64,000 nt of DNA from Phycisphaerales bacterium (GTDB lineage Bacteria; Planctomycetota; Phycisphaerae; Tepidisphaerales; Tepidisphaeraceae): NCBI GenBank assembly GCA_020847545.1, contig JADLBV010000070.1:1-64000 (forward strand). The letters run 5' to 3'. Below, piece by piece: positions 1 through 64,000 of the stretch (its first letter is position 1; every line of letters starts with the position of its first letter). The position numbers and the translations under genes were made by a program. Under the pieces are notes generated by a model. The model saw only the letters and a list, made by a program, of their open reading frames with translations. It did not search any database and was not told the DNA's origin.

Positions 1-108
1 AAGGTGACAATGCGTCAGATGATCTGGGACGAAGCGGTGGAGGATGTGATCAAAAAGAGTCATGAAAGGGCCGTGATCCGCCGACTCGAATTGCTACGGG
101 CGGCGTGA
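1..108 (+). CDS. C-terminal end of an unknown protein (partial)
   Basis: An open frame enters from the left edge and stops at TGA 106-108. It gives 35 charged residues ending in HERAVIRRLELLRAA. The stretch is lysine-, arginine- and glutamate-rich and reads as an amphipathic helix. Too little is present to name a family. It is probably the tail of a gene lying mostly outside the window; an internal ATG at 10 also exists, so a very small complete gene cannot be excluded. Confidence 0.4.
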   Translation, partial: KVTMRQMIWDEAVEDVIKKSHERAVIRRLELLRAA

Positions 109-470
109 AAACGGTCAGTTTGAGTTATTATATCGGAAAACCAAATGCAAAACTGACAAATGTCCCGTTTTTGAAGCGAAAACCGCCATAGAACAACGAT
201 TTGAAGGAATTAAGACGGTGACGCAGCTTGTGCTTTTAATTATTCAACGCAATGCTCCCACCATCTGCTCTCTATTCATTTTCCCCCTATTTTGATCTGT
301 GGTTGCATTTTTTCCCTGGTCGCAGCGAGGTCTTGAGATCGATTATTGATACGGGTCGGCTTCTCGCTCAACGGTTCGGACGTAGGCTTGGGGTCGCCAG
401 CGGAATTCAATCCTCCCTCTGACGAGGCATGTAGCAGAGTGGGAAGCTGATCCAAATTTTTTGGTGTGAA
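109..470. other. Intergenic stretch, AT-rich, no gene recognised
   Basis: These 362 bases lie between the partial gene at the left edge and the small membrane protein gene at 471. They are visibly more AT-rich than the rest of the window, with runs of A and T around 120-300. I found no tRNA-like fold, no terminator with a T tract and no convincing open frame. A short minus-strand frame starting at 651 covers 343-470, but it overlaps the better membrane-protein gene. Confidence 0.5.
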
Positions 471-821
471 CTATGTCAGTTTCCAAACAAGGCCGGTTAT
501 AAGCGCAATACCATTCAGCAGAAGTCCACCAATCAGGACTCGACTTGGTTTTCCTCCCTTGGCAATTCCGAAAATTGCGAGCAACAAAACAATTCCACAG
601 TACGCCAACGTACGATCCGTGAAATACTGCATCACCCGAAATAGGAGCCATTGCGAATCCGGCGTCACGGATCGCATGATCAAATTCCAGAAAATAGGGA
701 TGGACTCCATCAAGATCATCAAGACACCAACCACAACCGACAGAGTGCCCAAAACCGCCGGCTGCTTGGATTTCATTTCAGATGATCCGTAGTCAAAAAT
801 CGGCTCACGTTCCGGGCACAT
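471..821 (-). CDS. Small hypothetical membrane protein
   Basis: This 116-residue protein has about three hydrophobic segments: residues 22-46 (AVLGTLSVVVGVLMILMES), 72-88 (LAYCGIVLLLAIFGIAK) and 93-114 (SRVLIGGLLLNGIALITGL). The N-terminus is short and soluble, and the layout suggests an inner-membrane protein. I do not recognise a family. No strong ribosome binding site precedes the ATG at 821; an in-frame ATG at 776 would drop the first 15 residues and still keep all hydrophobic segments. It lies 42 bases downstream of the GbsR/MarR regulator on the same strand and could be co-transcribed with it. Confidence 0.55.
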   Translation of the reverse strand: MCPEREPIFDYGSSEMKSKQPAVLGTLSVVVGVLMILMESIPIFWNLIMRSVTPDSQWLLFRVMQYFTDRTLAYCGIVLLLAIFGIAKGGKPSRVLIGGLLLNGIALITGLVWKLT

Positions 822-863
822 AATATCACACCACCATCCGTGGGATGATCAATTGCACACCCC

Positions 864-1439
864 TCAAAACGCCCTCAACAACACCTTCACCACCCTTGTC
901 AACCCCGATTTGGCGTTGCCGATGAATTGCTGGAAAATTTTGTTGGTCACTTCCACGAATTCCTCCATCCCCATCAGGCGCTGGCGGGTCAGTTGCACAT
1001 CCAGTTGGTTGGCGGCCGATTTGCCGATGGATTTTTCGTCGATCATCCGCTGGCACTGCTTGATCGTCTCCAGAACCGGGTCCATCTCGCGGCGTTTGCG
1101 TTCGGCGGCGATGATCGAAAACATCTCCCACACATCGGAGAGGCTTTCAAAATATTCCTTGCGGTCCCCCCGCTTGTGCATTCGACGGATGATCCCCCAG
1201 TCGCACAGCGCCCGCAGGCTCATGCTGGCGTTGCCACGGCTGATGTGCAGGCGCTCCATCACATCGTCCGTGCATTGCGGCTGCGCGACGATGTACAGCA
1301 GCGCGTGTATCTCCGCCATGGTGCGGTTGATCCCCCACGTCTGCCCCATCTCACCCCATCGGCCGATGAACAAATCCTGGGCGGTGCGAAGCTGCTGGGC
1401 CGGGTCCACCGCCGTCGGGGCGGGTGCGGCAAGTAACAT
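864..1439 (-). CDS. GbsR/MarR-family transcriptional regulator
   Basis: A 191-residue DNA-binding protein. The N-terminal half carries a winged helix typical of the GbsR branch of MarR-like repressors: a helix with WGINRTMAEIHALLY, a recognition helix with ISRGNASMSLRAL, and a wing around KRGDRKEYFES. The C-terminal half is helical and probably dimerises. GbsR proteins in other bacteria control osmoprotectant or choline genes; the target here is unknown. I prefer ATG 1439 because AGGA at 1449-1452 lies nine bases upstream; a TTG at 1445 is an alternative. A perfect palindrome covers the region just upstream and includes the ribosome binding site, so autoregulation is likely. Confidence 0.85.
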   Translation of the reverse strand: MLLAAPAPTAVDPAQQLRTAQDLFIGRWGEMGQTWGINRTMAEIHALLYIVAQPQCTDDVMERLHISRGNASMSLRALCDWGIIRRMHKRGDRKEYFESLSDVWEMFSIIAAERKRREMDPVLETIKQCQRMIDEKSIGKSAANQLDVQLTRQRLMGMEEFVEVTNKIFQQFIGNAKSGLTRVVKVLLRAF

Positions 1440-1447
1440 GATCAACC

Positions 1448-1473
1448 ATCCTTTCAGTAACTACTGAAAGGAT
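1448..1473. promoter_or_regulatory. 26-bp perfect palindrome, probable operator of the GbsR/MarR gene
   Basis: Two 12-base half-sites, ATCCTTTCAGTA and its exact reverse complement, flank a two-base centre (AC). The palindrome ends nine bases before the ATG of the regulator and contains its AGGA ribosome binding sequence. Winged-helix dimers bind this kind of symmetric site, so repression of its own gene is the simplest reading. In RNA the same sequence would form a hairpin hiding the ribosome binding site. Confidence 0.75.
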
Positions 1474-1497
1474 ACAAAGCCCGTTTTGGCCGTCAAC

Positions 1498-2496
1498 TTA
1501 CAACCCCATCGACTTGTGCGCGGTGTGATCGGTCGGCCGGCGATAATGGCGCAGGTCGATCGATTTGAAAAACTCGATCGTCTTCGCCAACCCCTCTTTC
1601 AAGGAAACCTTGGGTTCCCAACCCAGCTTATCCTTGGCCAGCGTGCCGTTGGGCCGGCGTTGGCTGGGGTCGTCGGCCGGGCGGGGCAGGTGGACGATCT
1701 TGGACTTCGATCCGGTCTGTTCCAGCACCAGTTGGGCCAGTTGCAGCATGGTGAATTCACCGGGGTTGCCAAGGTTGACCGGCCCGATGAAATCATCCGG
1801 CCCGTTCATCATCTTGATCATGCCGTCGATCAGATCATCAACAAAGCAGAAACTGCGCGTCTGCGACCCATCCCCATAAAGTGTCAAATCCTGCCCTGTC
1901 AGCGCCTGCACGATGAAATTGCTCACCACCCGCCCATCATACGGGTGCATGCGCGGGCCATAGGTGTTGAAAATGCGGATGACGCGGATGTTGACGCGAT
2001 TCTGGCGGTGATAATCAAAAAAGAGCGTCTCGGCCGCCCGTTTGCCCTCATCGTAACAGGAGCGGATGCCGATCGGATTGACGTTGCCCCAATAGCTTTC
2101 GGGCTGCGGGTTGACCATCGGCTCACCATACACCTCGCTGGTGCTGGCCTGTAGAATTTTGGCCCGCACGCGCTTGGCCAGCCCCAGCACGTTGATCGCG
2201 CCCACCACGCTGGTCTTCATCGTCTTGACCGGATTGTACTGATAATGCGGCGGCGAGGCCGGGCAGGCCAGATTGTAAATCTCATCCACTTCCAGCCAAA
2301 GCGGATGAACAATGTCATGGCGGACCAACTCAAAATTGGGCTTGTTCAACAAATGGGCGACATTCTGTTTCTGGCTGGTGAAAAAATTGTCCACACAGAC
2401 GACATCATGTCCCTGCGCCACCATCCGGTCGCACAGGTGTGAACCCAGAAACCCCGCGCCGCCGGTGATGAGAATGCGTTTTAATGAATTGGCCAT
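1498..2496 (-). CDS. UDP-glucuronate decarboxylase (UDP-xylose synthase)
   Basis: This 332-residue extended short-chain dehydrogenase converts UDP-glucuronate to UDP-xylose with bound NAD. The Rossmann motif [10 protein letters not shown] is at residues 12-21. The substrate-site serine lies in STSEVYG, and the catalytic tyrosine and lysine lie in RSCYDEGKR, the form typical of true UXS enzymes. The family signature GNVNPIG precedes it. A related gene lies four bases upstream on the same strand, followed further upstream by a family 2 glycosyltransferase, which suggests one operon for a pentose-containing glycan. No UDP-glucose dehydrogenase is in the window. Confidence 0.88.
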
Positions 2497-2500
2497 ATTC

Positions 2501-3442
2501 TTATTTCGGTTGGTTTGCCTCTAAATAATACTTGACGACCTGTTCCAACCCCTCTTTTCGCGAAACCACGGGGGTCCATGACAGAATTTGACGGGCGCGG
2601 GACAAATCCGGCTTGCGCAGCCGCGGGTCATAGGCCGGGCTGGGTTGAAAATCGATCCGGCTTCGCGTGCCGGGAACCAGCGACAAGATGTCGCGGGCCA
2701 GTTGCACAATCGTCACATCTTCCGGATTCCCCAGATTGATCGGTTCATGAAAATCAGCCTCCATGACCGCCCTGATCCCCCGCACCAGGTCGCTGACATA
2801 ACACAGACTGCGCGTTTGCGTCCCATCCCCAAAGACGGTCATCGGCTCATGATTGACGGCCTGACGGATGAAATTGGTGATCACCCGCCCATCCTTCAAC
2901 CCCATGCGCGGGCCGTAGGTGTTGAAGATTCGGATGATCCGCGTATCGGCCTGGCGTTCGCGATGATACGCCATGGTGCAGGCCTCGCTGAACCGCTTGG
3001 CCTCCTCATACATGCTGCGCAGGCCGATGGGATTGACGTTTCCCCAGTATTCCTCGCGTTGGGGATGGACGGCCGGATCGCCATAAATTTCGCTGGTGCT
3101 GGCGACCAGAAACCGTGCGTTTTTCTCCACCGCCAAATCGAGCAGATTCCACGTCCCCTGGCTGTTCACCTTCATGGTGGCGATCCGCATCTTGTCATAC
3201 GCCACCGGAGAGGCGGGCGATGCCAAATGGAATATCTGATCAATTGCCCCGTCGATTTTCAACGGCTCGGTGACATCGTGTCGAATCAACTCAAATCGCG
3301 GATGATTCCGCAAATGGGCAATATTTTCCGGCCGGCCGGTGACGAAATTGTCCACCCCCACCACCCGCGCGCCATCGGCCAGCAGCAGATCGCTCAAATG
3401 CGACCCAAGAAAACCCGCCGCTCCCGATATCAACACACGCAT
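2501..3442 (-). CDS. UXS-like NAD-dependent epimerase/decarboxylase (paralogue)
   Basis: A second extended SDR of 313 residues, clearly homologous to its neighbour: [10 protein letters not shown] at residues 7-16, [17 protein letters not shown] and the catalytic YEEAK. It differs at the active-site segment, where the usual CYDEGKR of UDP-xylose synthases is MYEEAKR, so it may use another UDP-sugar or perform another step. The gene ends four bases before the start of the first copy, so the two are probably co-transcribed. The pair probably arose by an old duplication. Sugar nucleotide decarboxylase or epimerase is the safest name. Confidence 0.8.
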
Positions 3443-3466
3443 AATTGGCTCCCGCTCCGTCCAAGG

Positions 3467-4252
3467 CTAATTGCTGAACCGAAACCGAATGATCGTCAAT
3501 ATCGCCTTCAGACCATCTTTCCAGGTGATCTTTTTCCCCTCTTCATAGCTGCGTCCATAATACGCCACGCCAACTTCATAAATCCGCAGCCGCGGCCTGA
3601 TTTTAGCGATTTTTGCCGTAATTTCAGGTTCAAACCCGAACCGATTGCACCGAATCTGTATGCGGTCAAGAATCGGCTTGCGAAACACCTTGTAGCAGAC
3701 CTCCATGTCCGTCAGGTTCAGATTGGTGAACATGTTGCTGAAATGGGTCAGAAATTTGTTGCCGATGGTGTGCCAGAAATAGAGCACACGGTGCGGCTCG
3801 CCGATAAACCGGCTGCCATAAACCACATCCGCCTTCCCATCCACGATCGGCTGGAGCAATTTCATGTAATCGTCAGGGTCGTATTCGAGGTCGGCATCCT
3901 GAACCAGCACAACCTGTCCGGTGGCGAGCTTGAACCCATCGCGCAAGGCCGCTCCCTTGCCCTGGTTGACAGGTTTGTGATTGATCTTAAATTCAGTATT
4001 GGCAAATAGTTGCGGTAACTGGTCGAGTTTTCCGGCCGTCCCATCGGTGGAACAGTCGTTGACACAGATGATTTCCCGGACGATGCCGGGTGGAAGCTCG
4101 GCCGCCACAACCAGACCGACCAGTTTCTGAATCGTATCCACCTCGTTGTAAACGGGGATGACGATCGAAACCTTATCAATGGTCGGCGACGACCCGACGG
4201 CCTGACTGGCTTGGGCGGTGGCGGAGTCCGGTTGTTGCAAATTCATGCTCAT
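3467..4252 (-). CDS. Family 2 glycosyltransferase, DPM1-like
   Basis: A GT2 (GT-A fold) enzyme of about 261 residues resembling dolichyl- or polyprenyl-phosphate sugar synthases. The nucleotide-binding start is IVIPVYNEVDTI, followed by CVNDCSTDGT and the metal-binding QDADLEYDP, where the DxD-type acidic cluster lies. The YGSRF and GFEPEIT motifs are typical of the polyprenyl-phosphate mannosyl- or glucosyltransferase branch. No C-terminal membrane segments are present, so it would act at the inner face of the membrane on a lipid carrier. It lies upstream of the two UDP-sugar genes on the same strand. The start is uncertain: ATG 4252 is used, with TTG 4285 and ATG 4246 possible. Confidence 0.82.
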   Translation of the reverse strand: MSMNLQQPDSATAQASQAVGSSPTIDKVSIVIPVYNEVDTIQKLVGLVVAAELPPGIVREIICVNDCSTDGTAGKLDQLPQLFANTEFKINHKPVNQGKGAALRDGFKLATGQVVLVQDADLEYDPDDYMKLLQPIVDGKADVVYGSRFIGEPHRVLYFWHTIGNKFLTHFSNMFTNLNLTDMEVCYKVFRKPILDRIQIRCNRFGFEPEITAKIAKIRPRLRIYEVGVAYYGRSYEEGKKITWKDGLKAILTIIRFRFSN

Positions 4253-4378
4253 ACTGCGATTGCGGAAGGTCAGAATCCTATCCAACCGCCCGCAAATCGC
4301 AATTGGCCCCGCAACCGGCGTTTTTCGATATAAATGATCACATCATATACAATTCATTCATGCGAAAGGAATATTTTG

Positions 4379-5095
4379 ATGCGTAAGGCCAGCATCCTTT
4401 TAATTCTTCTGTTTTTTGGTATTGGAATTGGCTTCTGGAGTCGTACATTTTTTGGAAACTCAAATCACTTCCTTGAGCCGCTAGACCAACTTCTTTTAAG
4501 ATGTCAGGTCGAAGAGCCATCGAAACAGGAAGCAGGCGTTGTTCGTCAAGACACAGTCTTATTCTACAATCGTGATTATGTCATTTGGTGTCGGTCCAGA
4601 TCATCAGCAAATGGATTAAATCCTCATATTGCAGCAAATTCAGTTTATGTGTTTGACCGAAAGAAAATAATTTTACACATCGAATGTGATGGCACTAACA
4701 GCCTCCGCTATTCACCCATAGCGCGACAGTTGAAGGATGGTACAATCGCAATACTCTCATATACACTCAAGGGCTATTCTGGTTCCACAATGCATGGACA
4801 ATGTCGAGTATTTGTGATTGCAAACGGAATTGCGACGAAGGCATTTGAATCTGATTTTGTGGCCCTTGATCAGACACAGTCAACTCTGCCAAAACTGTCA
4901 TTTTATACATTCTCAAATAGCCTCGATGGTACAGCGGTTCTCATGGCGTTGACAGAAACATGGCAGATATCACCTGAAAACACTGTTAAAATAACGAACA
5001 TTAACGGGGAATTAAAAGCGATCTGGCATTATGACAAGGAGATGTTTCTGTCGCCTCATGATCCACCATCTACTTCCAGCGATGATGTTCCGTAG
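4379..5095 (+). CDS. Hypothetical exported or membrane-anchored protein, AT-rich gene
   Basis: This 238-residue protein starts with MRKASILLILLFFGIGIGFW, a signal peptide or N-terminal anchor. The rest is predicted to be extracytoplasmic and rich in beta-like stretches. I recognise no domain. ATG 4379 is chosen because GAAAGGA lies eight bases upstream; an earlier ATG at 4334 has no such support. The gene is noticeably more AT-rich than its neighbours and stands alone between minus-strand genes, directly followed by a REPIN-like repeat, which fits acquisition by transfer. Confidence 0.6.
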   Translation: MRKASILLILLFFGIGIGFWSRTFFGNSNHFLEPLDQLLLRCQVEEPSKQEAGVVRQDTVLFYNRDYVIWCRSRSSANGLNPHIAANSVYVFDRKKIILHIECDGTNSLRYSPIARQLKDGTIAILSYTLKGYSGSTMHGQCRVFVIANGIATKAFESDFVALDQTQSTLPKLSFYTFSNSLDGTAVLMALTETWQISPENTVKITNINGELKAIWHYDKEMFLSPHDPPSTSSDDVP

Positions 5096-5167
5096 GGTCC
5101 GCACCCGTGCGGACCATTCACTCCTCATGTGAACGAATAAGATGGTCCGAACAGGTGCGGACCCTAC
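5092..5167. repeat. REPIN-like pair of inverted REP hairpins (copy 1)
   Basis: Two arms, 5092-5117 and 5142-5167, are inverted copies of each other with two mismatches over 26 bases. Each arm starts with the tetranucleotide GTAG, followed by a hairpin with stem GGTCCGCAC / GTGCGGACC (imperfect in the second arm). GTAG plus a hairpin is the hallmark of REP elements mobilised by RAYT transposases, and two inverted REPs form a REPIN. It starts within the last codons of the AT-rich orphan gene and ends 39 bases from the fumC stop. It may also help stop transcription from both sides. Confidence 0.7.
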
Positions 5168-5205
5168 AAAATCGACACTGCAAATTGTGTGTTTTTACCG
5201 GCGAA

Positions 5206-6636
5206 TCACCCGCCCCCGCTGCCGACCATGTCGGCCTGGGGTTGGGTCATCCGGCGGGCATCGAGAACCTTGTTCAGCTCCGCATCGGACATCAATTTTC
5301 GCTGTTGGGCGACCTGGCGGACGGTTTTGCCGGTTTTGAAGGATTCCTTGGCGATGTCGGCCGCCTGGTCATAGCCGATGACCGGGGCGAGGCTGGTGCA
5401 CATCGCCAGCGATTGTTCGACGAGGCTTTCACATCGCTCGGTGTTGGCTTCGATGCCCGCCACCGTGCGATCCGCAAAGACGCGGGCAGCGCGGGCCAGC
5501 AATTCGATGGACTGGAGAATGTTGTAAGCCATCACCGGCATCATCACATTCAATTCAAAACTGCTGCCGATGCCGCTGCCGGCGAAGGTGATGGTGGCAT
5601 CATTGCCGATGACCTGTGCCGCCACCATCAAGGCCATTTCGCTCATCACCGGGTTGACCTTGCTGGGCATGATCGAACTGCCCGGCTGGGTGGCGGGGAT
5701 GCTGATCTCGCCGATGCCGCAACGCGGACCGCTCGCCAGCCAGCGGATGTCGTTGGCGATTTTGGTCATACTCACCGCGATGGTTTTAAGCTGACCCGAT
5801 GCCTCGACGATCCCATCCTTGGCGGCCTGTGCCTCAAAATGATTGCGCGCCTCGACAAAATCGATGCCGGTTTTTTGCGCGATCACGGCGATGGCATGTT
5901 TGGCAAAATCAGGATGCGAATTGATCCCCGTCCCGACGGCCGTGCCGCCCAACGGCAATTCCCGCAACGACTTGATCGCCTTCTGGCAACGGTCAACTCC
6001 CAACCGGGCCTGATGGGCATAGCCGGAAATTTCCTGTCCCAACCGGATCGGCGTGGCATCCTGCAAATGCGTTCGTCCGATCTTGACCACGCCATCGAGG
6101 GCATCCGCCTTGGCCTGCAGCTTGTCACTGAGATATTGCAACGCGGGCGACAACGTCTCCTTGATCGCCACGGCCGCGCTGATGTGCATGGCCGTGGGGA
6201 TGGCATCGTTGGAACTTTGTTCCATGTTGACGTGGTCATTGGGATGGATGGGGGATTTGCCACCCCGTTTGCCGGTGGCGATCTCATTGGCGCGCGAGGC
6301 GATCACCTCGTTGGTGTTCATGTTGGTGCTGGTGCCCGATCCGGTCTGGAAGATGTCGATGACAAACTGATCGTCCAGCTTGCCGTCGATGACCTCCTGC
6401 GCCGCCTGTTGGATGAGGGATTTTTTGGACTCATCGATCAATTTCAACTCGGTATTGATCTGTGCCGCTGCCCATTTGATCAACCCCATCGCCGCGATGA
6501 ACCGCCGGCCAAAACGCAGGTCGGAGATGGGAAAATTCTCCACCGCCCGCCCGGTCTGCGCCCCATAATACGCCTCGGCCGGAACCTGCATCTCCCCCAT
6601 TGAATCCTTTTCGCTTCGATACTGTTGCTGCGCCAT
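5206..6636 (-). CDS. fumC: Fumarate hydratase, class II
   Basis: This 476-residue enzyme interconverts fumarate and malate in the TCA cycle and needs no iron-sulfur cluster. Family motifs are in order: TGSGTSTNMNTNEV near residue 97, HPNDHVNMEQSSND near 130, GRTHLQDATPI near 187 with the catalytic histidine, and the flexible superfamily loop GSSIMPSKVNPV near 320 with the catalytic serine. The length matches class II fumarases. It stands alone on the minus strand, divergent from ilvC across a 177-base gap. Confidence 0.96.
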   Translation of the reverse strand: MAQQQYRSEKDSMGEMQVPAEAYYGAQTGRAVENFPISDLRFGRRFIAAMGLIKWAAAQINTELKLIDESKKSLIQQAAQEVIDGKLDDQFVIDIFQTGSGTSTNMNTNEVIASRANEIATGKRGGKSPIHPNDHVNMEQSSNDAIPTAMHISAAVAIKETLSPALQYLSDKLQAKADALDGVVKIGRTHLQDATPIRLGQEISGYAHQARLGVDRCQKAIKSLRELPLGGTAVGTGINSHPDFAKHAIAVIAQKTGIDFVEARNHFEAQAAKDGIVEASGQLKTIAVSMTKIANDIRWLASGPRCGIGEISIPATQPGSSIMPSKVNPVMSEMALMVAAQVIGNDATITFAGSGIGSSFELNVMMPVMAYNILQSIELLARAARVFADRTVAGIEANTERCESLVEQSLAMCTSLAPVIGYDQAADIAKESFKTGKTVRQVAQQRKLMSDAELNKVLDARRMTQPQADMVGSGGG

Positions 6637-6813
6637 GGTGAACGACCTTCCTTTGGTTTGGTTTGACTACAAAACCCCATTATGTCCACCCCAACCGATG
6701 GAGCAAGCGGCGAAATCGACACTGCCCACGATATTGAACATCCGCATTTTGACAGGCCCGTCATGGTGGGATAGCATCCGAAGTTTCCAATTGAGAATGA
6801 AAGGAATTTGAAC

Positions 6814-7830
6814 ATGGCTGAGCCGTTGAAGATGGTGTATGAGAAGGATGCCCCGCTGGATGCCCTCAAGGGCAAAACGGTGGCGATCATCGGGTTTGGG
6901 TCGCAGGGACACGCCCACGGGTTAAATCTGCGCGACAGCGGAGTCAAGGTGATCGTCGCCAACCGCAAGGACAGCCCCAACGGGCGGCTCGCCATCGAAA
7001 AGGGATTCAATCCGGTCAGCGTCGACGAGGCCGTCAAGGCGGCCGACCTGATCATCGTTACACTGCCCGATGAGGTGCAGCCGGAGGTGTACACCAAGAG
7101 CATCGCGCCGCATCTCAAGGCGGGACAGGCACTTGGGGCGACCCACGGTTTCAACGTCCATTTCAAGACGATTGTGCCCCCCAAGGATGTGGATGTGCTG
7201 CTGGTGGCCCCCAAGGGGCCGGGCCATCTGGTGCGCAGTGAATTTGAAAAAGGTGGCGGCGTGCCATGCCTGTTGGCGGTGTTTCAAAACGCCACCGGCA
7301 ACGCCCGCAACATCGGCCTGGCGTGGGCGCGCGGCATCGGCGGCGCGCGGTCGGGGGTGATCGAGACCACCTTCAAGGATGAGTGCGAAACCGATCTGTT
7401 CGGCGAACAGGCCGTCTTGTGCGGCGGGTTGTCCGCCTTGATCAAGGCGGGGTTTGAGACGCTGATCGAGGCCGGTTATCCACCTGAAATGGCTTACTTT
7501 GAATGCGTCCACGAGGTGAAACTGATCGTGGACCTGATCTATCAGGGCGGGTTGGATTACATGCGCTACAGCATCTCCAACACGGCCGAATATGGGGACC
7601 TGACCCGCGGGCCGCGGCTGATCAACCAGCAGACCAAGCAGGAGATGAAGAAAATCCTCTCCGAAATCACCAGCGGCCAGTTCGCCAGGGAATGGCGCGC
7701 GGAATATGAAGGGGGCATGAAGAATTTCAAACGGCTCTACGAACAGGACAACAATCACCCGGTCGAAGTGACCGGCAGAAAATTGCGTAAAATGATGCCG
7801 TGGCTCAACGCCAAGGAACCGCCGAAATAA
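6814..7830 (+). CDS. ilvC: Ketol-acid reductoisomerase
   Basis: This 338-residue class I enzyme of isoleucine, leucine and valine synthesis rearranges and reduces acetolactate or acetohydroxybutyrate with NAD(P)H and magnesium. The Rossmann motif [13 protein letters not shown] is at about residues 27-39 and the cofactor-specificity loop reads [20 protein letters not shown] carries the metal-binding acidic residues, and [18 protein letters not shown] is the typical C-terminal knot. ATG 6814 has AAAGGA eight bases upstream. No other ilv or leu gene lies beside it. Confidence 0.96.
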
Positions 7831-7861
7831 TCGTCGGTTCAGGGATCGAAACTCTCCCCAG

Positions 7862-7893
7862 CGGCACGGGATCTTCCCGTGCCGTTGATGCTT
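7862..7893 (+). terminator. Putative terminator hairpin after ilvC
   Basis: A perfect ten-base stem, CGGCACGGGA (7862-7871) pairing with TCCCGTGCCG (7875-7884), with a three-base loop, begins 31 bases after the ilvC stop. The following bases are T-rich only in part (TTGATGCTTT), so termination efficiency is uncertain. Confidence 0.5.
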
Positions 7894-7929
7894 TGGGAAC
7901 CAACGGAATTGGATCATGGTGAAAATGAA

Positions 7930-7991
7930 TGGTCCGCGGGGCGGACCCTACATACCGAATCATGATTTCGTAGGGTCCGCCCCGCGGACCA
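7930..7991. repeat. REPIN-like pair of inverted REP hairpins (copy 2)
   Basis: Arms 7930-7951 and 7970-7991 are perfect inverted copies of 22 bases separated by 18 bases. Each arm is GTAG followed by a hairpin with stem GGTCCGC / GCGGACC and a CCC loop. The same GTAG-GGTCCGC start appears in the copy at 5092-5167. It lies between ilvC and the agmatine deiminase gene, and no RAYT transposase gene is in the window. Confidence 0.75.
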
Positions 7992-8052
7992 TCTTCAATT
8001 CAATCCCCGACTCCACGCAAAATACAAAAACCATCATTGGGTAAATCAATCC

Positions 8053-9126
8053 ATGGCAAAAAAAGCGAAAATACTCCATCAAACACCCGCTGAATTGGGA
8101 TACACCTTCCCCCCCGAATGGCATCCGCACGAAGGAACCTGGTTCAGTTGGCCCCGGCCGGAGGGGATTTCGTTTCCGGGCAAATATCACACCATCCCGG
8201 AAAATCTGGCGCGGATCATGGATGCGATCCAACAGCGTGAACGGGTCCACATCAACGTCCCCAACGACAACTGGGAATACATCGTCCGCCGGCAACTCAA
8301 GGAACATGGCTGCCCGATCCGCAACATCTCCTTTCATCACATCCCCACCAACGAAAGCTGGTGCCGTGATCATGGGCCGGCGTTTGTGTTGAAAAAGTCA
8401 CGCGGCAAGACACAGGCCGCGATCGTGGACTGGGGATTCAACGCATGGGGCGGGAAATATCCGCCGTATGGTGAGGATGATGCGGTGCCGACACGGGTGG
8501 CGGAGATTCTGAAGCTGCCGGTGTTTTATCCAAAGGTCATCATGGAAGGGGGAAGCGTTGAATTCAACGGAGCCGGGACGGTCCTGACCACCACCGATTG
8601 CCTGCTGAACAAAAACCGCAACCCGGATTTGAGCAGGGAACAGATCGAACAATATCTGAAGGATTATTACGGCCAAAAGCACGTCTGCTGGCTGACCGGC
8701 GGCATCGATGGGGATGACACCGATGGGCACATCGACGATCTGGCCCGCTTCATCTCGCCACGACAAATTGTGATCGCCATGGAGGAGGATCCCAAGGATA
8801 AAAATTACAAGATTTTGCGAAGCGCCCGGCGTCAACTGGACCAACTGCGCGACCAGGATGGCCGGCCATTCGAGATCATCGAAATCCCCATGCCCGGCGT
8901 GATCGAATACGACAAACAGCGCCTGCCGGCAACCTACGTCAACTTTTATTTCGTCAACGGCGCCCTGCTGGTGCCAACCTATCGCCATCGCAAAAACGAC
9001 CGCAAGGCACTGGAAATTCTCCAGCACCATTTGCCCAAACACAAAGTGATCGGCATCGACTGCATTGAACTGATCTGGGGTTTGGGCGCGATCCACTGTC
9101 TGACGCAGCAGCAACCCAAGTGGTAG
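8053..9126 (+). CDS. aguA: Agmatine deiminase
   Basis: This 357-residue member of the peptidyl-arginine-deiminase-like family hydrolyses agmatine to N-carbamoylputrescine and ammonia, a step of putrescine synthesis. Visible motifs are the N-terminal PEWHPHEGTWFSWP, NESWCRDHGPAF (substrate-binding acidic residues), GGSVEFNGAGTVL, GDDTDGHIDDLARF with the catalytic histidine and aspartates, and the nucleophile cysteine in GLGAIHCLTQQQP near the C-terminus. No N-carbamoylputrescine amidase is adjacent. It ends nine bases from the convergent iron-uptake operon. Confidence 0.93.
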   Translation: MAKKAKILHQTPAELGYTFPPEWHPHEGTWFSWPRPEGISFPGKYHTIPENLARIMDAIQQRERVHINVPNDNWEYIVRRQLKEHGCPIRNISFHHIPTNESWCRDHGPAFVLKKSRGKTQAAIVDWGFNAWGGKYPPYGEDDAVPTRVAEILKLPVFYPKVIMEGGSVEFNGAGTVLTTTDCLLNKNRNPDLSREQIEQYLKDYYGQKHVCWLTGGIDGDDTDGHIDDLARFISPRQIVIAMEEDPKDKNYKILRSARRQLDQLRDQDGRPFEIIEIPMPGVIEYDKQRLPATYVNFYFVNGALLVPTYRHRKNDRKALEILQHHLPKHKVIGIDCIELIWGLGAIHCLTQQQPKW

Positions 9127-9134
9127 TAATCGGC

Positions 9135-9365
9135 CTATTGCTTCCTGTGAATGCCAATTGAATCGCTAGGCAGAAAAACGATGCGGGTTGTCGGCCGATA
9201 TTCCACAACTACGGGCGGTGCAACCGTTGAGCAACCCTTGCAGCTTCCACACCCTGCCATGCTGGTACTCCGGCCGCGCAACGCGCCAAATGCCTGCCGG
9301 GCGATGATCCATACCGCAACGCCAGCAAGGATCAGGACCACAAGATGTTGTATCCACATCGACAT
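9135..9365 (-). CDS. FeoB-associated Cys-rich membrane protein
   Basis: A 76-residue protein with one N-terminal transmembrane helix (residues 7-24, HLVVLILAGVAVWIIARQ), followed by the cysteine cluster GCGSCKGC at 38-45. Small proteins of this build often follow feoB and are thought to aid ferrous iron transport; the exact role is unsettled. The gene starts five bases after the feoB stop on the same strand. ATG 9365 is preferred over longer in-frame starts, which would run into feoB. Confidence 0.75.
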   Translation of the reverse strand: MSMWIQHLVVLILAGVAVWIIARQAFGALRGRSTSMAGCGSCKGCSTVAPPVVVEYRPTTRIVFLPSDSIGIHRKQ

Positions 9366-9370
9366 CGCCA

Positions 9371-11620
9371 CTATCCGTGCAAAAACCGCGTCCCCACCTG
9401 ATAAACCGCTAGGCTCACCACATACGCCAGCGCGTTCATGTAGACCAGCATCACGAGCGGCCATTTCCACCCACCCGTCTCACGGCGAACCACCGCCAAT
9501 GTACTCATGCACTGCATCGCCAATACAAACCAAACCAGCAAACTCAATGCCACCACCGGCGTCCAAACCGCCCTCCCATCGGCATAATGATCCGCCCGCA
9601 TGGCATCTTCCAGCGGCGTCGCCTCCTGCTCCACATCGCCGACGCTGTAGACGATCCCCATCGTGCTGACAAACACCTCGCGGGCCGCAAACGCACCCAC
9701 CAACCCCACCCCCATTTTCCAATCATATCCCAACGGGCGAATCGCCGGCTCGATCAAATGCCCAAACCGACCCGCCACGCTGTAGCGCAACTGTTCGCCC
9801 GCGATGGCCGTATCGACATCCTGATTGTGCAACGAAGCCTGCTGTTCAACCTGTTCCACATGCGACTTGGGCATGCGCGGGTAATACATCATCGCCCACA
9901 GGATGACGCTCAAACAGAAAATCGTCGTCCCCGCCTTGGTCAAAAAGGCCTTGGTGTTGGTGAAGACGCTGCGCGCCACCTGCGATGCCTGCGGCATCTT
10001 GTAGGTGGGCAATTCGAGAATAAACGCGGGCTTGGGGCCTTTGAGCATGGAGCGTTTGAAGACCCACGCCGTCCCCGCCGCCGCCACGATCCCCAAGGCG
10101 TAGAGCGCCAGCATGATCCCGGCCTGTTTGAACGGTCCATAGGCCGCGAAAAACGTCCCGATCAGCAGCGTATAAACCGGCAAACGGGCGCTGCAACTCA
10201 TAAACGGCGCGACAAAAATCGTCGCCAGCCGATCCTTTCGGCTTTCGATGGTCCGTGTCGCCATGATGCCGGGAATCGCACAGGCGAAACTGCTTAACAG
10301 CGGAATGAAACTTTTCCCATGCAGCCCCACTTTGGCCAGCAGGCGATCCATCAAAAACGCCGCCCGCGCCAGATATCCGCTGTCCTCCAATATCGACAAA
10401 AAGAAAAAGAGGAGCGCAATCTGCGGCACAAAGACCACCACCGCCCCCACACCGGCGAAAATCCCATCGTTCACCAGATCACGCACCGGCCCATCGGGCA
10501 GCCACGACGCCACCTGCGCCCCCAGCCAACTGACACCCCCATCAATCCCATCCATCACCGGCTGCGCCAGCCAGAAAATGCTGACAAAGAGGGTCGCCAT
10601 GATGGCCGTGAAAATCAGCAACCCCCAGAACTTGTGAATGCAGATCGCATCGATCCGTTCCGTCCAGCTTCGAGATCGAACCTCAGCCTCCGGTGCGGCC
10701 GGAACCTTCGGCCCATCAACATGCCCCAACGCCCTGTCGCCGACCTGTTCAATCCAACGATAATGCGCCTCAATGTCCGCCTGCATCGGCTCGATGCCCA
10801 ACTGGCCCATCCGCCCCGCCGCGGATTTTAACAGGGAAGTCACCGGCTCTTTTTGCGACAATGACAGCAAATCCCCCGCGCGGTCGCCGATCAGCAGCCG
10901 CTCGGCTATCGCCTTGTATCGGTCCAGCAATCCCCCCTTTCCATTGCCGGTTGGCATTGAGTCTTTCGACTCATGGTCCTCAGGCCCATCGTGCAAAATC
11001 GCCAACCCGCCCCCCACCAGCATCAACTCCTCCTTCATCGCATCCGGCAACGGCCAATCGGGCATCGGCGCAACCTTCGCCTGCGCAATGACCTGCTTCA
11101 AATGCTCGATCCCCTTGCGTTGATGCCCCACCACCGGCACCACCGGCACGCCCAGCTCCCTGGACAACGCCTCGGCCGACACCGGCTTGCCGCGCTGCTC
11201 GGCCAAATCCATCATGTTCAGCGCCACCACCATCGGCCGGCCCAACTCGATCAACTGGCTGACCAGATACAAATTCCGCTGCAAATTGCTCGCGTCTACC
11301 ACCACAACCACGGCATCGGGCGCTGGCGTGTCCGCGCGCAATCCGCGCAACACCTCCATCGCCACCTGCTCATCGGGTGATCGGCTGATGAGGCTGTATG
11401 TCCCCGGCAGATCGATAATGTTGATCCATTGTCCCGATGGGAGTTTGCACCGACCGGTCTTCTTCTCGACCGTCACGCCGGGATAGTTGGCGACCTTCTG
11501 CCGCAATCCGGTCAGCGCATTAAAGAGGGTGGTCTTGCCGCTATTGGGATTGCCCGCCAACGCTACGGTCAACGTGGCTTTGACAACGGTGGTTTCGGGT
11601 TTTTCGCAACAGGAGGACAT
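9371..11620 (-). CDS. feoB: Ferrous iron transport protein B
   Basis: A 749-residue inner-membrane ferrous iron importer with an N-terminal G domain. G1 is GNPNSGKTT at residues 23-31, G3 is DLPGTYSL and G4 is NMMD; a helical GDI-like linker follows. The membrane part has two gate regions, including SCSARLPVY, and several long hydrophobic helices. ATG 11620 (MSSCC) is chosen because it sits at the usual distance from G1; a TTG at 11650 is in frame. feoA precedes it and a Cys-rich small protein follows, so this is a complete feo operon. The N-terminal CC pair is unusual and may bind metal. Confidence 0.95.
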   Translation of the reverse strand: MSSCCEKPETTVVKATLTVALAGNPNSGKTTLFNALTGLRQKVANYPGVTVEKKTGRCKLPSGQWINIIDLPGTYSLISRSPDEQVAMEVLRGLRADTPAPDAVVVVVDASNLQRNLYLVSQLIELGRPMVVALNMMDLAEQRGKPVSAEALSRELGVPVVPVVGHQRKGIEHLKQVIAQAKVAPMPDWPLPDAMKEELMLVGGGLAILHDGPEDHESKDSMPTGNGKGGLLDRYKAIAERLLIGDRAGDLLSLSQKEPVTSLLKSAAGRMGQLGIEPMQADIEAHYRWIEQVGDRALGHVDGPKVPAAPEAEVRSRSWTERIDAICIHKFWGLLIFTAIMATLFVSIFWLAQPVMDGIDGGVSWLGAQVASWLPDGPVRDLVNDGIFAGVGAVVVFVPQIALLFFFLSILEDSGYLARAAFLMDRLLAKVGLHGKSFIPLLSSFACAIPGIMATRTIESRKDRLATIFVAPFMSCSARLPVYTLLIGTFFAAYGPFKQAGIMLALYALGIVAAAGTAWVFKRSMLKGPKPAFILELPTYKMPQASQVARSVFTNTKAFLTKAGTTIFCLSVILWAMMYYPRMPKSHVEQVEQQASLHNQDVDTAIAGEQLRYSVAGRFGHLIEPAIRPLGYDWKMGVGLVGAFAAREVFVSTMGIVYSVGDVEQEATPLEDAMRADHYADGRAVWTPVVALSLLVWFVLAMQCMSTLAVVRRETGGWKWPLVMLVYMNALAYVVSLAVYQVGTRFLHG

Positions 11621-11676
11621 CTCCAGCCCAATGCTGAATTTCCAAGTCAATCCTACACGGCGTCATGGGGAAACAA

Positions 11677-11961
11677 TTACCGCGAGGCGGGAAGAATATT
11701 CACATGCCGGGCCTGCTCATCACGCAGCGACAGGTGATAGCCGCGCAGGCGAAATTCGATCGGATCCCCCAGCGGCGCCCGCCGGATCACTTCCACATTG
11801 GCGCCGTTGCAAAATCCCATCTCCAGCAGCCGACGGCGCAGATCCATATCCCCCCCCACCGAATGCACCTGCCCGCAACACCCAATGCCAAGACGATTCA
11901 ACGTGCAGGTGCGGGGGTCATCACACTGATTACAGGATTCAACCGTGCAGAATTTCCGCAT
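11677..11961 (-). CDS. feoA: FeoA-family protein with Cys-rich N-terminal extension
   Basis: A 94-residue protein with an SH3-like FeoA domain over about residues 30-92 (RRLLEMGFCNGANVEVIRRAPLGDP, then IEFRLRGYHLSLR). FeoA works with FeoB in ferrous iron uptake on the cytoplasmic side. It is longer than the usual 75 residues because of an N-terminal extension with cysteines at 5, 10, 13, 19, 28 and 29, which could bind iron or an Fe-S cluster. It is the first gene of the operon; feoB follows after 56 bases. Confidence 0.88.
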   Translation of the reverse strand: MRKFCTVESCNQCDDPRTCTLNRLGIGCCGQVHSVGGDMDLRRRLLEMGFCNGANVEVIRRAPLGDPIEFRLRGYHLSLRDEQARHVNILPASR

Positions 11962-12094
11962 GTGAACTCATCTCCAGGACGCGGATGTGCCCACGTCGTT
12001 GAAGGATTATAGCACAATGAGACTGAGTTTCAATTAAAATAAGACGATCTGTCAGCCAATGGTAAGTATTGTCAGCATCAGAACTTACATCCCA

Positions 12095-12754
12095 TCAGGC
12101 CGCCAGTGGCGCCTGGGGTGTCGTCACCGCCGACTTGGTGTTGGTGATAACCACCGTCTCCCACAGGTCGATGCTTTCGAGTTTGTAGCGGTAGTCGATT
12201 TCCACACCGGTCCGACGAACCAAATCCTGCAACGGCAGATCGCTGCGCCAACCCAGGCGGGTGCAAAGCGGACAAAGCCATTTTTCCAACAGCGCGATAA
12301 ACCGGTTGGTCGACTGAAAATGGTTCAAAATGACGATCCGCGCATTGGGCTTGGCCACGCGCTGGGCCTCGCTGATCAGGCGATACGGATCGCTGACGAC
12401 GCTGATCACATGGCTGATGAAAATATGATCAAAGGTGCTGTCGGCAAAGGGCAGCCGCAACGCATCCCCCTGAAACACCACGGCATGATCCATCCCGTTT
12501 TCGCGGATTTTCTTTCGGCATTCGCGAAGCATCCCGCTGGACAGATCAACGCCGACCACCTTGCCCCGTCGCGGATAAAAATTCAACGACGCCCCCGTCC
12601 CGATCCCCAAATCCAACACCCGGTCGCTTTCGGAAATGTTCATGTGCGACAAGGCGCGCGCGATCCGACGTTTCACCAGCCGCCCGAAGGTGGCATCATA
12701 AAACATCGAATGAAAATCATAAATCAGCTTCGTGCTGGATTCTCGCATTGCCAC
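12095..12754 (-). CDS. SAM-dependent methyltransferase, phospholipid N-methyltransferase-like
   Basis: A 219-residue class I methyltransferase. Motif I is VLDLGIGTGASLNFYP, motif II is VVGVDLSSGML, and FDHIFISHVISVVSDP is the later strand-loop. The N-terminal YDFHSMFYDATFG and the hydrophobic, Cys-bearing LLEKWLCPLCTRLGWR resemble PmtA-type phosphatidylethanolamine N-methyltransferases; a UbiE-like quinone methyltransferase is the alternative. The neighbouring divergent cardiolipin synthase supports a phospholipid role, but this is inference. A GTG at 12754 is preferred, with AAGGG eight bases upstream; ATG 12748 also fits. Confidence 0.7.
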   Translation of the reverse strand: MAMRESSTKLIYDFHSMFYDATFGRLVKRRIARALSHMNISESDRVLDLGIGTGASLNFYPRRGKVVGVDLSSGMLRECRKKIRENGMDHAVVFQGDALRLPFADSTFDHIFISHVISVVSDPYRLISEAQRVAKPNARIVILNHFQSTNRFIALLEKWLCPLCTRLGWRSDLPLQDLVRRTGVEIDYRYKLESIDLWETVVITNTKSAVTTPQAPLAA

Positions 12755-12916
12755 GGGTGCATCCCTTAAAAGAATCCCCTAAATTTATCATCCGTTCCAC
12801 GATTGCCAAGGGCCAAAGGGGTAAAAATCAGCCAAGAGGCATGATTTTTATAAAATTTTCCACCGGGCCGTTTCAGGAACAAATTAACTGGCCTCAATCA
12901 TGCCCATCGGGCTAAC

Positions 12917-14332
12917 ATGGCGTTCATGCGGGTGACCGATGCCGATGATTTCGCCATTGCACGAGCGTTCAAGCCGAACGTGGTTGAACGCGATGCCGAT
13001 GCGCCCCGCAGGGTGGGAACCTCCAGCGGGGTCAACATTGAACCGGGCAGCGACGATGATGGGTGGGTGGTTCCCCATCCGGTGGGTCTGGGGGATGGAT
13101 CGCGTGTGCAGCTTTACAAGGATGGCCAGGCCCTGCACGCCGCCTTTGAGGCGATCGCACAGGCAAAATTCCGCATCTGCCTTGAAGTTTATATCTTCGC
13201 CGGCGACCAGACCGGCAGGGCTTTTGCCGACCTGCTGAGCCGAAAATCCCGCCAAGGGGTCGATGTCTACCTGATCTACGACTCCTTCGGATCGAGCGGT
13301 TCGGATCGGGCGATGTTCCGCCAGATGCGCGATGCGGGGGTTCATCTACAGGCGTTTCATCCGATCCGACCCTGGGAAAACCGTTTCGGCTGGCGGCCAT
13401 TCAACCGCAACCACCGCAAACTGCTGGTGATCGATGACAACATCGTCGGCATGGGAGGGTTGAACATCGGCTCGCAATACGCCGGCTCGTGGGTGGTCCC
13501 ATCACAGGGTTCCTGCGCCGAATTCTGGCGCGACAACGCCATCGGCATCGTCGGGCCGGCCGCACGGCGGTTTTTGCACGCTTTTGCAAAGTCCTGGCAT
13601 TATGTTTCCACCGGCGGGCGCATCGGCAAGGCAGAATACATCTACAACCTAGGCTCCATCGTCCCACAGGCAACTCAACTTGAAATGCGCCGATCCGCGC
13701 GACGATCAAACCAATCCCGCCGACCGACCTGGGCGGGAACCAAGGCGGGCTATCACGGGGCGCTTGACCTCCCCGCAACACACCGTGAGGGGGACTTGGG
13801 AATTCTGGCTTCGGTGCCGACGGTCTTCAGCCCATTGGCCGAGTTTTTCCAGAATCTGATGCAACGGGCGAACAAAAGCATCGATCTGACCATGGCTTAT
13901 TTCGCCCCCTCCGACCTGCTGATCAATGAATTGTGCCGGGCGGCCAAACGGGGCGTGCGCGTCCGCCTGATGCTGCCGGGCAAGAGCGACCTGCCGATCC
14001 TCACCTGGGCGGCGCGGTCGTTTTACGAAAAGATGATGAGCGCGGGAGTTGAAATTTACGAACGACAAAGTGTGGTGCTGCACGCCAAGACGCTGGTGAT
14101 CGATTCACAACTGGCGGTGATGGGATCGGCCAACCTGGACTATCGCAGCATCGAATACAACCTTGAAATTTCGGCGCTGATCCACTCGGGCGAATTCGGC
14201 CGACAACTCAACGACCTGTTTGACAACGATGTCATGTACGCCAAAAGGATACAACCCTCCGAGTGGCGCAAGCGACCCAACATCGACCGCCTCATCCAAT
14301 GGGCGGTCAACCGGGCGCGGTATCTGTTGTAA
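12917..14332 (+). CDS. Cardiolipin synthase (phospholipase D family)
   Basis: A 471-residue PLD-superfamily enzyme with two HKD motifs: NHRKLLVIDDNIVGMGGLN in the first half and LHAKTLVIDSQLAVMGSAN in the second. Such proteins condense two phosphatidylglycerol molecules, or phosphatidylglycerol with another phospholipid, into cardiolipin. Unlike E. coli ClsA it lacks N-terminal transmembrane helices and so resembles the ClsB type. A basic insert (RRSARRSNQSRR) at about residues 259-270 lies between the two halves and may touch the membrane. It is divergent from the methyltransferase gene and convergent with the GTPase pair, which starts one base after its stop. Confidence 0.88.
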   Translation: MAFMRVTDADDFAIARAFKPNVVERDADAPRRVGTSSGVNIEPGSDDDGWVVPHPVGLGDGSRVQLYKDGQALHAAFEAIAQAKFRICLEVYIFAGDQTGRAFADLLSRKSRQGVDVYLIYDSFGSSGSDRAMFRQMRDAGVHLQAFHPIRPWENRFGWRPFNRNHRKLLVIDDNIVGMGGLNIGSQYAGSWVVPSQGSCAEFWRDNAIGIVGPAARRFLHAFAKSWHYVSTGGRIGKAEYIYNLGSIVPQATQLEMRRSARRSNQSRRPTWAGTKAGYHGALDLPATHREGDLGILASVPTVFSPLAEFFQNLMQRANKSIDLTMAYFAPSDLLINELCRAAKRGVRVRLMLPGKSDLPILTWAARSFYEKMMSAGVEIYERQSVVLHAKTLVIDSQLAVMGSANLDYRSIEYNLEISALIHSGEFGRQLNDLFDNDVMYAKRIQPSEWRKRPNIDRLIQWAVNRARYLL

Positions 14333-16075
14333 TTACGCCGCCAGCGAATCCTTGAAATGGGCGATTCGTTCCATCAACTTCCCCATCCGGTTCCGTGACT
14401 GCCGAATGGGTTCGGTCAATGAAGCCAGCCACTGCGCCGCGGCGGCGGTCAGGTTGGTTGATGAGTCGGCATCAACCGCATTTTTCAACCGTTGAAGCTG
14501 CCTATCCACCCGGCGCTGGGTGTCCCAGCGGACATAAGCCCACAGGACAAAAAACCAGAGCAACAAAAATGAGGCGTTTTGCAGCAGAAATGTCACGCCC
14601 ATGATTCGCACCACCAGCAAACCCAGATGCGTCACCGATCCCCCCTGCCAGTCGCGCAAAACCGCTTCCAAAATGGGTTGCACGATCGGGAACCAGAGCA
14701 ACGCCCCCCATGTCAGGATGCTTCGCACAAACGCGGCGATGATGTTGTCGCGCCCCCCGACACGGTCGCTGAGCACCTGTCGTTGGCGCTGCACGACGGC
14801 CGCCATCGAACGGCGCAAATCTCCCACGGCTCCCTCGGCCCAGACCGATTCCCACAGTTTATGATCGCGATACAACTCCCCGATGGCCGGCGCGGATTGT
14901 TGCAGATGGGCGAATGTCGTCTGCACGGCCGATGACAAATCCCTCTCCCCTTCGCGCAGATACAAACTCACCAGCGCCTCAGGACCGGTCAACCCCTGCT
15001 GCTGCGGAATCGACAACCTTCTGCGCCACACCCCCACCAACGGCCCCAACACCGTGTGGACAATGCCGACAATCGGCCAGCGTTTCATCCGTCTTTGCTG
15101 ACATTCATCCACCAGCGCCAACCGATGGGCCGGATCATCCAGAATCGCCGGCACGGCCTCTTCCAACACAATTCGCCCCAATCGGTCGGCCACCTGTTCC
15201 TGCGCGTCAATTTCAAGTCGCTCCAGCCGTTTCAATCGGCCGGGCAAATCCTGATGCTCCAGCCAGTTGAGCACCGTCAACCCACGCTGCCGGCCGGCCC
15301 GTTGCACGGACTGATTCACGGCCTGTTCAGACTTTTGCCGCGACAACGCCTGCCGCAGTTCGGGCAGATCAAACCCCTCGCCTTGCGCGGCGCTCACCAG
15401 CCACACGCGCGGCGATGAGGGCAACGACAACACCTTGGCCAACCGCCGGGCATAATCATCACGCAATTCCTCGGCCGCCCCCTGCCCCTCGCGGGCGACC
15501 ACCTGATCGGCCTTGTTCAACACGAACAGAAAATTCTCCGGCGCGTTGCCGGCCGACACCTTTTTGAGCATTTCGCGCGGCTGCTGATCGGCATATTTTT
15601 CAACGCTCTGCACCCAAATTGGAAAGAGCATGTGCCGCAACATCCGGCGGGTGATCTCGACATGCTGCTGCCAGTGGCTGTCGATGTCGGGCAGATCCAG
15701 CAGCACCTGCTGTCGCAACGATTCAATCGTGTGCCCGATGAGCCGATACTGACCCGGTACTTCCTGTTCCAAAAGCGCCTTCAACGGTTCAATCTGCGCC
15801 TGATGCGCATAGGCGATGACCTGATGCGTGCCGGGGCCGTGGCTGGATTGTTCGGTGATGGATCGGCCGACCAGCGCGTTGACCAGCGCGCTTTTGCCAA
15901 CTTCTTTTCCACCGATCAGGCCGACGAGATAAAATCGATCCGCTTGCAGGGCATCATCGCGCAACACCGGCGCATCGTCGCGGACCATTTCCGGCCTCTG
16001 CGCGCCGGTGAGCGCCATCGTCTGTTTGACCAGTTCCATCAAGGTTTCGCCGGTGGGTGGATTGGGATTGCTCAT
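14333..16075 (-). CDS. Dynamin-like membrane GTPase, second of a pair
   Basis: A 580-residue protein. G1 is GGKEVGKS at residues 55-62, G3 is DLPDID at 127-132 and G4 is NKAD at 187-190. A long helical region follows, then two hydrophobic stretches near residues 450-475 and 505-530 (FLLQNASFLLLWFFVLWAYV) that should insert in the inner membrane, and a helical tail. This resembles bacterial dynamin-like or YfjP/YkrA-type membrane GTPases. Its ATG overlaps the stop of the upstream GTPase gene by four bases (ATGA), so the two products are probably made together and may pair as a heteromer. The true partner and function are unknown. Confidence 0.72.
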   Translation of the reverse strand: MSNPNPPTGETLMELVKQTMALTGAQRPEMVRDDAPVLRDDALQADRFYLVGLIGGKEVGKSALVNALVGRSITEQSSHGPGTHQVIAYAHQAQIEPLKALLEQEVPGQYRLIGHTIESLRQQVLLDLPDIDSHWQQHVEITRRMLRHMLFPIWVQSVEKYADQQPREMLKKVSAGNAPENFLFVLNKADQVVAREGQGAAEELRDDYARRLAKVLSLPSSPRVWLVSAAQGEGFDLPELRQALSRQKSEQAVNQSVQRAGRQRGLTVLNWLEHQDLPGRLKRLERLEIDAQEQVADRLGRIVLEEAVPAILDDPAHRLALVDECQQRRMKRWPIVGIVHTVLGPLVGVWRRRLSIPQQQGLTGPEALVSLYLREGERDLSSAVQTTFAHLQQSAPAIGELYRDHKLWESVWAEGAVGDLRRSMAAVVQRQRQVLSDRVGGRDNIIAAFVRSILTWGALLWFPIVQPILEAVLRDWQGGSVTHLGLLVVRIMGVTFLLQNASFLLLWFFVLWAYVRWDTQRRVDRQLQRLKNAVDADSSTNLTAAAAQWLASLTEPIRQSRNRMGKLMERIAHFKDSLAA

Positions 16076-17766
16076 GGCCTCATCTCCTCCACCGACTGTT
16101 GCAACCGGTCCAAATCAATTTCGCCCGGAACCCGACCATCAATCCAATCACACACGCGCTCAACCTGTTGCTGCGCCAGTTCGGCGAACCGTTCGGCGAT
16201 GCGCGCGTTGGCCTTTCGGGTTCGGGAAGCCACTTCGTTGCTCAACCGTTCGGTCAACCACGTCGCCAGCGTCCAGCCCCCCAGAATCATCAGGTCAATA
16301 TGCCCGAAAAACGCGTGATGGGTCGCCACCACAACCGCCAGCAGATAAGGTGCGGCCTCGGTCCACTGGGCCAGCTTTTTGCCACCCGGCAGGTGCTTGA
16401 TCAGCTTCATCAAAATGGCCGTGTCGCGCGGCGTCGCGTTCCAGCGCTGCTCCAACCATTGTTTAAGCTCCGCCAATTCCTCCTGCGCAATCGCTCCCGC
16501 CTGATCGACCGGCAGCAATGATTCGCGATAGGCCGGCTCCTGTTGTTCAACCCAGCGCTGGCCGGTGGCGTTGGAACGTATCAGATCGTCCATCCGGCTG
16601 TGCAGAATCTTGAACTGATCACAGAGGATGGCCGAAAAATCCGGCACTTCCCGCGCATCGCCCGGCATGGATGGATCATCCAGACTCGGCTTGTCACCCT
16701 GAATGACAAAATCCCAAGCCGTGCGCGGCAACCGGGCGATCAATCCCGGAACCTGCCGCACCCGATCCAACACCCGCTGCGGCCCCATCAGATACAACAC
16801 GCTGCGCTGCTGCAATCGACGCTGCAATTGCTGCGTGACCGGATTCACATCCACCCCCGGCTCCGGGGCGATCAGCAAACGCAACGATTGCATGAGGTGT
16901 TGCGCCTCGGTGCGCATCTGGCGCAACGGGTTGATGATCTGATCCTGCAATCGACCGGCCAGATCGTCCGCGCGAAGATTGATCCCCTCAACTCGCGGCG
17001 GCTGTTTCCAAGCCGGATCGCCCAGCACCTGCCGCAATGCGGCCAAATTCGCCTCCACCGGCGGCTCATAGGCCGCATCATCGCGCGGAACGGCGAATAT
17101 CCTCGGCTCCACCCACCCCCGGCCAGACAATTGCTGCGCGTAATCATCCAGCACCGCGGATTCTTCGCACTTGTTCATGATGAACAACGCCCCCACCGCA
17201 TATCGCTGTGCCAGCCGATAATACGCCGACAATTCCGTCATCTGATATTTTTCAGGCGTCACCACAAACACCAGCCCCTGCGCCCATCTGAAGGCTCGAT
17301 CCGCCTGTTCATGGTGCATGGGCTGGTCCCCATCCACATCGGGCGTATCCACCAGCACGATATGCTCTGTCAATTCCGACTCGGCCGGCGCGATGATCAG
17401 CGCCTCACCCCGCCCGGCCGATGGAATGTGTTCGGCCAGACTATGTTCCACCCCCAGCCAGCCTGCCGGCACATCGCCCGGCCCCCGCGCCGCCGCCACA
17501 GCGCCGGCGGTATACGTTCTTCGATAACTGGTGGCGGAAATCTCTTTACCCAGCAGTCGGTTGACCACGGTGCTTTTGCCCGTCCCCGTGCCACCTATAA
17601 CGACGATGATCGGTTTGTCCCCCGCACGATGTCGCAGATGAAACCGCAGCGCCGCCGCATCTGCACGCCAGCGTTGCATCGCCTTGGCCAATGTCGGCTC
17701 CGCGCGCAGACCCGCCACGAGGGCTTCGGCCTTTTGCACGCGCATGTCCAGTGTGTCCCGCGCCAT
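16072..17766 (-). CDS. Dynamin-like membrane GTPase, first of a pair
   Basis: A 564-residue GTPase. G1 is GGTGTGKST at residues 58-66, G3 is DTPDVDG at 140-146 and G4 is NKCE at 198-201, where the usual final aspartate is glutamate. The switch region holds TSYRRTYTAG. A long helical stalk follows, then a hydrophobic region at about 490-525 (YLLAVVVATHHAFFGH, LMILGGWTLATWL) and a helical C-terminus. It is the first gene of a translationally coupled pair with the GTPase at 14333. Next to cardiolipin synthase, a role in membrane shaping or lipid handling is plausible but inferred. No clear ribosome binding site precedes ATG 17766. Confidence 0.72.
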   Translation of the reverse strand: MARDTLDMRVQKAEALVAGLRAEPTLAKAMQRWRADAAALRFHLRHRAGDKPIIVVIGGTGTGKSTVVNRLLGKEISATSYRRTYTAGAVAAARGPGDVPAGWLGVEHSLAEHIPSAGRGEALIIAPAESELTEHIVLVDTPDVDGDQPMHHEQADRAFRWAQGLVFVVTPEKYQMTELSAYYRLAQRYAVGALFIMNKCEESAVLDDYAQQLSGRGWVEPRIFAVPRDDAAYEPPVEANLAALRQVLGDPAWKQPPRVEGINLRADDLAGRLQDQIINPLRQMRTEAQHLMQSLRLLIAPEPGVDVNPVTQQLQRRLQQRSVLYLMGPQRVLDRVRQVPGLIARLPRTAWDFVIQGDKPSLDDPSMPGDAREVPDFSAILCDQFKILHSRMDDLIRSNATGQRWVEQQEPAYRESLLPVDQAGAIAQEELAELKQWLEQRWNATPRDTAILMKLIKHLPGGKKLAQWTEAAPYLLAVVVATHHAFFGHIDLMILGGWTLATWLTERLSNEVASRTRKANARIAERFAELAQQQVERVCDWIDGRVPGEIDLDRLQQSVEEMRP

Positions 17767-17828
17767 ATCGCGCGGCGATCTATACCATAAATCCCCCCGC
17801 CGCGCCAGAGCTTCGCCGTCAAATCAAC

Positions 17829-18329
17829 CTACGAGACCATTGTGCGGATCAGGAAAAAGAGAACCAGGATCGCCGCCACCACGCCGCCGATCAGCAGCCA
17901 AAACCGCTGTTTATGGGCGATTTCCTCCGCTTCGGCCTGCGCCGCGGCGATGCGCACCACCTCGCGCTTGGCGGCGGCCTTGCGTTTGGTCACGCATGGC
18001 TCGCACAGTTGGACATCTTCGTGGATCTGAAGCTTCGCCAGCGCGAACATTTTGCCGCAATCAGGACACGCCAGCTCGTGCACCCCCTGAATGGTGGTCC
18101 CGCTGAGTGTTTGATTGTGCTTTTTCTGCTGGTCCGCCATGCCGCACTCGTAGCACCAATAGCGCCCGGAATGGTCCTTCATGCGCGGCTTGCCGGAAAC
18201 ATTTTCGCCGCAAACGCAGCAGACCTTGGTGGGCATTGCCACCACGCTGTCGCTCAGGTTGATCGATTGCGGACTGGAGACACGCTGGACGTCGGTGTTG
18301 TCCAGATCGTCGCGGGTTGTGCTGCTCAT
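17829..18329 (-). CDS. Zinc-ribbon protein with C-terminal membrane anchor
   Basis: A 166-residue protein. Residues 37-65 hold CCVCGENV and YWCYECGM, and residues 87-112 hold CPDCGKMF and LCEPC, giving two likely four-cysteine zinc-binding units. A charged helical stretch (residues 113-140) leads to a C-terminal transmembrane helix (FWLLIGGVVAAILVLFFLI), so the zinc ribbons face the cytoplasm. No known function. ATG 18329 has AGGAGG six bases upstream. It lies 62 bases before the GTPase pair on the same strand and could be co-transcribed with it. Confidence 0.7.
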   Translation of the reverse strand: MSSTTRDDLDNTDVQRVSSPQSINLSDSVVAMPTKVCCVCGENVSGKPRMKDHSGRYWCYECGMADQQKKHNQTLSGTTIQGVHELACPDCGKMFALAKLQIHEDVQLCEPCVTKRKAAAKREVVRIAAAQAEAEEIAHKQRFWLLIGGVVAAILVLFFLIRTMVS

Positions 18330-18501
18330 GCAACACCTCCTGACCGTTGGATTTGCCTACACCTCGGACATGATGTGAACCGAAAGGTCGGTCGCCGACC
18401 CCCGGCACACCTACATGATTGTACATCGACCAATTCGGATTGTGTACTCTTATTTTGTTTTGTTCTGGCGAAATGTTCCCACTCGTGTAGTCTCTTGATC
18501 C

Positions 18502-19725
18502 ATGAACCGGGCTGGTGCGTTCCTGCTCATCTTGTTGACCATCGCTCTGGCCATCCGGCTGGGTTGGGCGTGGCATCAGCCGGCCGACGAAACGCTGTTA
18601 AGCAACCTGCCCGATCAAGTGGAATATCTTTCACTTGGCCGCAACCTCTTACACCACCATAGTTTATACTTTTACGACAATCGATTTGAGCAGGTGGTTT
18701 ACGCCTATCGCACACCGGGCTATCCGCTCTTTGTGGCCGCCTGTGGGGGGAATGTGGTTGTCATTCGGTTGGCGCAGGTACTGCTGGACACCTCAACGGT
18801 CTTGGCGATTTATCTGTTGGGCAGGCGGATCATTGGTAGAAGCCAATGGCTGAGCCTGCTGGCGGCGGGATTGGTGGCGTTCAATCCGTTTCTGATTTAT
18901 TTCAGCGGTTTAATTTTGTCGGAAACGTTGTTTACGTCACTGCTGGCCTGGGGCATTTATTTCATGGCGATCGCGGCCGGCAAACCATTGCGAATCGGCG
19001 CGGTCTTTACCGGAGGATTAGTTCTTGGGTTTGCGATAATGGTTCGCCCCTCGGCGATGCTTCTGCCGGTCCTCGTGCCGCTGGGGGCTTGTTGGATGAA
19101 CTTGGCAGGATCAAAAGCGTATCAAACTATACGCCGGGCGATGATTTTATCGGGCGTGAATCTGGCCCTGATGGTGATGATGTTGTTGCCTTGGGCGATT
19201 CGCAACCACAGGATATTGGGGCATTGGATTTGGACCACCACCAATAGTGGCATCACGGCCTACGATGGGTTCAACCCACAGGCGACAGGCGCTAGCGACC
19301 AGCGTTTTTTGCAAAATTTCGCGGGGGCGGATTTGAAACAGATGGGGGAAGTACAACGCTCGCGATATTTGCAGGTATTGGCTTGGGAATATGCGACGTC
19401 GCACCCGTGGCGGTCGGTGGAATTGGCGGCCAGCAAAATCGCCCGCACCTGGAGTCCCCTGCCGCTCAGTAACCAATTTGGCAGCAAGGGTTTATATGTC
19501 TTGGCGGCATTGTGTTACAGTGTGCCGTTTGACCTGTTGGCGCTGGTTGGATTGGGGCGGAGGTCGCTGGCACGATCCGCGAAAGTGTTCGTGCTGATTC
19601 CGGCGATATATTTTACAGTGATACATGCGATGTCCGTGGGTTCCTTGCGTTATCGCATACCGGTCGAGCCGCCCATGGCGATTTTGGCCGCCGTCGCATT
19701 CATTCGACGGCCCAAGGCCAATTGA
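18502..19725 (+). CDS. GT39/ArnT-like membrane glycosyltransferase
   Basis: A 407-residue protein with about ten hydrophobic helices and the layout of dolichyl-phosphate-mannose-protein mannosyltransferase or ArnT-type enzymes, which move sugars from a polyprenyl carrier outside the inner membrane. The first periplasmic loop holds DQVEYLSLGRNLL, with an acidic residue where GT-C enzymes place the catalytic site, then YAYRTPGYPLFVAA. A C-terminal hydrophobic block contains IPAIYFTVIHAMSVGSLRYRIPVEP, a sequence typical of this family. It is 15 bases upstream of the AsmA-like gene on the same strand. The acceptor is unknown. Confidence 0.75.
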   Translation: MNRAGAFLLILLTIALAIRLGWAWHQPADETLLSNLPDQVEYLSLGRNLLHHHSLYFYDNRFEQVVYAYRTPGYPLFVAACGGNVVVIRLAQVLLDTSTVLAIYLLGRRIIGRSQWLSLLAAGLVAFNPFLIYFSGLILSETLFTSLLAWGIYFMAIAAGKPLRIGAVFTGGLVLGFAIMVRPSAMLLPVLVPLGACWMNLAGSKAYQTIRRAMILSGVNLALMVMMLLPWAIRNHRILGHWIWTTTNSGITAYDGFNPQATGASDQRFLQNFAGADLKQMGEVQRSRYLQVLAWEYATSHPWRSVELAASKIARTWSPLPLSNQFGSKGLYVLAALCYSVPFDLLALVGLGRRSLARSAKVFVLIPAIYFTVIHAMSVGSLRYRIPVEPPMAILAAVAFIRRPKAN

Positions 19726-19739
19726 ATCGATGTAGATGA

Positions 19740-22700
19740 ATGTCCAATACGGCCTTTCAACCCGACCGCCTGTTTGACCGACCCTGGCGGCCGGGCCATC
19801 CATTCCAACCCAGAATGTGCGGGATGCGCCGATGGGGGATGATTGTTCTGCTGCTGCTGTTGACCGCGATCATCGGGGGGTATTTGTACATCACCGATTC
19901 CAATCGTGTGCGCGCCATGGCGGAAAGCTACCTGTCCAAGGTGCTGGGAGGACCGGTGGAGGTGGGGTCGGCGCGATTGTCGATTTTTGAAGGTTTGCGG
20001 CTTGAAGATGTCACAGTGCGGGTGGATCAGTCCACCAGCGAAGATTCGGTCATATTCACCGCGCAGTCGTTTGTGATCAAATACAATCCGCGTTCGATGC
20101 TCAAGGGGAGGTTGGACGCCACGCAGATCGTCGCGATTGATCCGCATGTTCGGCTGACTGAAAACCTGGACACGGGCAAATGGAATTATCAGCGGCTGGT
20201 GCGCGAGGATTCAACGCCCACCAGTTTGCCCACCGGCGGGGCGCAGTCGATTCATCCGCCGGAGATTCTGCTGCGAAATGCCCAATTTGATTACAGCGAA
20301 ATTCGCAATGGAAAGTTCATCCCGCGCGGTTCGATGGCGATTGAAGGGAGGCTTTGGCCGGGGTCGGAAACCAGCAGGTACAACTTTGAATTGCAAAGCC
20401 GTGGGGAATCGGAAGGGATCGGGCCGGTGGTCAGCGGGTCGGTGGTGCTGAACACGGGGCAGGTGAATCTGCGGCTGGAGAAATTCAGATTCGGGCCGGA
20501 CATTCGGTCGCTGTTGCCGGCGCAGGTGCGGCAATGGTGGGAGCAACATGAGCTGGAAGGGAGGGTGGACATACCGGAATTGTCGTTCATCCCGCCGCGA
20601 AATGGGAAAAATGCGACGTTTCGCGTCGAGACCGAACTGGATGGGGTGACGCTGGATGTGCGGCCGGATGAATGGAACAGCCGGGAGGAAAACGAGCGCA
20701 TCGCATCCATTCGGCGGACGTTGAAACTGTTTGAGCAAGGTGGATTCAACGGCGGTGGCGTGGTGGACCCGTTTGATGTGATGTTTCATCCGCCGCCGAT
20801 CAAGGTGGAGCGGGTGTCGGGGACGTTTGTCTTTACGCAGGATGGGATTGAGATCAAGCAGGTGTCGGGGCGGGTGGAGACCAACGCATTTACCGGGCGG
20901 GGACGAATTGAAGGGTATTCCCCCGAAGCGGCGGCGTTTTTTCAGATTTCATCGCCGCAGACGGAAAACATTTTCATTCCACACGCGCCGAGGTATGTGA
21001 ATTCGATGCCGCCGCAGGTGCGCGAGGTGTATGACCGGTTTCGGCCCGAAGGGACATGCCGAATCTGGATGGAGCTTCATCGCGACAAGGCCGGGGCGAC
21101 GCCGCACATCACGGGTGAAATTCAGATCGTGGATGGGAAATTCGTCTTTGATCATTTCCCCTATCCGATGCGCAACGCCACGGGGCGGATTGTCATCGGG
21201 ACCGATTCGACCACCGGCCGCGAACGGCTGGATATTCAGGATTTGCGAGGACAAGGGGCCGAGGGTGGGCCAAATCAGAACAGTTACATTTACATCAACG
21301 GAAACATCACGCCATTAGGCCCATCGGCCGGTGTGCATGTGAAGGTGGAGGGCAAAAACATCTCCTCTGAGCCGCTGCTGCGGGGGGCATTTCCGCCGGA
21401 GACGCAGGAGGCGTTGCGGCTGCTGGACCCGGATGGGAAGGGTGAATACCCGATCTTTCACGGCAGTTTTTTGTGCGAGGTGACCCGGCCCGAAGGGTAT
21501 CGCACGCACTGGACGATCAACACCGACATCCATCTGGAAGATGCCAGCGGCGCGTTGGTGGCGTTTCCATATCCGATGGAACACGCCAAGGCGACCTTGC
21601 AGGTGCGTGATGGGTATGTGCAGATCGTCGATGCGTCGATGCGCCGGGGTGATGCGAGTTTGACGCTCAATGGTCGGGTGAATTTCGGTCATGGGAAGCC
21701 GACGACGCCGGATTTGACCATCAAGGCGACGAACGTGCCGATTGATCAGCGGTTGCTGGATGCGCTGCCGGCCGACCGACGTGAATGGCTGCAAAAGGTC
21801 GGCTTGCAGGGAAAGCTGGACATTGAAGGACGGGTGTTTGCCGATCCGACCACATCCGAGGCGACGACAAGGCCGAGCACGGCCATCGGCGAGATCGACC
21901 ATCTGGGGTTGGATTTGAACATTCACCTGCATGAGGGGTCTATCTGGCCGGTGGATGGAATATTCGCGGTGAGTGATTTGTCGGGTGAAATGGTGCTGAC
22001 GCCCGGCCGACTGGGGATCAAGGAATTGACCGGTCAGCGCGGCGAGGCGCAGGTCAAAGTCCGCGGGGCGATTTCATGGGATGACAACACCCCCCGCGCG
22101 GTGCTGAACGCATCGGCCACCAATCTGCCGCTGGATTCGGCGTTGTACAAGATGCTGCCGAAAAAGGCGCAGGAGGGTTGGGATCAGGTCAGCCCGCAGG
22201 GTTCGGTGGATGCGGAGATCAATTTCAGCGGCCGATTTTCACAGGCGACCACCGCGCCGGCGGATGAGGCCTCGGCCGCCGGATTTGAAGTCACGCTGCA
22301 TCCGCGGCAATTGACGCTCACCCCCAGCGTGCTCCCCTATCGGCTGGACGAGGTCAAAGGGGCGATCACGATTCTGGCCGACAAGGTGCTGTTGAAGGAG
22401 ATGACCGCGCGGCATGGGGATGCGGTTTTGCATTTTGGCGGCACGGGAAAACTTGGAGATTCCACAAACTGGGATTTGAAACTGTCGGCCGATGATCTGC
22501 CGGTGGATCAGGATTTGCTCAAGGCGATGCCCAAATCGATGGCGTCGCTGTTTGAGAACCTGAAAGTGGGCGGGAAACTGTCGTTTGCGTTTGACAAGTT
22601 GCTCTATCAGCAGAAGGGGGCGAATGATGCGGATGTTGATTTTGCCGTGAAATTGACCCTCAACGACAGCCGGATGGAGGTGGGGATGTCGATGAGCGAT

Positions 22701-23489
22701 GTGGAGGGTGGCATTGATCTCAGTGGCACGGTTCGTCATGGGAAACTGGGCGAATTGCAGGGTGAGGTGAAGATTCCGAAATTGAAAATCGCCGGTCGAT
22801 CCAGTGGGAATTTTGAGGCGCGGATCGACAAGTCGGCCGATGAGTCGACGGTGAGGCTGAGCAAAATGCGGGCCGATCTGGCCGGTGGGGACATGGCCGG
22901 AAAGGTTGAGGTGTCGTTTCCGGACGATGGCCCATCCGGTTATGCGATGTCGCTCCTGTTGCGCAACGCCTCGGTGGCGGAACTGGCCGGCGAGCGCGAG
23001 CCGGAATTGAAAGGTCAACTCAGCGCCTCACTGGACCTGGAAGGGAATTGGGATGATCCCGCCTCGCGGCGCGGGCGGGGAGATGTGCTGGTCAACGGCA
23101 AGAACATGTACCGCATTCCGGTGGTGCTGGGGTTGTTGCAGATCGCCAATTTGTCGCTGCCGATCAGCAGTCCGTTCACCGAGGCGACGACGCGCTACAT
23201 GGTGCAGGGGCAGACGGTGACGTTTGAGAACATTTCGCTGCGTTCATCCAACATGGTGATGCAGGGAAACGGTTCGCTCGATTTCAATACCCGCAAGGTG
23301 GAGCTGGTCTTTACCACCGACAATCCCAATTGGCCACGGCTACCGTTCATTCAGGATTTGATCGAAGGGGCGCGCCACGAATTGCTGCAAATCCATGTGC
23401 GGGGGACCATTCAGGATCCCAAAGTCTCAGCGACGGCCATGAACACCGTCACCACGACGGTGGATGAGGTTTTCCGCGAAGATCGATAG
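19740..23489 (+). CDS. AsmA/TamB-like large envelope protein
   Basis: A 1249-residue protein with one N-terminal transmembrane segment (about residues 33-52, GMIVLLLLLTAIIGGYLYI), followed by AsmA-type sequence (VRAMAESYLSKVLGGPVEVGSARLSIFEGLRLEDVTV) and a very long periplasmic part of beta-rich repeats. The C-terminus (VVLGLLQIANLSLPISSPF, then GNGSLDFNTRKVEL) matches the end of AsmA-like proteins. This superfamily is thought to bridge the periplasm and carry phospholipids to the outer membrane. The start may be ATG 19740 or a later one at 19815 or 19824. It follows the GT39-like gene. Confidence 0.8.
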   Translation: MSNTAFQPDRLFDRPWRPGHPFQPRMCGMRRWGMIVLLLLLTAIIGGYLYITDSNRVRAMAESYLSKVLGGPVEVGSARLSIFEGLRLEDVTVRVDQSTSEDSVIFTAQSFVIKYNPRSMLKGRLDATQIVAIDPHVRLTENLDTGKWNYQRLVREDSTPTSLPTGGAQSIHPPEILLRNAQFDYSEIRNGKFIPRGSMAIEGRLWPGSETSRYNFELQSRGESEGIGPVVSGSVVLNTGQVNLRLEKFRFGPDIRSLLPAQVRQWWEQHELEGRVDIPELSFIPPRNGKNATFRVETELDGVTLDVRPDEWNSREENERIASIRRTLKLFEQGGFNGGGVVDPFDVMFHPPPIKVERVSGTFVFTQDGIEIKQVSGRVETNAFTGRGRIEGYSPEAAAFFQISSPQTENIFIPHAPRYVNSMPPQVREVYDRFRPEGTCRIWMELHRDKAGATPHITGEIQIVDGKFVFDHFPYPMRNATGRIVIGTDSTTGRERLDIQDLRGQGAEGGPNQNSYIYINGNITPLGPSAGVHVKVEGKNISSEPLLRGAFPPETQEALRLLDPDGKGEYPIFHGSFLCEVTRPEGYRTHWTINTDIHLEDASGALVAFPYPMEHAKATLQVRDGYVQIVDASMRRGDASLTLNGRVNFGHGKPTTPDLTIKATNVPIDQRLLDALPADRREWLQKVGLQGKLDIEGRVFADPTTSEATTRPSTAIGEIDHLGLDLNIHLHEGSIWPVDGIFAVSDLSGEMVLTPGRLGIKELTGQRGEAQVKVRGAISWDDNTPRAVLNASATNLPLDSALYKMLPKKAQEGWDQVSPQGSVDAEINFSGRFSQATTAPADEASAAGFEVTLHPRQLTLTPSVLPYRLDEVKGAITILADKVLLKEMTARHGDAVLHFGGTGKLGDSTNWDLKLSADDLPVDQDLLKAMPKSMASLFENLKVGGKLSFAFDKLLYQQKGANDADVDFAVKLTLNDSRMEVGMSMSDVEGGIDLSGTVRHGKLGELQGEVKIPKLKIAGRSSGNFEARIDKSADESTVRLSKMRADLAGGDMAGKVEVSFPDDGPSGYAMSLLLRNASVAELAGEREPELKGQLSASLDLEGNWDDPASRRGRGDVLVNGKNMYRIPVVLGLLQIANLSLPISSPFTEATTRYMVQGQTVTFENISLRSSNMVMQGNGSLDFNTRKVELVFTTDNPNWPRLPFIQDLIEGARHELLQIHVRGTIQDPKVSATAMNTVTTTVDEVFREDR

Positions 23490-23672
23490 GAATCGGACCT
23501 GTCGGATGGCATTTGAAAATCCAAACGAACTGGACCGGGTGGGTTGGGGATCATACACTTATATGACCTCGCGATATGGTGACAGGGACGCACCGGGCGT
23601 ATCGACGTTTTGTCGATTGAATCACCTTTCAACAATTGCGGGCAGTGCGCTGCGGGCGCGGAAGATGGAGCC

Positions 23673-25628
23673 ATGAGTACCGTAATCGAATCGGCAGAGA
23701 CGGATGGGGCGTCGGGTTCGCCCAAACCCAGAAAAACCCTGCCGGCCGTGACGATCCGTTTTGCCGGGGATTCGGGCGATGGGATGCAGTTGGCGGGGAC
23801 ACAGTTCACAGATACATCGGCGCTGTTGGGCAATGACATCAGCACGCTGCCGGATTTTCCGGCCGAGATTCGCGCCCCGGCCGGCACGCTGGCGGGGGTC
23901 AGCGGGTATCAGATTCATTTTTCCAGCAATGATATTTTCACCCCCGGCGATGAGGTTGATGCGCTGGTGGCGATGAACCCGGCCGCGCTGCGGACGAACC
24001 TGAAATCGGTCAAGATCGGCGGGATCGTCATTGTCAACGAGGATTCTTTCAGTGCGGTGGACCTGAAAAAAGCGCAATACACCGCCAATCCGCTGGAGGA
24101 TGGGACGCTGGGGCGTTATCGGCTGGTGAAGGTTCCGATCGACAAGCTGAATGCGGCCGCGACGGCCGACACGGGGCTGGGGGCCAAGGACACGGATCGT
24201 TGCAAAAACATGTTCGCGCTGGGGCTGGTTTATTGGCTGTACGGCCGGCCGCTGGATGCGACGTTGGGGTACATCAACAAGAAATTCGCCAAAAAGCCGC
24301 AGGTGGCGAGTGCCAACACCAAGGCGTTGCAGGCCGGTTACAACTTCGGCATCACCACGGAGCTGTTTCAGGAGCATTACGAGGTTCCCAAGGCCAAGCT
24401 CGCCTCGGGGCTGTATCGCAAGATCACCGGCAATGAAGCGGTGGCACTGGGGATGGTGGCGGCGGCCCACTTGTCGGGCAAGGAATTGATCTATTGCAGC
24501 TATCCGATCACGCCGGCCAGCGACATTCTGCACGAATTGTCGGCACGGAAAAATTTCGGTGTGATGACGTTTCAAGCGGAAGATGAAATCGCCGCGATGG
24601 GGGCGGCCATCGGCGTGGCGTTCGGCGGATCATTGGCGGCGACCGGCACCAGCGGGCCGGGGTTGGCGCTCAAAGGGGAGGCGATCGGACTGGCGGTGAT
24701 GACCGAACTGCCGGTGGTGATTGTCAATGTGCAGCGGGGCGGACCTTCAACCGGATTGCCCACCAAGACCGAACAGGCCGATTTATTGCAGGCGATGTTT
24801 GGCCGCAACGGTGAGTGCCCGGTGCCGATCCTGGCGGCGACTTCGGCATCGGATTGTTTTTCGGCGCTGATCGAGGCGTTCACCATCGCGACCAAGTACA
24901 TGACGCCGGTGCTGTTTTTGAGCGATGGGTATATCGCCAATGGCGCGGAGCCGTGGCTGGTTCCGGATGTGGACGAATTGCCAAAGATTGTGATTCATCA
25001 CCCCACCGCCGCCAATGATGAGGGTGGGTTCATGCCCTATAAGCGCAATGAGGATGGGGCGCGCCCCTGGGCGCTGCCGGGGACGCCGGGGCTGGAACAT
25101 CGCATCGGCGGGCTGGAGAAACAGGATGTCACCGGCAACGTCAGTTATGACCCGGCCAATCATGAACACATGATCCATCTGCGGGCGCAGAAAGTGGCCG
25201 AGATCAAGCCGGCGGGGTCGGCGTATCTGTGGAACGGCCCGCAAAGCGGGGATGTGCTGCTGGTGGGCTGGGGGAGCACCTATGGCGCGATCCGGGCGGC
25301 GGTGCAACAGTTGACCGAGGAGGGAGTGTCGGTGGCATCGTGCCAGATCCGCTATCTCAATCCGCTGCCCGAACAGCTTGGTGAGATGATGAAACGGTTC
25401 AAGCATGTGCTGGCACCGGAGATGAATCTGGGGCAATTGCGAATGCTGCTGCGGGCGAAATTCCTGATTGACGTACAGGGATTGAACAAAGTCCGCGGCC
25501 AGCCGTTTACGATCTCAGAAATTACCCGCGGCGTGCATGCGCTGCTGAGGGGCAATCTGAATGGGCATATGGTTTCCGTCAATGATGGGCCGGCGCCGCA
25601 GATTGAAGCGATCAATGATGAAGGATAG
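23673..25628 (+). CDS. korA: 2-oxoacid:ferredoxin oxidoreductase, fused gamma-alpha subunit
   Basis: A 651-residue subunit that with KorB oxidatively decarboxylates a 2-oxoacid, probably 2-oxoglutarate, to the CoA thioester using ferredoxin. The N-terminal gamma-like domain (about residues 25-200) starts with [18 protein letters not shown]. The alpha domain follows with [43 protein letters not shown] and [11 protein letters not shown]. The C-terminal domain carries [10 protein letters not shown]. Start at ATG 23673, with GGAAG eight bases upstream. korB follows after 214 bases that hold a palindromic repeat. It could stand in for the 2-oxoglutarate dehydrogenase complex in the TCA cycle. Confidence 0.92.
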
Positions 25629-25682
25629 AGGACAATGGTTCTCGAACAATCATTTTGGGGATTGAGATTTGATTCCCTCATA

Positions 25683-25783
25683 CCCTCCCTCGGTAATCCG
25701 GGGGAGGGCAGGGTGGGGGATTCGTTTTTCCCAGTGAAAGAAACCCCCTCCCCAACCCTCCCCCGGATTACCGGGAGAGGGAG
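25683..25783. repeat. CT/GA-rich double palindrome (copy 1)
   Basis: Unit 25683-25719 and its inverted partner 25743-25783 each form a hairpin around CGGTAATCCGG or CGGATTACCGG, flanked by CCCTCC and GGAGGG blocks. The same unit occurs at 29539-29651 in the opposite arrangement. It sits between korA and korB and could dampen korB expression or stabilise the korA message. I know such intergenic palindromes as repeated families in large genomes but cannot name this one. Confidence 0.7.
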
Positions 25784-25842
25784 TAAGAGGGGGTAAAAGT
25801 AAGAGTGAGTATGATGAGTTTGAGCAAGGTCAGGAATAACCC

Positions 25843-26895
25843 ATGAGTACAGCAACGCCATCGACCAATGTGTTAAAAGCCGCTGATTTTGCCAGCGATC
25901 AGGACCCTCGCTGGTGCCCGGGGTGTGGGGATTACGCGATTTTGGCGCAGACCAAGAAGGTGCTGGCCAAGATCGGGGCGGATCGGTCCAAGACCGTCTT
26001 TATCTCCGGCATTGGTTGCTCGAGCCGGTTTCCGTCTTACATGAACACCTACGGGTTTCACTCGATTCATGGCCGCGCGCCCACGCTGGTGACGGGATTA
26101 AAACTGGCACAGCCGGAACTAAATGTGTGGATGGTGACCGGAGATGGCGATGCCCTCTCCATCGGCGGCAATCATCTGATTCACATGATCCGCCGGAATG
26201 TGGATGTGAAAATTCTGCTGTTTAACAACCGCATTTATGGCCTGACCAAGGGGCAATATTCACCCACCAGCGAGCATGGGAAAAAGACCAAATCGACGCC
26301 GATGGGTTCGCCGGACATGCCGGTTCGGCCGATCAGCATCGCCATCGCGGCCGAGGCGAGTTTTGCGGCTCGGGCGGTCGATATCGATGTCAAGCATCTG
26401 GAATATGTGCTGGAACGCGCGGCCAAACACAAAGGTTCGGCGTTTGTGGAGATTTATCAGAACTGCAACATTTTTAATGACGGGGCATTCGAGTACGCCA
26501 CCGACAAGCTCACCAAGTCGGATACCACGCTTTATCTGGAGCATGGCAAGCCGCTGATTTTTGGCAAGGAGCTGGACAAGGGGATCCGCGTGCATGGGAT
26601 GAACCCGGAAATTGTGCGCGTGAAGGGGACCAATGATCCACAAGGGCCCTCGCTTTCCAGCTCGCCGGCCGACGATCTGCTGATTCACGATGAGAAGGCG
26701 GAGAATCCCAGTTTGGCCTTCATGCTCTCGCGGATGCGCCATCCGGATTTCCCGGAGCCGCTGGGGGTCTTCCGGGCCGTTGATCAGGAACGCTACGCCC
26801 AACTGGTGCGAAACCAGTCGGTCGATGCGGTTGAACGGCTCGGCAAGGGGGATTTGCAAACGCTGCTGCGCGGCAGTGAGACTTGGACGGTGTAA
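25843..26895 (+). CDS. korB: 2-oxoacid:ferredoxin oxidoreductase, beta subunit
   Basis: A 350-residue thiamine pyrophosphate-binding subunit. RWCPGCGDYAILA, with the Fe-S or TPP-site cysteines, is at residues 23-35. SGIGCSSRF follows, then the TPP motif GDGDALSIGGNHLIHMIRRN and LLFNNRIYGLTKGQYSPTS. It forms the catalytic complex with the fused KorA upstream. The C-terminal part is longer than in minimal beta subunits and carries a variable tail. The stop lies seven bases from the convergent ftsY stop. Confidence 0.93.
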   Translation: MSTATPSTNVLKAADFASDQDPRWCPGCGDYAILAQTKKVLAKIGADRSKTVFISGIGCSSRFPSYMNTYGFHSIHGRAPTLVTGLKLAQPELNVWMVTGDGDALSIGGNHLIHMIRRNVDVKILLFNNRIYGLTKGQYSPTSEHGKKTKSTPMGSPDMPVRPISIAIAAEASFAARAVDIDVKHLEYVLERAAKHKGSAFVEIYQNCNIFNDGAFEYATDKLTKSDTTLYLEHGKPLIFGKELDKGIRVHGMNPEIVRVKGTNDPQGPSLSSSPADDLLIHDEKAENPSLAFMLSRMRHPDFPEPLGVFRAVDQERYAQLVRNQSVDAVERLGKGDLQTLLRGSETWTV

Positions 26896-26902
26896 TCAAG
26901 GA

Positions 26903-27853
26903 TCAGGCGGGGGAAGGATTGGCATTTTCGCCAAAGAGTGCCGCGACAAAACGGGGTGGGTCGAAGGTTTCGATGTCTTGGGGCGTTTCGCCCAGGCCGA
27001 TGAATTTGACGGGGATGTTGAGCTGGTCGCGGATGGCCAGCACGACGCCACCCTTGGCGGTTCCATCCAACTTGGCCAGCACGATGCCGGTAATGCCAAT
27101 GGATTGGGAAAACATTTTGGCTTGTTGAATGGCGTTTTGGCCGGTGGTGGCATCCAGAACCAACAGCACTTCGTGGGGAGCGCCTTCGATGCGTTTGGCG
27201 ACGACATCGCGGATTTTGGTCAATTCGCGCATCAGGTGTTCCTGCGTGTGCAGTCGGCCGGCGGTGTCCACGATCAGAACGTCCATGCCGCGGGATTTGG
27301 CGGCCTCGCAGGCATCATAGGCGACGGCGGCGGGGTCCGAACCCATTTTGTGCTTGATGATCTCCACCCCCAGCCGCCCCGCCCAGATCGTCAGTTGATC
27401 GACGGCGGCGGCGCGGAATGTGTCTGATGCGCAGAGCATCACCTTCTTGTTCATCTGGTTTTTCAACAGCCACGCCAGCTTGGCGATGCTGGTGGTTTTG
27501 CCGGCGCCGTTGATCCCCGCCACCAGCAGGACGGTGGGGCCAGATGGGGCGAAATGCAGCTCGCGGTCCTGATCGGGCCAGCCGGTCAGCAGCTCGTCAC
27601 GGACGATGGATTGGGCTTCGGGGGCGTTGCGGATTTTTCCCAGCCGCCAGCGCTCGCGAATGGCATCGACGATCCGCTCGACGTTGTTCACCCCCATGTC
27701 CGCCAACAGGAACTTTTCCTCCAGTTCGGCGAGGAAATCCTCGTTGATCTGCCGGCCGGGGACGAAAAGGGTGCGGATGTCGGTATTGAGAACCTGCGCG
27801 GTTTTGCGGAGCGCGCCTTTAAGTTTGTCGAGGGTTTTGGAGAAAAATCGCAT
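26903..27853 (-). CDS. ftsY: Signal recognition particle receptor FtsY
   Basis: A 316-residue SRP GTPase that docks ribosome-SRP complexes to SecYEG. The N domain covers residues 1-95. The G domain has G1 GINGAGKTTSIAKLA near residue 112, then DTFRAAAVDQL, G3 DTAGRLH and G4 TKLD-type LAKLDGTAKGG, ending with the closing GLGETPQDIETFDP. The long acidic A domain of E. coli FtsY is missing, which is common outside the gammaproteobacteria. nusB lies seven bases upstream on the same strand. Confidence 0.95.
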   Translation of the reverse strand: MRFFSKTLDKLKGALRKTAQVLNTDIRTLFVPGRQINEDFLAELEEKFLLADMGVNNVERIVDAIRERWRLGKIRNAPEAQSIVRDELLTGWPDQDRELHFAPSGPTVLLVAGINGAGKTTSIAKLAWLLKNQMNKKVMLCASDTFRAAAVDQLTIWAGRLGVEIIKHKMGSDPAAVAYDACEAAKSRGMDVLIVDTAGRLHTQEHLMRELTKIRDVVAKRIEGAPHEVLLVLDATTGQNAIQQAKMFSQSIGITGIVLAKLDGTAKGGVVLAIRDQLNIPVKFIGLGETPQDIETFDPPRFVAALFGENANPSPA

Positions 27854-27860
27854 GACGAAA

Positions 27861-28391
27861 TCAGTCCTGGAGTGCGGTTGGCTCGGTGGTTGATTGGTCC
27901 GACAACGCGGCCGGATCGATCAGGGCGCGGTGTTCCTTCAAAATCGTATCCATCACGCCGTTGACGAAAGAGGCGCTTTGTTCGGTCGAATAATCCTTGG
28001 CCAGTTCGATCGCCTCATCAACGACGACTTTGTGGGGGGTGGGTCGATGGGTCAATTCCCAGATCGCCAGTCGGAGAATGTTGCGGTCGACGCCCGGTTG
28101 TCGGCGTGGGGGCCATTGGGGGGCGATTCGTTCAACCCACTGGTCGGCCACCTGACGGGATTCCCATGCGGCCATGGCCATCTCCAGAGCCTTGTTGGCG
28201 ATGGATTCGGTCTGTGCCACCTCCGTCACCAGCCGCCGTGCCCCTTCCTGATCGATGGATCCATGTGAATCCCAGAAAAAGAGCACCTGCATCGCCAGTT
28301 CGCGCATCCGGTGCTTGCGGAGTGTGCTCAAGGTGTGTGGACGGTCGGAAGACATCGCCTCCAGTATAGGCACGATGTCGGCCGCGTCCAT
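27861..28391 (-). CDS. nusB: Transcription antitermination factor NusB
   Basis: A 176-residue all-helical RNA-binding protein that, with NusE (S10), supports rRNA antitermination. RMRELAMQVLFFWD starts the fold at about residue 28; DRNILRLAIWEL and VVVDEAIELAKDYSTEQSASFVNGVMDTIL are the diagnostic C-terminal motifs. ATG 28391 is used; ATG 28355 (MSSDRPH) is an alternative that removes 12 residues outside the fold. It probably forms an operon with ftsY. Confidence 0.93.
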   Translation of the reverse strand: MDAADIVPILEAMSSDRPHTLSTLRKHRMRELAMQVLFFWDSHGSIDQEGARRLVTEVAQTESIANKALEMAMAAWESRQVADQWVERIAPQWPPRRQPGVDRNILRLAIWELTHRPTPHKVVVDEAIELAKDYSTEQSASFVNGVMDTILKEHRALIDPAALSDQSTTEPTALQD

Positions 28392-28412
28392 TTAGCGATT
28401 TTGAGGCTTGAA

Positions 28413-29486
28413 TTAATGGCCTGAACGGGATTGCCGACGGGCGGCCTGGTCGGCCTGGCGCTGTTGTTCTTCAACCCGTTGCAAATCGTCGATAATCTTC
28501 TGTTGGGCCTGTTGCTGGTCTTGCTGCACCACCGGCGTCAGGCAGCTTCGGGGGAGTGCCTGCAATAATTCCTGCGCTTTTTCCAGACTTTTGTCATCGG
28601 GCATGTGTTGGCCGACCTCAATGGCCCATCGCTTCAGTTCGGCGAATTGCTGGGGAGTCGCCACGTTGGGCTTTCGCCAGTTTCGGGCGGCCGGGGGGAG
28701 TTGGTTTGCCCGTTCGCGGGCGGCCGCCACGCGGTCGCGCAGGGGTGGATGGTCGGAGAGGATTTCAGGTGTGGTATCCATCCCCTTGTCGATCAACCCT
28801 TGAAAGAAATCGGCAAAATGGGCCGGGTCCCAACCCGCGCGGACGTAAAAATCAAACCCCATCTGGTCGGCCTGGGCCTCATCCTTGCGGGTGTATCCCA
28901 TGCCGATGAAATTCCCCACCAGCACGGCCGCACTGGCGAAGGCGGAGGCATATTCATCCCCATGTTTGTCCCCGCCGGCCGCGTAGCCGACCAGCCCCAT
29001 CGCGGCGGCGCTGCCCAACACCAAGTACTGTCTGTTCATGGATTTATGGATGTGCCGACCATAAACGTGGCCATATTCGTGCGCCATCACGGCCGCCAAC
29101 TCATCCTCAGTTTTGCACTGCTCGAAGAGCGCGGTGTAAATGTACATGTGCTCGCCGCCGGTTGTGAAGGCGTTGAGGGTTTTGCTGTTGACGAAATGGA
29201 ATTGCATCTCCTTGGAATACATCCACTGGCTGTCCTCTTCGCGATGGGCGGAGGGGCCGTAGTTTTGGCGGTTCATCTCGCGGGCGGTGGCGATGATGCG
29301 CTCGCCGACGGCCTGTATGTAGCCGGCCAGATGCGGATCGGTGATGACGGCCGGCTCAAGGCCGGAGTGCATCTGGTTGGCCTGATCGATCACGGCCGCA
29401 TCGGTGGCACATCCGACACCGGCCATCGCGGCCGAACCCAGACAAACGATCATCACCAACCGATGCAACAGTGAGCGCAAAGCCAT
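28413..29486 (-). CDS. M48 family zinc metalloprotease, exported
   Basis: A 357-residue peptidase with the zinc motif HEYGH in VMAHEYGHVYGRH near residue 138 and a downstream acidic zinc ligand in RKDEAQADQMGFDFYVRAG. An N-terminal signal sequence ends in AAMAGVGC, which could be a lipobox, so it may be a periplasmic lipoprotein of the BepA/LoiP type that clears or matures outer-membrane proteins. The glutamine-rich helical C-terminus (QQDQQQAQQKIIDDL) is unusual. It lies 21 bases upstream of nusB on the same strand. Confidence 0.85.
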   Translation of the reverse strand: MALRSLLHRLVMIVCLGSAAMAGVGCATDAAVIDQANQMHSGLEPAVITDPHLAGYIQAVGERIIATAREMNRQNYGPSAHREEDSQWMYSKEMQFHFVNSKTLNAFTTGGEHMYIYTALFEQCKTEDELAAVMAHEYGHVYGRHIHKSMNRQYLVLGSAAAMGLVGYAAGGDKHGDEYASAFASAAVLVGNFIGMGYTRKDEAQADQMGFDFYVRAGWDPAHFADFFQGLIDKGMDTTPEILSDHPPLRDRVAAARERANQLPPAARNWRKPNVATPQQFAELKRWAIEVGQHMPDDKSLEKAQELLQALPRSCLTPVVQQDQQQAQQKIIDDLQRVEEQQRQADQAARRQSRSGH

Positions 29487-29538
29487 AAACGACAGTTTAC
29501 AGTTTTGGCGCGCCCTACCGCAATGAATTTATGCTGTA

Positions 29539-29651
29539 AACCCCCTCCCCAACCCTCCCCCGGAAGTACCGGGGGAGGGAGTAAGAGGGTGGGATCGCAT
29601 TTGGAATTTATTCCCTCCCTCGGTACTCCGGGGGAGGGCAGGGTGGGGGTT
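29539..29651. repeat. CT/GA-rich double palindrome (copy 2, opposite arrangement)
   Basis: Unit 29539-29582 forms a hairpin CCCTCCCCCGG / CCGGGGGAGGG with a five-base loop, and unit 29613-29651 is an imperfect inverted copy (CCCTCCCTCGG with CGGGGGAGGG). Both repeat the unit found at 25683-25783. In this copy the ACCCCC ends face outward, while in the other they face inward. It fills the gap between the M48 protease gene and the small HTH gene. Confidence 0.7.
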
Positions 29652-29727
29652 GTGAGGAAAGAGAAAACCCTCTCTATTACTCTCACCTGAAATACTGAAT
29701 GTGGAGATATTGTGATGCCAATCCGCC

Positions 29728-30093
29728 TCAGGCAACTCGGCGGGGAGGCGTTCTCAGGCGGGATGTTTCGTGGCGGCGATGGTGTACAAGCGTCAGGTCG
29801 GATGGTCCATCATCCTCAAGCGGTTCCTGCAATTCTTCCAGTTCTTCGGGTGACAAGAGATCGGCCGACTCGTTGACGGTTGATTCCGCCGGTTGCACCA
29901 TCACATAAGTGGGTGGGCGATCTTCGGGACGTTTTTTTGGGGGTGTGATGCCGGCATTGTGCGGGGCAACATTGACGAAGACAAATCCGTTTTCGGACCT
30001 GCTTGGGATACGGCCTTCCCGGATGCAGTCCATGATGTGCTGCACACTGACATTCCACAATTCGGCCGCGATCGCGGGCACCACCCAAGCCAT
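29728..30093 (-). CDS. Small protein with probable helix-turn-helix domain
   Basis: A 121-residue protein. The first 45 residues (VVPAIAAELWNVSVQHIMDC, then IREGRIPSRSENGFVFVNV) have the shape of an excisionase/MerR-like HTH domain: a helix that reads a binding site and a following REGRIP turn. The rest is proline-rich and acidic (LLSPEELEELQEPLEDDGP), probably disordered. ATG 30093 is chosen because GGGAAGG lies five to six bases upstream; a GTG at 30099 is possible. It is divergent from the rhamnose isomerase gene and may regulate it, which is inference from position only. Confidence 0.6.
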   Translation of the reverse strand: MAWVVPAIAAELWNVSVQHIMDCIREGRIPSRSENGFVFVNVAPHNAGITPPKKRPEDRPPTYVMVQPAESTVNESADLLSPEELEELQEPLEDDGPSDLTLVHHRRHETSRLRTPPRRVA

Positions 30094-30156
30094 GTCCACC
30101 TTCCCAATTCGGCTATCGACTCATCGTCCGACATGAGGGGGTTGCTTGAGACGATT

Positions 30157-30171
30157 TGTCGCACTGCGACA
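30157..30171. promoter_or_regulatory. Inverted repeat upstream of the rhamnose isomerase gene, possible operator
   Basis: TGTCGC and its reverse complement GCGACA flank three bases (ACT). A TATGAT hexamer at 30182-30187 could be the -10 box of the isomerase promoter, which would place the inverted repeat over the -35 region. It lies between two divergent genes, so it could act on either. Confidence 0.4.
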
Positions 30172-30228
30172 TGGCGTCAGTTATGATACACCTCGACAAA
30201 ATAACGCCCCATAAAAAGAGGAACCGTG

Positions 30229-31422
30229 ATGGAAAAAGAGCAACTCTTCGCCCTGCTGGATGATTTCAAAATTGAGACCCCAAGTTGGGGTTATGCCGAC
30301 ACCGGCACGCGATTTGGCAAGTTTTTGCAACCGGCCGCCGCCGGCACGATTGATGAGAAGCTGGCGGATGCGGGGATAGTTCATCGATACACCGGCTGCT
30401 GCCCCACCGTGGCGGTCCATGTGCTGTGGGATTTTTCGATGGGAGTGGACGCCACCGCCACCGCGAAAGTGGCCCAAAATCATGGCGTGCGCATCGGGGC
30501 GATCAATCCGAACCTGTTCCAGGACCAGGTGTACAAATTCGGCTCGGTTACCAGCCCGGATGAGCGCGCCCAGTCCCATGCCCATCGACATGTCACCGAT
30601 TCGATCCACATCGCCAAGGCGGTGGGATCCAACGTGTTGAGCCTCTGGTTCGCCGATGGGACCAATTATCCGGGCCAGGATGACATCGTGACCCGCAAAC
30701 AGCGGATGCACGGGGCGTTGCGCCAATGGCACGACGCCATGCCACAAGACATGTTGATGATGGTGGAATACAAGCCCTTTGAGCCGGCCTTCTATCACAC
30801 CGACATCGCCGATTGGGGAATGGCTTATATCTTCGCCAAGGATGCCGGCCCCAACGCCAAGGTACTGGTGGACAGCGGCCACCATTATCAAGCCCAGAAC
30901 ATCGAACAGATCGTCGCGTGGCTGCTGGATGAGCAGATGCTGGGCGGTTTTCATTTCAACGACCGCAAATACGCCGACGACGACCTGACACTGGGGAGCA
31001 TCGACCCATACGCGGTCTTCCGCATCTTTCACGAAATCCGTAACGCGGCCGAATGGCGCAACTGCGATGTCTCACAAATCGCCTACATGGTGGACCAGAG
31101 CCACAATCTCAAGCCCAAGATCGAGGCGATGATCCAGACCGTCACCACAGCGCAGGAGATGTTCGCCAAGGCGTGCCTGGTGGACCGGGACAAACTGCGC
31201 GATGCGCAGGCTCGAATAGATGTCGTGGATTCGGAAACTTGCCTGCGCAATGCGTTTTTTACGGATGTCAGGCCATTGCTGGGCGAATGGCGAAAACGTC
31301 ACAACATTGATCCCGATCCATTGAAGGCCTATCGAGCCAGTGGATACCAGCAACGAATCGCCAAGGAACGCGAAGCCGCCCGCGCGGCACGCGGCGGAAA
31401 CGCCGGTTCCGCTTATGCCTGA
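30229..31422 (+). CDS. rhaI: L-rhamnose isomerase (RhaI type)
   Basis: A 397-residue TIM-barrel sugar isomerase that interconverts L-rhamnose and L-rhamnulose with a divalent metal and also acts on related sugars in this family. Conserved segments are ETPSWGYADTGTRFG near the start, INPNLFQDQVYKFGS, LSLWFADGTNYPGQDD, MMVEYKPFEPAFYHTDI with metal-binding glutamate, DSGHHYQAQNIEQIV and GGFHFNDRKYADDDLT. It is the Pseudomonas-type RhaI rather than RhaA of E. coli. ATG 30229 has AGAGG seven bases upstream. No rhamnulokinase or aldolase is adjacent. Confidence 0.85.
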   Translation: MEKEQLFALLDDFKIETPSWGYADTGTRFGKFLQPAAAGTIDEKLADAGIVHRYTGCCPTVAVHVLWDFSMGVDATATAKVAQNHGVRIGAINPNLFQDQVYKFGSVTSPDERAQSHAHRHVTDSIHIAKAVGSNVLSLWFADGTNYPGQDDIVTRKQRMHGALRQWHDAMPQDMLMMVEYKPFEPAFYHTDIADWGMAYIFAKDAGPNAKVLVDSGHHYQAQNIEQIVAWLLDEQMLGGFHFNDRKYADDDLTLGSIDPYAVFRIFHEIRNAAEWRNCDVSQIAYMVDQSHNLKPKIEAMIQTVTTAQEMFAKACLVDRDKLRDAQARIDVVDSETCLRNAFFTDVRPLLGEWRKRHNIDPDPLKAYRASGYQQRIAKEREAARAARGGNAGSAYA

Positions 31423-31473
31423 TAAGGCATAAATGGCAACCCTCGAGCAACGCCCTGCAATGCCGTGGATCAA

Positions 31474-31818
31474 TCATGCCGGGCGATGAAAATGTACCAG
31501 AGTCGCCGGGCCGTCTTTTGGTTGAATTTCAAGCGTCCCTGAATTCCGATCCTGATCGGCTAGGCGAATGTGCCGGGGATGATCCACTGTGTGCGTAAAA
31601 TTGCTCGACAGGGAATTCCCAGCACCCACGTCGATTGAACAAGGCCGAGAACCGGCCGGATCGAGGCTGATCCCACGCAAGGGCTGATCAGCCAAAATCC
31701 GCTCCGGCCCCGCTTCTTGGCTCAAAACTTCAATTGTGACAGGCCAGCCAAGATGCTCGTCGCTGAAACGATTGCAAAAATCGACCCATTGATCCTGTGG
31801 TACTTCGTGTGATTGCAT
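31474..31818 (-). CDS. DUF5335-like small protein
   Basis: A 114-residue soluble protein starting MQSHEVPQDQWVDFCNRFS. It then holds VTIEVLSQEAGPERILADQPLRGISLD and ends near LEIQPKDGPATLVHF. This resembles the DUF5335 family of uncharacterised proteins. ATG 31818 is well supported by AAAGGAG six bases upstream; a longer in-frame start at 31845 is not. It is convergent with the isomerase gene and divergent from the toxin-antitoxin pair. Confidence 0.65.
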   Translation of the reverse strand: MQSHEVPQDQWVDFCNRFSDEHLGWPVTIEVLSQEAGPERILADQPLRGISLDPAGSRPCSIDVGAGNSLSSNFTHTVDHPRHIRLADQDRNSGTLEIQPKDGPATLVHFHRPA

Positions 31819-31974
31819 GATGAACTCCTTTGGCACGTACAGCAAGCAATCGGCGTGCCGCAGAGCTTTTTGGAGTGTTATGAAGGGGTAGAAAATGTAA
31901 GAATGTCATAGAAAACTATCGACTGAATCACACCTGAATTGTAAACTGAGCAGGAACAAGCAAGAGGAGCTCGC

Positions 31975-32190
31975 ATGGGAAAGATTCAAGACCTTTATCG
32001 CACCAGCGTACGGCCCATGCTTCCGGCCGAACGTCTGCAACTGGCTCGATTAATCCTCGACGATCTTGCCCCATCCGAACAGCCAGTGGATATCAGCGAT
32101 CAATGGACCGACGATGATCTCGCCGATGCTGCGGCCGCATCCGCACGCCATGGCGTTCGTCAGGACAAAGACAACGGAGCCGGAAAATGA
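31975..32190 (+). CDS. Antitoxin of a MazF-type toxin-antitoxin pair
   Basis: A 71-residue acidic protein: an N-terminal segment (LYRTSVRPMLPAERLQLARLILDDL), then a charged tail (QWTDDDLADAAAASARHG). The helix resembles that of small antitoxins with the pattern LPxxERxxLAxxIL-D-L. Its last four bases overlap the toxin start (ATGA), the classic arrangement. ATG 31975 has AGAGGAG upstream. It should bind and neutralise the toxin and repress the pair. Confidence 0.75.
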   Translation: MGKIQDLYRTSVRPMLPAERLQLARLILDDLAPSEQPVDISDQWTDDDLADAAAASARHGVRQDKDNGAGK

Positions 32191-32510
32191 ACCCCGGTGA
32201 GGTCATCTGGATCGATTTTCCAGGTGTTGTGCAAACAAAACGTCGCCCCGCCGTCATACTGTCTTCCACATCGTATCACTCAACACGCCCCGATGTGATT
32301 GTCGGCCTCATCACCAGCCAACTCGCAAAAGCCACCGCACCCACGGATTATCATCTGCAAGATTGGCAAGCTGCGGGATTACGCGTCCCCTCCGCGTTCC
32401 GTTCATTTCTCATCACGCTTCCACAAGCATCCATTGTCAGCACGATGGGTACGCTCTCAGCAACCGACTGGAACCAAGTCCAAGTCCGTATCAAACTTGC
32501 GATGGGCTAA
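32187..32510 (+). CDS. MazF/PemK-family mRNA interferase toxin
   Basis: A 107-residue protein with the MazF fold. The N-terminal GEVIWIDFPGVVQTKRRPAVIL contains the W-x-DF-P turn and the conserved RPAVIL strand. VIVGLITSQL and the DWQAAGLRVPSAFRS region follow, with serine and threonine residues near the usual RNA-cleaving site. It would cut mRNA at short sequences when free of its antitoxin. It overlaps the antitoxin gene by four bases. Confidence 0.88.
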   Translation: MNPGEVIWIDFPGVVQTKRRPAVILSSTSYHSTRPDVIVGLITSQLAKATAPTDYHLQDWQAAGLRVPSAFRSFLITLPQASIVSTMGTLSATDWNQVQVRIKLAMG

Positions 32511-32520
32511 TAAATCATCA

Positions 32521-32548
32521 CAAAACCGCCGGTCAATCGGCCGGCGGT
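32521..32548 (-). terminator. Putative terminator of trxA
   Basis: An eight-base stem, ACCGCCGG (32525-32532) and CCGGCGGT (32541-32548), is followed on the minus strand by TTTTG. It lies 28 bases after the trxA stop and 15 bases after the mazF-like stop, so it may serve both convergent genes. The T tract is short. Confidence 0.5.
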
Positions 32549-32575
32549 GAGATATTGTAAGTCTTTATTTGGACG

Positions 32576-32905
32576 TTACTTCAGCGCATCCAAGGCTTCG
32601 CGGAAGTCTTTTTCGTTGCGCATGCCGACAAATTTCTGGGCGACTTGTCCATTGTGGAACAAAATGACGGTTGGGATGGCGCTGATGCCGTACTTGATCG
32701 AGACATCGCGGTTGGCATCCGTGTCCACCTTGCCGACCTTGACCTTGCCGGAGTAGGAATCGGCGATCTTGTCGATGGTGGGGGCCAACATCCGGCAGGG
32801 CATGCACCATTCGGCCCAGAAATCCACCAATACCGGCTCGGCGGATTTGATGACTTCCTGTTCAAAATTCTGATCGGTAAATTCTTTCACATTCGCACTG
32901 GCCAT
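32576..32905 (-). CDS. trxA: Thioredoxin
   Basis: A 109-residue cytoplasmic disulfide reductase of standard length. The active site is WAEWCMPCRML at residues 30-40, with WCMPC in place of the usual WCGPC. The buried aspartate before it (VLVDFWAEW) and the cis-proline loop GISAIPTVILF are normal. ATG 32905 has AGGAG eight bases upstream. The methionine between the cysteines occurs in some thioredoxins and can shift redox potential. Confidence 0.93.
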   Translation of the reverse strand: MASANVKEFTDQNFEQEVIKSAEPVLVDFWAEWCMPCRMLAPTIDKIADSYSGKVKVGKVDTDANRDVSIKYGISAIPTVILFHNGQVAQKFVGMRNEKDFREALDALK

Positions 32906-32992
32906 GTCAGATGCTCCTCATAATCATGGAAAATCGTTTATGCGGGATCATAGAAGTGCCCCGGCGCAGAGTCAAACCGTACGATGTTCACA

Positions 32993-33565
32993 TCAACGGA
33001 CTTGAGGTTTTGCCCATGCCGGGGCGATGGGTTTGCCTTTGACGCCGTTGGCTTTGCCTTCGGTGACCAGTTGCAGGATCGCCATGGAAAAGGAGGGCAG
33101 GTCGTCGGGGCAGCGGGAGGTGATGATGGGGCCATCGACGACGCATTCCTCATCGACCCATTGGCCGCCGGCGTTGACGACGTCGTCGATGATGGACATG
33201 TAGCTGGTGCAGCGCCGACCGCGCAGGGCGTCGGTGGAGCAGAGCATCCATGGGCCGTGACAGATGGCGGCCATCGGGATTTTCAAGTCGGCGGCCTCGC
33301 GGACCAATCGGACCATTCCTTCATCGCGGCGCATGTGATCGGGTGATGATCCGCCGGGGATGACGATCAGTTGATAGTCGGCGGCGCGAACATCTTTGGC
33401 GGATTTTTCCGCTTTTTGCGGGTAGCCTTGTTTGCCGACGTAGGTTTCGCCTGCTTTGGGTCCGATAACATCCACCCCATGCCCGGCCTCACGGAGACGC
33501 AGACGGGGGTATTGCAGCTCCAGGTCTTCGTAGATTTTTTCGATCAGGATCGCGATTTTGGCCAT
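32993..33565 (-). CDS. DJ-1/PfpI-family protein
   Basis: A 190-residue protein of the class I glutamine-amidotransferase-like superfamily. The nucleophile elbow AICHGPWML contains the reactive cysteine, and the conserved glutamate lies in EKIYEDLELQYPRLRLREAG near the N-terminus. IVIPGGSSPDHMRRD is the family's second motif. Members act as proteases, deglycases or stress chaperones; the precise role here cannot be read from sequence. ATG 33565 follows GAGGTG closely. Confidence 0.88.
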   Translation of the reverse strand: MAKIAILIEKIYEDLELQYPRLRLREAGHGVDVIGPKAGETYVGKQGYPQKAEKSAKDVRAADYQLIVIPGGSSPDHMRRDEGMVRLVREAADLKIPMAAICHGPWMLCSTDALRGRRCTSYMSIIDDVVNAGGQWVDEECVVDGPIITSRCPDDLPSFSMAILQLVTEGKANGVKGKPIAPAWAKPQVR

Positions 33566-33695
33566 GACTCACCTCAATATAAATGCATGTGAAATTTTCA
33601 TAAGATATTTATTTACAATTACTTACAAAATTTCAATCCAGATAATCGATTCCTATCATAGCGTGAAATAAATCACAGAATAGTCTGATAACCAC

Positions 33696-33723
33696 TTGCA
33701 TTTATAGGACCATTGCGTAGAAT
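33696..33723 (+). promoter_or_regulatory. Putative promoter of the first surface-protein gene
   Basis: TTGCAT (33696-33701) and TAGAAT (33718-33723) are 16 bases apart. The same two hexamers precede the second surface-protein gene at 34745-34774, which strengthens the call. The predicted transcript has a leader of about 160 bases. Confidence 0.55.
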
Positions 33724-33889
33724 GAGGTCTGCTCCGTGGGTGAAGTCCTTGCCGGTTGGTTGACTTATGCCGGGTCGGGAATTTCAGGGAGTAGCCAAGT
33801 ATGCATGTGATGATTGACGCAATGTGCGTCGCACACAACGGCTCTTGGAGTTGTTGACCCAGTGGATGGGTCGTTAAGGAGGTTCGTCG
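33724..33889 (+). promoter_or_regulatory. Structured 5' leader of the first surface-protein gene
   Basis: Between the putative -10 box and the ATG at 33890 lies a leader with a TGTGCG-T-CGCACA hairpin (33823-33835), the sequence CAACGG (33836-33841) and a hairpin GACCCA / TGGGTC (33856-33872) with loop GTGGA, four bases before AAGGAGG (33876-33882). The second surface-protein gene has CAACGG, a hairpin with loop GTGGG and TAAGGAGG in the same order. Known riboswitch families do not obviously fit. Confidence 0.45.
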
Positions 33890-34642
33890 ATGAACTCGAA
33901 GTGGTTCAAGTACGCCGCCTCGGCCGTTGTGGCTGGAGGTATGGCGGTGGGTGGCCTGAGCAGCAGCGCTCAAGCCGGTTCGCTGGTCCTGGGTGACAGC
34001 GGCTGGAAGGCAAGCTGGTCATCGGCCTTTGACAACGCCGGCGGCACATTTGTGACGCTGACGGTTCTGGCGGAAGACGCCAACTCGGTGGTTTTGCAGA
34101 AAGTCGCCGCGTTCCGCGATGCTCCCGACCAGTACGGCTACATCAATGCGATCGAGATCAATTTTGAGCAGATCCGGTCGGATGCGAAGCCGAACATCAT
34201 CTTCACCAGCGAGCAGGTGTCCAATGACACCGGCACCTCGTGGAACGGGTTCAAGTTCATCATCGAAGATGGGCAGACCGGCACCCCCGCCGACACCCAG
34301 TTCGATGTGGACGCCACCTTCAACAGTGGTGACCCGTTTGACACCTCGCCCTTCAAGTTCATCAGCGCGACGGGCATCTCGTCCTCGCCGCAGGTGATCA
34401 CGGTTGGCGACGGCACGCTGGCCAATGGCGAAACCTGGCTGCCGGGCATCGGCGCCGGCGCGGGTGAGCTGGTGATCCATGGCGCTCCGGCGACCGATGG
34501 GTCCAAGCGGTTCGTCTTCAAGGAACAGCCCCTCCCAGGCAACGTCATCCCGCTTCCGGCGGCGATGTGGAGCGCCTTGTCGGGTCTGATCGGGCTTGGC
34601 GTTTTCGGCTCGGCCAAAGGCCTGCGCCGCAAGATGGCCTAA
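33890..34642 (+). CDS. Exported protein with PEP-CTERM-like sorting tail
   Basis: A 250-residue protein. The N-terminus (KWFKYAASAVVAGGMAVGG, then LSSSAQA) is a signal peptide with cleavage near residue 30. The middle is a beta-rich domain of unknown function. The C-terminus has IPLPAAMWSALSGLIGLG, a hydrophobic helix, then basic KGLRRKMA. This is the three-part layout of PEP-CTERM-type sorting signals, recognised by exosortase for anchoring or release at the surface. No exosortase gene lies in this window. The next gene has the same tail. Confidence 0.82.
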   Translation: MNSKWFKYAASAVVAGGMAVGGLSSSAQAGSLVLGDSGWKASWSSAFDNAGGTFVTLTVLAEDANSVVLQKVAAFRDAPDQYGYINAIEINFEQIRSDAKPNIIFTSEQVSNDTGTSWNGFKFIIEDGQTGTPADTQFDVDATFNSGDPFDTSPFKFISATGISSSPQVITVGDGTLANGETWLPGIGAGAGELVIHGAPATDGSKRFVFKEQPLPGNVIPLPAAMWSALSGLIGLGVFGSAKGLRRKMA

Positions 34643-34666
34643 GTGCTGATCCCGCACTGATTTTCC

Positions 34667-34712
34667 GCGAGGGCCGAAATCTTTCGGCCCTCGCTTTGTT
34701 TTTATATTTTTT
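34667..34712 (+). terminator. Strong intrinsic terminator after the first surface-protein gene
   Basis: GCGAGGGCCGAAA (34667-34679) pairs with TTTCGGCCCTCGC (34682-34694), directly followed by a T-rich tract (TTTGTTTTTATATTTTTT). It lies 25 bases after the stop codon. Confidence 0.9.
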
Positions 34713-34744
34713 ACATTTTGGCCTGTTTCCAAATCGTTTTGACG

Positions 34745-34774
34745 TTGCATCACATCGGGTGTAAACGCTAGAAT
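34745..34774 (+). promoter_or_regulatory. Putative promoter of the second surface-protein gene
   Basis: TTGCAT (34745-34750) and TAGAAT (34769-34774) match the hexamers upstream of the neighbouring surface-protein gene, here with an 18-base spacer. It lies downstream of that gene's terminator, so the two genes have separate transcripts. Confidence 0.55.
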
Positions 34775-34916
34775 GGTTATCAGACGCTCAGGGGACGTCT
34801 CCATAAGTGCTTTTTGTTCATGCACATACAGTGGGTGCGGGCGACAAGCCGGATTTTGTGCAACGGTTTGGCTCAGTGGGTGAGCGGGTCGCCTGTTTTT
34901 TTGTAAGGAGGTTTGT
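34775..34916 (+). promoter_or_regulatory. Structured 5' leader of the second surface-protein gene
   Basis: The leader holds TGCACA (34821-34826) pairing with TGTGCA (34857-34862), CAACGG (34861-34866), a hairpin GCTCA / TGAGC with loop GTGGG (34871-34885) and TAAGGAGG (34904-34911) before ATG 34917. Order and loop type match the leader of the first surface-protein gene. Confidence 0.45.
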
Positions 34917-35603
34917 ATGAAGTCGTATTGTGCGGCCATTTGCGCCGCGTTGCTGGGCACTTCTTTGGCGTATGCCCAGCCGGTTCCATTTGAGATCGGC
35001 GAGTCGGCCAATTTGACGCCGCCGGCAACATTCTCCGGATCGATGTCGTATGATCCGGTCCTTTCGCGGTTGACGGTGCTTTTGCAGAACGATTCGCCGT
35101 TGGACAATCTCGGTTCATTGACCGGGTTCGTGTTCAACAGCGATGGCGATGCCGTGGCGACCTATGCCGACCCGGATTTGAACGGCGGCTTTCAGGCCTT
35201 GAATGATGGGCCTGGGGCGGATGCCGGTGTGTTTGGTCAGTATGAATATGGGGCGGCGCTGGGCGGGGAATTTTTGAACGGCGGCGACCCGGACAATGGG
35301 TTTTTCCCGCTGGAATCGGGGAATTTCTTCTTTAACGTCACGATCAACGGCACCGCGGCCGGCGATGCGGTGAAGGTGGAGGATTTTCTGGCTCAAAACG
35401 GCGTCAACGGCACGATCGACGCCCCGTTGGCGGTGCGGTTCAGGGCCTTCGCGGATGGCGGCGACAACATCGTCGGCGTGAAGGCGAAAGTAACCCCCCC
35501 ACCATCGGCGATTCCTCTGCCGGCGGCGGCGTGGAGCGCGCTGTCGGGGTTGGCGCTGTTGCCGATGTTCAGGAAACGATTGGCCCGACAACGTCAATCG
35601 TAA
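34917..35603 (+). CDS. Second exported protein with PEP-CTERM-like sorting tail
   Basis: A 228-residue protein. A signal peptide (YCAAICAALLGTSLAYAQ) ends near residue 20, followed by a beta-rich domain with many Gly-Asp and Asn turns (NGGDPDNGFFPLESGNFFF). The C-terminal tail IPLPAAAWSALSGLALLPM followed by FRKRLARQRQS is nearly identical in its motif to that of the preceding gene. The body is unrelated at sight, so the two share sorting rather than function. It has its own promoter and terminator. Confidence 0.82.
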   Translation: MKSYCAAICAALLGTSLAYAQPVPFEIGESANLTPPATFSGSMSYDPVLSRLTVLLQNDSPLDNLGSLTGFVFNSDGDAVATYADPDLNGGFQALNDGPGADAGVFGQYEYGAALGGEFLNGGDPDNGFFPLESGNFFFNVTINGTAAGDAVKVEDFLAQNGVNGTIDAPLAVRFRAFADGGDNIVGVKAKVTPPPSAIPLPAAAWSALSGLALLPMFRKRLARQRQS

Positions 35604-35629
35604 AACCACCTCGGTACAATCGAATGAAT

Positions 35630-35665
35630 AGGATGGCTCGTGTCGGGCCATCCTTTTTTATTTGA
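35630..35665 (+). terminator. Intrinsic terminator after the second surface-protein gene
   Basis: AGGATGGC (35630-35637) pairs with GCCATCCT (35647-35654), followed by TTTTTATTT. It lies 27 bases after the stop codon. Confidence 0.85.
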
Positions 35666-35700
35666 TTATTTGCTTGTTGATTCGGGGGAAAAACGGCGGG

Positions 35701-36609
35701 TTATCCTTCGCCGCCGCCCAGTTCGCGGTTTTGGAAGAGCAACATGCCGGCGCTGAGGGCGAAAATGGCGTAGCAGAGGGCGTAAAGTGCGGCCACGCCC
35801 AGATAGAGCCAGATGGTGCTGAGGGCCACGGCGTTGATGTCGGCCGACAGGGCGCTGGATGAAAAGGCGATGGGTCGATAGACCGTCAATGTCCGCAGGT
35901 CAAAGGCTTCGAGATAGGGCAATACGACGCTCAGAGCGTAGGCCAGCCATTTGACCACCACTGGTTTGTCGGAGAGTGGCGGGCCGCTTAAGGGGAACAA
36001 AAATCGGGTCAGGTTGCCGGCGATGTACAGGATGATGACCACGGGCAGGTTGACCACCAGCGACACCCGCGTGGACAAGGCCACGCCGATGGCCGCCAGG
36101 ACGCTGATTTGGAGCCAAATGAGCAGTAAGCTGGGGATCAGGCCGGCCAGGTGCATGTATCGCAGATCCATGAGTTGGCGGATTTCACGCTCATCGAGCG
36201 TGGTGGTGCGGAGCTGGTAGTCGCTGGGGATGCGCCACCAGGTTGCAAGACACAAAACCGCCCCCAAAACCGCCACCGCCAGCAGGGCCGACAGGATGAT
36301 TCCCAGATATTTGCCCAGCAGCACCTCCCATTTGCGCACGGGCTTGCTCATCAGCGTCAGCATGGTGCGGTCTTCGATTTCGTCGAAGATCGATTTGCTG
36401 GTGGCGAAAAGGGTTGCGATCAGCACCAGCAACAAGACCACGTCCAACCCCACCGATTTGAACATGGTGGTGTCTTCGCCGAAGGTGAAAAAAGGCAACA
36501 TGCCGAAGATCACCAAAATCGCCGCCCCAAGGGCGATCAACAGCGAATAAATCGGCTCGACGACGGCCTCGCGAAACGTATGGCGCAGAATGACAAAGGT
36601 GCGATACAT
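35701..36609 (-). CDS. ABC-2 type transporter permease
   Basis: A 302-residue protein with about six transmembrane helices. The N-terminal ILRHTFREAVVEPIYSLLIALGA and the cytoplasmic segment SIFDEIEDRTMLTLMSKPVRKWEVLLGKYLG are typical of NosY/GldF-type ABC-2 permeases. It should export or move an envelope substrate together with an ATPase, but none is adjacent. A large periplasmic loop lies between residues 100 and 150. The substrate is unknown. Confidence 0.8.
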   Translation of the reverse strand: MYRTFVILRHTFREAVVEPIYSLLIALGAAILVIFGMLPFFTFGEDTTMFKSVGLDVVLLLVLIATLFATSKSIFDEIEDRTMLTLMSKPVRKWEVLLGKYLGIILSALLAVAVLGAVLCLATWWRIPSDYQLRTTTLDEREIRQLMDLRYMHLAGLIPSLLLIWLQISVLAAIGVALSTRVSLVVNLPVVIILYIAGNLTRFLFPLSGPPLSDKPVVVKWLAYALSVVLPYLEAFDLRTLTVYRPIAFSSSALSADINAVALSTIWLYLGVAALYALCYAIFALSAGMLLFQNRELGGGEG

Positions 36610-36655
36610 GCGAGGTGGGAGTGTACCGGCAGATGGGATGGGATGCCAGAAGTGC

Positions 36656-37480
36656 TTAAGTTTCCTTTTGCCGCTTAACTGGGCGATTAACTGGGCGATC
36701 CGATGCGGGAGAGTCGGGAGAAGCGGGTGGATTGGCCGCTCGGCGGAGGGAAGCGAGTTCCTTGGGTAAGAGCAGGCGGGATTGTCCGGGGTTTAAGCCA
36801 TCCAGTGTGAGCGGGCCGAAGCGAATCCGCGTCAGTTCACGCACCTTGTGACCCAGTTGAGCGAGCATTCGGCGGACCTGACGATTGCGCCCTTCGCGCA
36901 GGGTGATCTCCAACAGGCTTTTGTCGCGGGATCGTTTGACCAGACGGATTTGGCTGTGCGCGGTCTTGAATCCCTGGCCGCTGCGTCGGTCGGCCAACCA
37001 GATGCCTTTGGAGAGGGACTGCACCGTTTCGGGTTTGACATAGCCATCGACAAATGCGCGGTAAGTCTTTGATACACCATACTTTGGGTGCGTCAGTCGG
37101 TTGGTCAGATCGCCATCGTTGGTCAAGAGCAGCAGGCCTTTGGATTCGGCATCCAGCCGGCCGACGGGATAGACACGGGTGCGAAAATCGGGGGGGAGCA
37201 GGTCGATCGCCAGGCGTTGTTCACCTTGAGCGACGTTGGTGCAATAGACCCCCTTGGGTTTGTTCATGAGGATGTAGTAGCGTTTGTCGGATTTTTGCGG
37301 CCGAAGGCGCAGGGGCTGGTCGTCAATCTCGATGCGGTCTTTTTCCGGATCGACCATGATGGGAAGGTCGATCATGGTTTTGCCGTTGACGCTGATGCGC
37401 CCCTGGCGAACCATCTCCTCGATGTTTCGGCGGGAATCGACGCCGGCGTTGGCGAGAATCTTTTGGATGCGTTCTTTCAT
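36656..37480 (-). CDS. Pseudouridine synthase, RluB/RsuA family
   Basis: A 274-residue RNA-modifying enzyme. An S4 RNA-binding domain comes first (ERIQKILANAGVDSRRNIEE). The catalytic domain follows with the invariant aspartate in PVGRLDAESKGLLLLTNDG and KTYRAFVDG, then LREGRNRQVRRMLAQLGHKV. This is the RsuA/RluB/RluE/RluF subfamily, and RluB (23S position 2605) is the most common member outside the enterics. The tail is basic and proline-rich. Its start overlaps the queG stop by four bases (ATGA), so the two are coupled. Confidence 0.88.
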   Translation of the reverse strand: MKERIQKILANAGVDSRRNIEEMVRQGRISVNGKTMIDLPIMVDPEKDRIEIDDQPLRLRPQKSDKRYYILMNKPKGVYCTNVAQGEQRLAIDLLPPDFRTRVYPVGRLDAESKGLLLLTNDGDLTNRLTHPKYGVSKTYRAFVDGYVKPETVQSLSKGIWLADRRSGQGFKTAHSQIRLVKRSRDKSLLEITLREGRNRQVRRMLAQLGHKVRELTRIRFGPLTLDGLNPGQSRLLLPKELASLRRAANPPASPDSPASDRPVNRPVKRQKET

Positions 37481-38421
37481 GCGGAGTTAGTGTATCCCAT
37501 GATGTTTTGTCGTACGAGGGAGGCGTTGCGCTGGAGGATCGGCAGCTTGACCCGTTTCATGGCGCTGCGACGGAGATTTTGGCGATAATCCTCATCTTTC
37601 CAGCTTAATAGTTGTTCCAGATTGATGGTGCCGGATGGGAATCGCGGCTGGATGGCCGGGTCATTGGTGTCGGGGGCTTTGGTGTTCCATGGGCAGACTT
37701 CCTGACAGATGTCACAACCGAAGAGCCATTGGCCGATTTTCGGGTGAAATTCGGTTGGGATTTGCTCTTTGCGTTCGATGGTCAGATATGAAATGCAACG
37801 ACGTGCGTCCAGTTGATAGGGGGCGGTGATCGCGCCGGTGGGACAGGCGTCGATGCAACGCCGGCAGGTTCCGCAACGATCGACGGCCGGCTCGTCGGGG
37901 GGCAAAGGGAGTGTCGTCAGGATTTCGCCCAGTAAAACCCACGAGCCGATTTGGGGGTTGATGATGCAGGTGTGTTTGCCCACCCAACCGATGCCGGCGC
38001 GGGAAGCCAGTTCCTTTTCCATCACCGGGGCGGTGTCGACGGCGGCGCGGGTTTTGGCATCGGGATGCTGTTCGCGCAGCCAGTCGGCCAACTGATGAAG
38101 CCGATTTTTCATCAATTCGTGATAATCCTCGCCCAGTGCGTAACGGGCGATTTTGCCTTGTGGATTTTGGTCCGGCGGGGACAACGCAACATGATAATTC
38201 ATGGCGACGCAGATGATGCTTTGCGTGCCGGGGAAATAGATGGCCGGGTCGGTGCGTTCGTCGAAGCGGTTGTTCAGATATTGCATCGTGCCGGATTGGC
38301 CATCATCCAGCCATTGGCGGAGATAATCGCGATGGCGGGAGGGTTCGGCCGGGGCGATGCCGACCAGATCGAAGCCGAGTTGACGGCCCCGGCGTTTGAT
38401 GTCGGCGCAAAGGGCGTGCAT
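37477..38421 (-). CDS. queG: Epoxyqueuosine reductase
   Basis: A 314-residue cobalamin-dependent iron-sulfur enzyme that performs the last step of queuosine synthesis on tRNA. LGFDLVGIAPAEPSRHRDYL and AMNYH are N-terminal landmarks. Two [4Fe-4S] motifs are visible: CGTCRRCIDACPTGAI and CDICQEVCPWN. ATG 38421 begins the conserved domain; the frame continues upstream but there overlaps accD. It is eight bases downstream of the accD stop and overlaps the pseudouridine synthase gene, so two tRNA/rRNA modification genes are coupled. Confidence 0.93.
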   Translation of the reverse strand: MHALCADIKRRGRQLGFDLVGIAPAEPSRHRDYLRQWLDDGQSGTMQYLNNRFDERTDPAIYFPGTQSIICVAMNYHVALSPPDQNPQGKIARYALGEDYHELMKNRLHQLADWLREQHPDAKTRAAVDTAPVMEKELASRAGIGWVGKHTCIINPQIGSWVLLGEILTTLPLPPDEPAVDRCGTCRRCIDACPTGAITAPYQLDARRCISYLTIERKEQIPTEFHPKIGQWLFGCDICQEVCPWNTKAPDTNDPAIQPRFPSGTINLEQLLSWKDEDYRQNLRRSAMKRVKLPILQRNASLVRQNIMGYTNSA

Positions 38422-38429
38422 GGTCTGGG

Positions 38430-39269
38430 TTATTTGGCGGTGCAGAAATCGGCCAATCGGGCGATTTCGCTGCGCAAATCCTTGCGGTGGACCACAAAGT
38501 CGATGAAGCCGTGTTCTTCGAGAAACTCGCTGCGTTGAAACCCTTCGGGCAGTTCGACCTTGATCGTGTTCCAGATCGTTCGCGGGCCGGCAAAACCGAT
38601 CAATGCCTTGGGTTCGGCGATGATGAAGTCTCCGAGCATCGAAAAGGAGGCCGTCACCCCGCCGGTGGTTGGGTCGGCCAAAAGACTGATGAACAACCCC
38701 CCCGCATCGTCCAGCCGGGCCAATGCCGCGCTGGTTTTGGCCATCTGCATCAACGACAGGGTCGATTCCTGCATCCGCGCCCCGCCGGAGCAACTGACGA
38801 CCAGCAGGGGTAGTTTTTGGTCGGCCGCCGCCTCGATGGTGCGGGTGATTTTCTCACCCACGACGCTTCCCATCGACCCCATCATGAAGGTGGGGTCCAT
38901 CACGGCCATCAGGATCGGCCGGCCTTTGATGAATCCCTTGCCGCAGACCACGGCGTCGGGGTTGCCGGTCTTGGTCTGTTCGGATTTCAGGCGGTCCTTG
39001 TAGGCTTTTTTGTCAACGAATTTCAGCGGGTCGGCCGGCTCGATGTCGGCATACAGCTCCTCAAAACTGCCCGGATCAACAAGCTGCTCGATCCGCGTGC
39101 GGGCCGAGATGCGAAAATGGTTGTCGCACGAGGGGCAGACATGCAACGATTCCTCAACCGCCTTGCGAAAGAGCATCTCCTCGCATTCGGGGCAGCGCAT
39201 CCACAGCCCTTCGGGAATCCCTTCATTCTTCCGGGCCGCCTTGTCCGTTTCACCTGGGATTTGTGACAT
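38430..39269 (-). CDS. accD: Acetyl-CoA carboxylase, carboxyltransferase beta subunit
   Basis: A 279-residue subunit that with AccA moves the carboxyl group from biotin to acetyl-CoA for fatty acid synthesis. A four-cysteine zinc finger is at about residues 24-47 (MRCPECEEML and LHVCPSCDNHF). The crotonase-like core has MGSMGSVVGEKI, SCSGGARMQES and PTTGGVTASFSMLGD, and ends with IGFAGPRTIWNTI. ATG 39269 has GAGG eight bases upstream; longer starts at 39287 and 39311 exist. Confidence 0.95.
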   Translation of the reverse strand: MSQIPGETDKAARKNEGIPEGLWMRCPECEEMLFRKAVEESLHVCPSCDNHFRISARTRIEQLVDPGSFEELYADIEPADPLKFVDKKAYKDRLKSEQTKTGNPDAVVCGKGFIKGRPILMAVMDPTFMMGSMGSVVGEKITRTIEAAADQKLPLLVVSCSGGARMQESTLSLMQMAKTSAALARLDDAGGLFISLLADPTTGGVTASFSMLGDFIIAEPKALIGFAGPRTIWNTIKVELPEGFQRSEFLEEHGFIDFVVHRKDLRSEIARLADFCTAK

Positions 39270-39501
39270 CTGATCCACCTCAACCATCAAACAACCCCAT
39301 ATCGTCCGCATGACAGGCCTGATTGCAAGGCCATTGGGGAGAGAATTATCCCCGGCTTAAAGGCATCTTGCTGGGACGGTGCATCTATTCCGCCAAGTTC
39401 GCTGAATTTTCAGAGGGAAATCAAAAAACCTTCCTGACCCCGTTTTTTTGTTCGAGGCCATTGGAGAGGATTTTGCGGGTGGATTGTAATGCTGCTTACT
39501 G

Positions 39502-40395
39502 TCAGGCCCGTGATTCGGAGGCGCAGGCTTGGTGATAATCGCACAGGGCCTGACGCCAGGGGCGCATGGGGTGGCCGAGGGTTGAATCGAGGGTGGAGGT
39601 GTCCAGTACGCTGTATGCGGGGCGGTGGGCGGCGGTGGGTTTGGTTTTTTTCCATTCGGCGGAGGATTGCGGGGTGAGGTCGGCTAAGAGATTGAATTCA
39701 TCCAAGATCGCCCTTGTGAATTCATACCAACTGGCCGTGCCCTGATTGACGGCGTGAAAGAGGCCGGCGGCCTGTCGGTCGATCAGTTCCAATGTGGCGG
39801 CCGCCAGATCGGCGGTGTAGGTGGGTGATCCGATCTGGTCATTGACGACCTTGAGCGGTTTGCCGGCGTGGGCGGCGGCCAGGATGGTTCGCGGGAAACA
39901 GGGGCCATCTTCACCATAGAGCCATGCCGTGCGCAGGATCAGCCAGCCTGAGGGGTTGATTTGCTGGATTTGCTGTTCGCCGAGGAGTTTGGATCGGCCG
40001 TACGCCGACAAGGGATTGGTCGAATCGGTCGGGCGATAGGGCAAAACGCCGTTCCCATCAAAGACAAAATCGGTGCTGAAATGGACCAGTTTCGCGCCGA
40101 TTTGAACAGCGTTTTGGGCCAACAGCCCGACCGCGTGGCCATTGATCGCATCGGCCTTTTCGGGTTCCTGTTCGCACAAATCGACCTTGGCGTGGGCGGC
40201 ACAATTGATCAGCAATGTCGGGCGATGGGTGGCAAACAGATCGGCCACTGCATTTGCGTTGGTGATGTCACACTGCTGACGATCCAGCGAAACAAAGGAT
40301 GTTCCACGCGCCGACAATTGGCGTGCGATGGCGGTGGCGAGCATCCCCCGGCCGCCGACGATTACGGTGCGAGAATAACGATCGGCGCTGTTCAT
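39502..40395 (-). CDS. rfbD: dTDP-4-dehydrorhamnose reductase
   Basis: A 297-residue NAD(P)-dependent reductase making dTDP-L-rhamnose in the last step of the pathway. The Rossmann motif is VGGRGMLATAIARQL, then CAAHAKVDLCEQEPEKA, HFSTDFVFDG and the catalytic YGRSKLLGE. ATG 40395 overlaps the rfbB stop by four bases (ATGA). The order on the minus strand is rfbA, rfbB, rfbD, without rfbC. A longer in-frame start at 40458 lies inside rfbB and is not used. Confidence 0.92.
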   Translation of the reverse strand: MNSADRYSRTVIVGGRGMLATAIARQLSARGTSFVSLDRQQCDITNANAVADLFATHRPTLLINCAAHAKVDLCEQEPEKADAINGHAVGLLAQNAVQIGAKLVHFSTDFVFDGNGVLPYRPTDSTNPLSAYGRSKLLGEQQIQQINPSGWLILRTAWLYGEDGPCFPRTILAAAHAGKPLKVVNDQIGSPTYTADLAAATLELIDRQAAGLFHAVNQGTASWYEFTRAILDEFNLLADLTPQSSAEWKKTKPTAAHRPAYSVLDTSTLDSTLGHPMRPWRQALCDYHQACASESRA

Positions 40396-41426
40396 CGTCC
40401 GGTGTATTGCTGCTGATAATATTTGAGATATTCCCCGCTTTTGATGCCGCGCCACCATGATTCGTGGGTGCGATACCAGTCGATGGTGGTTTGGATCGCC
40501 TGTTCAAAACGGTGTTTGGGTTCCCAACCCAGTTCATTTTTCATTTTGCCCGCGTCGATGGCATATCTGCGGTCGTGGCCGGGGCGATCTTTGACGTATT
40601 GCACCGACTCATCCCAGTTTTTGCCCATCTGGAGAAGAACGACCTCGGTGATGCGCCGATTGGTCAATTCGTTGTTGCCGCCGATGTTGTAGACCTCGCC
40701 CATGCGCCCCTTGTTCAGCACCGTCCAGATGGCGTCGCAGTGGTCTTCAACGTAGAGCCAGTCGCGAACGTTCATCCCATCGCCATACAACGGAACCTTT
40801 TTCCCTTCCATCAGGTTGGTGACGAAGAGGGGAATCAGTTTTTCAGGGAAATGGTACGGCCCGTAGTTGTTGCTGCATCGCGTCGTCAGGACGGGCAGGC
40901 CGAAGGTATGGAAATAAGACCGCACCAGACAATCGCCCGCGGCCTTGGAGGCCGAATAAGGGGAATTGGGCTGCAATGGGGTCTCTTCGGTGAATTTGAT
41001 CTCCGGTTGATCTTCCGGCAGCGTGCCATAAACCTCATCGGTGCTGACCTGGAGATATTTATCGACGCCCAGCCCTTTGGCGACATCCAACAAGACCTGT
41101 GTCCCCACGACATTGGTCTGGATAAAAGGCCCGGACCCCATGATCGAGCGGTCCACATGCGATTCGGCCGCGAAATGGACCACTTCGCGAATCTGATGTT
41201 GGCGCCAGATCTCCTCGATCTGTTTGGCGTCGCAGATGTCGGCCTTCACGAAGACCAGTTTTTTGGGGTATTTTTCGAGCAGGTCCTGTAGGTTGGCAAG
41301 ATTTCCCGCGTAGGTCAGCTTGTCCAAGGCGACGATGAAAACATCCTCCCCCCGGCCAAGCAGCAGGCGGACGAAATTACTGCCGATAAACCCGGCCGCG
41401 CCGGTCACTAAAATCCGACGACTCAC
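40392..41426 (-). CDS. rfbB: dTDP-glucose 4,6-dehydratase
   Basis: A 344-residue extended SDR that converts dTDP-glucose to dTDP-4-keto-6-deoxyglucose. GAAGFIGSNF is near residue 8, HFAAESHVDRS follows, then STDEVYG with the TDE catalytic triad residues and YSASKAAGD with the YxxxK. The start is a GTG at 41426 that overlaps the rfbA stop (GTGA) and has AAGGAG five bases upstream. It is the middle gene of the dTDP-rhamnose operon. Confidence 0.95.
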   Translation of the reverse strand: MSRRILVTGAAGFIGSNFVRLLLGRGEDVFIVALDKLTYAGNLANLQDLLEKYPKKLVFVKADICDAKQIEEIWRQHQIREVVHFAAESHVDRSIMGSGPFIQTNVVGTQVLLDVAKGLGVDKYLQVSTDEVYGTLPEDQPEIKFTEETPLQPNSPYSASKAAGDCLVRSYFHTFGLPVLTTRCSNNYGPYHFPEKLIPLFVTNLMEGKKVPLYGDGMNVRDWLYVEDHCDAIWTVLNKGRMGEVYNIGGNNELTNRRITEVVLLQMGKNWDESVQYVKDRPGHDRRYAIDAGKMKNELGWEPKHRFEQAIQTTIDWYRTHESWWRGIKSGEYLKYYQQQYTGR

Positions 41427-42160
41427 GCAGTCTCCTTGTTGGCCCCGTTCTGGGCGATGGCGTTGCACGCCTTGAGGTAAAAATCGATGTTCTCCCCCGC
41501 ATCGGCCCAGAACCCGTTGACCGGGTCGGCCGTCATTTCGCCCCGGTCGATGTAGGCGTTGTTGACATCCGTGATTTCCAACTCGTTGCGGGCGGAGGGT
41601 TTAAGTGTTTTGACGATCTCAAAGACCTTGGAATCGTAAAAATAGATGCCGATGACGGCCATGTTGCTCTTGGGTTCCTTGGGCTTTTCGACGATGCGCA
41701 CCACCCGTTCACCATCCATCTCGGCGACGCCGTAGGCCTTGGGGTTTTCCACTTTGGAGAGCAGGATTTTGGCCCCCTGGCCCTGGTGACGGAAGCGCTT
41801 GACGCTTTCGCGGATCGAATATTCGAGGATGTTGTCACCGAGGATCAAGCAGATCGAATCACCATCGGCGAAGCGTTCGGCCAATCCCAGCGCCTGGGCG
41901 ATACCGCCGGCCCCGTCCTGGTAGGTATAATTGAGGTTCTTGAAGCCAAATTCATGGCCATTGCCCAACAGGCGGATAAAATCTCCGCTGTTGTTGCCGC
42001 CGGTGACCAGCAAAACCTCCTCGATGCCGGCCTTGGCCATACATTCGAGGGGATAATAGATCATCGGCTTGTCATAGACAGGCAGCAGGTGTTTGTTGGT
42101 GACCTTGGTCAACGGGAACAAACGACTGCCGGTCCCACCGGCGAGAATGACACCTTTCAT
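41423..42160 (-). CDS. rfbA: Glucose-1-phosphate thymidylyltransferase (short form)
   Basis: A 245-residue nucleotidyltransferase that makes dTDP-glucose from dTTP and glucose 1-phosphate. GVILAGGTGSRLFPLTKVTNK at residues 3-23 is the nucleotide-binding loop; QDGAGGIAQALGLAE and LGDNILE follow. The enzyme is shorter than the roughly 290-residue E. coli RmlA, lacking part of the C-terminal region that forms the allosteric site; such short forms are common in bacteria and archaea. It starts the rfbABD operon. Confidence 0.9.
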   Translation of the reverse strand: MKGVILAGGTGSRLFPLTKVTNKHLLPVYDKPMIYYPLECMAKAGIEEVLLVTGGNNSGDFIRLLGNGHEFGFKNLNYTYQDGAGGIAQALGLAERFADGDSICLILGDNILEYSIRESVKRFRHQGQGAKILLSKVENPKAYGVAEMDGERVVRIVEKPKEPKSNMAVIGIYFYDSKVFEIVKTLKPSARNELEITDVNNAYIDRGEMTADPVNGFWADAGENIDFYLKACNAIAQNGANKETA

Positions 42161-42241
42161 GCGATTACCTCATGCGATATATCGGTCCATGACGCAAAGC
42201 ACTATCGTAGCGAAATTCCAAATTTCGACCAAGGACCGGTA

Positions 42242-43021
42242 ATGTCTTTTCAAGTCGATTATGTACGGCAACTGGAACACCTGTTACACCACCAGCGGGA
42301 ATGGGTTCCATCGGCCGAATCAGGCTCGACGGTTCAGGTCGAACTGGGGGCGGTGTTGGGCAGGCGACTGCTGGAGCCTGATTTTCGATTTTCCATGCCG
42401 GAATTGCCGGATTCATGCCGGATCATCGACCGGAATGGGCATGGTCGTCCGATTTATCGACCGCTCCTTGTTTATGCCCTGACACGGGCGAATGTTCTGA
42501 CCAATCACAAAGGGGAGATGGAATCGTTCAACTGGCCGGCGGAGAATTTGCCCGCGAATCTGGCCGAACCGGCGGCCATTGCCTGCTGGGAGGCGTTGAG
42601 TTTATTTGTCGCCAAAATCGATGGCGCTCGGAATACATTTGATCAACTCATTGCCCGCCAACAGAAAAGTGGCAGTTTTTTGCTGGCCCGGCCATCCGAC
42701 AGCCCGGATATGCGATGGTATTACGAGCTGGTGATGTTGCACGCGCTGGGCAGTTATGCCGCACAGTCGGGCGATCCCTCGGCGATGAAGGCGATGCGGC
42801 ACAATGCCCTGTTTCATCTGGAAGAAAGCCAGCCGGACCATGCCACCAACCAGCCGTGGGGGTTGTTCGCGTTTATTTGGGTGGCGGAGGCCCGGCCGTT
42901 GGCGGATCAATTGTTACATACATTACAGACACAGCATCCGGATGGGATCGGCGGGATCGCGGCCATTTTAGTGGCCGATGCGCTGTTGTGCCTGCGATGC
43001 GTCGCGGATCGTCTGCAATGA
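42242..43021 (+). CDS. Hypothetical soluble protein, helical
   Basis: A 259-residue protein without signal peptide or membrane segment. It looks mainly alpha-helical and holds DMRWYYELVMLHALGSYAAQ and HLEESQPDHATNQPWGLFAF. The latter resembles helical-barrel (alpha/alpha toroid) proteins, but I cannot name a family. ATG 42242 has AAGGA six bases upstream. The gene is divergent from rfbA and its last 54 bases overlap the convergent acyltransferase gene. Confidence 0.65.
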   Translation: MSFQVDYVRQLEHLLHHQREWVPSAESGSTVQVELGAVLGRRLLEPDFRFSMPELPDSCRIIDRNGHGRPIYRPLLVYALTRANVLTNHKGEMESFNWPAENLPANLAEPAAIACWEALSLFVAKIDGARNTFDQLIARQQKSGSFLLARPSDSPDMRWYYELVMLHALGSYAAQSGDPSAMKAMRHNALFHLEESQPDHATNQPWGLFAFIWVAEARPLADQLLHTLQTQHPDGIGGIAAILVADALLCLRCVADRLQ

Positions 43022-43945
43022 TGTTTTGCTGGTCCATGTGGAACCATCAGGGCGAAAGCGAAAACGGGGGTGTTGCCAAAAATACTGGTCGGGATGGCGG
43101 AGTATTTGAGAAGCCAGCGCGCTGGTGAATTGCTGGGTATTGGACATCACATCGGCTTCGTGTTCGCCGGTTTGGATCAGATCAAAGGGTGGATGGATCG
43201 TCACGACATGTTTGCCATTGTCGCCGCGATGGGAGGTGAGCAGGATGACATCACAGTCGAGTCGCAGGGCCATGTCGGCCGCGCCGCGTGGTGTGGCGGC
43301 GGGGATGCCAAACAGATCGACGAAAACCGGGTTTTGGATGGTGTTCAGGTCGATCGCGATGATGATGCCGCCCCCTTGTTTGAGATGTCGCATGGCGTTG
43401 CGAATGCCGTTGGCATCCTTGCCGATGAATCGCGTGCCGATACGCCGGCGGCAACGTTCCTGCATCCATCGCATAAAAGGGTTGTCCAAGGGGCGGGAGA
43501 TGACGAGGTTGGGCAGGCCGATGCGCCAAAGGGCCGGGGAGAGGTATTCATAATGGCCAAGGTGGCCAATGACGGCGACGACACCGCGACCACGGGAGAG
43601 GATGGCCGGGACGTATTCCATTCCATCAATGACCAAACGTTGGTCGATCAGTCGCGGGGTGAGGCGGAGGGTTTGGCAATACAACAGCACCTGATGCGCA
43701 AGTGATGATTTGGCAAGGCTTTGCAAGCGGGCGTGATTCAATCGGCCGGCATGGGCGATTTGCAGGTTCAGCAGGCACCAGCGGCGTGTGTCGGGGGACA
43801 GATAATAAATGCAATTTCCCAACATTTTGGCGATGGTCGGCAGGAGGATTTCGGGAAGGATGGCCCCCAATGCCAGCAACGGCATCGCGACGGCGGCCTC
43901 GGCCAGCCATCGGAGTTGTCGAAGCCATCGCCGCTGTTGGATCAT
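42968..43945 (-). CDS. LpxL/HtrB-like lysophospholipid acyltransferase
   Basis: A 325-residue membrane-bound acyltransferase of the late lipid A family. The N-terminal helix (WLAEAAVAMPLLALGAIL) anchors it. The catalytic HX4E motif is in VIGHLGHYEYLSP, and the R-containing RRRIGTRFIGK and FVDLFGIPAATPRGAADMA blocks follow. It would add a secondary acyl chain to lipid A. Its ATG overlaps the msbA-like stop by four bases (ATGA), making it the last gene of an lpxB - msbA - acyltransferase operon. Its own 3' end overlaps a convergent gene. Confidence 0.82.
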   Translation of the reverse strand: MIQQRRWLRQLRWLAEAAVAMPLLALGAILPEILLPTIAKMLGNCIYYLSPDTRRWCLLNLQIAHAGRLNHARLQSLAKSSLAHQVLLYCQTLRLTPRLIDQRLVIDGMEYVPAILSRGRGVVAVIGHLGHYEYLSPALWRIGLPNLVISRPLDNPFMRWMQERCRRRIGTRFIGKDANGIRNAMRHLKQGGGIIIAIDLNTIQNPVFVDLFGIPAATPRGAADMALRLDCDVILLTSHRGDNGKHVVTIHPPFDLIQTGEHEADVMSNTQQFTSALASQILRHPDQYFWQHPRFRFRPDGSTWTSKTSLQTIRDASQAQQRIGH

Positions 43946-45696
43946 TGGGGGATCAGGTTCATCTGCTGCTGGAAAATGCGATTGAAGGTGGGGCAATCAT
44001 GGCGGAGTTGCTCGGCCGTGCCGTCACCCACGAGCCGGCCCTTGTCGAGAACGACGATGCGCGGGCAATCGAGAATGGTGGCCAGCCGATGTGCGATGAT
44101 GAGGGTGGTTCGGCCGCGCAGCCACTGTGAGATTTCGGCCCAGAGGCGGGTTTCGGTTTCGGTGTCCAGGGCGCTGGTTGATTCATCAAAGATGACCAGT
44201 GCGGGAGATCGGAGGATGACACGGGCGATGGCGAGTCGGACGCGCTGGCCGCCGGAGAGATCGACGCCCCGTTCGCCGATGCGGGTGTTGAAGCCGTGGG
44301 GTAGGGATTGGATGAAGGAATCGGCACAGGCTTGTCGGGCGGCGTTTTCGATGGATTCCTTGGTTGCATTCCACGAGCCGTAGGAGATGTTTTCGTAGAC
44401 CGTACCGCTGAAGATGAAGGGGTCTTGGCCGACCCAGCCGATGTGTCGGCGGAGATCGGCAAGTTTCAATTCGCGCAGATCGATGCCATCCAATAAGATG
44501 CGGCCGGCGGATGGTTCATAAAAACGCATCGGCAACATGCTGAGGGTGGATTTTCCAGCGCCGCTGGGGCCGACGACCGCGAGGGTTTGGCCGGGTTCGA
44601 TGGTCAGGTCAAAATCGTGCAAAACCGGCTCGTTTTCGCGATAGGCGAAGCGGATGGATTCAAAGGAGAGCCGGCCGGGAGGATGATCGGGCAAAGTCCG
44701 TGTGCCGGTGTCTTGCTGCTGAGGCCAGTCGAGCAATTCCAGCACGCGCCGGCCGCAGGCGAGCGATTGCTGGATTTCGTAATGGGTGCGGCTGAGTCGG
44801 CGGATCGGATCGGCCAGAAATGCGGTGTAGAGGGCGAAGGCGATCAGGTCTTCGATGCGCATCTTGGCGGAGGGTCCGTCCAAAACCAGCCGGGCACCAT
44901 ATCCCAAAACCAAAACCACCCCCACCGCCGCCAGAAAACTGATGGTGGATCGGGCGGCGGCCTGTTGACGGTCGGTGCGGAGGGTTTGATCGAACAGTTG
45001 CTCCGATTGGGCGGAGAAACGTTTCTGTTCGTGTTCTTCGCCGCCAAAGGCGCGAATGGCGGGCATGGCGCCGAGTTGTTCGCTGAGCACGCCGGTCAGG
45101 TCGGCCATCTGATTTTGTGCGGCGTGGTATCCCCGGCGCACCCGACGGGAGGTGATCAGGAGCGTCAACACGCCGATGGGAGTCACCGCCAACAGAACCA
45201 GCGTAAGGCGGGTGCTGAGATAAAAGAGAAATCCAATCGACCCGGCCGCCAATATTAGATCACCGCCGAGGGAGAGAAAGGCATGGTTGAGGAAGGTGCG
45301 CAGGCGGTTGATGTCATGGAAACATCGCCCCAGCGCATCGCCGCTGGAGGTGCGGGCGAAATGGGCGATGGGGAGTTTCAGGAGTTTGTCGGCCACCTGT
45401 CGACGGAGGGTTTCCACCAGACGCAATGAGATGTGCGCCAACTGCGACTCGGCCAGATACCAGGCGAATGACACCACCGCCATCAACCCCAGCATCGCAC
45501 CCAGCAACAGGTAAATTCGTCGAAGATCAGCCTTGCGCACGGCATCGGCGAAGAGTTGTCGCGCCGACCAGGGGATCAAAAGCGTTGCGGAGGAAGCTAC
45601 AAGGGTCAGCAGGATGATCAGCGCCACTCGGCCGCGATACGGCCAGATCATCGCCATCAACCGGCGATAGACCGTGAACGGGCGGTCATCAGACAT
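43942..45696 (-). CDS. ABC transporter, fused permease and ATPase, MsbA-like
   Basis: A 584-residue half-transporter: six transmembrane helices in residues 20-330, then an ABC ATPase. Walker A is VVGPSGAGKSTL, the signature is LSGGQRVRLAIARV, Walker B is ALVIFDEST and the switch histidine lies in IIAHRLAT. With lpxB upstream and a lipid A acyltransferase downstream, flipping of lipid A across the inner membrane is the best guess. ATG 45696 overlaps the lpxB stop by eight bases; longer in-frame starts lie inside lpxB. Confidence 0.88.
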   Translation of the reverse strand: MSDDRPFTVYRRLMAMIWPYRGRVALIILLTLVASSATLLIPWSARQLFADAVRKADLRRIYLLLGAMLGLMAVVSFAWYLAESQLAHISLRLVETLRRQVADKLLKLPIAHFARTSSGDALGRCFHDINRLRTFLNHAFLSLGGDLILAAGSIGFLFYLSTRLTLVLLAVTPIGVLTLLITSRRVRRGYHAAQNQMADLTGVLSEQLGAMPAIRAFGGEEHEQKRFSAQSEQLFDQTLRTDRQQAAARSTISFLAAVGVVLVLGYGARLVLDGPSAKMRIEDLIAFALYTAFLADPIRRLSRTHYEIQQSLACGRRVLELLDWPQQQDTGTRTLPDHPPGRLSFESIRFAYRENEPVLHDFDLTIEPGQTLAVVGPSGAGKSTLSMLPMRFYEPSAGRILLDGIDLRELKLADLRRHIGWVGQDPFIFSGTVYENISYGSWNATKESIENAARQACADSFIQSLPHGFNTRIGERGVDLSGGQRVRLAIARVILRSPALVIFDESTSALDTETETRLWAEISQWLRGRTTLIIAHRLATILDCPRIVVLDKGRLVGDGTAEQLRHDCPTFNRIFQQQMNLIPQ

Positions 45697-46888
45697 GGCC
45701 GGCGACCGCCTCCACCCCAACCCATTCGGAAGGTTCCGCGACGACTTCGCCTTGTAGAATGTCCTGAGCCAGATCGGCCGCCCGCATGATCGCCCCGCCG
45801 TTGCCCAGTGCATGGCGGACATCGGCCAGGCCTTCGATCATCGTGCGCCGTCGGTCGGTGTCGCGTAATAGGGACAATCCCTCGGCCGCCAGTCGCGGGC
45901 CGGTGACTTGCCGGTTACACAGTTCGGGCACAATGGGGCGATTCAGAAGGTAATTGGGGAGGGCAAAATAGGTGTATCGAACCAGTGCCAGGCGGATGAG
46001 CCGATCCAGCAGGTGATGGACCCGATACATCGCGACCATGGGAACGCCGATGATGGCCGCTTCGAGGGTGGCGGTTCCGGAGCAGGTCAAGAGCAGGTCG
46101 CAGCGGCTCAACACCGCGTGGGATTGGCGATGGACCAGTTCAACCGGAACATCCCATGTGGGAAGATGGGCCAGGATGCGTTTGTGAGCGCTGTCGTTGG
46201 CCGAGCAGAGGACAAAACGGGCGGCCGGCTCGGACTGGTGGATCAATCGGGCGGCGTCGCGCAATGCGGGGAGCAGGTCGATCACCTCGTCGCGCCGACT
46301 GCCGGGGAAAAGGCCGATGGTTGGGGGATTTCCGTTTAATTCATGAGGGCGCGGTGTGGAGGCCAGAAGATCGAGCGCTGGATGGCCGATCCAGCGGACA
46401 TTGCCGCCGTAATCGCGGTAGGTTTGTGCTTCGGATTGTGAAAGGGCGGCGATGGCGGTGGACTGGTGGGCGATCTTGGCGATTTGGCGTCGGGTCAGAC
46501 ACCATGCTTCGGGGGGAACATAATAGAGTGTAGGGATGCCCAATCGGCGGGCCATGGAGAGGATGCGCAGGTTTTGGCCGGGATTGTCAACGAGGATGAC
46601 CAGCGAGGGGCGCTGTCGGCGGAACAACGCGGCGACCTGTCGATAGGCGCGGATGACGGTGACGCAGTGGCTCATCACGGATCGGCAACTGGATGCGACC
46701 CCCACGCAGCTTAGGGGGGTGGTGTCCGACAGAAGATGCGCCCCGGCCTCGCGCAGGGCCGATCCGCCCAATGCCGACACCGAACCAACCGCGCCGCGAC
46801 GACGCAGTTCATCAAGAAGTGGAGCCGCCAGCATGTCGGAGGAGGTGCTTCCGGTGGAGACAAAGATGGAGTGGAGTCGGCCGCTCAT
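45689..46888 (-). CDS. lpxB: Lipid-A-disaccharide synthase-like glycosyltransferase
   Basis: A 399-residue GT19-type enzyme joining UDP-diacylglucosamine and lipid X into the lipid A disaccharide. LVDNPGQNLRI, YYVPPEAWCLTRRQIAKI, GLFPGSRRDEV and the nucleotide-binding CSGTATLEAAIIGVPMVAMY are recognisable. The N-terminal loop, usually GEASGD, is GSTSSD here, so the conserved glutamate is absent. ATG 46888 gives the normal length. It is the first gene of an operon with the msbA-like and acyltransferase genes. Confidence 0.85.
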   Translation of the reverse strand: MSGRLHSIFVSTGSTSSDMLAAPLLDELRRRGAVGSVSALGGSALREAGAHLLSDTTPLSCVGVASSCRSVMSHCVTVIRAYRQVAALFRRQRPSLVILVDNPGQNLRILSMARRLGIPTLYYVPPEAWCLTRRQIAKIAHQSTAIAALSQSEAQTYRDYGGNVRWIGHPALDLLASTPRPHELNGNPPTIGLFPGSRRDEVIDLLPALRDAARLIHQSEPAARFVLCSANDSAHKRILAHLPTWDVPVELVHRQSHAVLSRCDLLLTCSGTATLEAAIIGVPMVAMYRVHHLLDRLIRLALVRYTYFALPNYLLNRPIVPELCNRQVTGPRLAAEGLSLLRDTDRRRTMIEGLADVRHALGNGGAIMRAADLAQDILQGEVVAEPSEWVGVEAVAGHV

Positions 46889-47076
46889 GTGCTGGTGGAT
46901 CGAAGCCGCTCCTGTGAAGTATCGCAACACCCAAACCCGGCCCGACGCCGAAGTGAAGGCATTCTAAACACAACGTGCATCCATATGCCAGCAAAGTTGG
47001 GCATGGGAAATATTTTTATTTGGATTGCCGATCCCAATCCGCGCCTAGCCGATGGTACGCCGGGGAGGTACACTTC

Positions 47077-48258
47077 ATGCACCGAAGGTCCGAGATGGAC
47101 CGGGGAGAAACCGGCATGGTTCTGCACATCCTGCGAGCGTTGTTTATTTTGTTGATGGCCGCGGTGGGGTATTTTTTCACGACCCAGCCGCGCGACTTCT
47201 GGGGAAACGCCACCTGGCTGGCGCTGCCGGTGTCGCTGGCGCTGGGGGTGCTGCTGGTCTGCATCGACATCTTGTCGCCGCGCAAAAAACTGGCGGTTTT
47301 TTCGGGGACATTGTTCGGGCTGGTGGTCGGGGTGGCGATCGCCTATGCGCTGAGTTTTGTGGTGCGGCTGCTGGTGGAGCAGTGGCAGCCATCGGCGAAT
47401 TTGCGCAACGACCCCAGGGCGGTCACGCAGTTCATGTCCAACCGGGATGGGATGCGGGAATACATCAACCTGATGGTGGGCGTGATCAGTTGTTATCTGT
47501 CCATCAGTTTCATCCTTCAGACCAAGGATGATTTTCGTTTTGTCATACCATATGTTGAATTCAGCAAGCAGACCAAGGGGGCAAGACCGATGCTGCTGGA
47601 CACCAGCGTGTTGATTGATGGGCGGATCAACGATGTGGCCGCTACGGGCATATTGGAAAGCCAACTGATCGTTCCGCGGTTTGTTTTGCTTGAATTGCAG
47701 GCCGTGGCGGACAGTTCGGACAAGCTCAAACGCAACCGCGGACGCCGGGGCTTGGACATGCTCGCCAAGTTGCAGGGGGCCGAGCACGCCGAGGTTATTT
47801 TATACGACTCGCACGCGCGGGAGGAATCAACCGAGGTGGATCAACGTCTGGTGGGACTGGCCAAGGAACTCAACGGACGGATCCTGACCAATGATTTCAA
47901 TCTGAACAAGGTGGCGCAACTTCGCGGCGTGGATGTGGTGAACATCAACGACCTTGCCAACGCGCTCAAACCGGTGGTTTTGCCCGGTGAGCGGATGATG
48001 GTCCGGCTGGTCAAGCCCGGAGAGACGGCCGGTCAGGGTGTGGGGTATCTGGAAGATGGAACGATGGTGGTCGTCGAACAGGGACGCGGCCATCTGAACG
48101 AGGAAGTGGAATTTCTGGTGACCAGCGCCCTGCAAACGTCGGCGGGGAGAATGATCTTCGGACGAATGCCCGATTCGCCGGTTCCAGTTGCATCATCGGG
48201 TGGAGGCGGCGGAGCGAGAAAACCCCGGTCGAAGAATGATGGACCGCTCGGTGCTTGA
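47077..48258 (+). CDS. YacL-like membrane protein with PIN and TRAM domains
   Basis: A 393-residue protein. Four transmembrane helices come first (residues 15-140). The cytoplasmic PIN nuclease-like domain begins at MLLDTSVLIDGRINDV and holds further acidic residues in DQRLVGLAKELNGRILTNDFNLN. A TRAM domain (KPGETAGQGVGYLEDGTMVVVE) and a Gly- and Lys-rich tail follow. Bacillus YacL has this architecture; the RNA target is unknown. ATG 47077 has GGGGAGG eight bases upstream, and the in-frame ATG 47116 is the next choice. Confidence 0.88.
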   Translation: MHRRSEMDRGETGMVLHILRALFILLMAAVGYFFTTQPRDFWGNATWLALPVSLALGVLLVCIDILSPRKKLAVFSGTLFGLVVGVAIAYALSFVVRLLVEQWQPSANLRNDPRAVTQFMSNRDGMREYINLMVGVISCYLSISFILQTKDDFRFVIPYVEFSKQTKGARPMLLDTSVLIDGRINDVAATGILESQLIVPRFVLLELQAVADSSDKLKRNRGRRGLDMLAKLQGAEHAEVILYDSHAREESTEVDQRLVGLAKELNGRILTNDFNLNKVAQLRGVDVVNINDLANALKPVVLPGERMMVRLVKPGETAGQGVGYLEDGTMVVVEQGRGHLNEEVEFLVTSALQTSAGRMIFGRMPDSPVPVASSGGGGGARKPRSKNDGPLGA

Positions 48259-48263
48259 GGATT

Positions 48264-49835
48264 CTACTTTCGCATCGTGGATACAATCGCATCCACAAGC
48301 CCATCCAGATTAAATGTTTTCGCCTCAACCGTCGGCTCGATGTCCAATTCCTTCAACGCGGCCGTGGTGATCGGGCCGATGCTCGCGATGCGGATGCCGT
48401 TCAGCCTCCGGCGATAATCAGCACCCAGCAATTGGCGGAGATTTCGTGCGGTCGAGCCGCTGGTGAAGGCGATCCAGTTGACCTGACCCGATTCGAGCGC
48501 CTCAATCGCCCCACGCGGCAATTCAGCGGCGACCCGGCTCTGATAAATCGGCACATCCAGCACTTCGGCGGCATGACCCGCCAGCAGTTTTTCGCACAAA
48601 ATCGGGCGGGCGATGTCGGCCCGAAGGAGTAAGAATCGGTTGCCCGCCACCTGCCCTCCCGACAACAACTCATCGGCCAATGCCTCGGCCACAAAATTTT
48701 TCGGGCACCGATCCACCTTCAACGACAAATCCCGCTCAATCGCGGCGACGGTGGCTTCCCCGATGGCGGCCACTTTGGCTTTGCCGAACAGCCGCACATC
48801 GCGCCCCAGTTCACGCAGCCGCCGACGGGTGAATTCCACACCGTTGGCGCTGGTGAAAATGATCCAGTCAAATTCACCGGCACGGAGCAGGGCCTGATCA
48901 ATCTCAGTCAAATCATCGGGTGGGAACAGTTCGATGGTCGGGGCCTCGATGATGTTGGCGCCAAGTTCACTGAGCCGACGACTCAACCCCCCCGCCTGCG
49001 CGCGGGTGCGGGGAATAAGAATGGTCTGGCCAAAAAGCGGACGGCGTTCAAACCAGTTCATCGTTTGGCGAAGATGGACCACTTTCCCGATGATTGTCAG
49101 CGCCGGAGGGGTCAAATTCGCCTCCGCAACCCGTTGGGGCAGATCGGCCAGCGTGGATGTGACCGTGTGCTGTTGCGGCAATGTCCCACGGTGAATCGTC
49201 GCGGCCGGAGTTAGCGGGTCCATGCCATGTTCGATTAGCTTGGCGCAGATGCGTCCCAGCGATTTGACACCCATATAAAAGGCAAGACAGGGCAATTTCG
49301 CCAGTACACTCCAGTCCACATCGGATGATCCGGTCGCCACATCGCGGCCGTGGGTTTGGGCATCGCGATATTCCTCCTCCTTCTCGTGTCCGGTGATGAA
49401 GGTGAAACTGGAATTCAAATCGCGATGTGTGACCGGAATCCCCGCATAGGCGGGAACGGCGATGGCGGCCGTGATGCCGGGAACCACCTCAAAGGGGACA
49501 CCGGCGGCGCCAAGCGCCTCGCATTCCTCACCCCCCCGCCCAAAAACAAACGGATCGCCCCCCTTGAGCCGCACCACCCGATGGCCGGCCTTTGCCTGCT
49601 CGACCAGCAGGGCGTTGATCCGCTCCTGGGTCATGGAGTGGGAGGCGGCTTTTTTGCCGACGTAAAATAATTTCGCCTTTGGGCAATGATTTAATAGCGC
49701 CGGATTGACCAGCGCGTCGTACACCACAACCTGCGCAACAGCCAATAATTGCGCCCCGCGCAATGTCAGCAGCGATGGATCGCCCGGCCCCGCCCCCACC
49801 AGATGGACCATGCCGGGGGTTGGTTGTTGTTTCAC
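48264..49835 (-). CDS. Fused uroporphyrinogen-III methyltransferase and synthase
   Basis: A 523-residue bifunctional enzyme. Residues 10-245 are SUMT (CobA): VHLVGAGPGDPSLLTLRGAQ, VVRLKGGDPFVFGRGGEE, VPGITAAIAVPAYAGIPVTHR. Residues 265-520 are HemD: ILIPRTRAQAGGLSRRL, DWIIFTSANGVEF and AFTSGSTARNL. Together they ring-close hydroxymethylbilane and then methylate uroporphyrinogen III to precorrin-2 for siroheme or cobalamin. The start is a GTG at 49835 with GAGG five bases upstream. The frame is open further upstream without support. Confidence 0.92.
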   Translation of the reverse strand: MKQQPTPGMVHLVGAGPGDPSLLTLRGAQLLAVAQVVVYDALVNPALLNHCPKAKLFYVGKKAASHSMTQERINALLVEQAKAGHRVVRLKGGDPFVFGRGGEECEALGAAGVPFEVVPGITAAIAVPAYAGIPVTHRDLNSSFTFITGHEKEEEYRDAQTHGRDVATGSSDVDWSVLAKLPCLAFYMGVKSLGRICAKLIEHGMDPLTPAATIHRGTLPQQHTVTSTLADLPQRVAEANLTPPALTIIGKVVHLRQTMNWFERRPLFGQTILIPRTRAQAGGLSRRLSELGANIIEAPTIELFPPDDLTEIDQALLRAGEFDWIIFTSANGVEFTRRRLRELGRDVRLFGKAKVAAIGEATVAAIERDLSLKVDRCPKNFVAEALADELLSGGQVAGNRFLLLRADIARPILCEKLLAGHAAEVLDVPIYQSRVAAELPRGAIEALESGQVNWIAFTSGSTARNLRQLLGADYRRRLNGIRIASIGPITTAALKELDIEPTVEAKTFNLDGLVDAIVSTMRK

Positions 49836-49938
49836 GTTCGCCTCATCATGGAAAGCCGGGTCATGTTTACCGTCTGTGCGGCCGATGAAAGTAATGCACG
49901 GCAACTTACAACGCCAGCGCCGTGCGGGAGCGTAATCA

Positions 49939-50295
49939 ATGGTAGCCTTCTTGAAAAACGCATTGCGAATGCCGGTGGAAACCGAGGAACAGGGCCGGGA
50001 ACGGCGCATTTTCCCGCGCAAGGAATCGCGTACACAGGTGGATGGACGCCGAATGGACCATTCCCTGACCGCACGGCGGTTTCCGCATCTGAATTTGGCG
50101 CTGCGGGACATCTCGATGGGCGGATTTTCGGCCCTGAGCCATCAGCCGCTGGATTGTGGCGAACATCTGGCCGTCAGTTTTCCAGCCGCCGGCGAAAACC
50201 GGTCCTGGGCCGCCTATGGACGGGTGTTGCGCTGTCAGCCCAGCAGCGTCGGGTATCGCATCGCGGTGGAATTTGATCCGTTGCCGGCGGCATAA
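49939..50295 (+). CDS. PilZ-domain protein, putative c-di-GMP receptor
   Basis: A 118-residue protein made almost only of a PilZ domain. The ligand motifs are ERRIFPRKE (RxxxR type, about residues 21-29) and LRDISMGGFS (DxSxxG, about residues 55-64), both intact. It should bind cyclic di-GMP and report it to a partner. The partner is unknown, and no motility gene is nearby. A terminator follows. The start ATG 49939 or the in-frame ATG 49969 would both keep the domain. Confidence 0.85.
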   Translation: MVAFLKNALRMPVETEEQGRERRIFPRKESRTQVDGRRMDHSLTARRFPHLNLALRDISMGGFSALSHQPLDCGEHLAVSFPAAGENRSWAAYGRVLRCQPSSVGYRIAVEFDPLPAA

Positions 50296-50318
50296 CGACA
50301 ATTGAAAAACTCCTTGTA

Positions 50319-50358
50319 CCGGGCCGAAGACGTCATTGTTTTTTGGCCCGGTTTTTTT
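50319..50358 (+). terminator. Intrinsic terminator between the PilZ gene and tatC
   Basis: CCGGGCC (50319-50325) pairs with GGCCCGG (50345-50351), followed by seven T. A GAAGACGTCATTG loop region lies between. It begins 23 bases after the PilZ stop. Confidence 0.85.
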
Positions 50359-50410
50359 GTTGGCATGGATCATCGAACCCCCGCACGCTCCGGCGTACAA
50401 TGGGGCGGTG

Positions 50411-51385
50411 ATGAGTTCCGCCGCCACCCGGCCCAATCCCGTGGATTATGATCCCGACCAGTTTCGCATGACGCTGGGGGATCATCTCGAGGAGCTGCGC
50501 CGACGGATCATCATCGGGTTGTTCGGGTTTCTGGGGGCGCTGGTGGTCTGCTTCATCTTCGGCCAGCGGGTGATCACTTTTTTCTGTCGGCCGCTGATCG
50601 ATGCGTTGCACCATCATCACATCGCCCCGCAGATGTACACCACGCAGGTGGCCGATGGATTCATGGTTTACATGCAGATCAGCATGATCTGCGCCGCGGC
50701 GATCGCCTCGCCTTTGATATTGCATCAATTATGGAAATTTGTCGCGGTGGGGTTGTATCCCAAGGAACGCAAATACATCACCAAATACATTCCGCTGAGC
50801 GTGATCCTGTTGTTGACCGGCATGGCGTTTGTCTACTGGTTTGTGCTGCCGGTTTCAGTGGCCTTTTTCATCGAATTCAATTCGCAGATCCCGTTGAAAT
50901 ACGACGCCCCCGCCGCACAGTCGGTGGCAACGACGCAGCCAACAATGCTGAATGTCCCGCTGATCGGCGGCGACCCCCGGCCGTTGCACGATGGGATGGT
51001 CTGGTTCGACACCACGCAGGACCGGCTCAAAATTTATCTCAACCAGCAGGTGCGCACGCTGGCGTTTGGCCCGGACAATCTGCTGACCCCCATGATCACG
51101 CTGCCGCAATATATTGACATGGTGGTTGGGATGTTGCTGGCATTCGGGCTGGCGTTTCAGACCCCGCTGGTGGTGCTGGCGCTGGTGCGGGTGGGGATCG
51201 TGGATGTGCCGACGCTCAAACGGCTGCGAAAATATATCTTCTTCATCGCGGCGCTGGTGGCGGCCGTCATCGTGCCGGATGTGGTGACGGGGATGATCGC
51301 CCTGATGCTGCCGTTGTATCTGCTGTATGAATTTGGAATCTTCCTGGCGGTGTGGGGCGACAAAAAGTCGAAGCCGGCGGAATGA
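50411..51385 (+). CDS. tatC: Sec-independent protein translocase TatC
   Basis: A 324-residue core component of twin-arginine export. The N-terminal MTLGDHLEELRRRIIIGLFG is the conserved signal-binding segment. Six helices follow, with FVYWFVLPVSVAFFIEFN in the middle and GLAFQTPLVVLALVRVGIV near the end. The periplasmic region before TM4 is enlarged by about 70 residues (SVATTQPTMLNVPLIGGD, then MVWFDTTQDRLKIYLNQQ). ATG 50411 is the first start after the PilZ terminator. No tatA or tatB is adjacent. Confidence 0.92.
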   Translation: MSSAATRPNPVDYDPDQFRMTLGDHLEELRRRIIIGLFGFLGALVVCFIFGQRVITFFCRPLIDALHHHHIAPQMYTTQVADGFMVYMQISMICAAAIASPLILHQLWKFVAVGLYPKERKYITKYIPLSVILLLTGMAFVYWFVLPVSVAFFIEFNSQIPLKYDAPAAQSVATTQPTMLNVPLIGGDPRPLHDGMVWFDTTQDRLKIYLNQQVRTLAFGPDNLLTPMITLPQYIDMVVGMLLAFGLAFQTPLVVLALVRVGIVDVPTLKRLRKYIFFIAALVAAVIVPDVVTGMIALMLPLYLLYEFGIFLAVWGDKKSKPAE

Positions 51386-51392
51386 TCGATTT

Positions 51393-51941
51393 TCATACCT
51401 GCCGGCGCAGGTGGTTCATCGCACCCTGCACATCAGTGGCTATGAAATAAAGCGGGCGGATGGCCGGTTTGATGAATTGTTGCGAGATGCCATGTTCGAT
51501 CATCGTCAACAATGGTTGATAAAAGCCGGCAATGTTGAGCAGCACGATCGGCTTGGTGTGAACGTTTAATCGTCGGCCGACGAGGATTTCAAAGACTTCT
51601 TCGAGCGTCCCCAGCCCGCCGGGGAGGGCGACAAACGCATCGCCGCGATGTTCAAGCAACTCTTTGCGTTGGCGCATGTTTTGGGTGACGAGCAGCTCAT
51701 CGCAGTGGTCGTCGGCAATTCCTTTATCGACCAGCAGTTGTGGTGTGATGCCCGTGACCTTGCCGCCGACGGCGCGGGCACCATCCGCCAGCGCGCCCAT
51801 CGGCCCGATGCGGTTTCCGCCGTAAATCAGCCGCCAACCTTCGGATGCAATCGCACTGCCCAATTCCTCGGCCGCGTCAAAATAGAGGCGATCCACCCGC
51901 CTGCTGGATGAGCAATAAACCGTAACGGCATTGATGGGCAT
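51393..51941 (-). CDS. LOG-family protein (cytokinin riboside monophosphate phosphoribohydrolase type)
   Basis: A 182-residue Rossmann-fold protein of the TIGR00730/LOG family. YCSSSRR is near the start, then LIYGGNRIGPMGALADGA. The hallmark PGGLGTLEEVFE loop carries the catalytic glutamate and arginine partner (RKELLEHRGDAFVALPGG). The family cleaves ribose 5-phosphate from cytokinin-type or purine nucleotides. It is convergent with tatC (seven bases) and downstream of the cyclophilin gene. Confidence 0.9.
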   Translation of the reverse strand: MPINAVTVYCSSSRRVDRLYFDAAEELGSAIASEGWRLIYGGNRIGPMGALADGARAVGGKVTGITPQLLVDKGIADDHCDELLVTQNMRQRKELLEHRGDAFVALPGGLGTLEEVFEILVGRRLNVHTKPIVLLNIAGFYQPLLTMIEHGISQQFIKPAIRPLYFIATDVQGAMNHLRRQV

Positions 51942-51962
51942 GGTGAATCCCCGGCCAGTGGG

Positions 51963-53018
51963 TCAATTTGAGGATGGCTTGGTCGTTGTACCCGACCGGC
52001 CGGCGGTTCCCTGTTCGATTCTGCGAATCAGATCCTGATCCCGCGGCTGGGTGGTGGGAACGGTGGTTGGTGAGATGCCCACCGGCGTGGTGTCGGCCTC
52101 ATTGAGGCTGAGCATGGATTCATAGGGGTTTTGATCGTGGGTGACAGGAATGATGCGGATTTCCTGAATCACCGGCGGGTCTGCCGGCCGGCCGGACTGT
52201 GGATCGGCAATCGGGACGGCCGCCAGTGTGTGAACAATGGGCATCCCATCGACAACCTGTCCAAAGGCGGTGTACCGGCCATTGAGGGCACGGGTCTTTT
52301 CGTAATTCAGACAGATGAAGAACTGGCTGCCGGCGCTGTTGGCAAAATCGGATCGAGGCAAAGCGCCGGCCTGTTCGTTGGGATCGGTGGCGCGGGCCAT
52401 GGAGAGAACCCCTTCGAGATGGGGGCGGGAGCTGAATTCGGCGTCGATCTGATATCCCGGCCCGCCCCGGCCGTCGCCGCGCGGGTCGCCACCCTGGATG
52501 ATGAAACCAGGGACGATGCGATGAAACGTCAGACCATCATAAAACCCACGCTGGCCAAGCTGAATAAAATTACGGACGGTGTGCGGGGCGGCGTCGTAAT
52601 AAAAGGCGATGCGCAGCGTTCCCTGCGCGGTCTTCAGGAGGGCAAAACAGAGGGGATCGACGTGGATAATGGCAGGGCCGGTGGGCGCGCCGGGGCGGGT
52701 GTCTTCACGAACATCCACCACCAGCGGCGTGCCGACGAACTGGGTGGGTTTCCTGCCCGGCGGCAGCGCGTAGAGGATGTAGGTTCCGGGAGTGTTGAGG
52801 ATGGGGAACAGGTCGCGCAGGTTGATCCGCTGTTCGGGATTGAATGACTGAGAGGATGTGGTGCCGAGGGTTTTGCCTGTAAAATCAGTCAACAGCAGCA
52901 TGACCGGCTTTTTGGCGTTGATGGAAATGTCGATCGGCTGAGTGGGCGCAAAATCCATCTTGGCGGGCAGCAGCACCGAAAAAAGCATCAACATCACGGG
53001 GGTGATTGCCTGTACCAT
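51963..53018 (-). CDS. Exported cyclophilin-type peptidyl-prolyl isomerase
   Basis: A 351-residue protein with a signal peptide (VMLMLFSVLLPAKM). An unassigned N-terminal domain of about 110 residues follows (INAKKPVMLLLTDFTGKTLG, then PGTYILYALPPGRKP). The cyclophilin domain spans about residues 125-315: FYYDAAPHTVRNFIQL, FHRIVPGFIIQGGDPRGDG, GSQFFICL and NGRYTAFGQVVDGM, with the catalytic arginine in FHRIV. It should fold proteins in the periplasm. The C-terminal tail is Thr- and Pro-rich. Confidence 0.88.
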   Translation of the reverse strand: MVQAITPVMLMLFSVLLPAKMDFAPTQPIDISINAKKPVMLLLTDFTGKTLGTTSSQSFNPEQRINLRDLFPILNTPGTYILYALPPGRKPTQFVGTPLVVDVREDTRPGAPTGPAIIHVDPLCFALLKTAQGTLRIAFYYDAAPHTVRNFIQLGQRGFYDGLTFHRIVPGFIIQGGDPRGDGRGGPGYQIDAEFSSRPHLEGVLSMARATDPNEQAGALPRSDFANSAGSQFFICLNYEKTRALNGRYTAFGQVVDGMPIVHTLAAVPIADPQSGRPADPPVIQEIRIIPVTHDQNPYESMLSLNEADTTPVGISPTTVPTTQPRDQDLIRRIEQGTAGRSGTTTKPSSN

Positions 53019-53030
53019 ATTTCCTCGATG

Positions 53031-53390
53031 TTATGAATGGTTGGTGGTTTTGGATTCATTGGATGGCAGCGGCGGCGGATATTTGCGTGCGATGTCCCGA
53101 TTAAAACCGTGATGAATCCGATTGGCCGGATGGTCGTGATCTTCCGCCCGACACCGATAACAGACCGTATACCACCCTGCCGTCAGGTAAACAACCAACA
53201 CCAGAAACGCCGAACCCACCAGCACCCACACCCCCGCGGCCAACGTGCGGGGATTGGAGGCGAGGGCTAAAAATGATATCACCGCGCCGACGATGATCGC
53301 CAATCCCAACAGCCGGGGGAAATCCCTGCGCACAAACAAATCCCCGCAACTGCATTTGGGACATTTGTCGAGTTGTTGTTCATCTGGCAT
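53031..53390 (-). CDS. Hypothetical membrane protein with zinc-ribbon motifs
   Basis: A 119-residue protein with two transmembrane helices (about 28-46, LLGLAIIVGAVISFLALA, and 50-71, AAGVWVLVGSAFLVLVVYL). The N-terminal CPKCSCGD and the later YTVCYRCRAEDHDH hold cysteines and histidines that could bind zinc together. Function unknown. It lies between leucyl aminopeptidase (upstream) and the cyclophilin gene (12 bases downstream), all on the minus strand. Confidence 0.65.
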   Translation of the reverse strand: MPDEQQLDKCPKCSCGDLFVRRDFPRLLGLAIIVGAVISFLALASNPRTLAAGVWVLVGSAFLVLVVYLTAGWYTVCYRCRAEDHDHPANRIHHGFNRDIARKYPPPLPSNESKTTNHS

Positions 53391-53445
53391 GAATCAGTTC
53401 CGTTGATTCGCATCGGGACTTTGGCCTTGCGTCGATCTCGTGTCA

Positions 53446-55041
53446 TTATTTTGCGGGTTTTCCTTTTTGATTCCGCACCCATTGCACCAATGTGCGCACG
53501 CCCCAGCCGTTGGCGCCTTTGGAGTACATCGATGTCTCCTTGTCCTGATCGGCGACGCCGGCGATGTCGAGATGAATCCAGGGGGTTTTGGGGTCGTCCG
53601 CAATGAAATAGCTCAAAAACGCGCCCCCCTGCAGGGGGTGGCCGTCGCGGCCGGCGGAATTGACGATGTCGGCGTGGTCGGACTTCATCTGGTCGCGCTG
53701 TTCATCCCCAAGAGGCAACCGCCAGATGCGCTCGCCGGAGTCGTGGGCGGCCGAATTGATCTGGTTAAAGAGGTCGTCATCGTTGCCCATCGCGCCGGCG
53801 ATGGATCGCCCCAGGGCGACGATGACGCCGCCGGTCAGGGTGGCCAGATCGACAACGGCCTTGGGTTTGTAGGTTTTGATTCCCCACGCGAGGGCATCGC
53901 CCAGGACCAATCTCCCTTCGGCATCGGTGTTGGTGACTTCAACCGTGACGCCGTTATACAGGGTGATGATGTCGCCGGGCCGATAGGCTCGGCCGCTGAT
54001 GTGGTTTTCAGCGCTGGCGAGGATGCCGATGACCGGAACCGGGACATTTAAGCGGGCGATGGCGGACATCAGCCCCAGGACGGCCATCCCGCCGCACTTG
54101 TCGTAGATCATTTTTCCCATCTTGTCGGCCGGTTTGATGGAGATACCGCCGGTGTCGAAGGTGATCGCCTTGCCGACGACCAACAGGGGTGGTTGTGAGG
54201 TGGGGATGGATCGGGGGCGATGTTCGAGGACGATCAACCGGGGTGGAGACTGGCTCCCCGCGCCGACCGCGAGCAGGCCCCCCATCCCCAGCTTGTGCAA
54301 TTGACGTTCATCCAGAACCCGGCAGGTCAGATGGACTTCGCGGGCGAGGGATTGGGCGACTTTGGCCAGTTCGGGCGGGTTGATGGAATTTCCCGGCCGC
54401 GATGAGATGGTGCGGGCGAAATTCTGGGCCTCGGCGATGATCTGACCTTCGTTGAGGGCGTCGCGTTCTTTGGCGGCCAACCGGCCAACAAGGGTGTAGC
54501 GGATGGGGACGGTTTTTTTCTTTCTGACAACCGCTTTTTTGTGAACAGTCCCTTTGAATTCCTCGAATCTGAAAGAACCCAGCCCCAGCCCCAAAGCCAA
54601 TGATTGGACGGCCAGTTCAATACCCTCCCCAGCGGGCGGCGCATCGGGATGCCCCGGCAGTGTCTTGGGCACGGGTGGAACAATGATGGTGAGGCTGGAC
54701 AGTTCCAGCTTCCGGGCTGCGCGGGCCAGGGCGACACCCGCCTCTCGAAGACACTCCGCTGAGAATTTTTTGATGTTCCCCAGCCCCAGCAACAACAACC
54801 TTGATGGGTGGCGTGATTTACCCTGACTGTCCATCAACTGAATGGATAATTCGTTCGATTTTCCCTTGAAAACACCCATCTCCATCGCCGCCAACACATG
54901 GGGAATGACCCATTGCGGCAACGAGGCGATTTCGGGGTCTTTGGGACCTTGTTCCTTGTGAATCAAAACCGCCAAGGCATCCGCCTTTTCAGGGGGTGTG
55001 GGTTGAAGATCAATACGATAATCGGGTTGGTTCAGAGCCAT
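53446..55041 (-). CDS. pepA: Leucyl aminopeptidase (M17)
   Basis: A 531-residue cytosolic dizinc exopeptidase that removes N-terminal residues from peptides. The metal-binding core is VGKAITFDTGGISIKPADKM, and the M17 signature NTDAEGRLVLGDALAW supplies further metal and catalytic residues. The N-terminal domain (residues 1-190) is variable as usual. ATG 55041 (MALNQPDYRIDLQP) is taken; the frame is open further upstream without a ribosome binding site. It is divergent from the secreted-protein gene at 55129. Confidence 0.93.
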   Translation of the reverse strand: MALNQPDYRIDLQPTPPEKADALAVLIHKEQGPKDPEIASLPQWVIPHVLAAMEMGVFKGKSNELSIQLMDSQGKSRHPSRLLLLGLGNIKKFSAECLREAGVALARAARKLELSSLTIIVPPVPKTLPGHPDAPPAGEGIELAVQSLALGLGLGSFRFEEFKGTVHKKAVVRKKKTVPIRYTLVGRLAAKERDALNEGQIIAEAQNFARTISSRPGNSINPPELAKVAQSLAREVHLTCRVLDERQLHKLGMGGLLAVGAGSQSPPRLIVLEHRPRSIPTSQPPLLVVGKAITFDTGGISIKPADKMGKMIYDKCGGMAVLGLMSAIARLNVPVPVIGILASAENHISGRAYRPGDIITLYNGVTVEVTNTDAEGRLVLGDALAWGIKTYKPKAVVDLATLTGGVIVALGRSIAGAMGNDDDLFNQINSAAHDSGERIWRLPLGDEQRDQMKSDHADIVNSAGRDGHPLQGGAFLSYFIADDPKTPWIHLDIAGVADQDKETSMYSKGANGWGVRTLVQWVRNQKGKPAK

Positions 55042-55128
55042 GGTGTGAAGTATAGGTGCGACAGGAAGATGTACAAAATGGATGAGTTGTGTTCTTGCGG
55101 ACAAAGGATTGATTTCGACAATATCACC

Positions 55129-56667
55129 ATGCGGAAATGGACATGGATGGCGGCGGGCGTGGTGTTGGGGGCTGGCATCACGTTCTCACAATCGGCGGCA
55201 CAGGAACAACCCTCAACATTGCCGGCGCTGGCGGATCGCAATGATTCGACATCGGCCGATGGGCTGGGGGCGCCTTTTGAAAGCGCGGCCGCGGGGATCG
55301 CCTTTCGGCCGCCGGCCGATGGGAAACTGATCCGCAGGGCGACCAACGACGACATCGTCAGCTACGTCAACGATGAAAAAAACTGGGTCTTGAAAGTGAC
55401 GCTGACGACCCTCTCCAAGCCGCTGCCGTTGAAAAATTATCAGGATGAAAACGGCCGTGACCAGTTGGGGATGATGGACCTGACGCTGGAGCAATTCAAA
55501 CGCATCCAGCCGGGGGCGGAGGTGTTGCGGCAGGATGTCACCCCGCTGACGGATGGGGATGCGGGAATGCTGGTGCTGCGCTATTCGCTGGGGACGACGC
55601 GAATGCTCAACCAGCAGGCGATCATCCACGCCTCGGATTATGTCTATTACACCCTCAGTTTCACCACGCCGGCCGCCAAAAATCCCGACGCCGGCACGGA
55701 AGACCCGGCCGAACGGGAGGCGGTGACCATCTTTCGCAAGGTGCTCGACAGCGTCAAACTGCTCGACCGCACCTCGATCCGACTGGAACAAAACGACCGG
55801 CTCTACCGCACGCGGGCGCTCTATCTGAACCTGACCGACAAGCGCATCCGCGAGGCGCTGATCCCCGAACAATGGCTTCGGCTGATGCGCGATGGGAAGG
55901 ACATCGGCTACACCTACATCGTCGAGGAGAGTGAAAAACGGGGGCAGCAGGATGGGGTCAAGATCGGCATCCGATCCCGCACCGTTCCGGAGGCGGATTT
56001 GCAGGTGGACGCCGAGACATGGATGTATTGCACGTTTGACCGCGCCCACGAGGATTGGACCAACACGGTCATCTACGACAATCCCAAAAAACCGCAACCC
56101 AAGAAAAAATACTCCACCGAGATCGGCATCTCCGACCGGCAGACCAAACCGGAAGTCCAACGGCCATTGGATGGCGCCGACAATTCCAAATCGCAGGTGC
56201 GCGAGGTGGAAACCTATACGTTGACGGTCAAATATGTCTCCCGCTCCAGCACCGGCCAGCCGGTCACTCGGCAATTGCCACCCTCCTATTTGCCGCAGGC
56301 GTTGGGGCAGCTCCTGCCGAGGCTGCTGGGGCATGAGCCGGCCGGCTACATGTTTTACACCTACGTCGGCGACCGCCGCGAGGTGATGACGCGATATGTC
56401 GATGTCGAAAGCGAACAAACCGTGACGCTCGATGGCAAAACCGTGCGGGCGATTCCGATCAAGGACCGCATCGGGCTGGAAGGATCACCCACCTATCATT
56501 ACATCAGCCCGGATGGAAAATATCTGGGCTCGGAAAACAAGGATTCCAAAATCCTGATTCTCCCCACGGATGCCGAGACATTGAAGAAAATCTGGATCAC
56601 CCCAACCTTGACTCGACCATCGACCCCAACCGATGGCACCTTGCCCGAACCGGAGCCGTCGCGATAA
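55129..56667 (+). CDS. Large secreted protein of unknown function
   Basis: A 512-residue protein with signal peptide MRKWTWMAAGVVLGAGITFS, cleaved near SAAQ at residues 22-25. The mature part (about 485 residues) is mixed alpha/beta, with FRPPADGKLIRRATNDDIVS near the start and charged regions such as DNPKKPQPKKKYS. No membrane segment or recognised domain appears. ATG 55129 fits the signal peptide; in-frame ATGs at 55069 and 55078 would add residues before it. It stands alone on the plus strand, divergent from pepA. A REPIN-like repeat follows. Confidence 0.7.
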   Translation: MRKWTWMAAGVVLGAGITFSQSAAQEQPSTLPALADRNDSTSADGLGAPFESAAAGIAFRPPADGKLIRRATNDDIVSYVNDEKNWVLKVTLTTLSKPLPLKNYQDENGRDQLGMMDLTLEQFKRIQPGAEVLRQDVTPLTDGDAGMLVLRYSLGTTRMLNQQAIIHASDYVYYTLSFTTPAAKNPDAGTEDPAEREAVTIFRKVLDSVKLLDRTSIRLEQNDRLYRTRALYLNLTDKRIREALIPEQWLRLMRDGKDIGYTYIVEESEKRGQQDGVKIGIRSRTVPEADLQVDAETWMYCTFDRAHEDWTNTVIYDNPKKPQPKKKYSTEIGISDRQTKPEVQRPLDGADNSKSQVREVETYTLTVKYVSRSSTGQPVTRQLPPSYLPQALGQLLPRLLGHEPAGYMFYTYVGDRREVMTRYVDVESEQTVTLDGKTVRAIPIKDRIGLEGSPTYHYISPDGKYLGSENKDSKILILPTDAETLKKIWITPTLTRPSTPTDGTLPEPEPSR

Positions 56668-56707
56668 GCACGGCACGATTAATCCTGCCGCATCCCACCA
56701 CGATCAT

Positions 56708-56773
56708 GTAGGGTGGGGTTCATCCCCACCGTTTTTGAAATATCAAATGCGGTGGGGATGAACCCCACCCTAC
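56708..56773. repeat. REPIN-like pair of inverted REP hairpins (copy 3)
   Basis: Arms 56708-56731 and 56750-56773 are perfect inverted copies of 24 bases with an 18-base spacer, as in copy 2. Each arm is GTAG followed by a hairpin with stem GGTGGGG / CCCCACC and a TTCAT loop. The stem sequence differs from copies 1 and 2, so it belongs to a second REP subfamily. It separates the secreted-protein gene from lpxI. Confidence 0.75.
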
Positions 56774-56814
56774 CCAAAACGCATGATGGAAATACACCAA
56801 TAGGTTATGGATCT

Positions 56815-57666
56815 TTATGTCAGACCCGTTTCATCCTGTTGCCACCCCACCACCGCGATGCCCCGTTTGTCGGCCAGCTCCAGCACTTTGGGTTTTTCGA
56901 GGATGATGGTTTTTCCCACCTCCAGCACCAGACACCCCGCGCCGGCGGTGGCGAGTTTTTCGATTGTGGTGTCGCCGACGGTGGGGACATCCATGCGCAT
57001 GTCCTGTTTGGCGTTGGCCACCTTGATCAGCGTCCATTTGCCGCTGCGGCAATATCGCCCGGCGCGTTCGATCATGGCGTTGGTCCCCTCCACCGCCTCG
57101 ACCGCGATGACATCCTTGTCGATCACCGCCAGCGCCTGTCCGATGTCCAATCGGCCGATGGTGCGGCACAGTTCCCAGCCAAAACGAATGTCCTCCCACT
57201 GGGCGGGGGTGGGTTGTCGGCGGGTCATGACGCCGGGTGTGCTAAGATGATCCGCACAATATCGCGTTGAATCGATCAAGGTGATTCCCTCACGAGCCAG
57301 TTCGCCGGCGACCGCCTCCAGCACCGCGTGGTCGCGCTTGTCACGCCTTAATACCGTAAAATAGAGTTTGATCGTCCGCCAGTCGGGCACATACTGAAAA
57401 TAGCGCAGCCGGTTGTACATCCGCGATTTTCGCACCCGCCCCACCATCACCGCCTCGCGGCAGCCATGACGAGCCAGGAGACGCATCCACTGGCCCATCC
57501 GCAACACTCCCACCCATTTGAATCGGTCGCATTCGGCCTGGAGCAATGGGGATGCGCTGCCCGACAAGGCCGCGCAGATCACCGGCCTACCCGCCGCCCG
57601 GGCGCCGCGCGCCACCAGCAATGGAAAGGCCCCCTCCCCCGCGATCAACCCCAAGGGTTCGTTCAT
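56815..57666 (-). CDS. lpxI: UDP-2,3-diacylglucosamine pyrophosphatase LpxI
   Basis: A 283-residue enzyme (DUF1009 family) that hydrolyses UDP-2,3-diacylglucosamine to lipid X, the fourth step of lipid A synthesis, in organisms lacking LpxH. GLIAGEGAFPLLVARGARA opens the N-terminal domain; the C-terminal domain has GRLDIGQALAVIDKDVIAVEA, EGTNAMIERAG and MRMDVPTVGDTTIEKLA. It supplies one substrate of the lpxB product at 45689. It stands alone on the minus strand. Confidence 0.92.
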   Translation of the reverse strand: MNEPLGLIAGEGAFPLLVARGARAAGRPVICAALSGSASPLLQAECDRFKWVGVLRMGQWMRLLARHGCREAVMVGRVRKSRMYNRLRYFQYVPDWRTIKLYFTVLRRDKRDHAVLEAVAGELAREGITLIDSTRYCADHLSTPGVMTRRQPTPAQWEDIRFGWELCRTIGRLDIGQALAVIDKDVIAVEAVEGTNAMIERAGRYCRSGKWTLIKVANAKQDMRMDVPTVGDTTIEKLATAGAGCLVLEVGKTIILEKPKVLELADKRGIAVVGWQQDETGLT

Positions 57667-57783
57667 GGGGGCATTTTATCAATCACACCCAAAAAATTCG
57701 CCCCGCTGCGTGGGTGAGGCAGCGGGGCGACAGGAGGGAATGTAGTTCGAGGCGATTTTACGCGTTCACGTTATTTGTTCATG

Positions 57784-58671
57784 TTACTTGTTCATGGCCG
57801 GCCGGCTGTCCACCGTGCCGTCCTTGTTCATCTTGTTGGCCGGTTTGGGGGCCGCGGGGGTGTTGTTTCCGGCGACGGACTGGCCGCGCACCGTGGTCGG
57901 GAGGATCAACACCTCAACCCGGCGGTTTTGCGCCCGGCCCGATTCGCTGCCATTGGACGCCACCGGATGCTGGTCGGCATAACCCACCACGCCCAGCCGG
58001 CTGGGGGAGACCCGGTCACCGATCAGCGCTGACGCCACCGAGATGGCGCGATGGGCAGACAGGTACCAGTTGTCCTTGTGCCCCTTGGCCAACGTCTGGG
58101 GGTTGCGCACCGGCTGATTGTCGGTATGACCGGCGACCAGCAATTCATATTGTGCTGCCGCGGAGGAATTGAGGATCGTCGCAAAGCGGGCGATCACTTC
58201 CCGCGCCTTGGCGGTCAATTCGGCGTCGCCGGTGGCGAAGGTCACATCGCTCTTGAACTTGACGATGCCGCGGGAGGCGTCAAATTCAACCAGGTCCGGG
58301 TTTTGACGGGCAAACTGGCTCAGTTCGTTGCTCAGCGCCTCGGGCAACGCCGCCACGCCAACGGGGCGGTTGAGCGCTTCTTGATACTTGGCGTTGAGTT
58401 CGGCCAGCCGTGCCTGAAGATCGCCATTTTCCTTGGTCAGGTTCAGGATCATGGCATCTTTGCTGTTGCCGGAATTGGCAATGGCATCGATCTGCCGTTG
58501 CAACGCATCGGCCCGCGCGTTGGCGCTGCTGGCTTCCGACTGCGCGGTGGCCAACTGCTCGGCGTACCGATCTCGGTCGAGCTTCAATGCATTGTATTTT
58601 TCCTGGGTCACACAACCGCTCAGCAGCAATCCCATCGCCGCCAGCCCGATGATTCGCAACGTTCCGCTCAT
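57784..58671 (-). CDS. OmpA/MotB-domain lipoprotein
   Basis: A 295-residue lipoprotein. The lipobox LLSGC gives cleavage before cysteine 19. Residues 25-105 form a coiled coil (LDRDRYAEQLATAQSEAS, then LTKENGDLQARLAELNAK). The C-terminal OmpA-like peptidoglycan-binding domain (about 150-275) holds LLVAGHTDNQPV, YLSAHRAISVASALI and SGRAQNRRVEVLIL. It should tie the outer membrane to the cell wall or act as a Pal/MotB-like structural protein. ATG 58671 has GGAGG eight bases upstream; three earlier in-frame ATGs are poorer. Confidence 0.88.
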   Translation of the reverse strand: MSGTLRIIGLAAMGLLLSGCVTQEKYNALKLDRDRYAEQLATAQSEASSANARADALQRQIDAIANSGNSKDAMILNLTKENGDLQARLAELNAKYQEALNRPVGVAALPEALSNELSQFARQNPDLVEFDASRGIVKFKSDVTFATGDAELTAKAREVIARFATILNSSAAAQYELLVAGHTDNQPVRNPQTLAKGHKDNWYLSAHRAISVASALIGDRVSPSRLGVVGYADQHPVASNGSESGRAQNRRVEVLILPTTVRGQSVAGNNTPAAPKPANKMNKDGTVDSRPAMNK

Positions 58672-58892
58672 GCCCAAAGCCTCCATGCTCATGGATCCAA
58701 CCGATGGATGAAAACACACCACCGGCATCGTGTACACTTTTCGGGGGTTCAACCGTTACCAAACAACCTGACTTGAACCTGCCCCGTCTCTTTTTAACGC
58801 GAATTAAATTGCCCGCGCGTTAAAGACGGCATAGTTTGCGCCGTCGTACAAAAAAATCAAGGGGTAGGTCCCATAAATTCGAGAAATTTTAT

Positions 58893-59822
58893 CTATTTTC
58901 GACCCGACTTCCCGATCAGCAGGCCGACGATGAAGAAAACGACCGCCAACCCCAGCCCGATCCCGCCGAGGAAAAGCACTCCACGGCCACCTTCGGTCAG
59001 GTTGCGGACCACATCGGGCCAATAGCCGCTGACGGCGGCGGTGGTGACAAACCCGCCGAAAATCAGCACGATCACGGCCGCCAGCGCCGCCGCCCCGAAT
59101 GCCGGGGCCATCGGATCGGCCGCCTCAACATAGACTGGCGCCGAAATCACCCGCCCGCCAGGCGTCGCCGCCAAGCTGCCAAGTCCTGTTCCCGATCGGC
59201 CGGTATCGGATGATGCGGCCGCCCCTCGGCGGGCGCCGCCCGAACCGGGAGTGATTTCATCCAGCAGTTCCGCGCCCAGGCTGGTGTCGTCGCTTTCGCG
59301 GGTTAAATCGAGCAAACCCGAACCCGAACCGACTCCTTCGAGATTGATCTGGTCCTGCATCGTCGAGGAGATCGATGTCTGGGCCATGGGGTCGGCCCGT
59401 TCCACCTCATCGGGGCGAAAGACCGTCACGCCCGTGCCGGTGCGCGCGGGTGATGGGATGCCACCCATCGAACCGGTCATCCCAAGGTCGGCCGGCGTGC
59501 CGGTGTCATCCTTCATCTGCAAGCCACCCACCGAGCCGCCGGCGTCCGTGTCGCTGAGGGTGATGCTGGTGCCGCTGGCCCCCTTGCTGTCAACCAGACC
59601 GATCGGCGAACCGCTGTCGGATGGGCCAAGGTCCACATGATCGAGCGAACCGCCGCCCAGTTCGTTGCGCAGCGTATCAACCTGGTCGGCCTTGAACATC
59701 AGCCGCGGGCCATCGCGGAATTCGCGAAGTTTCCCCTCGCGGGTGTACTGTTTGATTTCCTCTTCGTTTTTCCCCAAGGCGGCCTTGGTTTCATCCAGCG
59801 TGTAGAACATTTTGGCCATCAT
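58893..59822 (-). CDS. HTH-domain protein with disordered linker and two membrane helices
   Basis: A 309-residue protein. Residues 5-55 (FYTLDETKAALGKNEEEIKQ, then YTREGKLREFRDGPRLMFKA) form a MerR/excisionase-like helix-turn-helix fold. Residues 56-235 are low-complexity (Gly, Ser, Thr, Asp), probably disordered. Two transmembrane helices follow (AFGAAALAAVIVLIFGGFVT and VLFLGGIGLGLAVVFFIVGL). The DNA-binding-like head is thus tethered to the membrane. AAGGAG lies eight bases before ATG 59822. I know no function; comparable proteins occur in planctomycetes. Confidence 0.72.
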   Translation of the reverse strand: MMAKMFYTLDETKAALGKNEEEIKQYTREGKLREFRDGPRLMFKADQVDTLRNELGGGSLDHVDLGPSDSGSPIGLVDSKGASGTSITLSDTDAGGSVGGLQMKDDTGTPADLGMTGSMGGIPSPARTGTGVTVFRPDEVERADPMAQTSISSTMQDQINLEGVGSGSGLLDLTRESDDTSLGAELLDEITPGSGGARRGAAASSDTGRSGTGLGSLAATPGGRVISAPVYVEAADPMAPAFGAAALAAVIVLIFGGFVTTAAVSGYWPDVVRNLTEGGRGVLFLGGIGLGLAVVFFIVGLLIGKSGRK

Positions 59823-59879
59823 GGTGCGGACTCCTTAGTTGGAAGGTTCAAAGGCCGATCATCCAAATCTTCTTAATCC

Positions 59880-60311
59880 TCATGGATTCGTGGTCGGCGG
59901 CGGGTTTTCGCCCCGCAGCGCGTTTTGTTCTTTTTCCAGCAATGCCTTCACCTCCTGCGGAGAAGGCTTCTGGGTATTATAGTTCGTCAGACGTCGGTCA
60001 TAGCGAAAACCGCGCGCCGCCACCAGACGAAGATCGCGGTCGCCGCCGGAATATTGGTAGACACACAGCGTCTGGGCATCGACATCGAGCAAAAAGCAGC
60101 CCCATGTGTTGGATGAGAGCTGCCCCGGCATCACAAAAACACCCGCGCCGCCGGCGATGGGGGGCTGGTTTTGGCCATAGGCCGCCTGCAAAATCGATGA
60201 ATCGCCCTTTCGGGCCAACAACGCCACCGCTACCAGCGCCAACATCGCGGCGTTGAGGTATAACGCGAAGAGGATGGAACGGTTTGGGCGTCTTCGCCTC
60301 ATGGGCCTCAT
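59880..60311 (-). CDS. Hypothetical exported or anchored protein
   Basis: A 143-residue protein with a basic start (MRPMRRRRPNRS), one hydrophobic segment (ILFALYLNAAMLALVAVALL) and a mature part with VFVMPGQLSSNTWGCFLLDV, CVYQYSGGDRDLRLVAARGF and a Pro-rich tail. The central stretch looks like a small beta-domain. No family recognised. It is 57 bases upstream of the HTH-membrane gene on the same strand and is probably co-transcribed. The start may be ATG 60311 or ATG 60302. Confidence 0.65.
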   Translation of the reverse strand: MRPMRRRRPNRSILFALYLNAAMLALVAVALLARKGDSSILQAAYGQNQPPIAGGAGVFVMPGQLSSNTWGCFLLDVDAQTLCVYQYSGGDRDLRLVAARGFRYDRRLTNYNTQKPSPQEVKALLEKEQNALRGENPPPTTNP

Positions 60312-60409
60312 TGGTCCGGCAAATCCTTGCGGTTGGTGGCCTTATTCGCCACCCTTATACTACAGGATAAGCCGATTGGCCTGCAACATTTAGCCGAATA
60401 AGTTATTCG

Positions 60410-61330
60410 ATGGACCAACCGGCCGCAGAACCTTCGATTCCCTCCCCCCAACCGACGGTTGTTCTACATACTCATATCCTGCGCCCCGGACCTTGGATTC
60501 AGCTTGGATACCCCGATGGGTTCGCTCTAACACGCCTGCACCTGCGATTTCCCCGACTTCCGGCCGCGTTGCGGGGGCTTCGGATTGTGCATTTATCAGA
60601 CTTTCACGCCCGCCGGGGGTGGTGGAGGGCGTATGATGAGCTGATCGAGCTAGTCAATCAGTCGGCCGACCTGGTCCTGTTCACCGGTGATCTGGTGGAT
60701 GATAAGCGCGACTATCGCCCGGCCCTGCCAACCATCCAACGCCTGTTGCGCGGGTTCCAAATCCGGCTGGGAACATACATTATTCTGGGCAATCACGATG
60801 GTTCACTGCTTTCGGCTCATCTGCCGCCGCTGGGGATTCATTATATTGATGGGAAATATGTCCGGTTGCCGGTTGGTTCGGATGAAATTGAATTGATCGG
60901 CCTGCCGGGGGTTCATCGACAGGATTTGGACCCGCAATCGCTGATCCATCTCCCCGCGCGTCGACCTGATACACCCCGATTGGTCCTCTCCCATTACCCC
61001 GATCAGGTGCTGTTGACCCGCCTGCTGCAACCCGATCTGTATCTGACCGGCCATACGCATGGTGGGCAGATCTGCCTGCCCGGCGGATTGCCACTTCTTC
61101 GTCATGATTCCCTGCCGGCACGACTCTGCACCGGCATTCATCGATTCGCCGACACCTGGATGGTTGTCAATCGCGGATTTGGGTTTTCCGGGCCGAGGGT
61201 TCGGCTTTTTTGCCCGGCCGAGGTCATTCAAATCGTCCTGGAAGACACGGCCGACAAACCTACAAATGACGGGCAAAATGGGCCACTTCAGGCTGGGCCG
61301 CCCGGCGATAATCCGCCAGTGTCATCGTGA
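60410..61330 (+). CDS. Metallophosphoesterase, YkuE-like
   Basis: A 306-residue calcineurin-like phosphoesterase. All metal motifs are present: VHLSDFHARRG (DxH), FTGDLVDD (GDxxD), GNHDG (GNHD/E) and TGHTHGGQI (GHTHxGQ). The HGGQICLPGGLPLLRHDSLP region is typical of the YkuE branch and of LpxG-type enzymes that hydrolyse UDP-diacylglucosamine. As lpxI is present, another substrate is more likely. No N-terminal membrane segment is visible. Its last 71 bases overlap the convergent YbaK-type gene. Confidence 0.85.
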   Translation: MDQPAAEPSIPSPQPTVVLHTHILRPGPWIQLGYPDGFALTRLHLRFPRLPAALRGLRIVHLSDFHARRGWWRAYDELIELVNQSADLVLFTGDLVDDKRDYRPALPTIQRLLRGFQIRLGTYIILGNHDGSLLSAHLPPLGIHYIDGKYVRLPVGSDEIELIGLPGVHRQDLDPQSLIHLPARRPDTPRLVLSHYPDQVLLTRLLQPDLYLTGHTHGGQICLPGGLPLLRHDSLPARLCTGIHRFADTWMVVNRGFGFSGPRVRLFCPAEVIQIVLEDTADKPTNDGQNGPLQAGPPGDNPPVSS

Positions 61331-61718
61331 CCGCGCAGTCATGCGTGCCGGCCTGAAACATCACCCGTTCATCGGCCATCAACGACTCATCCATCAACGT
61401 GGTCAGGCCATACATCCGCCCCACCGGCGGCTCGGCCCCCAATTCACAGTCCCCGAACAACTCCCGCAATTTGACCTCATCGGCCAGCCGAACTTCCCCC
61501 GCCTGTAATTGGCCGCGAAGCTCATCGAGATCGACGCGATGGGAGGCGGGGAGCGCGCACATGACAAACTCCCCATCGGCCTCCACCACCACCGGCTTGA
61601 TCACCGTCCGCCCGGGCACATGCTCAATGGCGGCCAAATCCTGCGCGGTGTATGCGGTCCCATGCCGGCAGATGCGATAACACACCCCCATCTGGTCCAG
61701 ATACGATTGCAGGTTCAT
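61260..61718 (-). CDS. YbaK/ProX-type aminoacyl-tRNA deacylase
   Basis: A 152-residue protein of the YbaK/EbsC fold, which hydrolyses mischarged tRNAs such as Cys- or Ala-tRNAPro. It starts with SYLDQMGVCYRICRHGTAYTAQDLAA, then VPGRTVIKPVVVEADGEFV with the conserved lysine, and GAEPPVGRMYGLTTLMDESL with the glycine-proline loop. It is a free-standing editing domain. The 3' end overlaps the convergent metallophosphoesterase gene by 71 bases. Confidence 0.85.
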   Translation of the reverse strand: MNLQSYLDQMGVCYRICRHGTAYTAQDLAAIEHVPGRTVIKPVVVEADGEFVMCALPASHRVDLDELRGQLQAGEVRLADEVKLRELFGDCELGAEPPVGRMYGLTTLMDESLMADERVMFQAGTHDCAVTMTLADYRRAAQPEVAHFARHL

Positions 61719-61812
61719 GTTTGAACTCCTGTCGGTGAAACCAACAGGTAATGTACCGCGCCCACACGGATTGCCATATATAAATATTTACCGTGAATTG
61801 ATCCGCCTCGTC

Positions 61813-62721
61813 TCACTCCAATGGGTGATTTTTTTCAATATATTTCCGAAAGTCGGCATCACCCGCCTCCCATGCCTTGCGATACCATCGCACCGCTTCG
61901 GCACGGTCTATCCCGACGCCAAGTCCTTTGTCGTAAAGCACACCGACATTGTACATCGCCACCACATGCCCTTTGTCAGCGGCTTGCTGGAACCATTGCA
62001 TCGCCTGTGTGTAATCCTGCGCAGCCCCCTGAGCCCCGGAAAGGAGCGCGCCAATATAATACATCGCATTCATGTGCCCCTGGGGGGCGGCCTTCTGGAA
62101 CCACTGCATCGCCTGTGCGACATCCCGCTCAACACCCTGGCCGTTGTAGTAGAGAAGGCCAATGGTGTACATCGCCTCCGAATAACCTTGTGCCGCGGCC
62201 TTTTGATACCAATGCATCGCCTGCGTGTAATCCCGCTCGACACCGCTGCCGTTGACGTACAGCGTGCCGATATCGAACATCGCCACCGCTGCCCCTTTGT
62301 CGGCGGCCTTCTCAAACCACCGCATCGCCTGTGCATCATCCCGCTCAACACCCATGCCGCTGAAATAAAAGACGCCGATGTTGTACATCGCGTATGCCTG
62401 ACCCTGGGCGGCGGCTTTTTGAAACCATTGCATCGCCTGCGTGTAATCCTGCGCAACACCCAGACCACTGACGTACAACACCCCGATGTTGAACATCGCC
62501 CCCACATGCCCTTGCGCGGCGGCCTTCTGATACCAATTCATCGCCTGAGCATAATCCCGCTCGACGCCATGCCCCTTCTCATAATTCAGGCCGGTATTGA
62601 ACATTTCATCGGCATCGCCCACCTCCGATCCAATGCCGATGGTCGGTATCACTAAAATGCAGGTCATGAGCGCCACCGCACACACCGCCACCAAGTCGGT
62701 CCATTGCGTGAAGTCAATCAT
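61813..62721 (-). CDS. Sel1-repeat protein
   Basis: A 302-residue protein with an N-terminal signal or anchor (LVAVCAVALMTCILVIPTIG) and about seven Sel1-like (TPR-related) repeats of 36 residues. Each repeat has the pattern AQAMxWYQKAAAQGxxxAMYxIGxLYxxGxGVxxDY. These solenoids bind other proteins; no enzyme domain is present. The repeats are also strongly similar in DNA (108-base units), which suggests recent expansion. Confidence 0.88.
   Translation of the reverse strand: MIDFTQWTDLVAVCAVALMTCILVIPTIGIGSEVGDADEMFNTGLNYEKGHGVERDYAQAMNWYQKAAAQGHVGAMFNIGVLYVSGLGVAQDYTQAMQWFQKAAAQGQAYAMYNIGVFYFSGMGVERDDAQAMRWFEKAADKGAAVAMFDIGTLYVNGSGVERDYTQAMHWYQKAAAQGYSEAMYTIGLLYYNGQGVERDVAQAMQWFQKAAPQGHMNAMYYIGALLSGAQGAAQDYTQAMQWFQQAADKGHVVAMYNVGVLYDKGLGVGIDRAEAVRWYRKAWEAGDADFRKYIEKNHPLE
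61860..62620 (-). repeat. Tandem 108-base units encoding Sel1 repeats
   Basis: The coding sequence repeats with a 108-base period, seen in recurring segments such as CCATTGCATCGCCTG and TGTACATCGC. There are about seven units, with moderate divergence. Such a tract can gain or lose units by recombination. Confidence 0.75.
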
Positions 62722-62900
62722 GACTTGTCTCCATCCTGAATAAGTGCCTGTTATTCGTTACGGCAATAGAATGCCTGAAAGACCAGTAGAACCGATGCCA
62801 ATCCTATGAAAGCAATGGAAAGTTACAAACAATAAATTTCGTGTGGGGATCGCATTCAATAAACCATCCGGGGCTTGTCCAATCACTTCCAACCGTCACA

Positions 62901-63506
62901 ATGCACCCAATGCGGAGCCGGAAATTGAGACGTGCGGACTATGCCCAACCGGCCGATGTTCTGGCGCGGGAGCTGGTTGGCAAACTCCTCGTTCATCGGA
63001 CGGCAAAACAGAAATACCGCGCCCGGATCGTGGAGACCGAGGCGTATCTTGGCCCGGTCGATCTGGCTTCGCACGCCTCCAAGGGGTTGACCGGCCGGAC
63101 GAAAATCCTCTTTGGGTCGCCGGGGTTCGCCTACGTCTATCTGATCTATGGGATGTACGACCTGTTCAACATCGTGGCCGGTCACAAAGAGAGCGGGCAG
63201 GCGGTGTTGATCCGCGCCGCCGAACCGTTGGATGGATGGAAGGCGGACCTGCGCGGGCCGGGCAAATTAACCCGCGCCATGCACATCACCCGCCAACACA
63301 ATGGCATTGACCTGACCGGCCAGACGATCTTCCTGCTCGATGACCACACCCCCCCGCCGGCGTTGTCGGTGACACCGCGCATCGGCATCGACTATGCCAA
63401 ACACTGGAAGGATGCCCCATTGCGATTCTTCGCCGCCGACCACCCGGCCGTGTCGGGAAAAAAATCCGCATCCCGCCCCAAATCGAGACCGAATCCGCCT
63501 CGATAA
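62901..63506 (+). CDS. 3-methyladenine DNA glycosylase (AAG/MPG family)
   Basis: A 201-residue repair enzyme that excises alkylated and deaminated purines. ARELVGKLLVHR and RIVETEAYLGPVDLASHAS carry the catalytic glutamate; FGSPGFAYVYLIYGMYDLFN and LIRAAEPL are the other hallmarks. GPGKLTRAMHITRQHNG is the typical substrate loop. ATG 62901 is chosen, ATG 62910 and GTG 62841 are alternatives. The C-terminus is basic (KKSASRPKSRPNPPR). The stop is one base before the convergent amidohydrolase stop. Confidence 0.93.
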   Translation: MHPMRSRKLRRADYAQPADVLARELVGKLLVHRTAKQKYRARIVETEAYLGPVDLASHASKGLTGRTKILFGSPGFAYVYLIYGMYDLFNIVAGHKESGQAVLIRAAEPLDGWKADLRGPGKLTRAMHITRQHNGIDLTGQTIFLLDDHTPPPALSVTPRIGIDYAKHWKDAPLRFFAADHPAVSGKKSASRPKSRPNPPR

Positions 63507-63507
63507 T

Positions 63508-64000
63508 TTATTCTTTAATCCCCAACAATTTGGCCGCGTTGTTCCAGAAGATGTCTTCCACCTGCGAGTCTTTCAATCCCACCGACCAGCAGGCCCATTT
63601 AAGGCTGCGCAGATGTTCCAGCCCAACCAGAACCGGATCGACGCGGGCGTGTTTTTCTCCCCAGACGGGGGTTGATTCATACAACCAGAGAAATGAATCC
63701 GATGCCGCCAGCGACCGGCCGCGCCAATGGCTGATATGCCAATCCGAGCCGTACATCAGTTTGTCATGCCCGATGATCTTCAAGATCGCCGCATGGGCGG
63801 CCGACTCGCAGTTGGCGCTGGTGTCGAAATAGAGATTCTCCAGACCTTTGAGCTTGGGCAATCCTTCCCAGTTGTGGGCCGGCTGAAAACCGCGGGCGCT
63901 GTGCGCCAAAATCAATTTCATGTTCGGATACGTTTGGCAGTAATGGCGAATCCAATGAATGTTCGATTCATCCGCCACCGCCCGGCTTTTGACCATATGC
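63508..64000 (-). CDS. Amidohydrolase-family protein, C-terminal part (partial)
   Basis: The frame runs off the right edge; about 164 codons are present. Visible features of metal-dependent TIM-barrel hydrolases (amidohydrolase 2 type) are MKLILAHSARGF with a metal-binding histidine, LYFDTSANCES and KLMYGSDWHIS with the catalytic aspartate, and the ending DIFWNNAAKLLGI. The window holds only the C-terminal barrel strands, so substrate and full length are unknown. Confidence 0.8.
   Translation of the reverse strand, partial: HMVKSRAVADESNIHWIRHYCQTYPNMKLILAHSARGFQPAHNWEGLPKLKGLENLYFDTSANCESAAHAAILKIIGHDKLMYGSDWHISHWRGRSLAASDSFLWLYESTPVWGEKHARVDPVLVGLEHLRSLKWACWSVGLKDSQVEDIFWNNAAKLLGIKE

Follow-up and report, generated by a model that had tools for sequence, protein, structure and literature searches.

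A divergent pair of dynamin-like GTPase genes co-retained in an order of planctomycetes

Bacterial dynamin-like proteins (DLPs) are few and poorly understood. They are usually encoded as operon pairs (PMC6104087, PMC4159319), and the window analysed here, a 64,000-nucleotide stretch of a 3.75 Mb draft genome, contains two adjacent genes for large GTPases, raising the question of whether these form such a pair and which process they might serve. A preliminary description of the locus had suggested that they form a lipid-linked module with a neighbouring cardiolipin synthase and a phospholipid methyltransferase-like gene, fitting the endomembranes of planctomycetes.

Sequence features and predicted folds of the pair

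Both genes lie on the reverse strand. GTPase A (16072..17766; 564-aa ORF) has N-terminal helices, a GTPase domain at about residues 50-250, long helices and a weak hydrophobic stretch at about 476-495. GTPase B (14333..16075; 580-aa ORF) has a GTPase domain at about 48-245, a helical bundle, a hydrophobic hairpin at about 445-512 and C-terminal return helices. The genes sit side by side, as in known DLP operons, and the stop codon of A and the start codon of B share an ATGA (16072..16075; TCAT on the forward strand). The two proteins have only the GTPase domain in common (hhalign E = 2.9e-14 over 188 columns) and are thus not recent duplicates. The open reading frames, the shared bases and this restricted alignment therefore bear out the earlier statement that two different GTPases are joined by an ATGA overlap. 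Conservation of A and B at roughly 33-57% identity across the order places the pair beyond chance. A search of PHROGs gave no match.

The motifs of A are GGTGTGKS (G1), DTPDVDG, EKYQM and NKCE (G4), and those of B are GGKEVGKS (G1), DLPDIDS, EKYAD and NKAD (G4). The G1 P-loop is invariant among the aligned orthologues of both. G4 reads N/TKxD in nearly all B orthologues, whereas in A it is mostly NKxE, with some NKxD, and is often lost in Desulfobacterota; this difference suggests that A and B may have unequal roles. Switch II (G3) is DxPD followed by xD in 18 of 18 A and 19 of 19 B orthologues aligned, and likewise in 7 of 7 A and 7 of 7 B from Desulfobacterota. DxPDxDS also appears in two actinobacterial pairs (L083 and L084), and DTPDxDG and DCPDPDT in three planctomycete pairs (L087, L090 and L091). 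The planctomycete and Desulfobacterota branches also conserve a second motif, EKY. A and B have DxPD where the superfamily consensus is DXXG, a motif described as classical for switch II in the dynamin family (PMC4159319).

Sequence kinship to dynamins is weak. Pfam Dynamin_N scores 33.0 bits for A and 30.7 bits for B (cut-off 27), mostly over the P-loop. Sequence searches against the PDB, whether by single protein or by profile, returned mostly P-loop matches to general GTPases, so a comparison of folds was needed. AlphaFold models built from 11-12 sequences had a mean pLDDT of 72.8 and pTM of 0.65 for A, with poor confidence at residues 301-374 and 445-505, and a mean pLDDT of 78.5 and pTM of 0.57 for B. 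In both, the GTPase domain is flanked by long helices, which may correspond to a neck and trunk bundle, but at modest pLDDT, with low-confidence central stretches in A and low TM-scores. Foldseek searches of the PDB returned members of the dynamin superfamily or related large membrane GTPases as the best 44 matches for A and as the 50 matches listed for B, including mitofusin, IniA, BDLP, the Campylobacter DLP pair, DRP1, SynDLP, EHD and IRG; Der and other ordinary GTPases came further down the ranking.

The top matches of A were mitofusin 1 (7e-8), Mycobacterium IniA (6J72; 1e-7), BDLP and Cj-DLP2, and those of B were Nostoc BDLP1 (2J69/2J68; 7e-10, the best solved fold for B), Cj-DLP1 and SynDLP. 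Identity to BDLP1 and IniA is at most 14% over aligned columns, and their structures are of single-protein systems, unlike the A/B pair. Against known DLPs the TM-scores are low, at 0.2-0.36 by query, so that the assignment is to a fold class rather than to a close match. Within that limit, the dynamin-like character attributed to both GTPases in the preliminary description is upheld by the ranking, and neither model showed a soluble, non-dynamin fold. Judging from the models, A and B would fold and work like DLPs; we do not claim canonical membership, given a switch II that lacks DXXG.

The same results bear on whether A and B might be signalling or assembly GTPases of the Era/Der kind, carrying a membrane anchor and regulating another process rather than bending membrane. 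The nearest solved structures by sequence are indeed Era, Der, EngB and FeoB, and the altered G3 may mean that dynamin-type hydrolysis does not occur. However, Foldseek ranks dynamins above those families, and the proteins, 560-580 aa in length, contain long helical stretches and a hairpin placed in the trunk. We regard this alternative as quite unlikely.

Membrane segments near the C terminus, described earlier for both proteins, are clear in B and weak in A. The window copy of B has hydrophobic segments at 445-463 and 493-511, and most B orthologues, those of Desulfobacterota included, have two such segments at the same place in the C-terminal third, forming a predicted hairpin where a dynamin trunk would bear its membrane-binding element. 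The best 19-residue mean hydropathy of the window copy of A is 1.47 (476-495), and it lies between 1.5 and 1.9 in many A orthologues, which have at most one segment by the same threshold.

Co-inheritance and related pairs

To assess conservation, we compared 26 genomes of the window's order. Both A and B were found in 20 and neither in the remaining 6, so that no genome carried one alone, in a count of species from one order that is uncorrected for shared ancestry. Four of the six pair-less genomes gave weak B matches (E = 1e-4 to 1e-6), which cover fewer than 80 positions around the P-loop and were read as generic. Genome completeness is no higher than 82% in three of the six and 83-86% in another two. 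In the sixth, G008, it is 91%, and a congener, G024, is likewise without A and B, which suggests a real loss in at least one case. The genes are adjacent in 13 of the 20 pair-bearing genomes and unlinked in 7 (G002, G003, G009, G011, G013, G015 and G018), with 1.3 Mb between them in the single-contig genome G013.

This strict co-occurrence, unlinked genomes included, supports an obligate partnership. Co-retention without linkage is a stronger argument than adjacency for joint function, and it speaks more strongly for an obligate heteromer than neighbouring position by itself would. Together with the published precedent for bacterial DLPs working as heteromeric pairs (PMC6104087), agreement across 26 of 26 genomes favours the earlier idea that the two proteins are paired, probably as a physical heteromer. 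Outside the order, one genome (G036) has A and B, which are adjacent there, and close orthologues are missing from most of the class's other families.

When related loci were searched for and scored with HMMs, pairs in the order A then B were recovered from Desulfobacterota, Methylomirabilota and Actinobacteria as well as from other planctomycetes. Within Desulfobacterota, every first gene is matched best by the A profile and every second gene by the B profile; the second gene of the actinobacterial and other planctomycete pairs has no clear assignment to either. The window's pair is part of a larger, unnamed group whose switch II is altered. A literature search, itself incomplete, found no earlier account of such pairs in planctomycetes.

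In one class of Desulfobacterota, A is present in 30 of 56 genomes. A DUF4126 membrane protein is encoded just upstream on the same strand in 24 of the 28 of these that could be scored (the other two have no upstream sequence), and a PpiD-like chaperone, a SurA_N/rotamase protein, is usually encoded downstream of B, giving a conserved DUF4126-A-B(-PpiD-like) gene string (L081:8842-13339 and L129-L156). Our literature search yielded no account of what DUF4126 does. This conserved membrane partner offers a direct experimental handle in Desulfobacterota. Three genomes of that phylum (L132, L133 and L136) contain A and downstream sequence with no adjacent B, a counterpoint to the A/B partnership. 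As a partner in the window's own order, DUF4126 was rejected: it occurs in only three genomes there, G008 and G024, both without A and B, and G022, which carries the pair; the genome of the window is not among them.

Upstream of A in some genomes (L078:3103-3585, L130 and L147:3809-4303) we also observed a 160-aa protein with no Pfam match. It resembles only part of the DUF4126 proteins, suggesting that this part is the A/B-linked domain.

Neighbouring genes and the lipid connection

A cardiolipin synthase-like PLD protein (Cls; 12917..14332, forward strand; TIGR04265 E = 6.6e-69, below its cut-off) is encoded convergently with B and ends at the base just before the B stop codon. Beyond it lies a PmtA/UbiE-like SAM methyltransferase (Pmt; 12095..12754, reverse strand), and upstream of A lies the gene for a zinc-ribbon protein with one C-terminal membrane segment (17829..18329, reverse strand). 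This layout agrees with that described earlier; the methyltransferase's identity as PmtA does not hold up, as its best match, NF045882 (phospholipid N-methyltransferase PmtA), reaches 107 bits against a cut-off of 390, at which 'PmtA-like' seems a fair name and 'PmtA' an unsupported one. Further upstream, a gene for a PMT_2-type glycosyltransferase-like membrane protein (18502..19725, forward strand) diverges from A and is followed by one for an AsmA/YhdP-like large protein (19740..23489, forward strand).

We searched all retrieved A/B neighbourhoods by tblastn with Cls, Pmt, the zinc-ribbon protein and other window proteins. Outside the window, Cls, the zinc-ribbon gene and a close Pmt homologue accompany the pair only in G001, a relative of the same genus; elsewhere there are weak methyltransferase matches only. 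None of the other retrieved loci in the order has Cls or a close Pmt homologue next to the pair, and neither do the distant pairs. Most relatives therefore carry the pair without these lipid genes, the outcome that the preliminary description had itself named as contradicting its module, and we judge the arrangement of Cls, Pmt and the zinc-ribbon gene to be local to one genus and outside any module. Nor is an argument from planctomycete endomembranes needed, as similar pairs occur in Desulfobacterota and Actinobacteria.

One independent lipid-gene neighbour was seen in a Desulfobacteraceae MAG (L075, 2557-6683), where a PgsA-type CDP-alcohol phosphatidyltransferase is encoded directly upstream of the pair and the weak methyltransferase match downstream is UbiE. 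The feoA-feoB iron transport genes beside the window locus (9371-11961) were also considered as partners, but they lie near A only in G001 and G011 (L040) and were taken as chance.

The PMT_2 and AsmA/YhdP-like genes occur together beside A in 9 of the 18 genomes with enough upstream sequence, and they stay by A in three genomes where B has moved away (G003, G009 and G015). AsmA-like proteins are regarded as lipid carriers between membranes, so an envelope-lipid connection through this neighbour is possible; shared regulation across the divergent A/PMT_2 junction is unproven. These observations set the bounds of the lipid-module reading, according to which A and B would work with Cls and the Pmt-like enzyme and remodel membranes whose lipids those enzymes set. 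The gene order shared by the window and its one same-genus relative, the PgsA-type gene in L075 and the half-conserved AsmA-like neighbour favour it. Yet beyond that genus the two enzymes are missing from beside the pair, Cls is convergent with B and not co-transcribed, and in most Desulfobacterota pairs the neighbours are DUF4126, PpiD and housekeeping genes. We consider such a module very improbable.

Proposed function and comparison with known systems

We favour, as moderately probable, the reading that A and B are a divergent, unnamed heteromeric dynamin-like pair forming one membrane-remodelling machine at the cytoplasmic membrane. B, with its complete NKxD guanine motif, would be fixed in that membrane by the hydrophobic hairpin in its helical trunk; A, with a weaker G4, would be a mainly peripheral partner held at the membrane through B. 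In its GTP cycle the heteromer would act on the membrane by GTP-driven pairing of the A and B heads, pulling on, tethering or curving it. As to the cellular process, our guess is that the pair most likely maintains, fuses or closes membrane as the envelope grows and divides. The A-then-B order conserved across phyla supports a joint machine, whereas the weak sequence kinship (Pfam 30-33 bits), the low TM-scores and the DxPD in G3 count against a dynamin one.

A more specific possibility is that the pair is a division machine, one that performs or assists constriction or scission of the septum in bacteria that have no FtsZ. All 26 genomes of the order were searched for FtsZ/tubulin (PF00091) and none gave a match; of 14 controls, 13 were positive. 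A and B are a candidate membrane-shaping machine in this order without an FtsZ match. Streptomyces DynA and DynB provide a precedent, as they are partners in sporulation septation and stabilise FtsZ rings (PMC8748795). With FtsZ not found in the order, that mode of action cannot apply to A and B. Moreover, the absence of the pair from six genomes of the order and of close orthologues from most other families of the class indicates that it is not a general division engine, and the neighbours of the pair are not division genes. A division role is possible, and this patchy distribution speaks against an essential one; as an account of the pair, a division machine seems unlikely.

The resemblance to DynA/DynB, compared by description, otherwise extends to the presence of two different dynamin-like GTPases, one of which (B here, DynB there) has two membrane segments, transmembrane in DynB (PMC8748795). 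The actinobacterial pairs L083 and L084 share the DxPDxDS switch II.

Campylobacter Cj-DLP1/Cj-DLP2 (5OWV/5OXF) are likewise two different tandem DLPs, for which membrane tethering by the heteromer has been proposed. In Foldseek comparisons with 5OWV, the better match of B was chain A and that of A was chain C, chains that we take, by their lengths, to be Cj-DLP1 and Cj-DLP2. Unlike these, A and B have DxPD rather than DXXG, and there is no convincing sequence similarity between the two systems. B also has a predicted membrane hairpin, whereas Cj-DLP1 and Cj-DLP2 are reported to be cytosolic (PMC6104087).

E. coli LeoA/LeoBC is another tandem DLP operon, and A weakly matches the PADLOC profile of LeoA (E = 1.5e-9, residues 23-84) and also matches that of LeoBC (6e-5), raising the possibility of an anti-phage or stress-response dynamin pair. 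The LeoA match covers those residues, mainly the P-loop, rather than the full length, and B has no PADLOC match. We noticed no defence neighbours beside A or B, and retention in 20 of the 26 species of the order is not patchy and looks order-wide rather than island-borne. A defence role of this kind is thus extremely improbable.

A broader idea, tentative and in our view rather doubtful as a whole, extends the favoured membrane-remodelling pair to an unnamed, cross-phylum class of paired dynamin-like GTPases, marked by the DxPDxD switch II and, in the planctomycete and Desulfobacterota branches, by EKY. Its members would be obligate heteromers that run a GTP cycle without the usual switch-II glycine, work with DUF4126 in Desulfobacterota and shape or close the cytoplasmic membrane in FtsZ-less planctomycetes.

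Separately, we observed a distinct tandem GTPase pair, with proteins of 640-700 aa, in other planctomycetes (L087:5616-9504, L090:9725-13641 and L091:9713-13502), and second-type homologues were also seen in L092-L094, L096 and L098.
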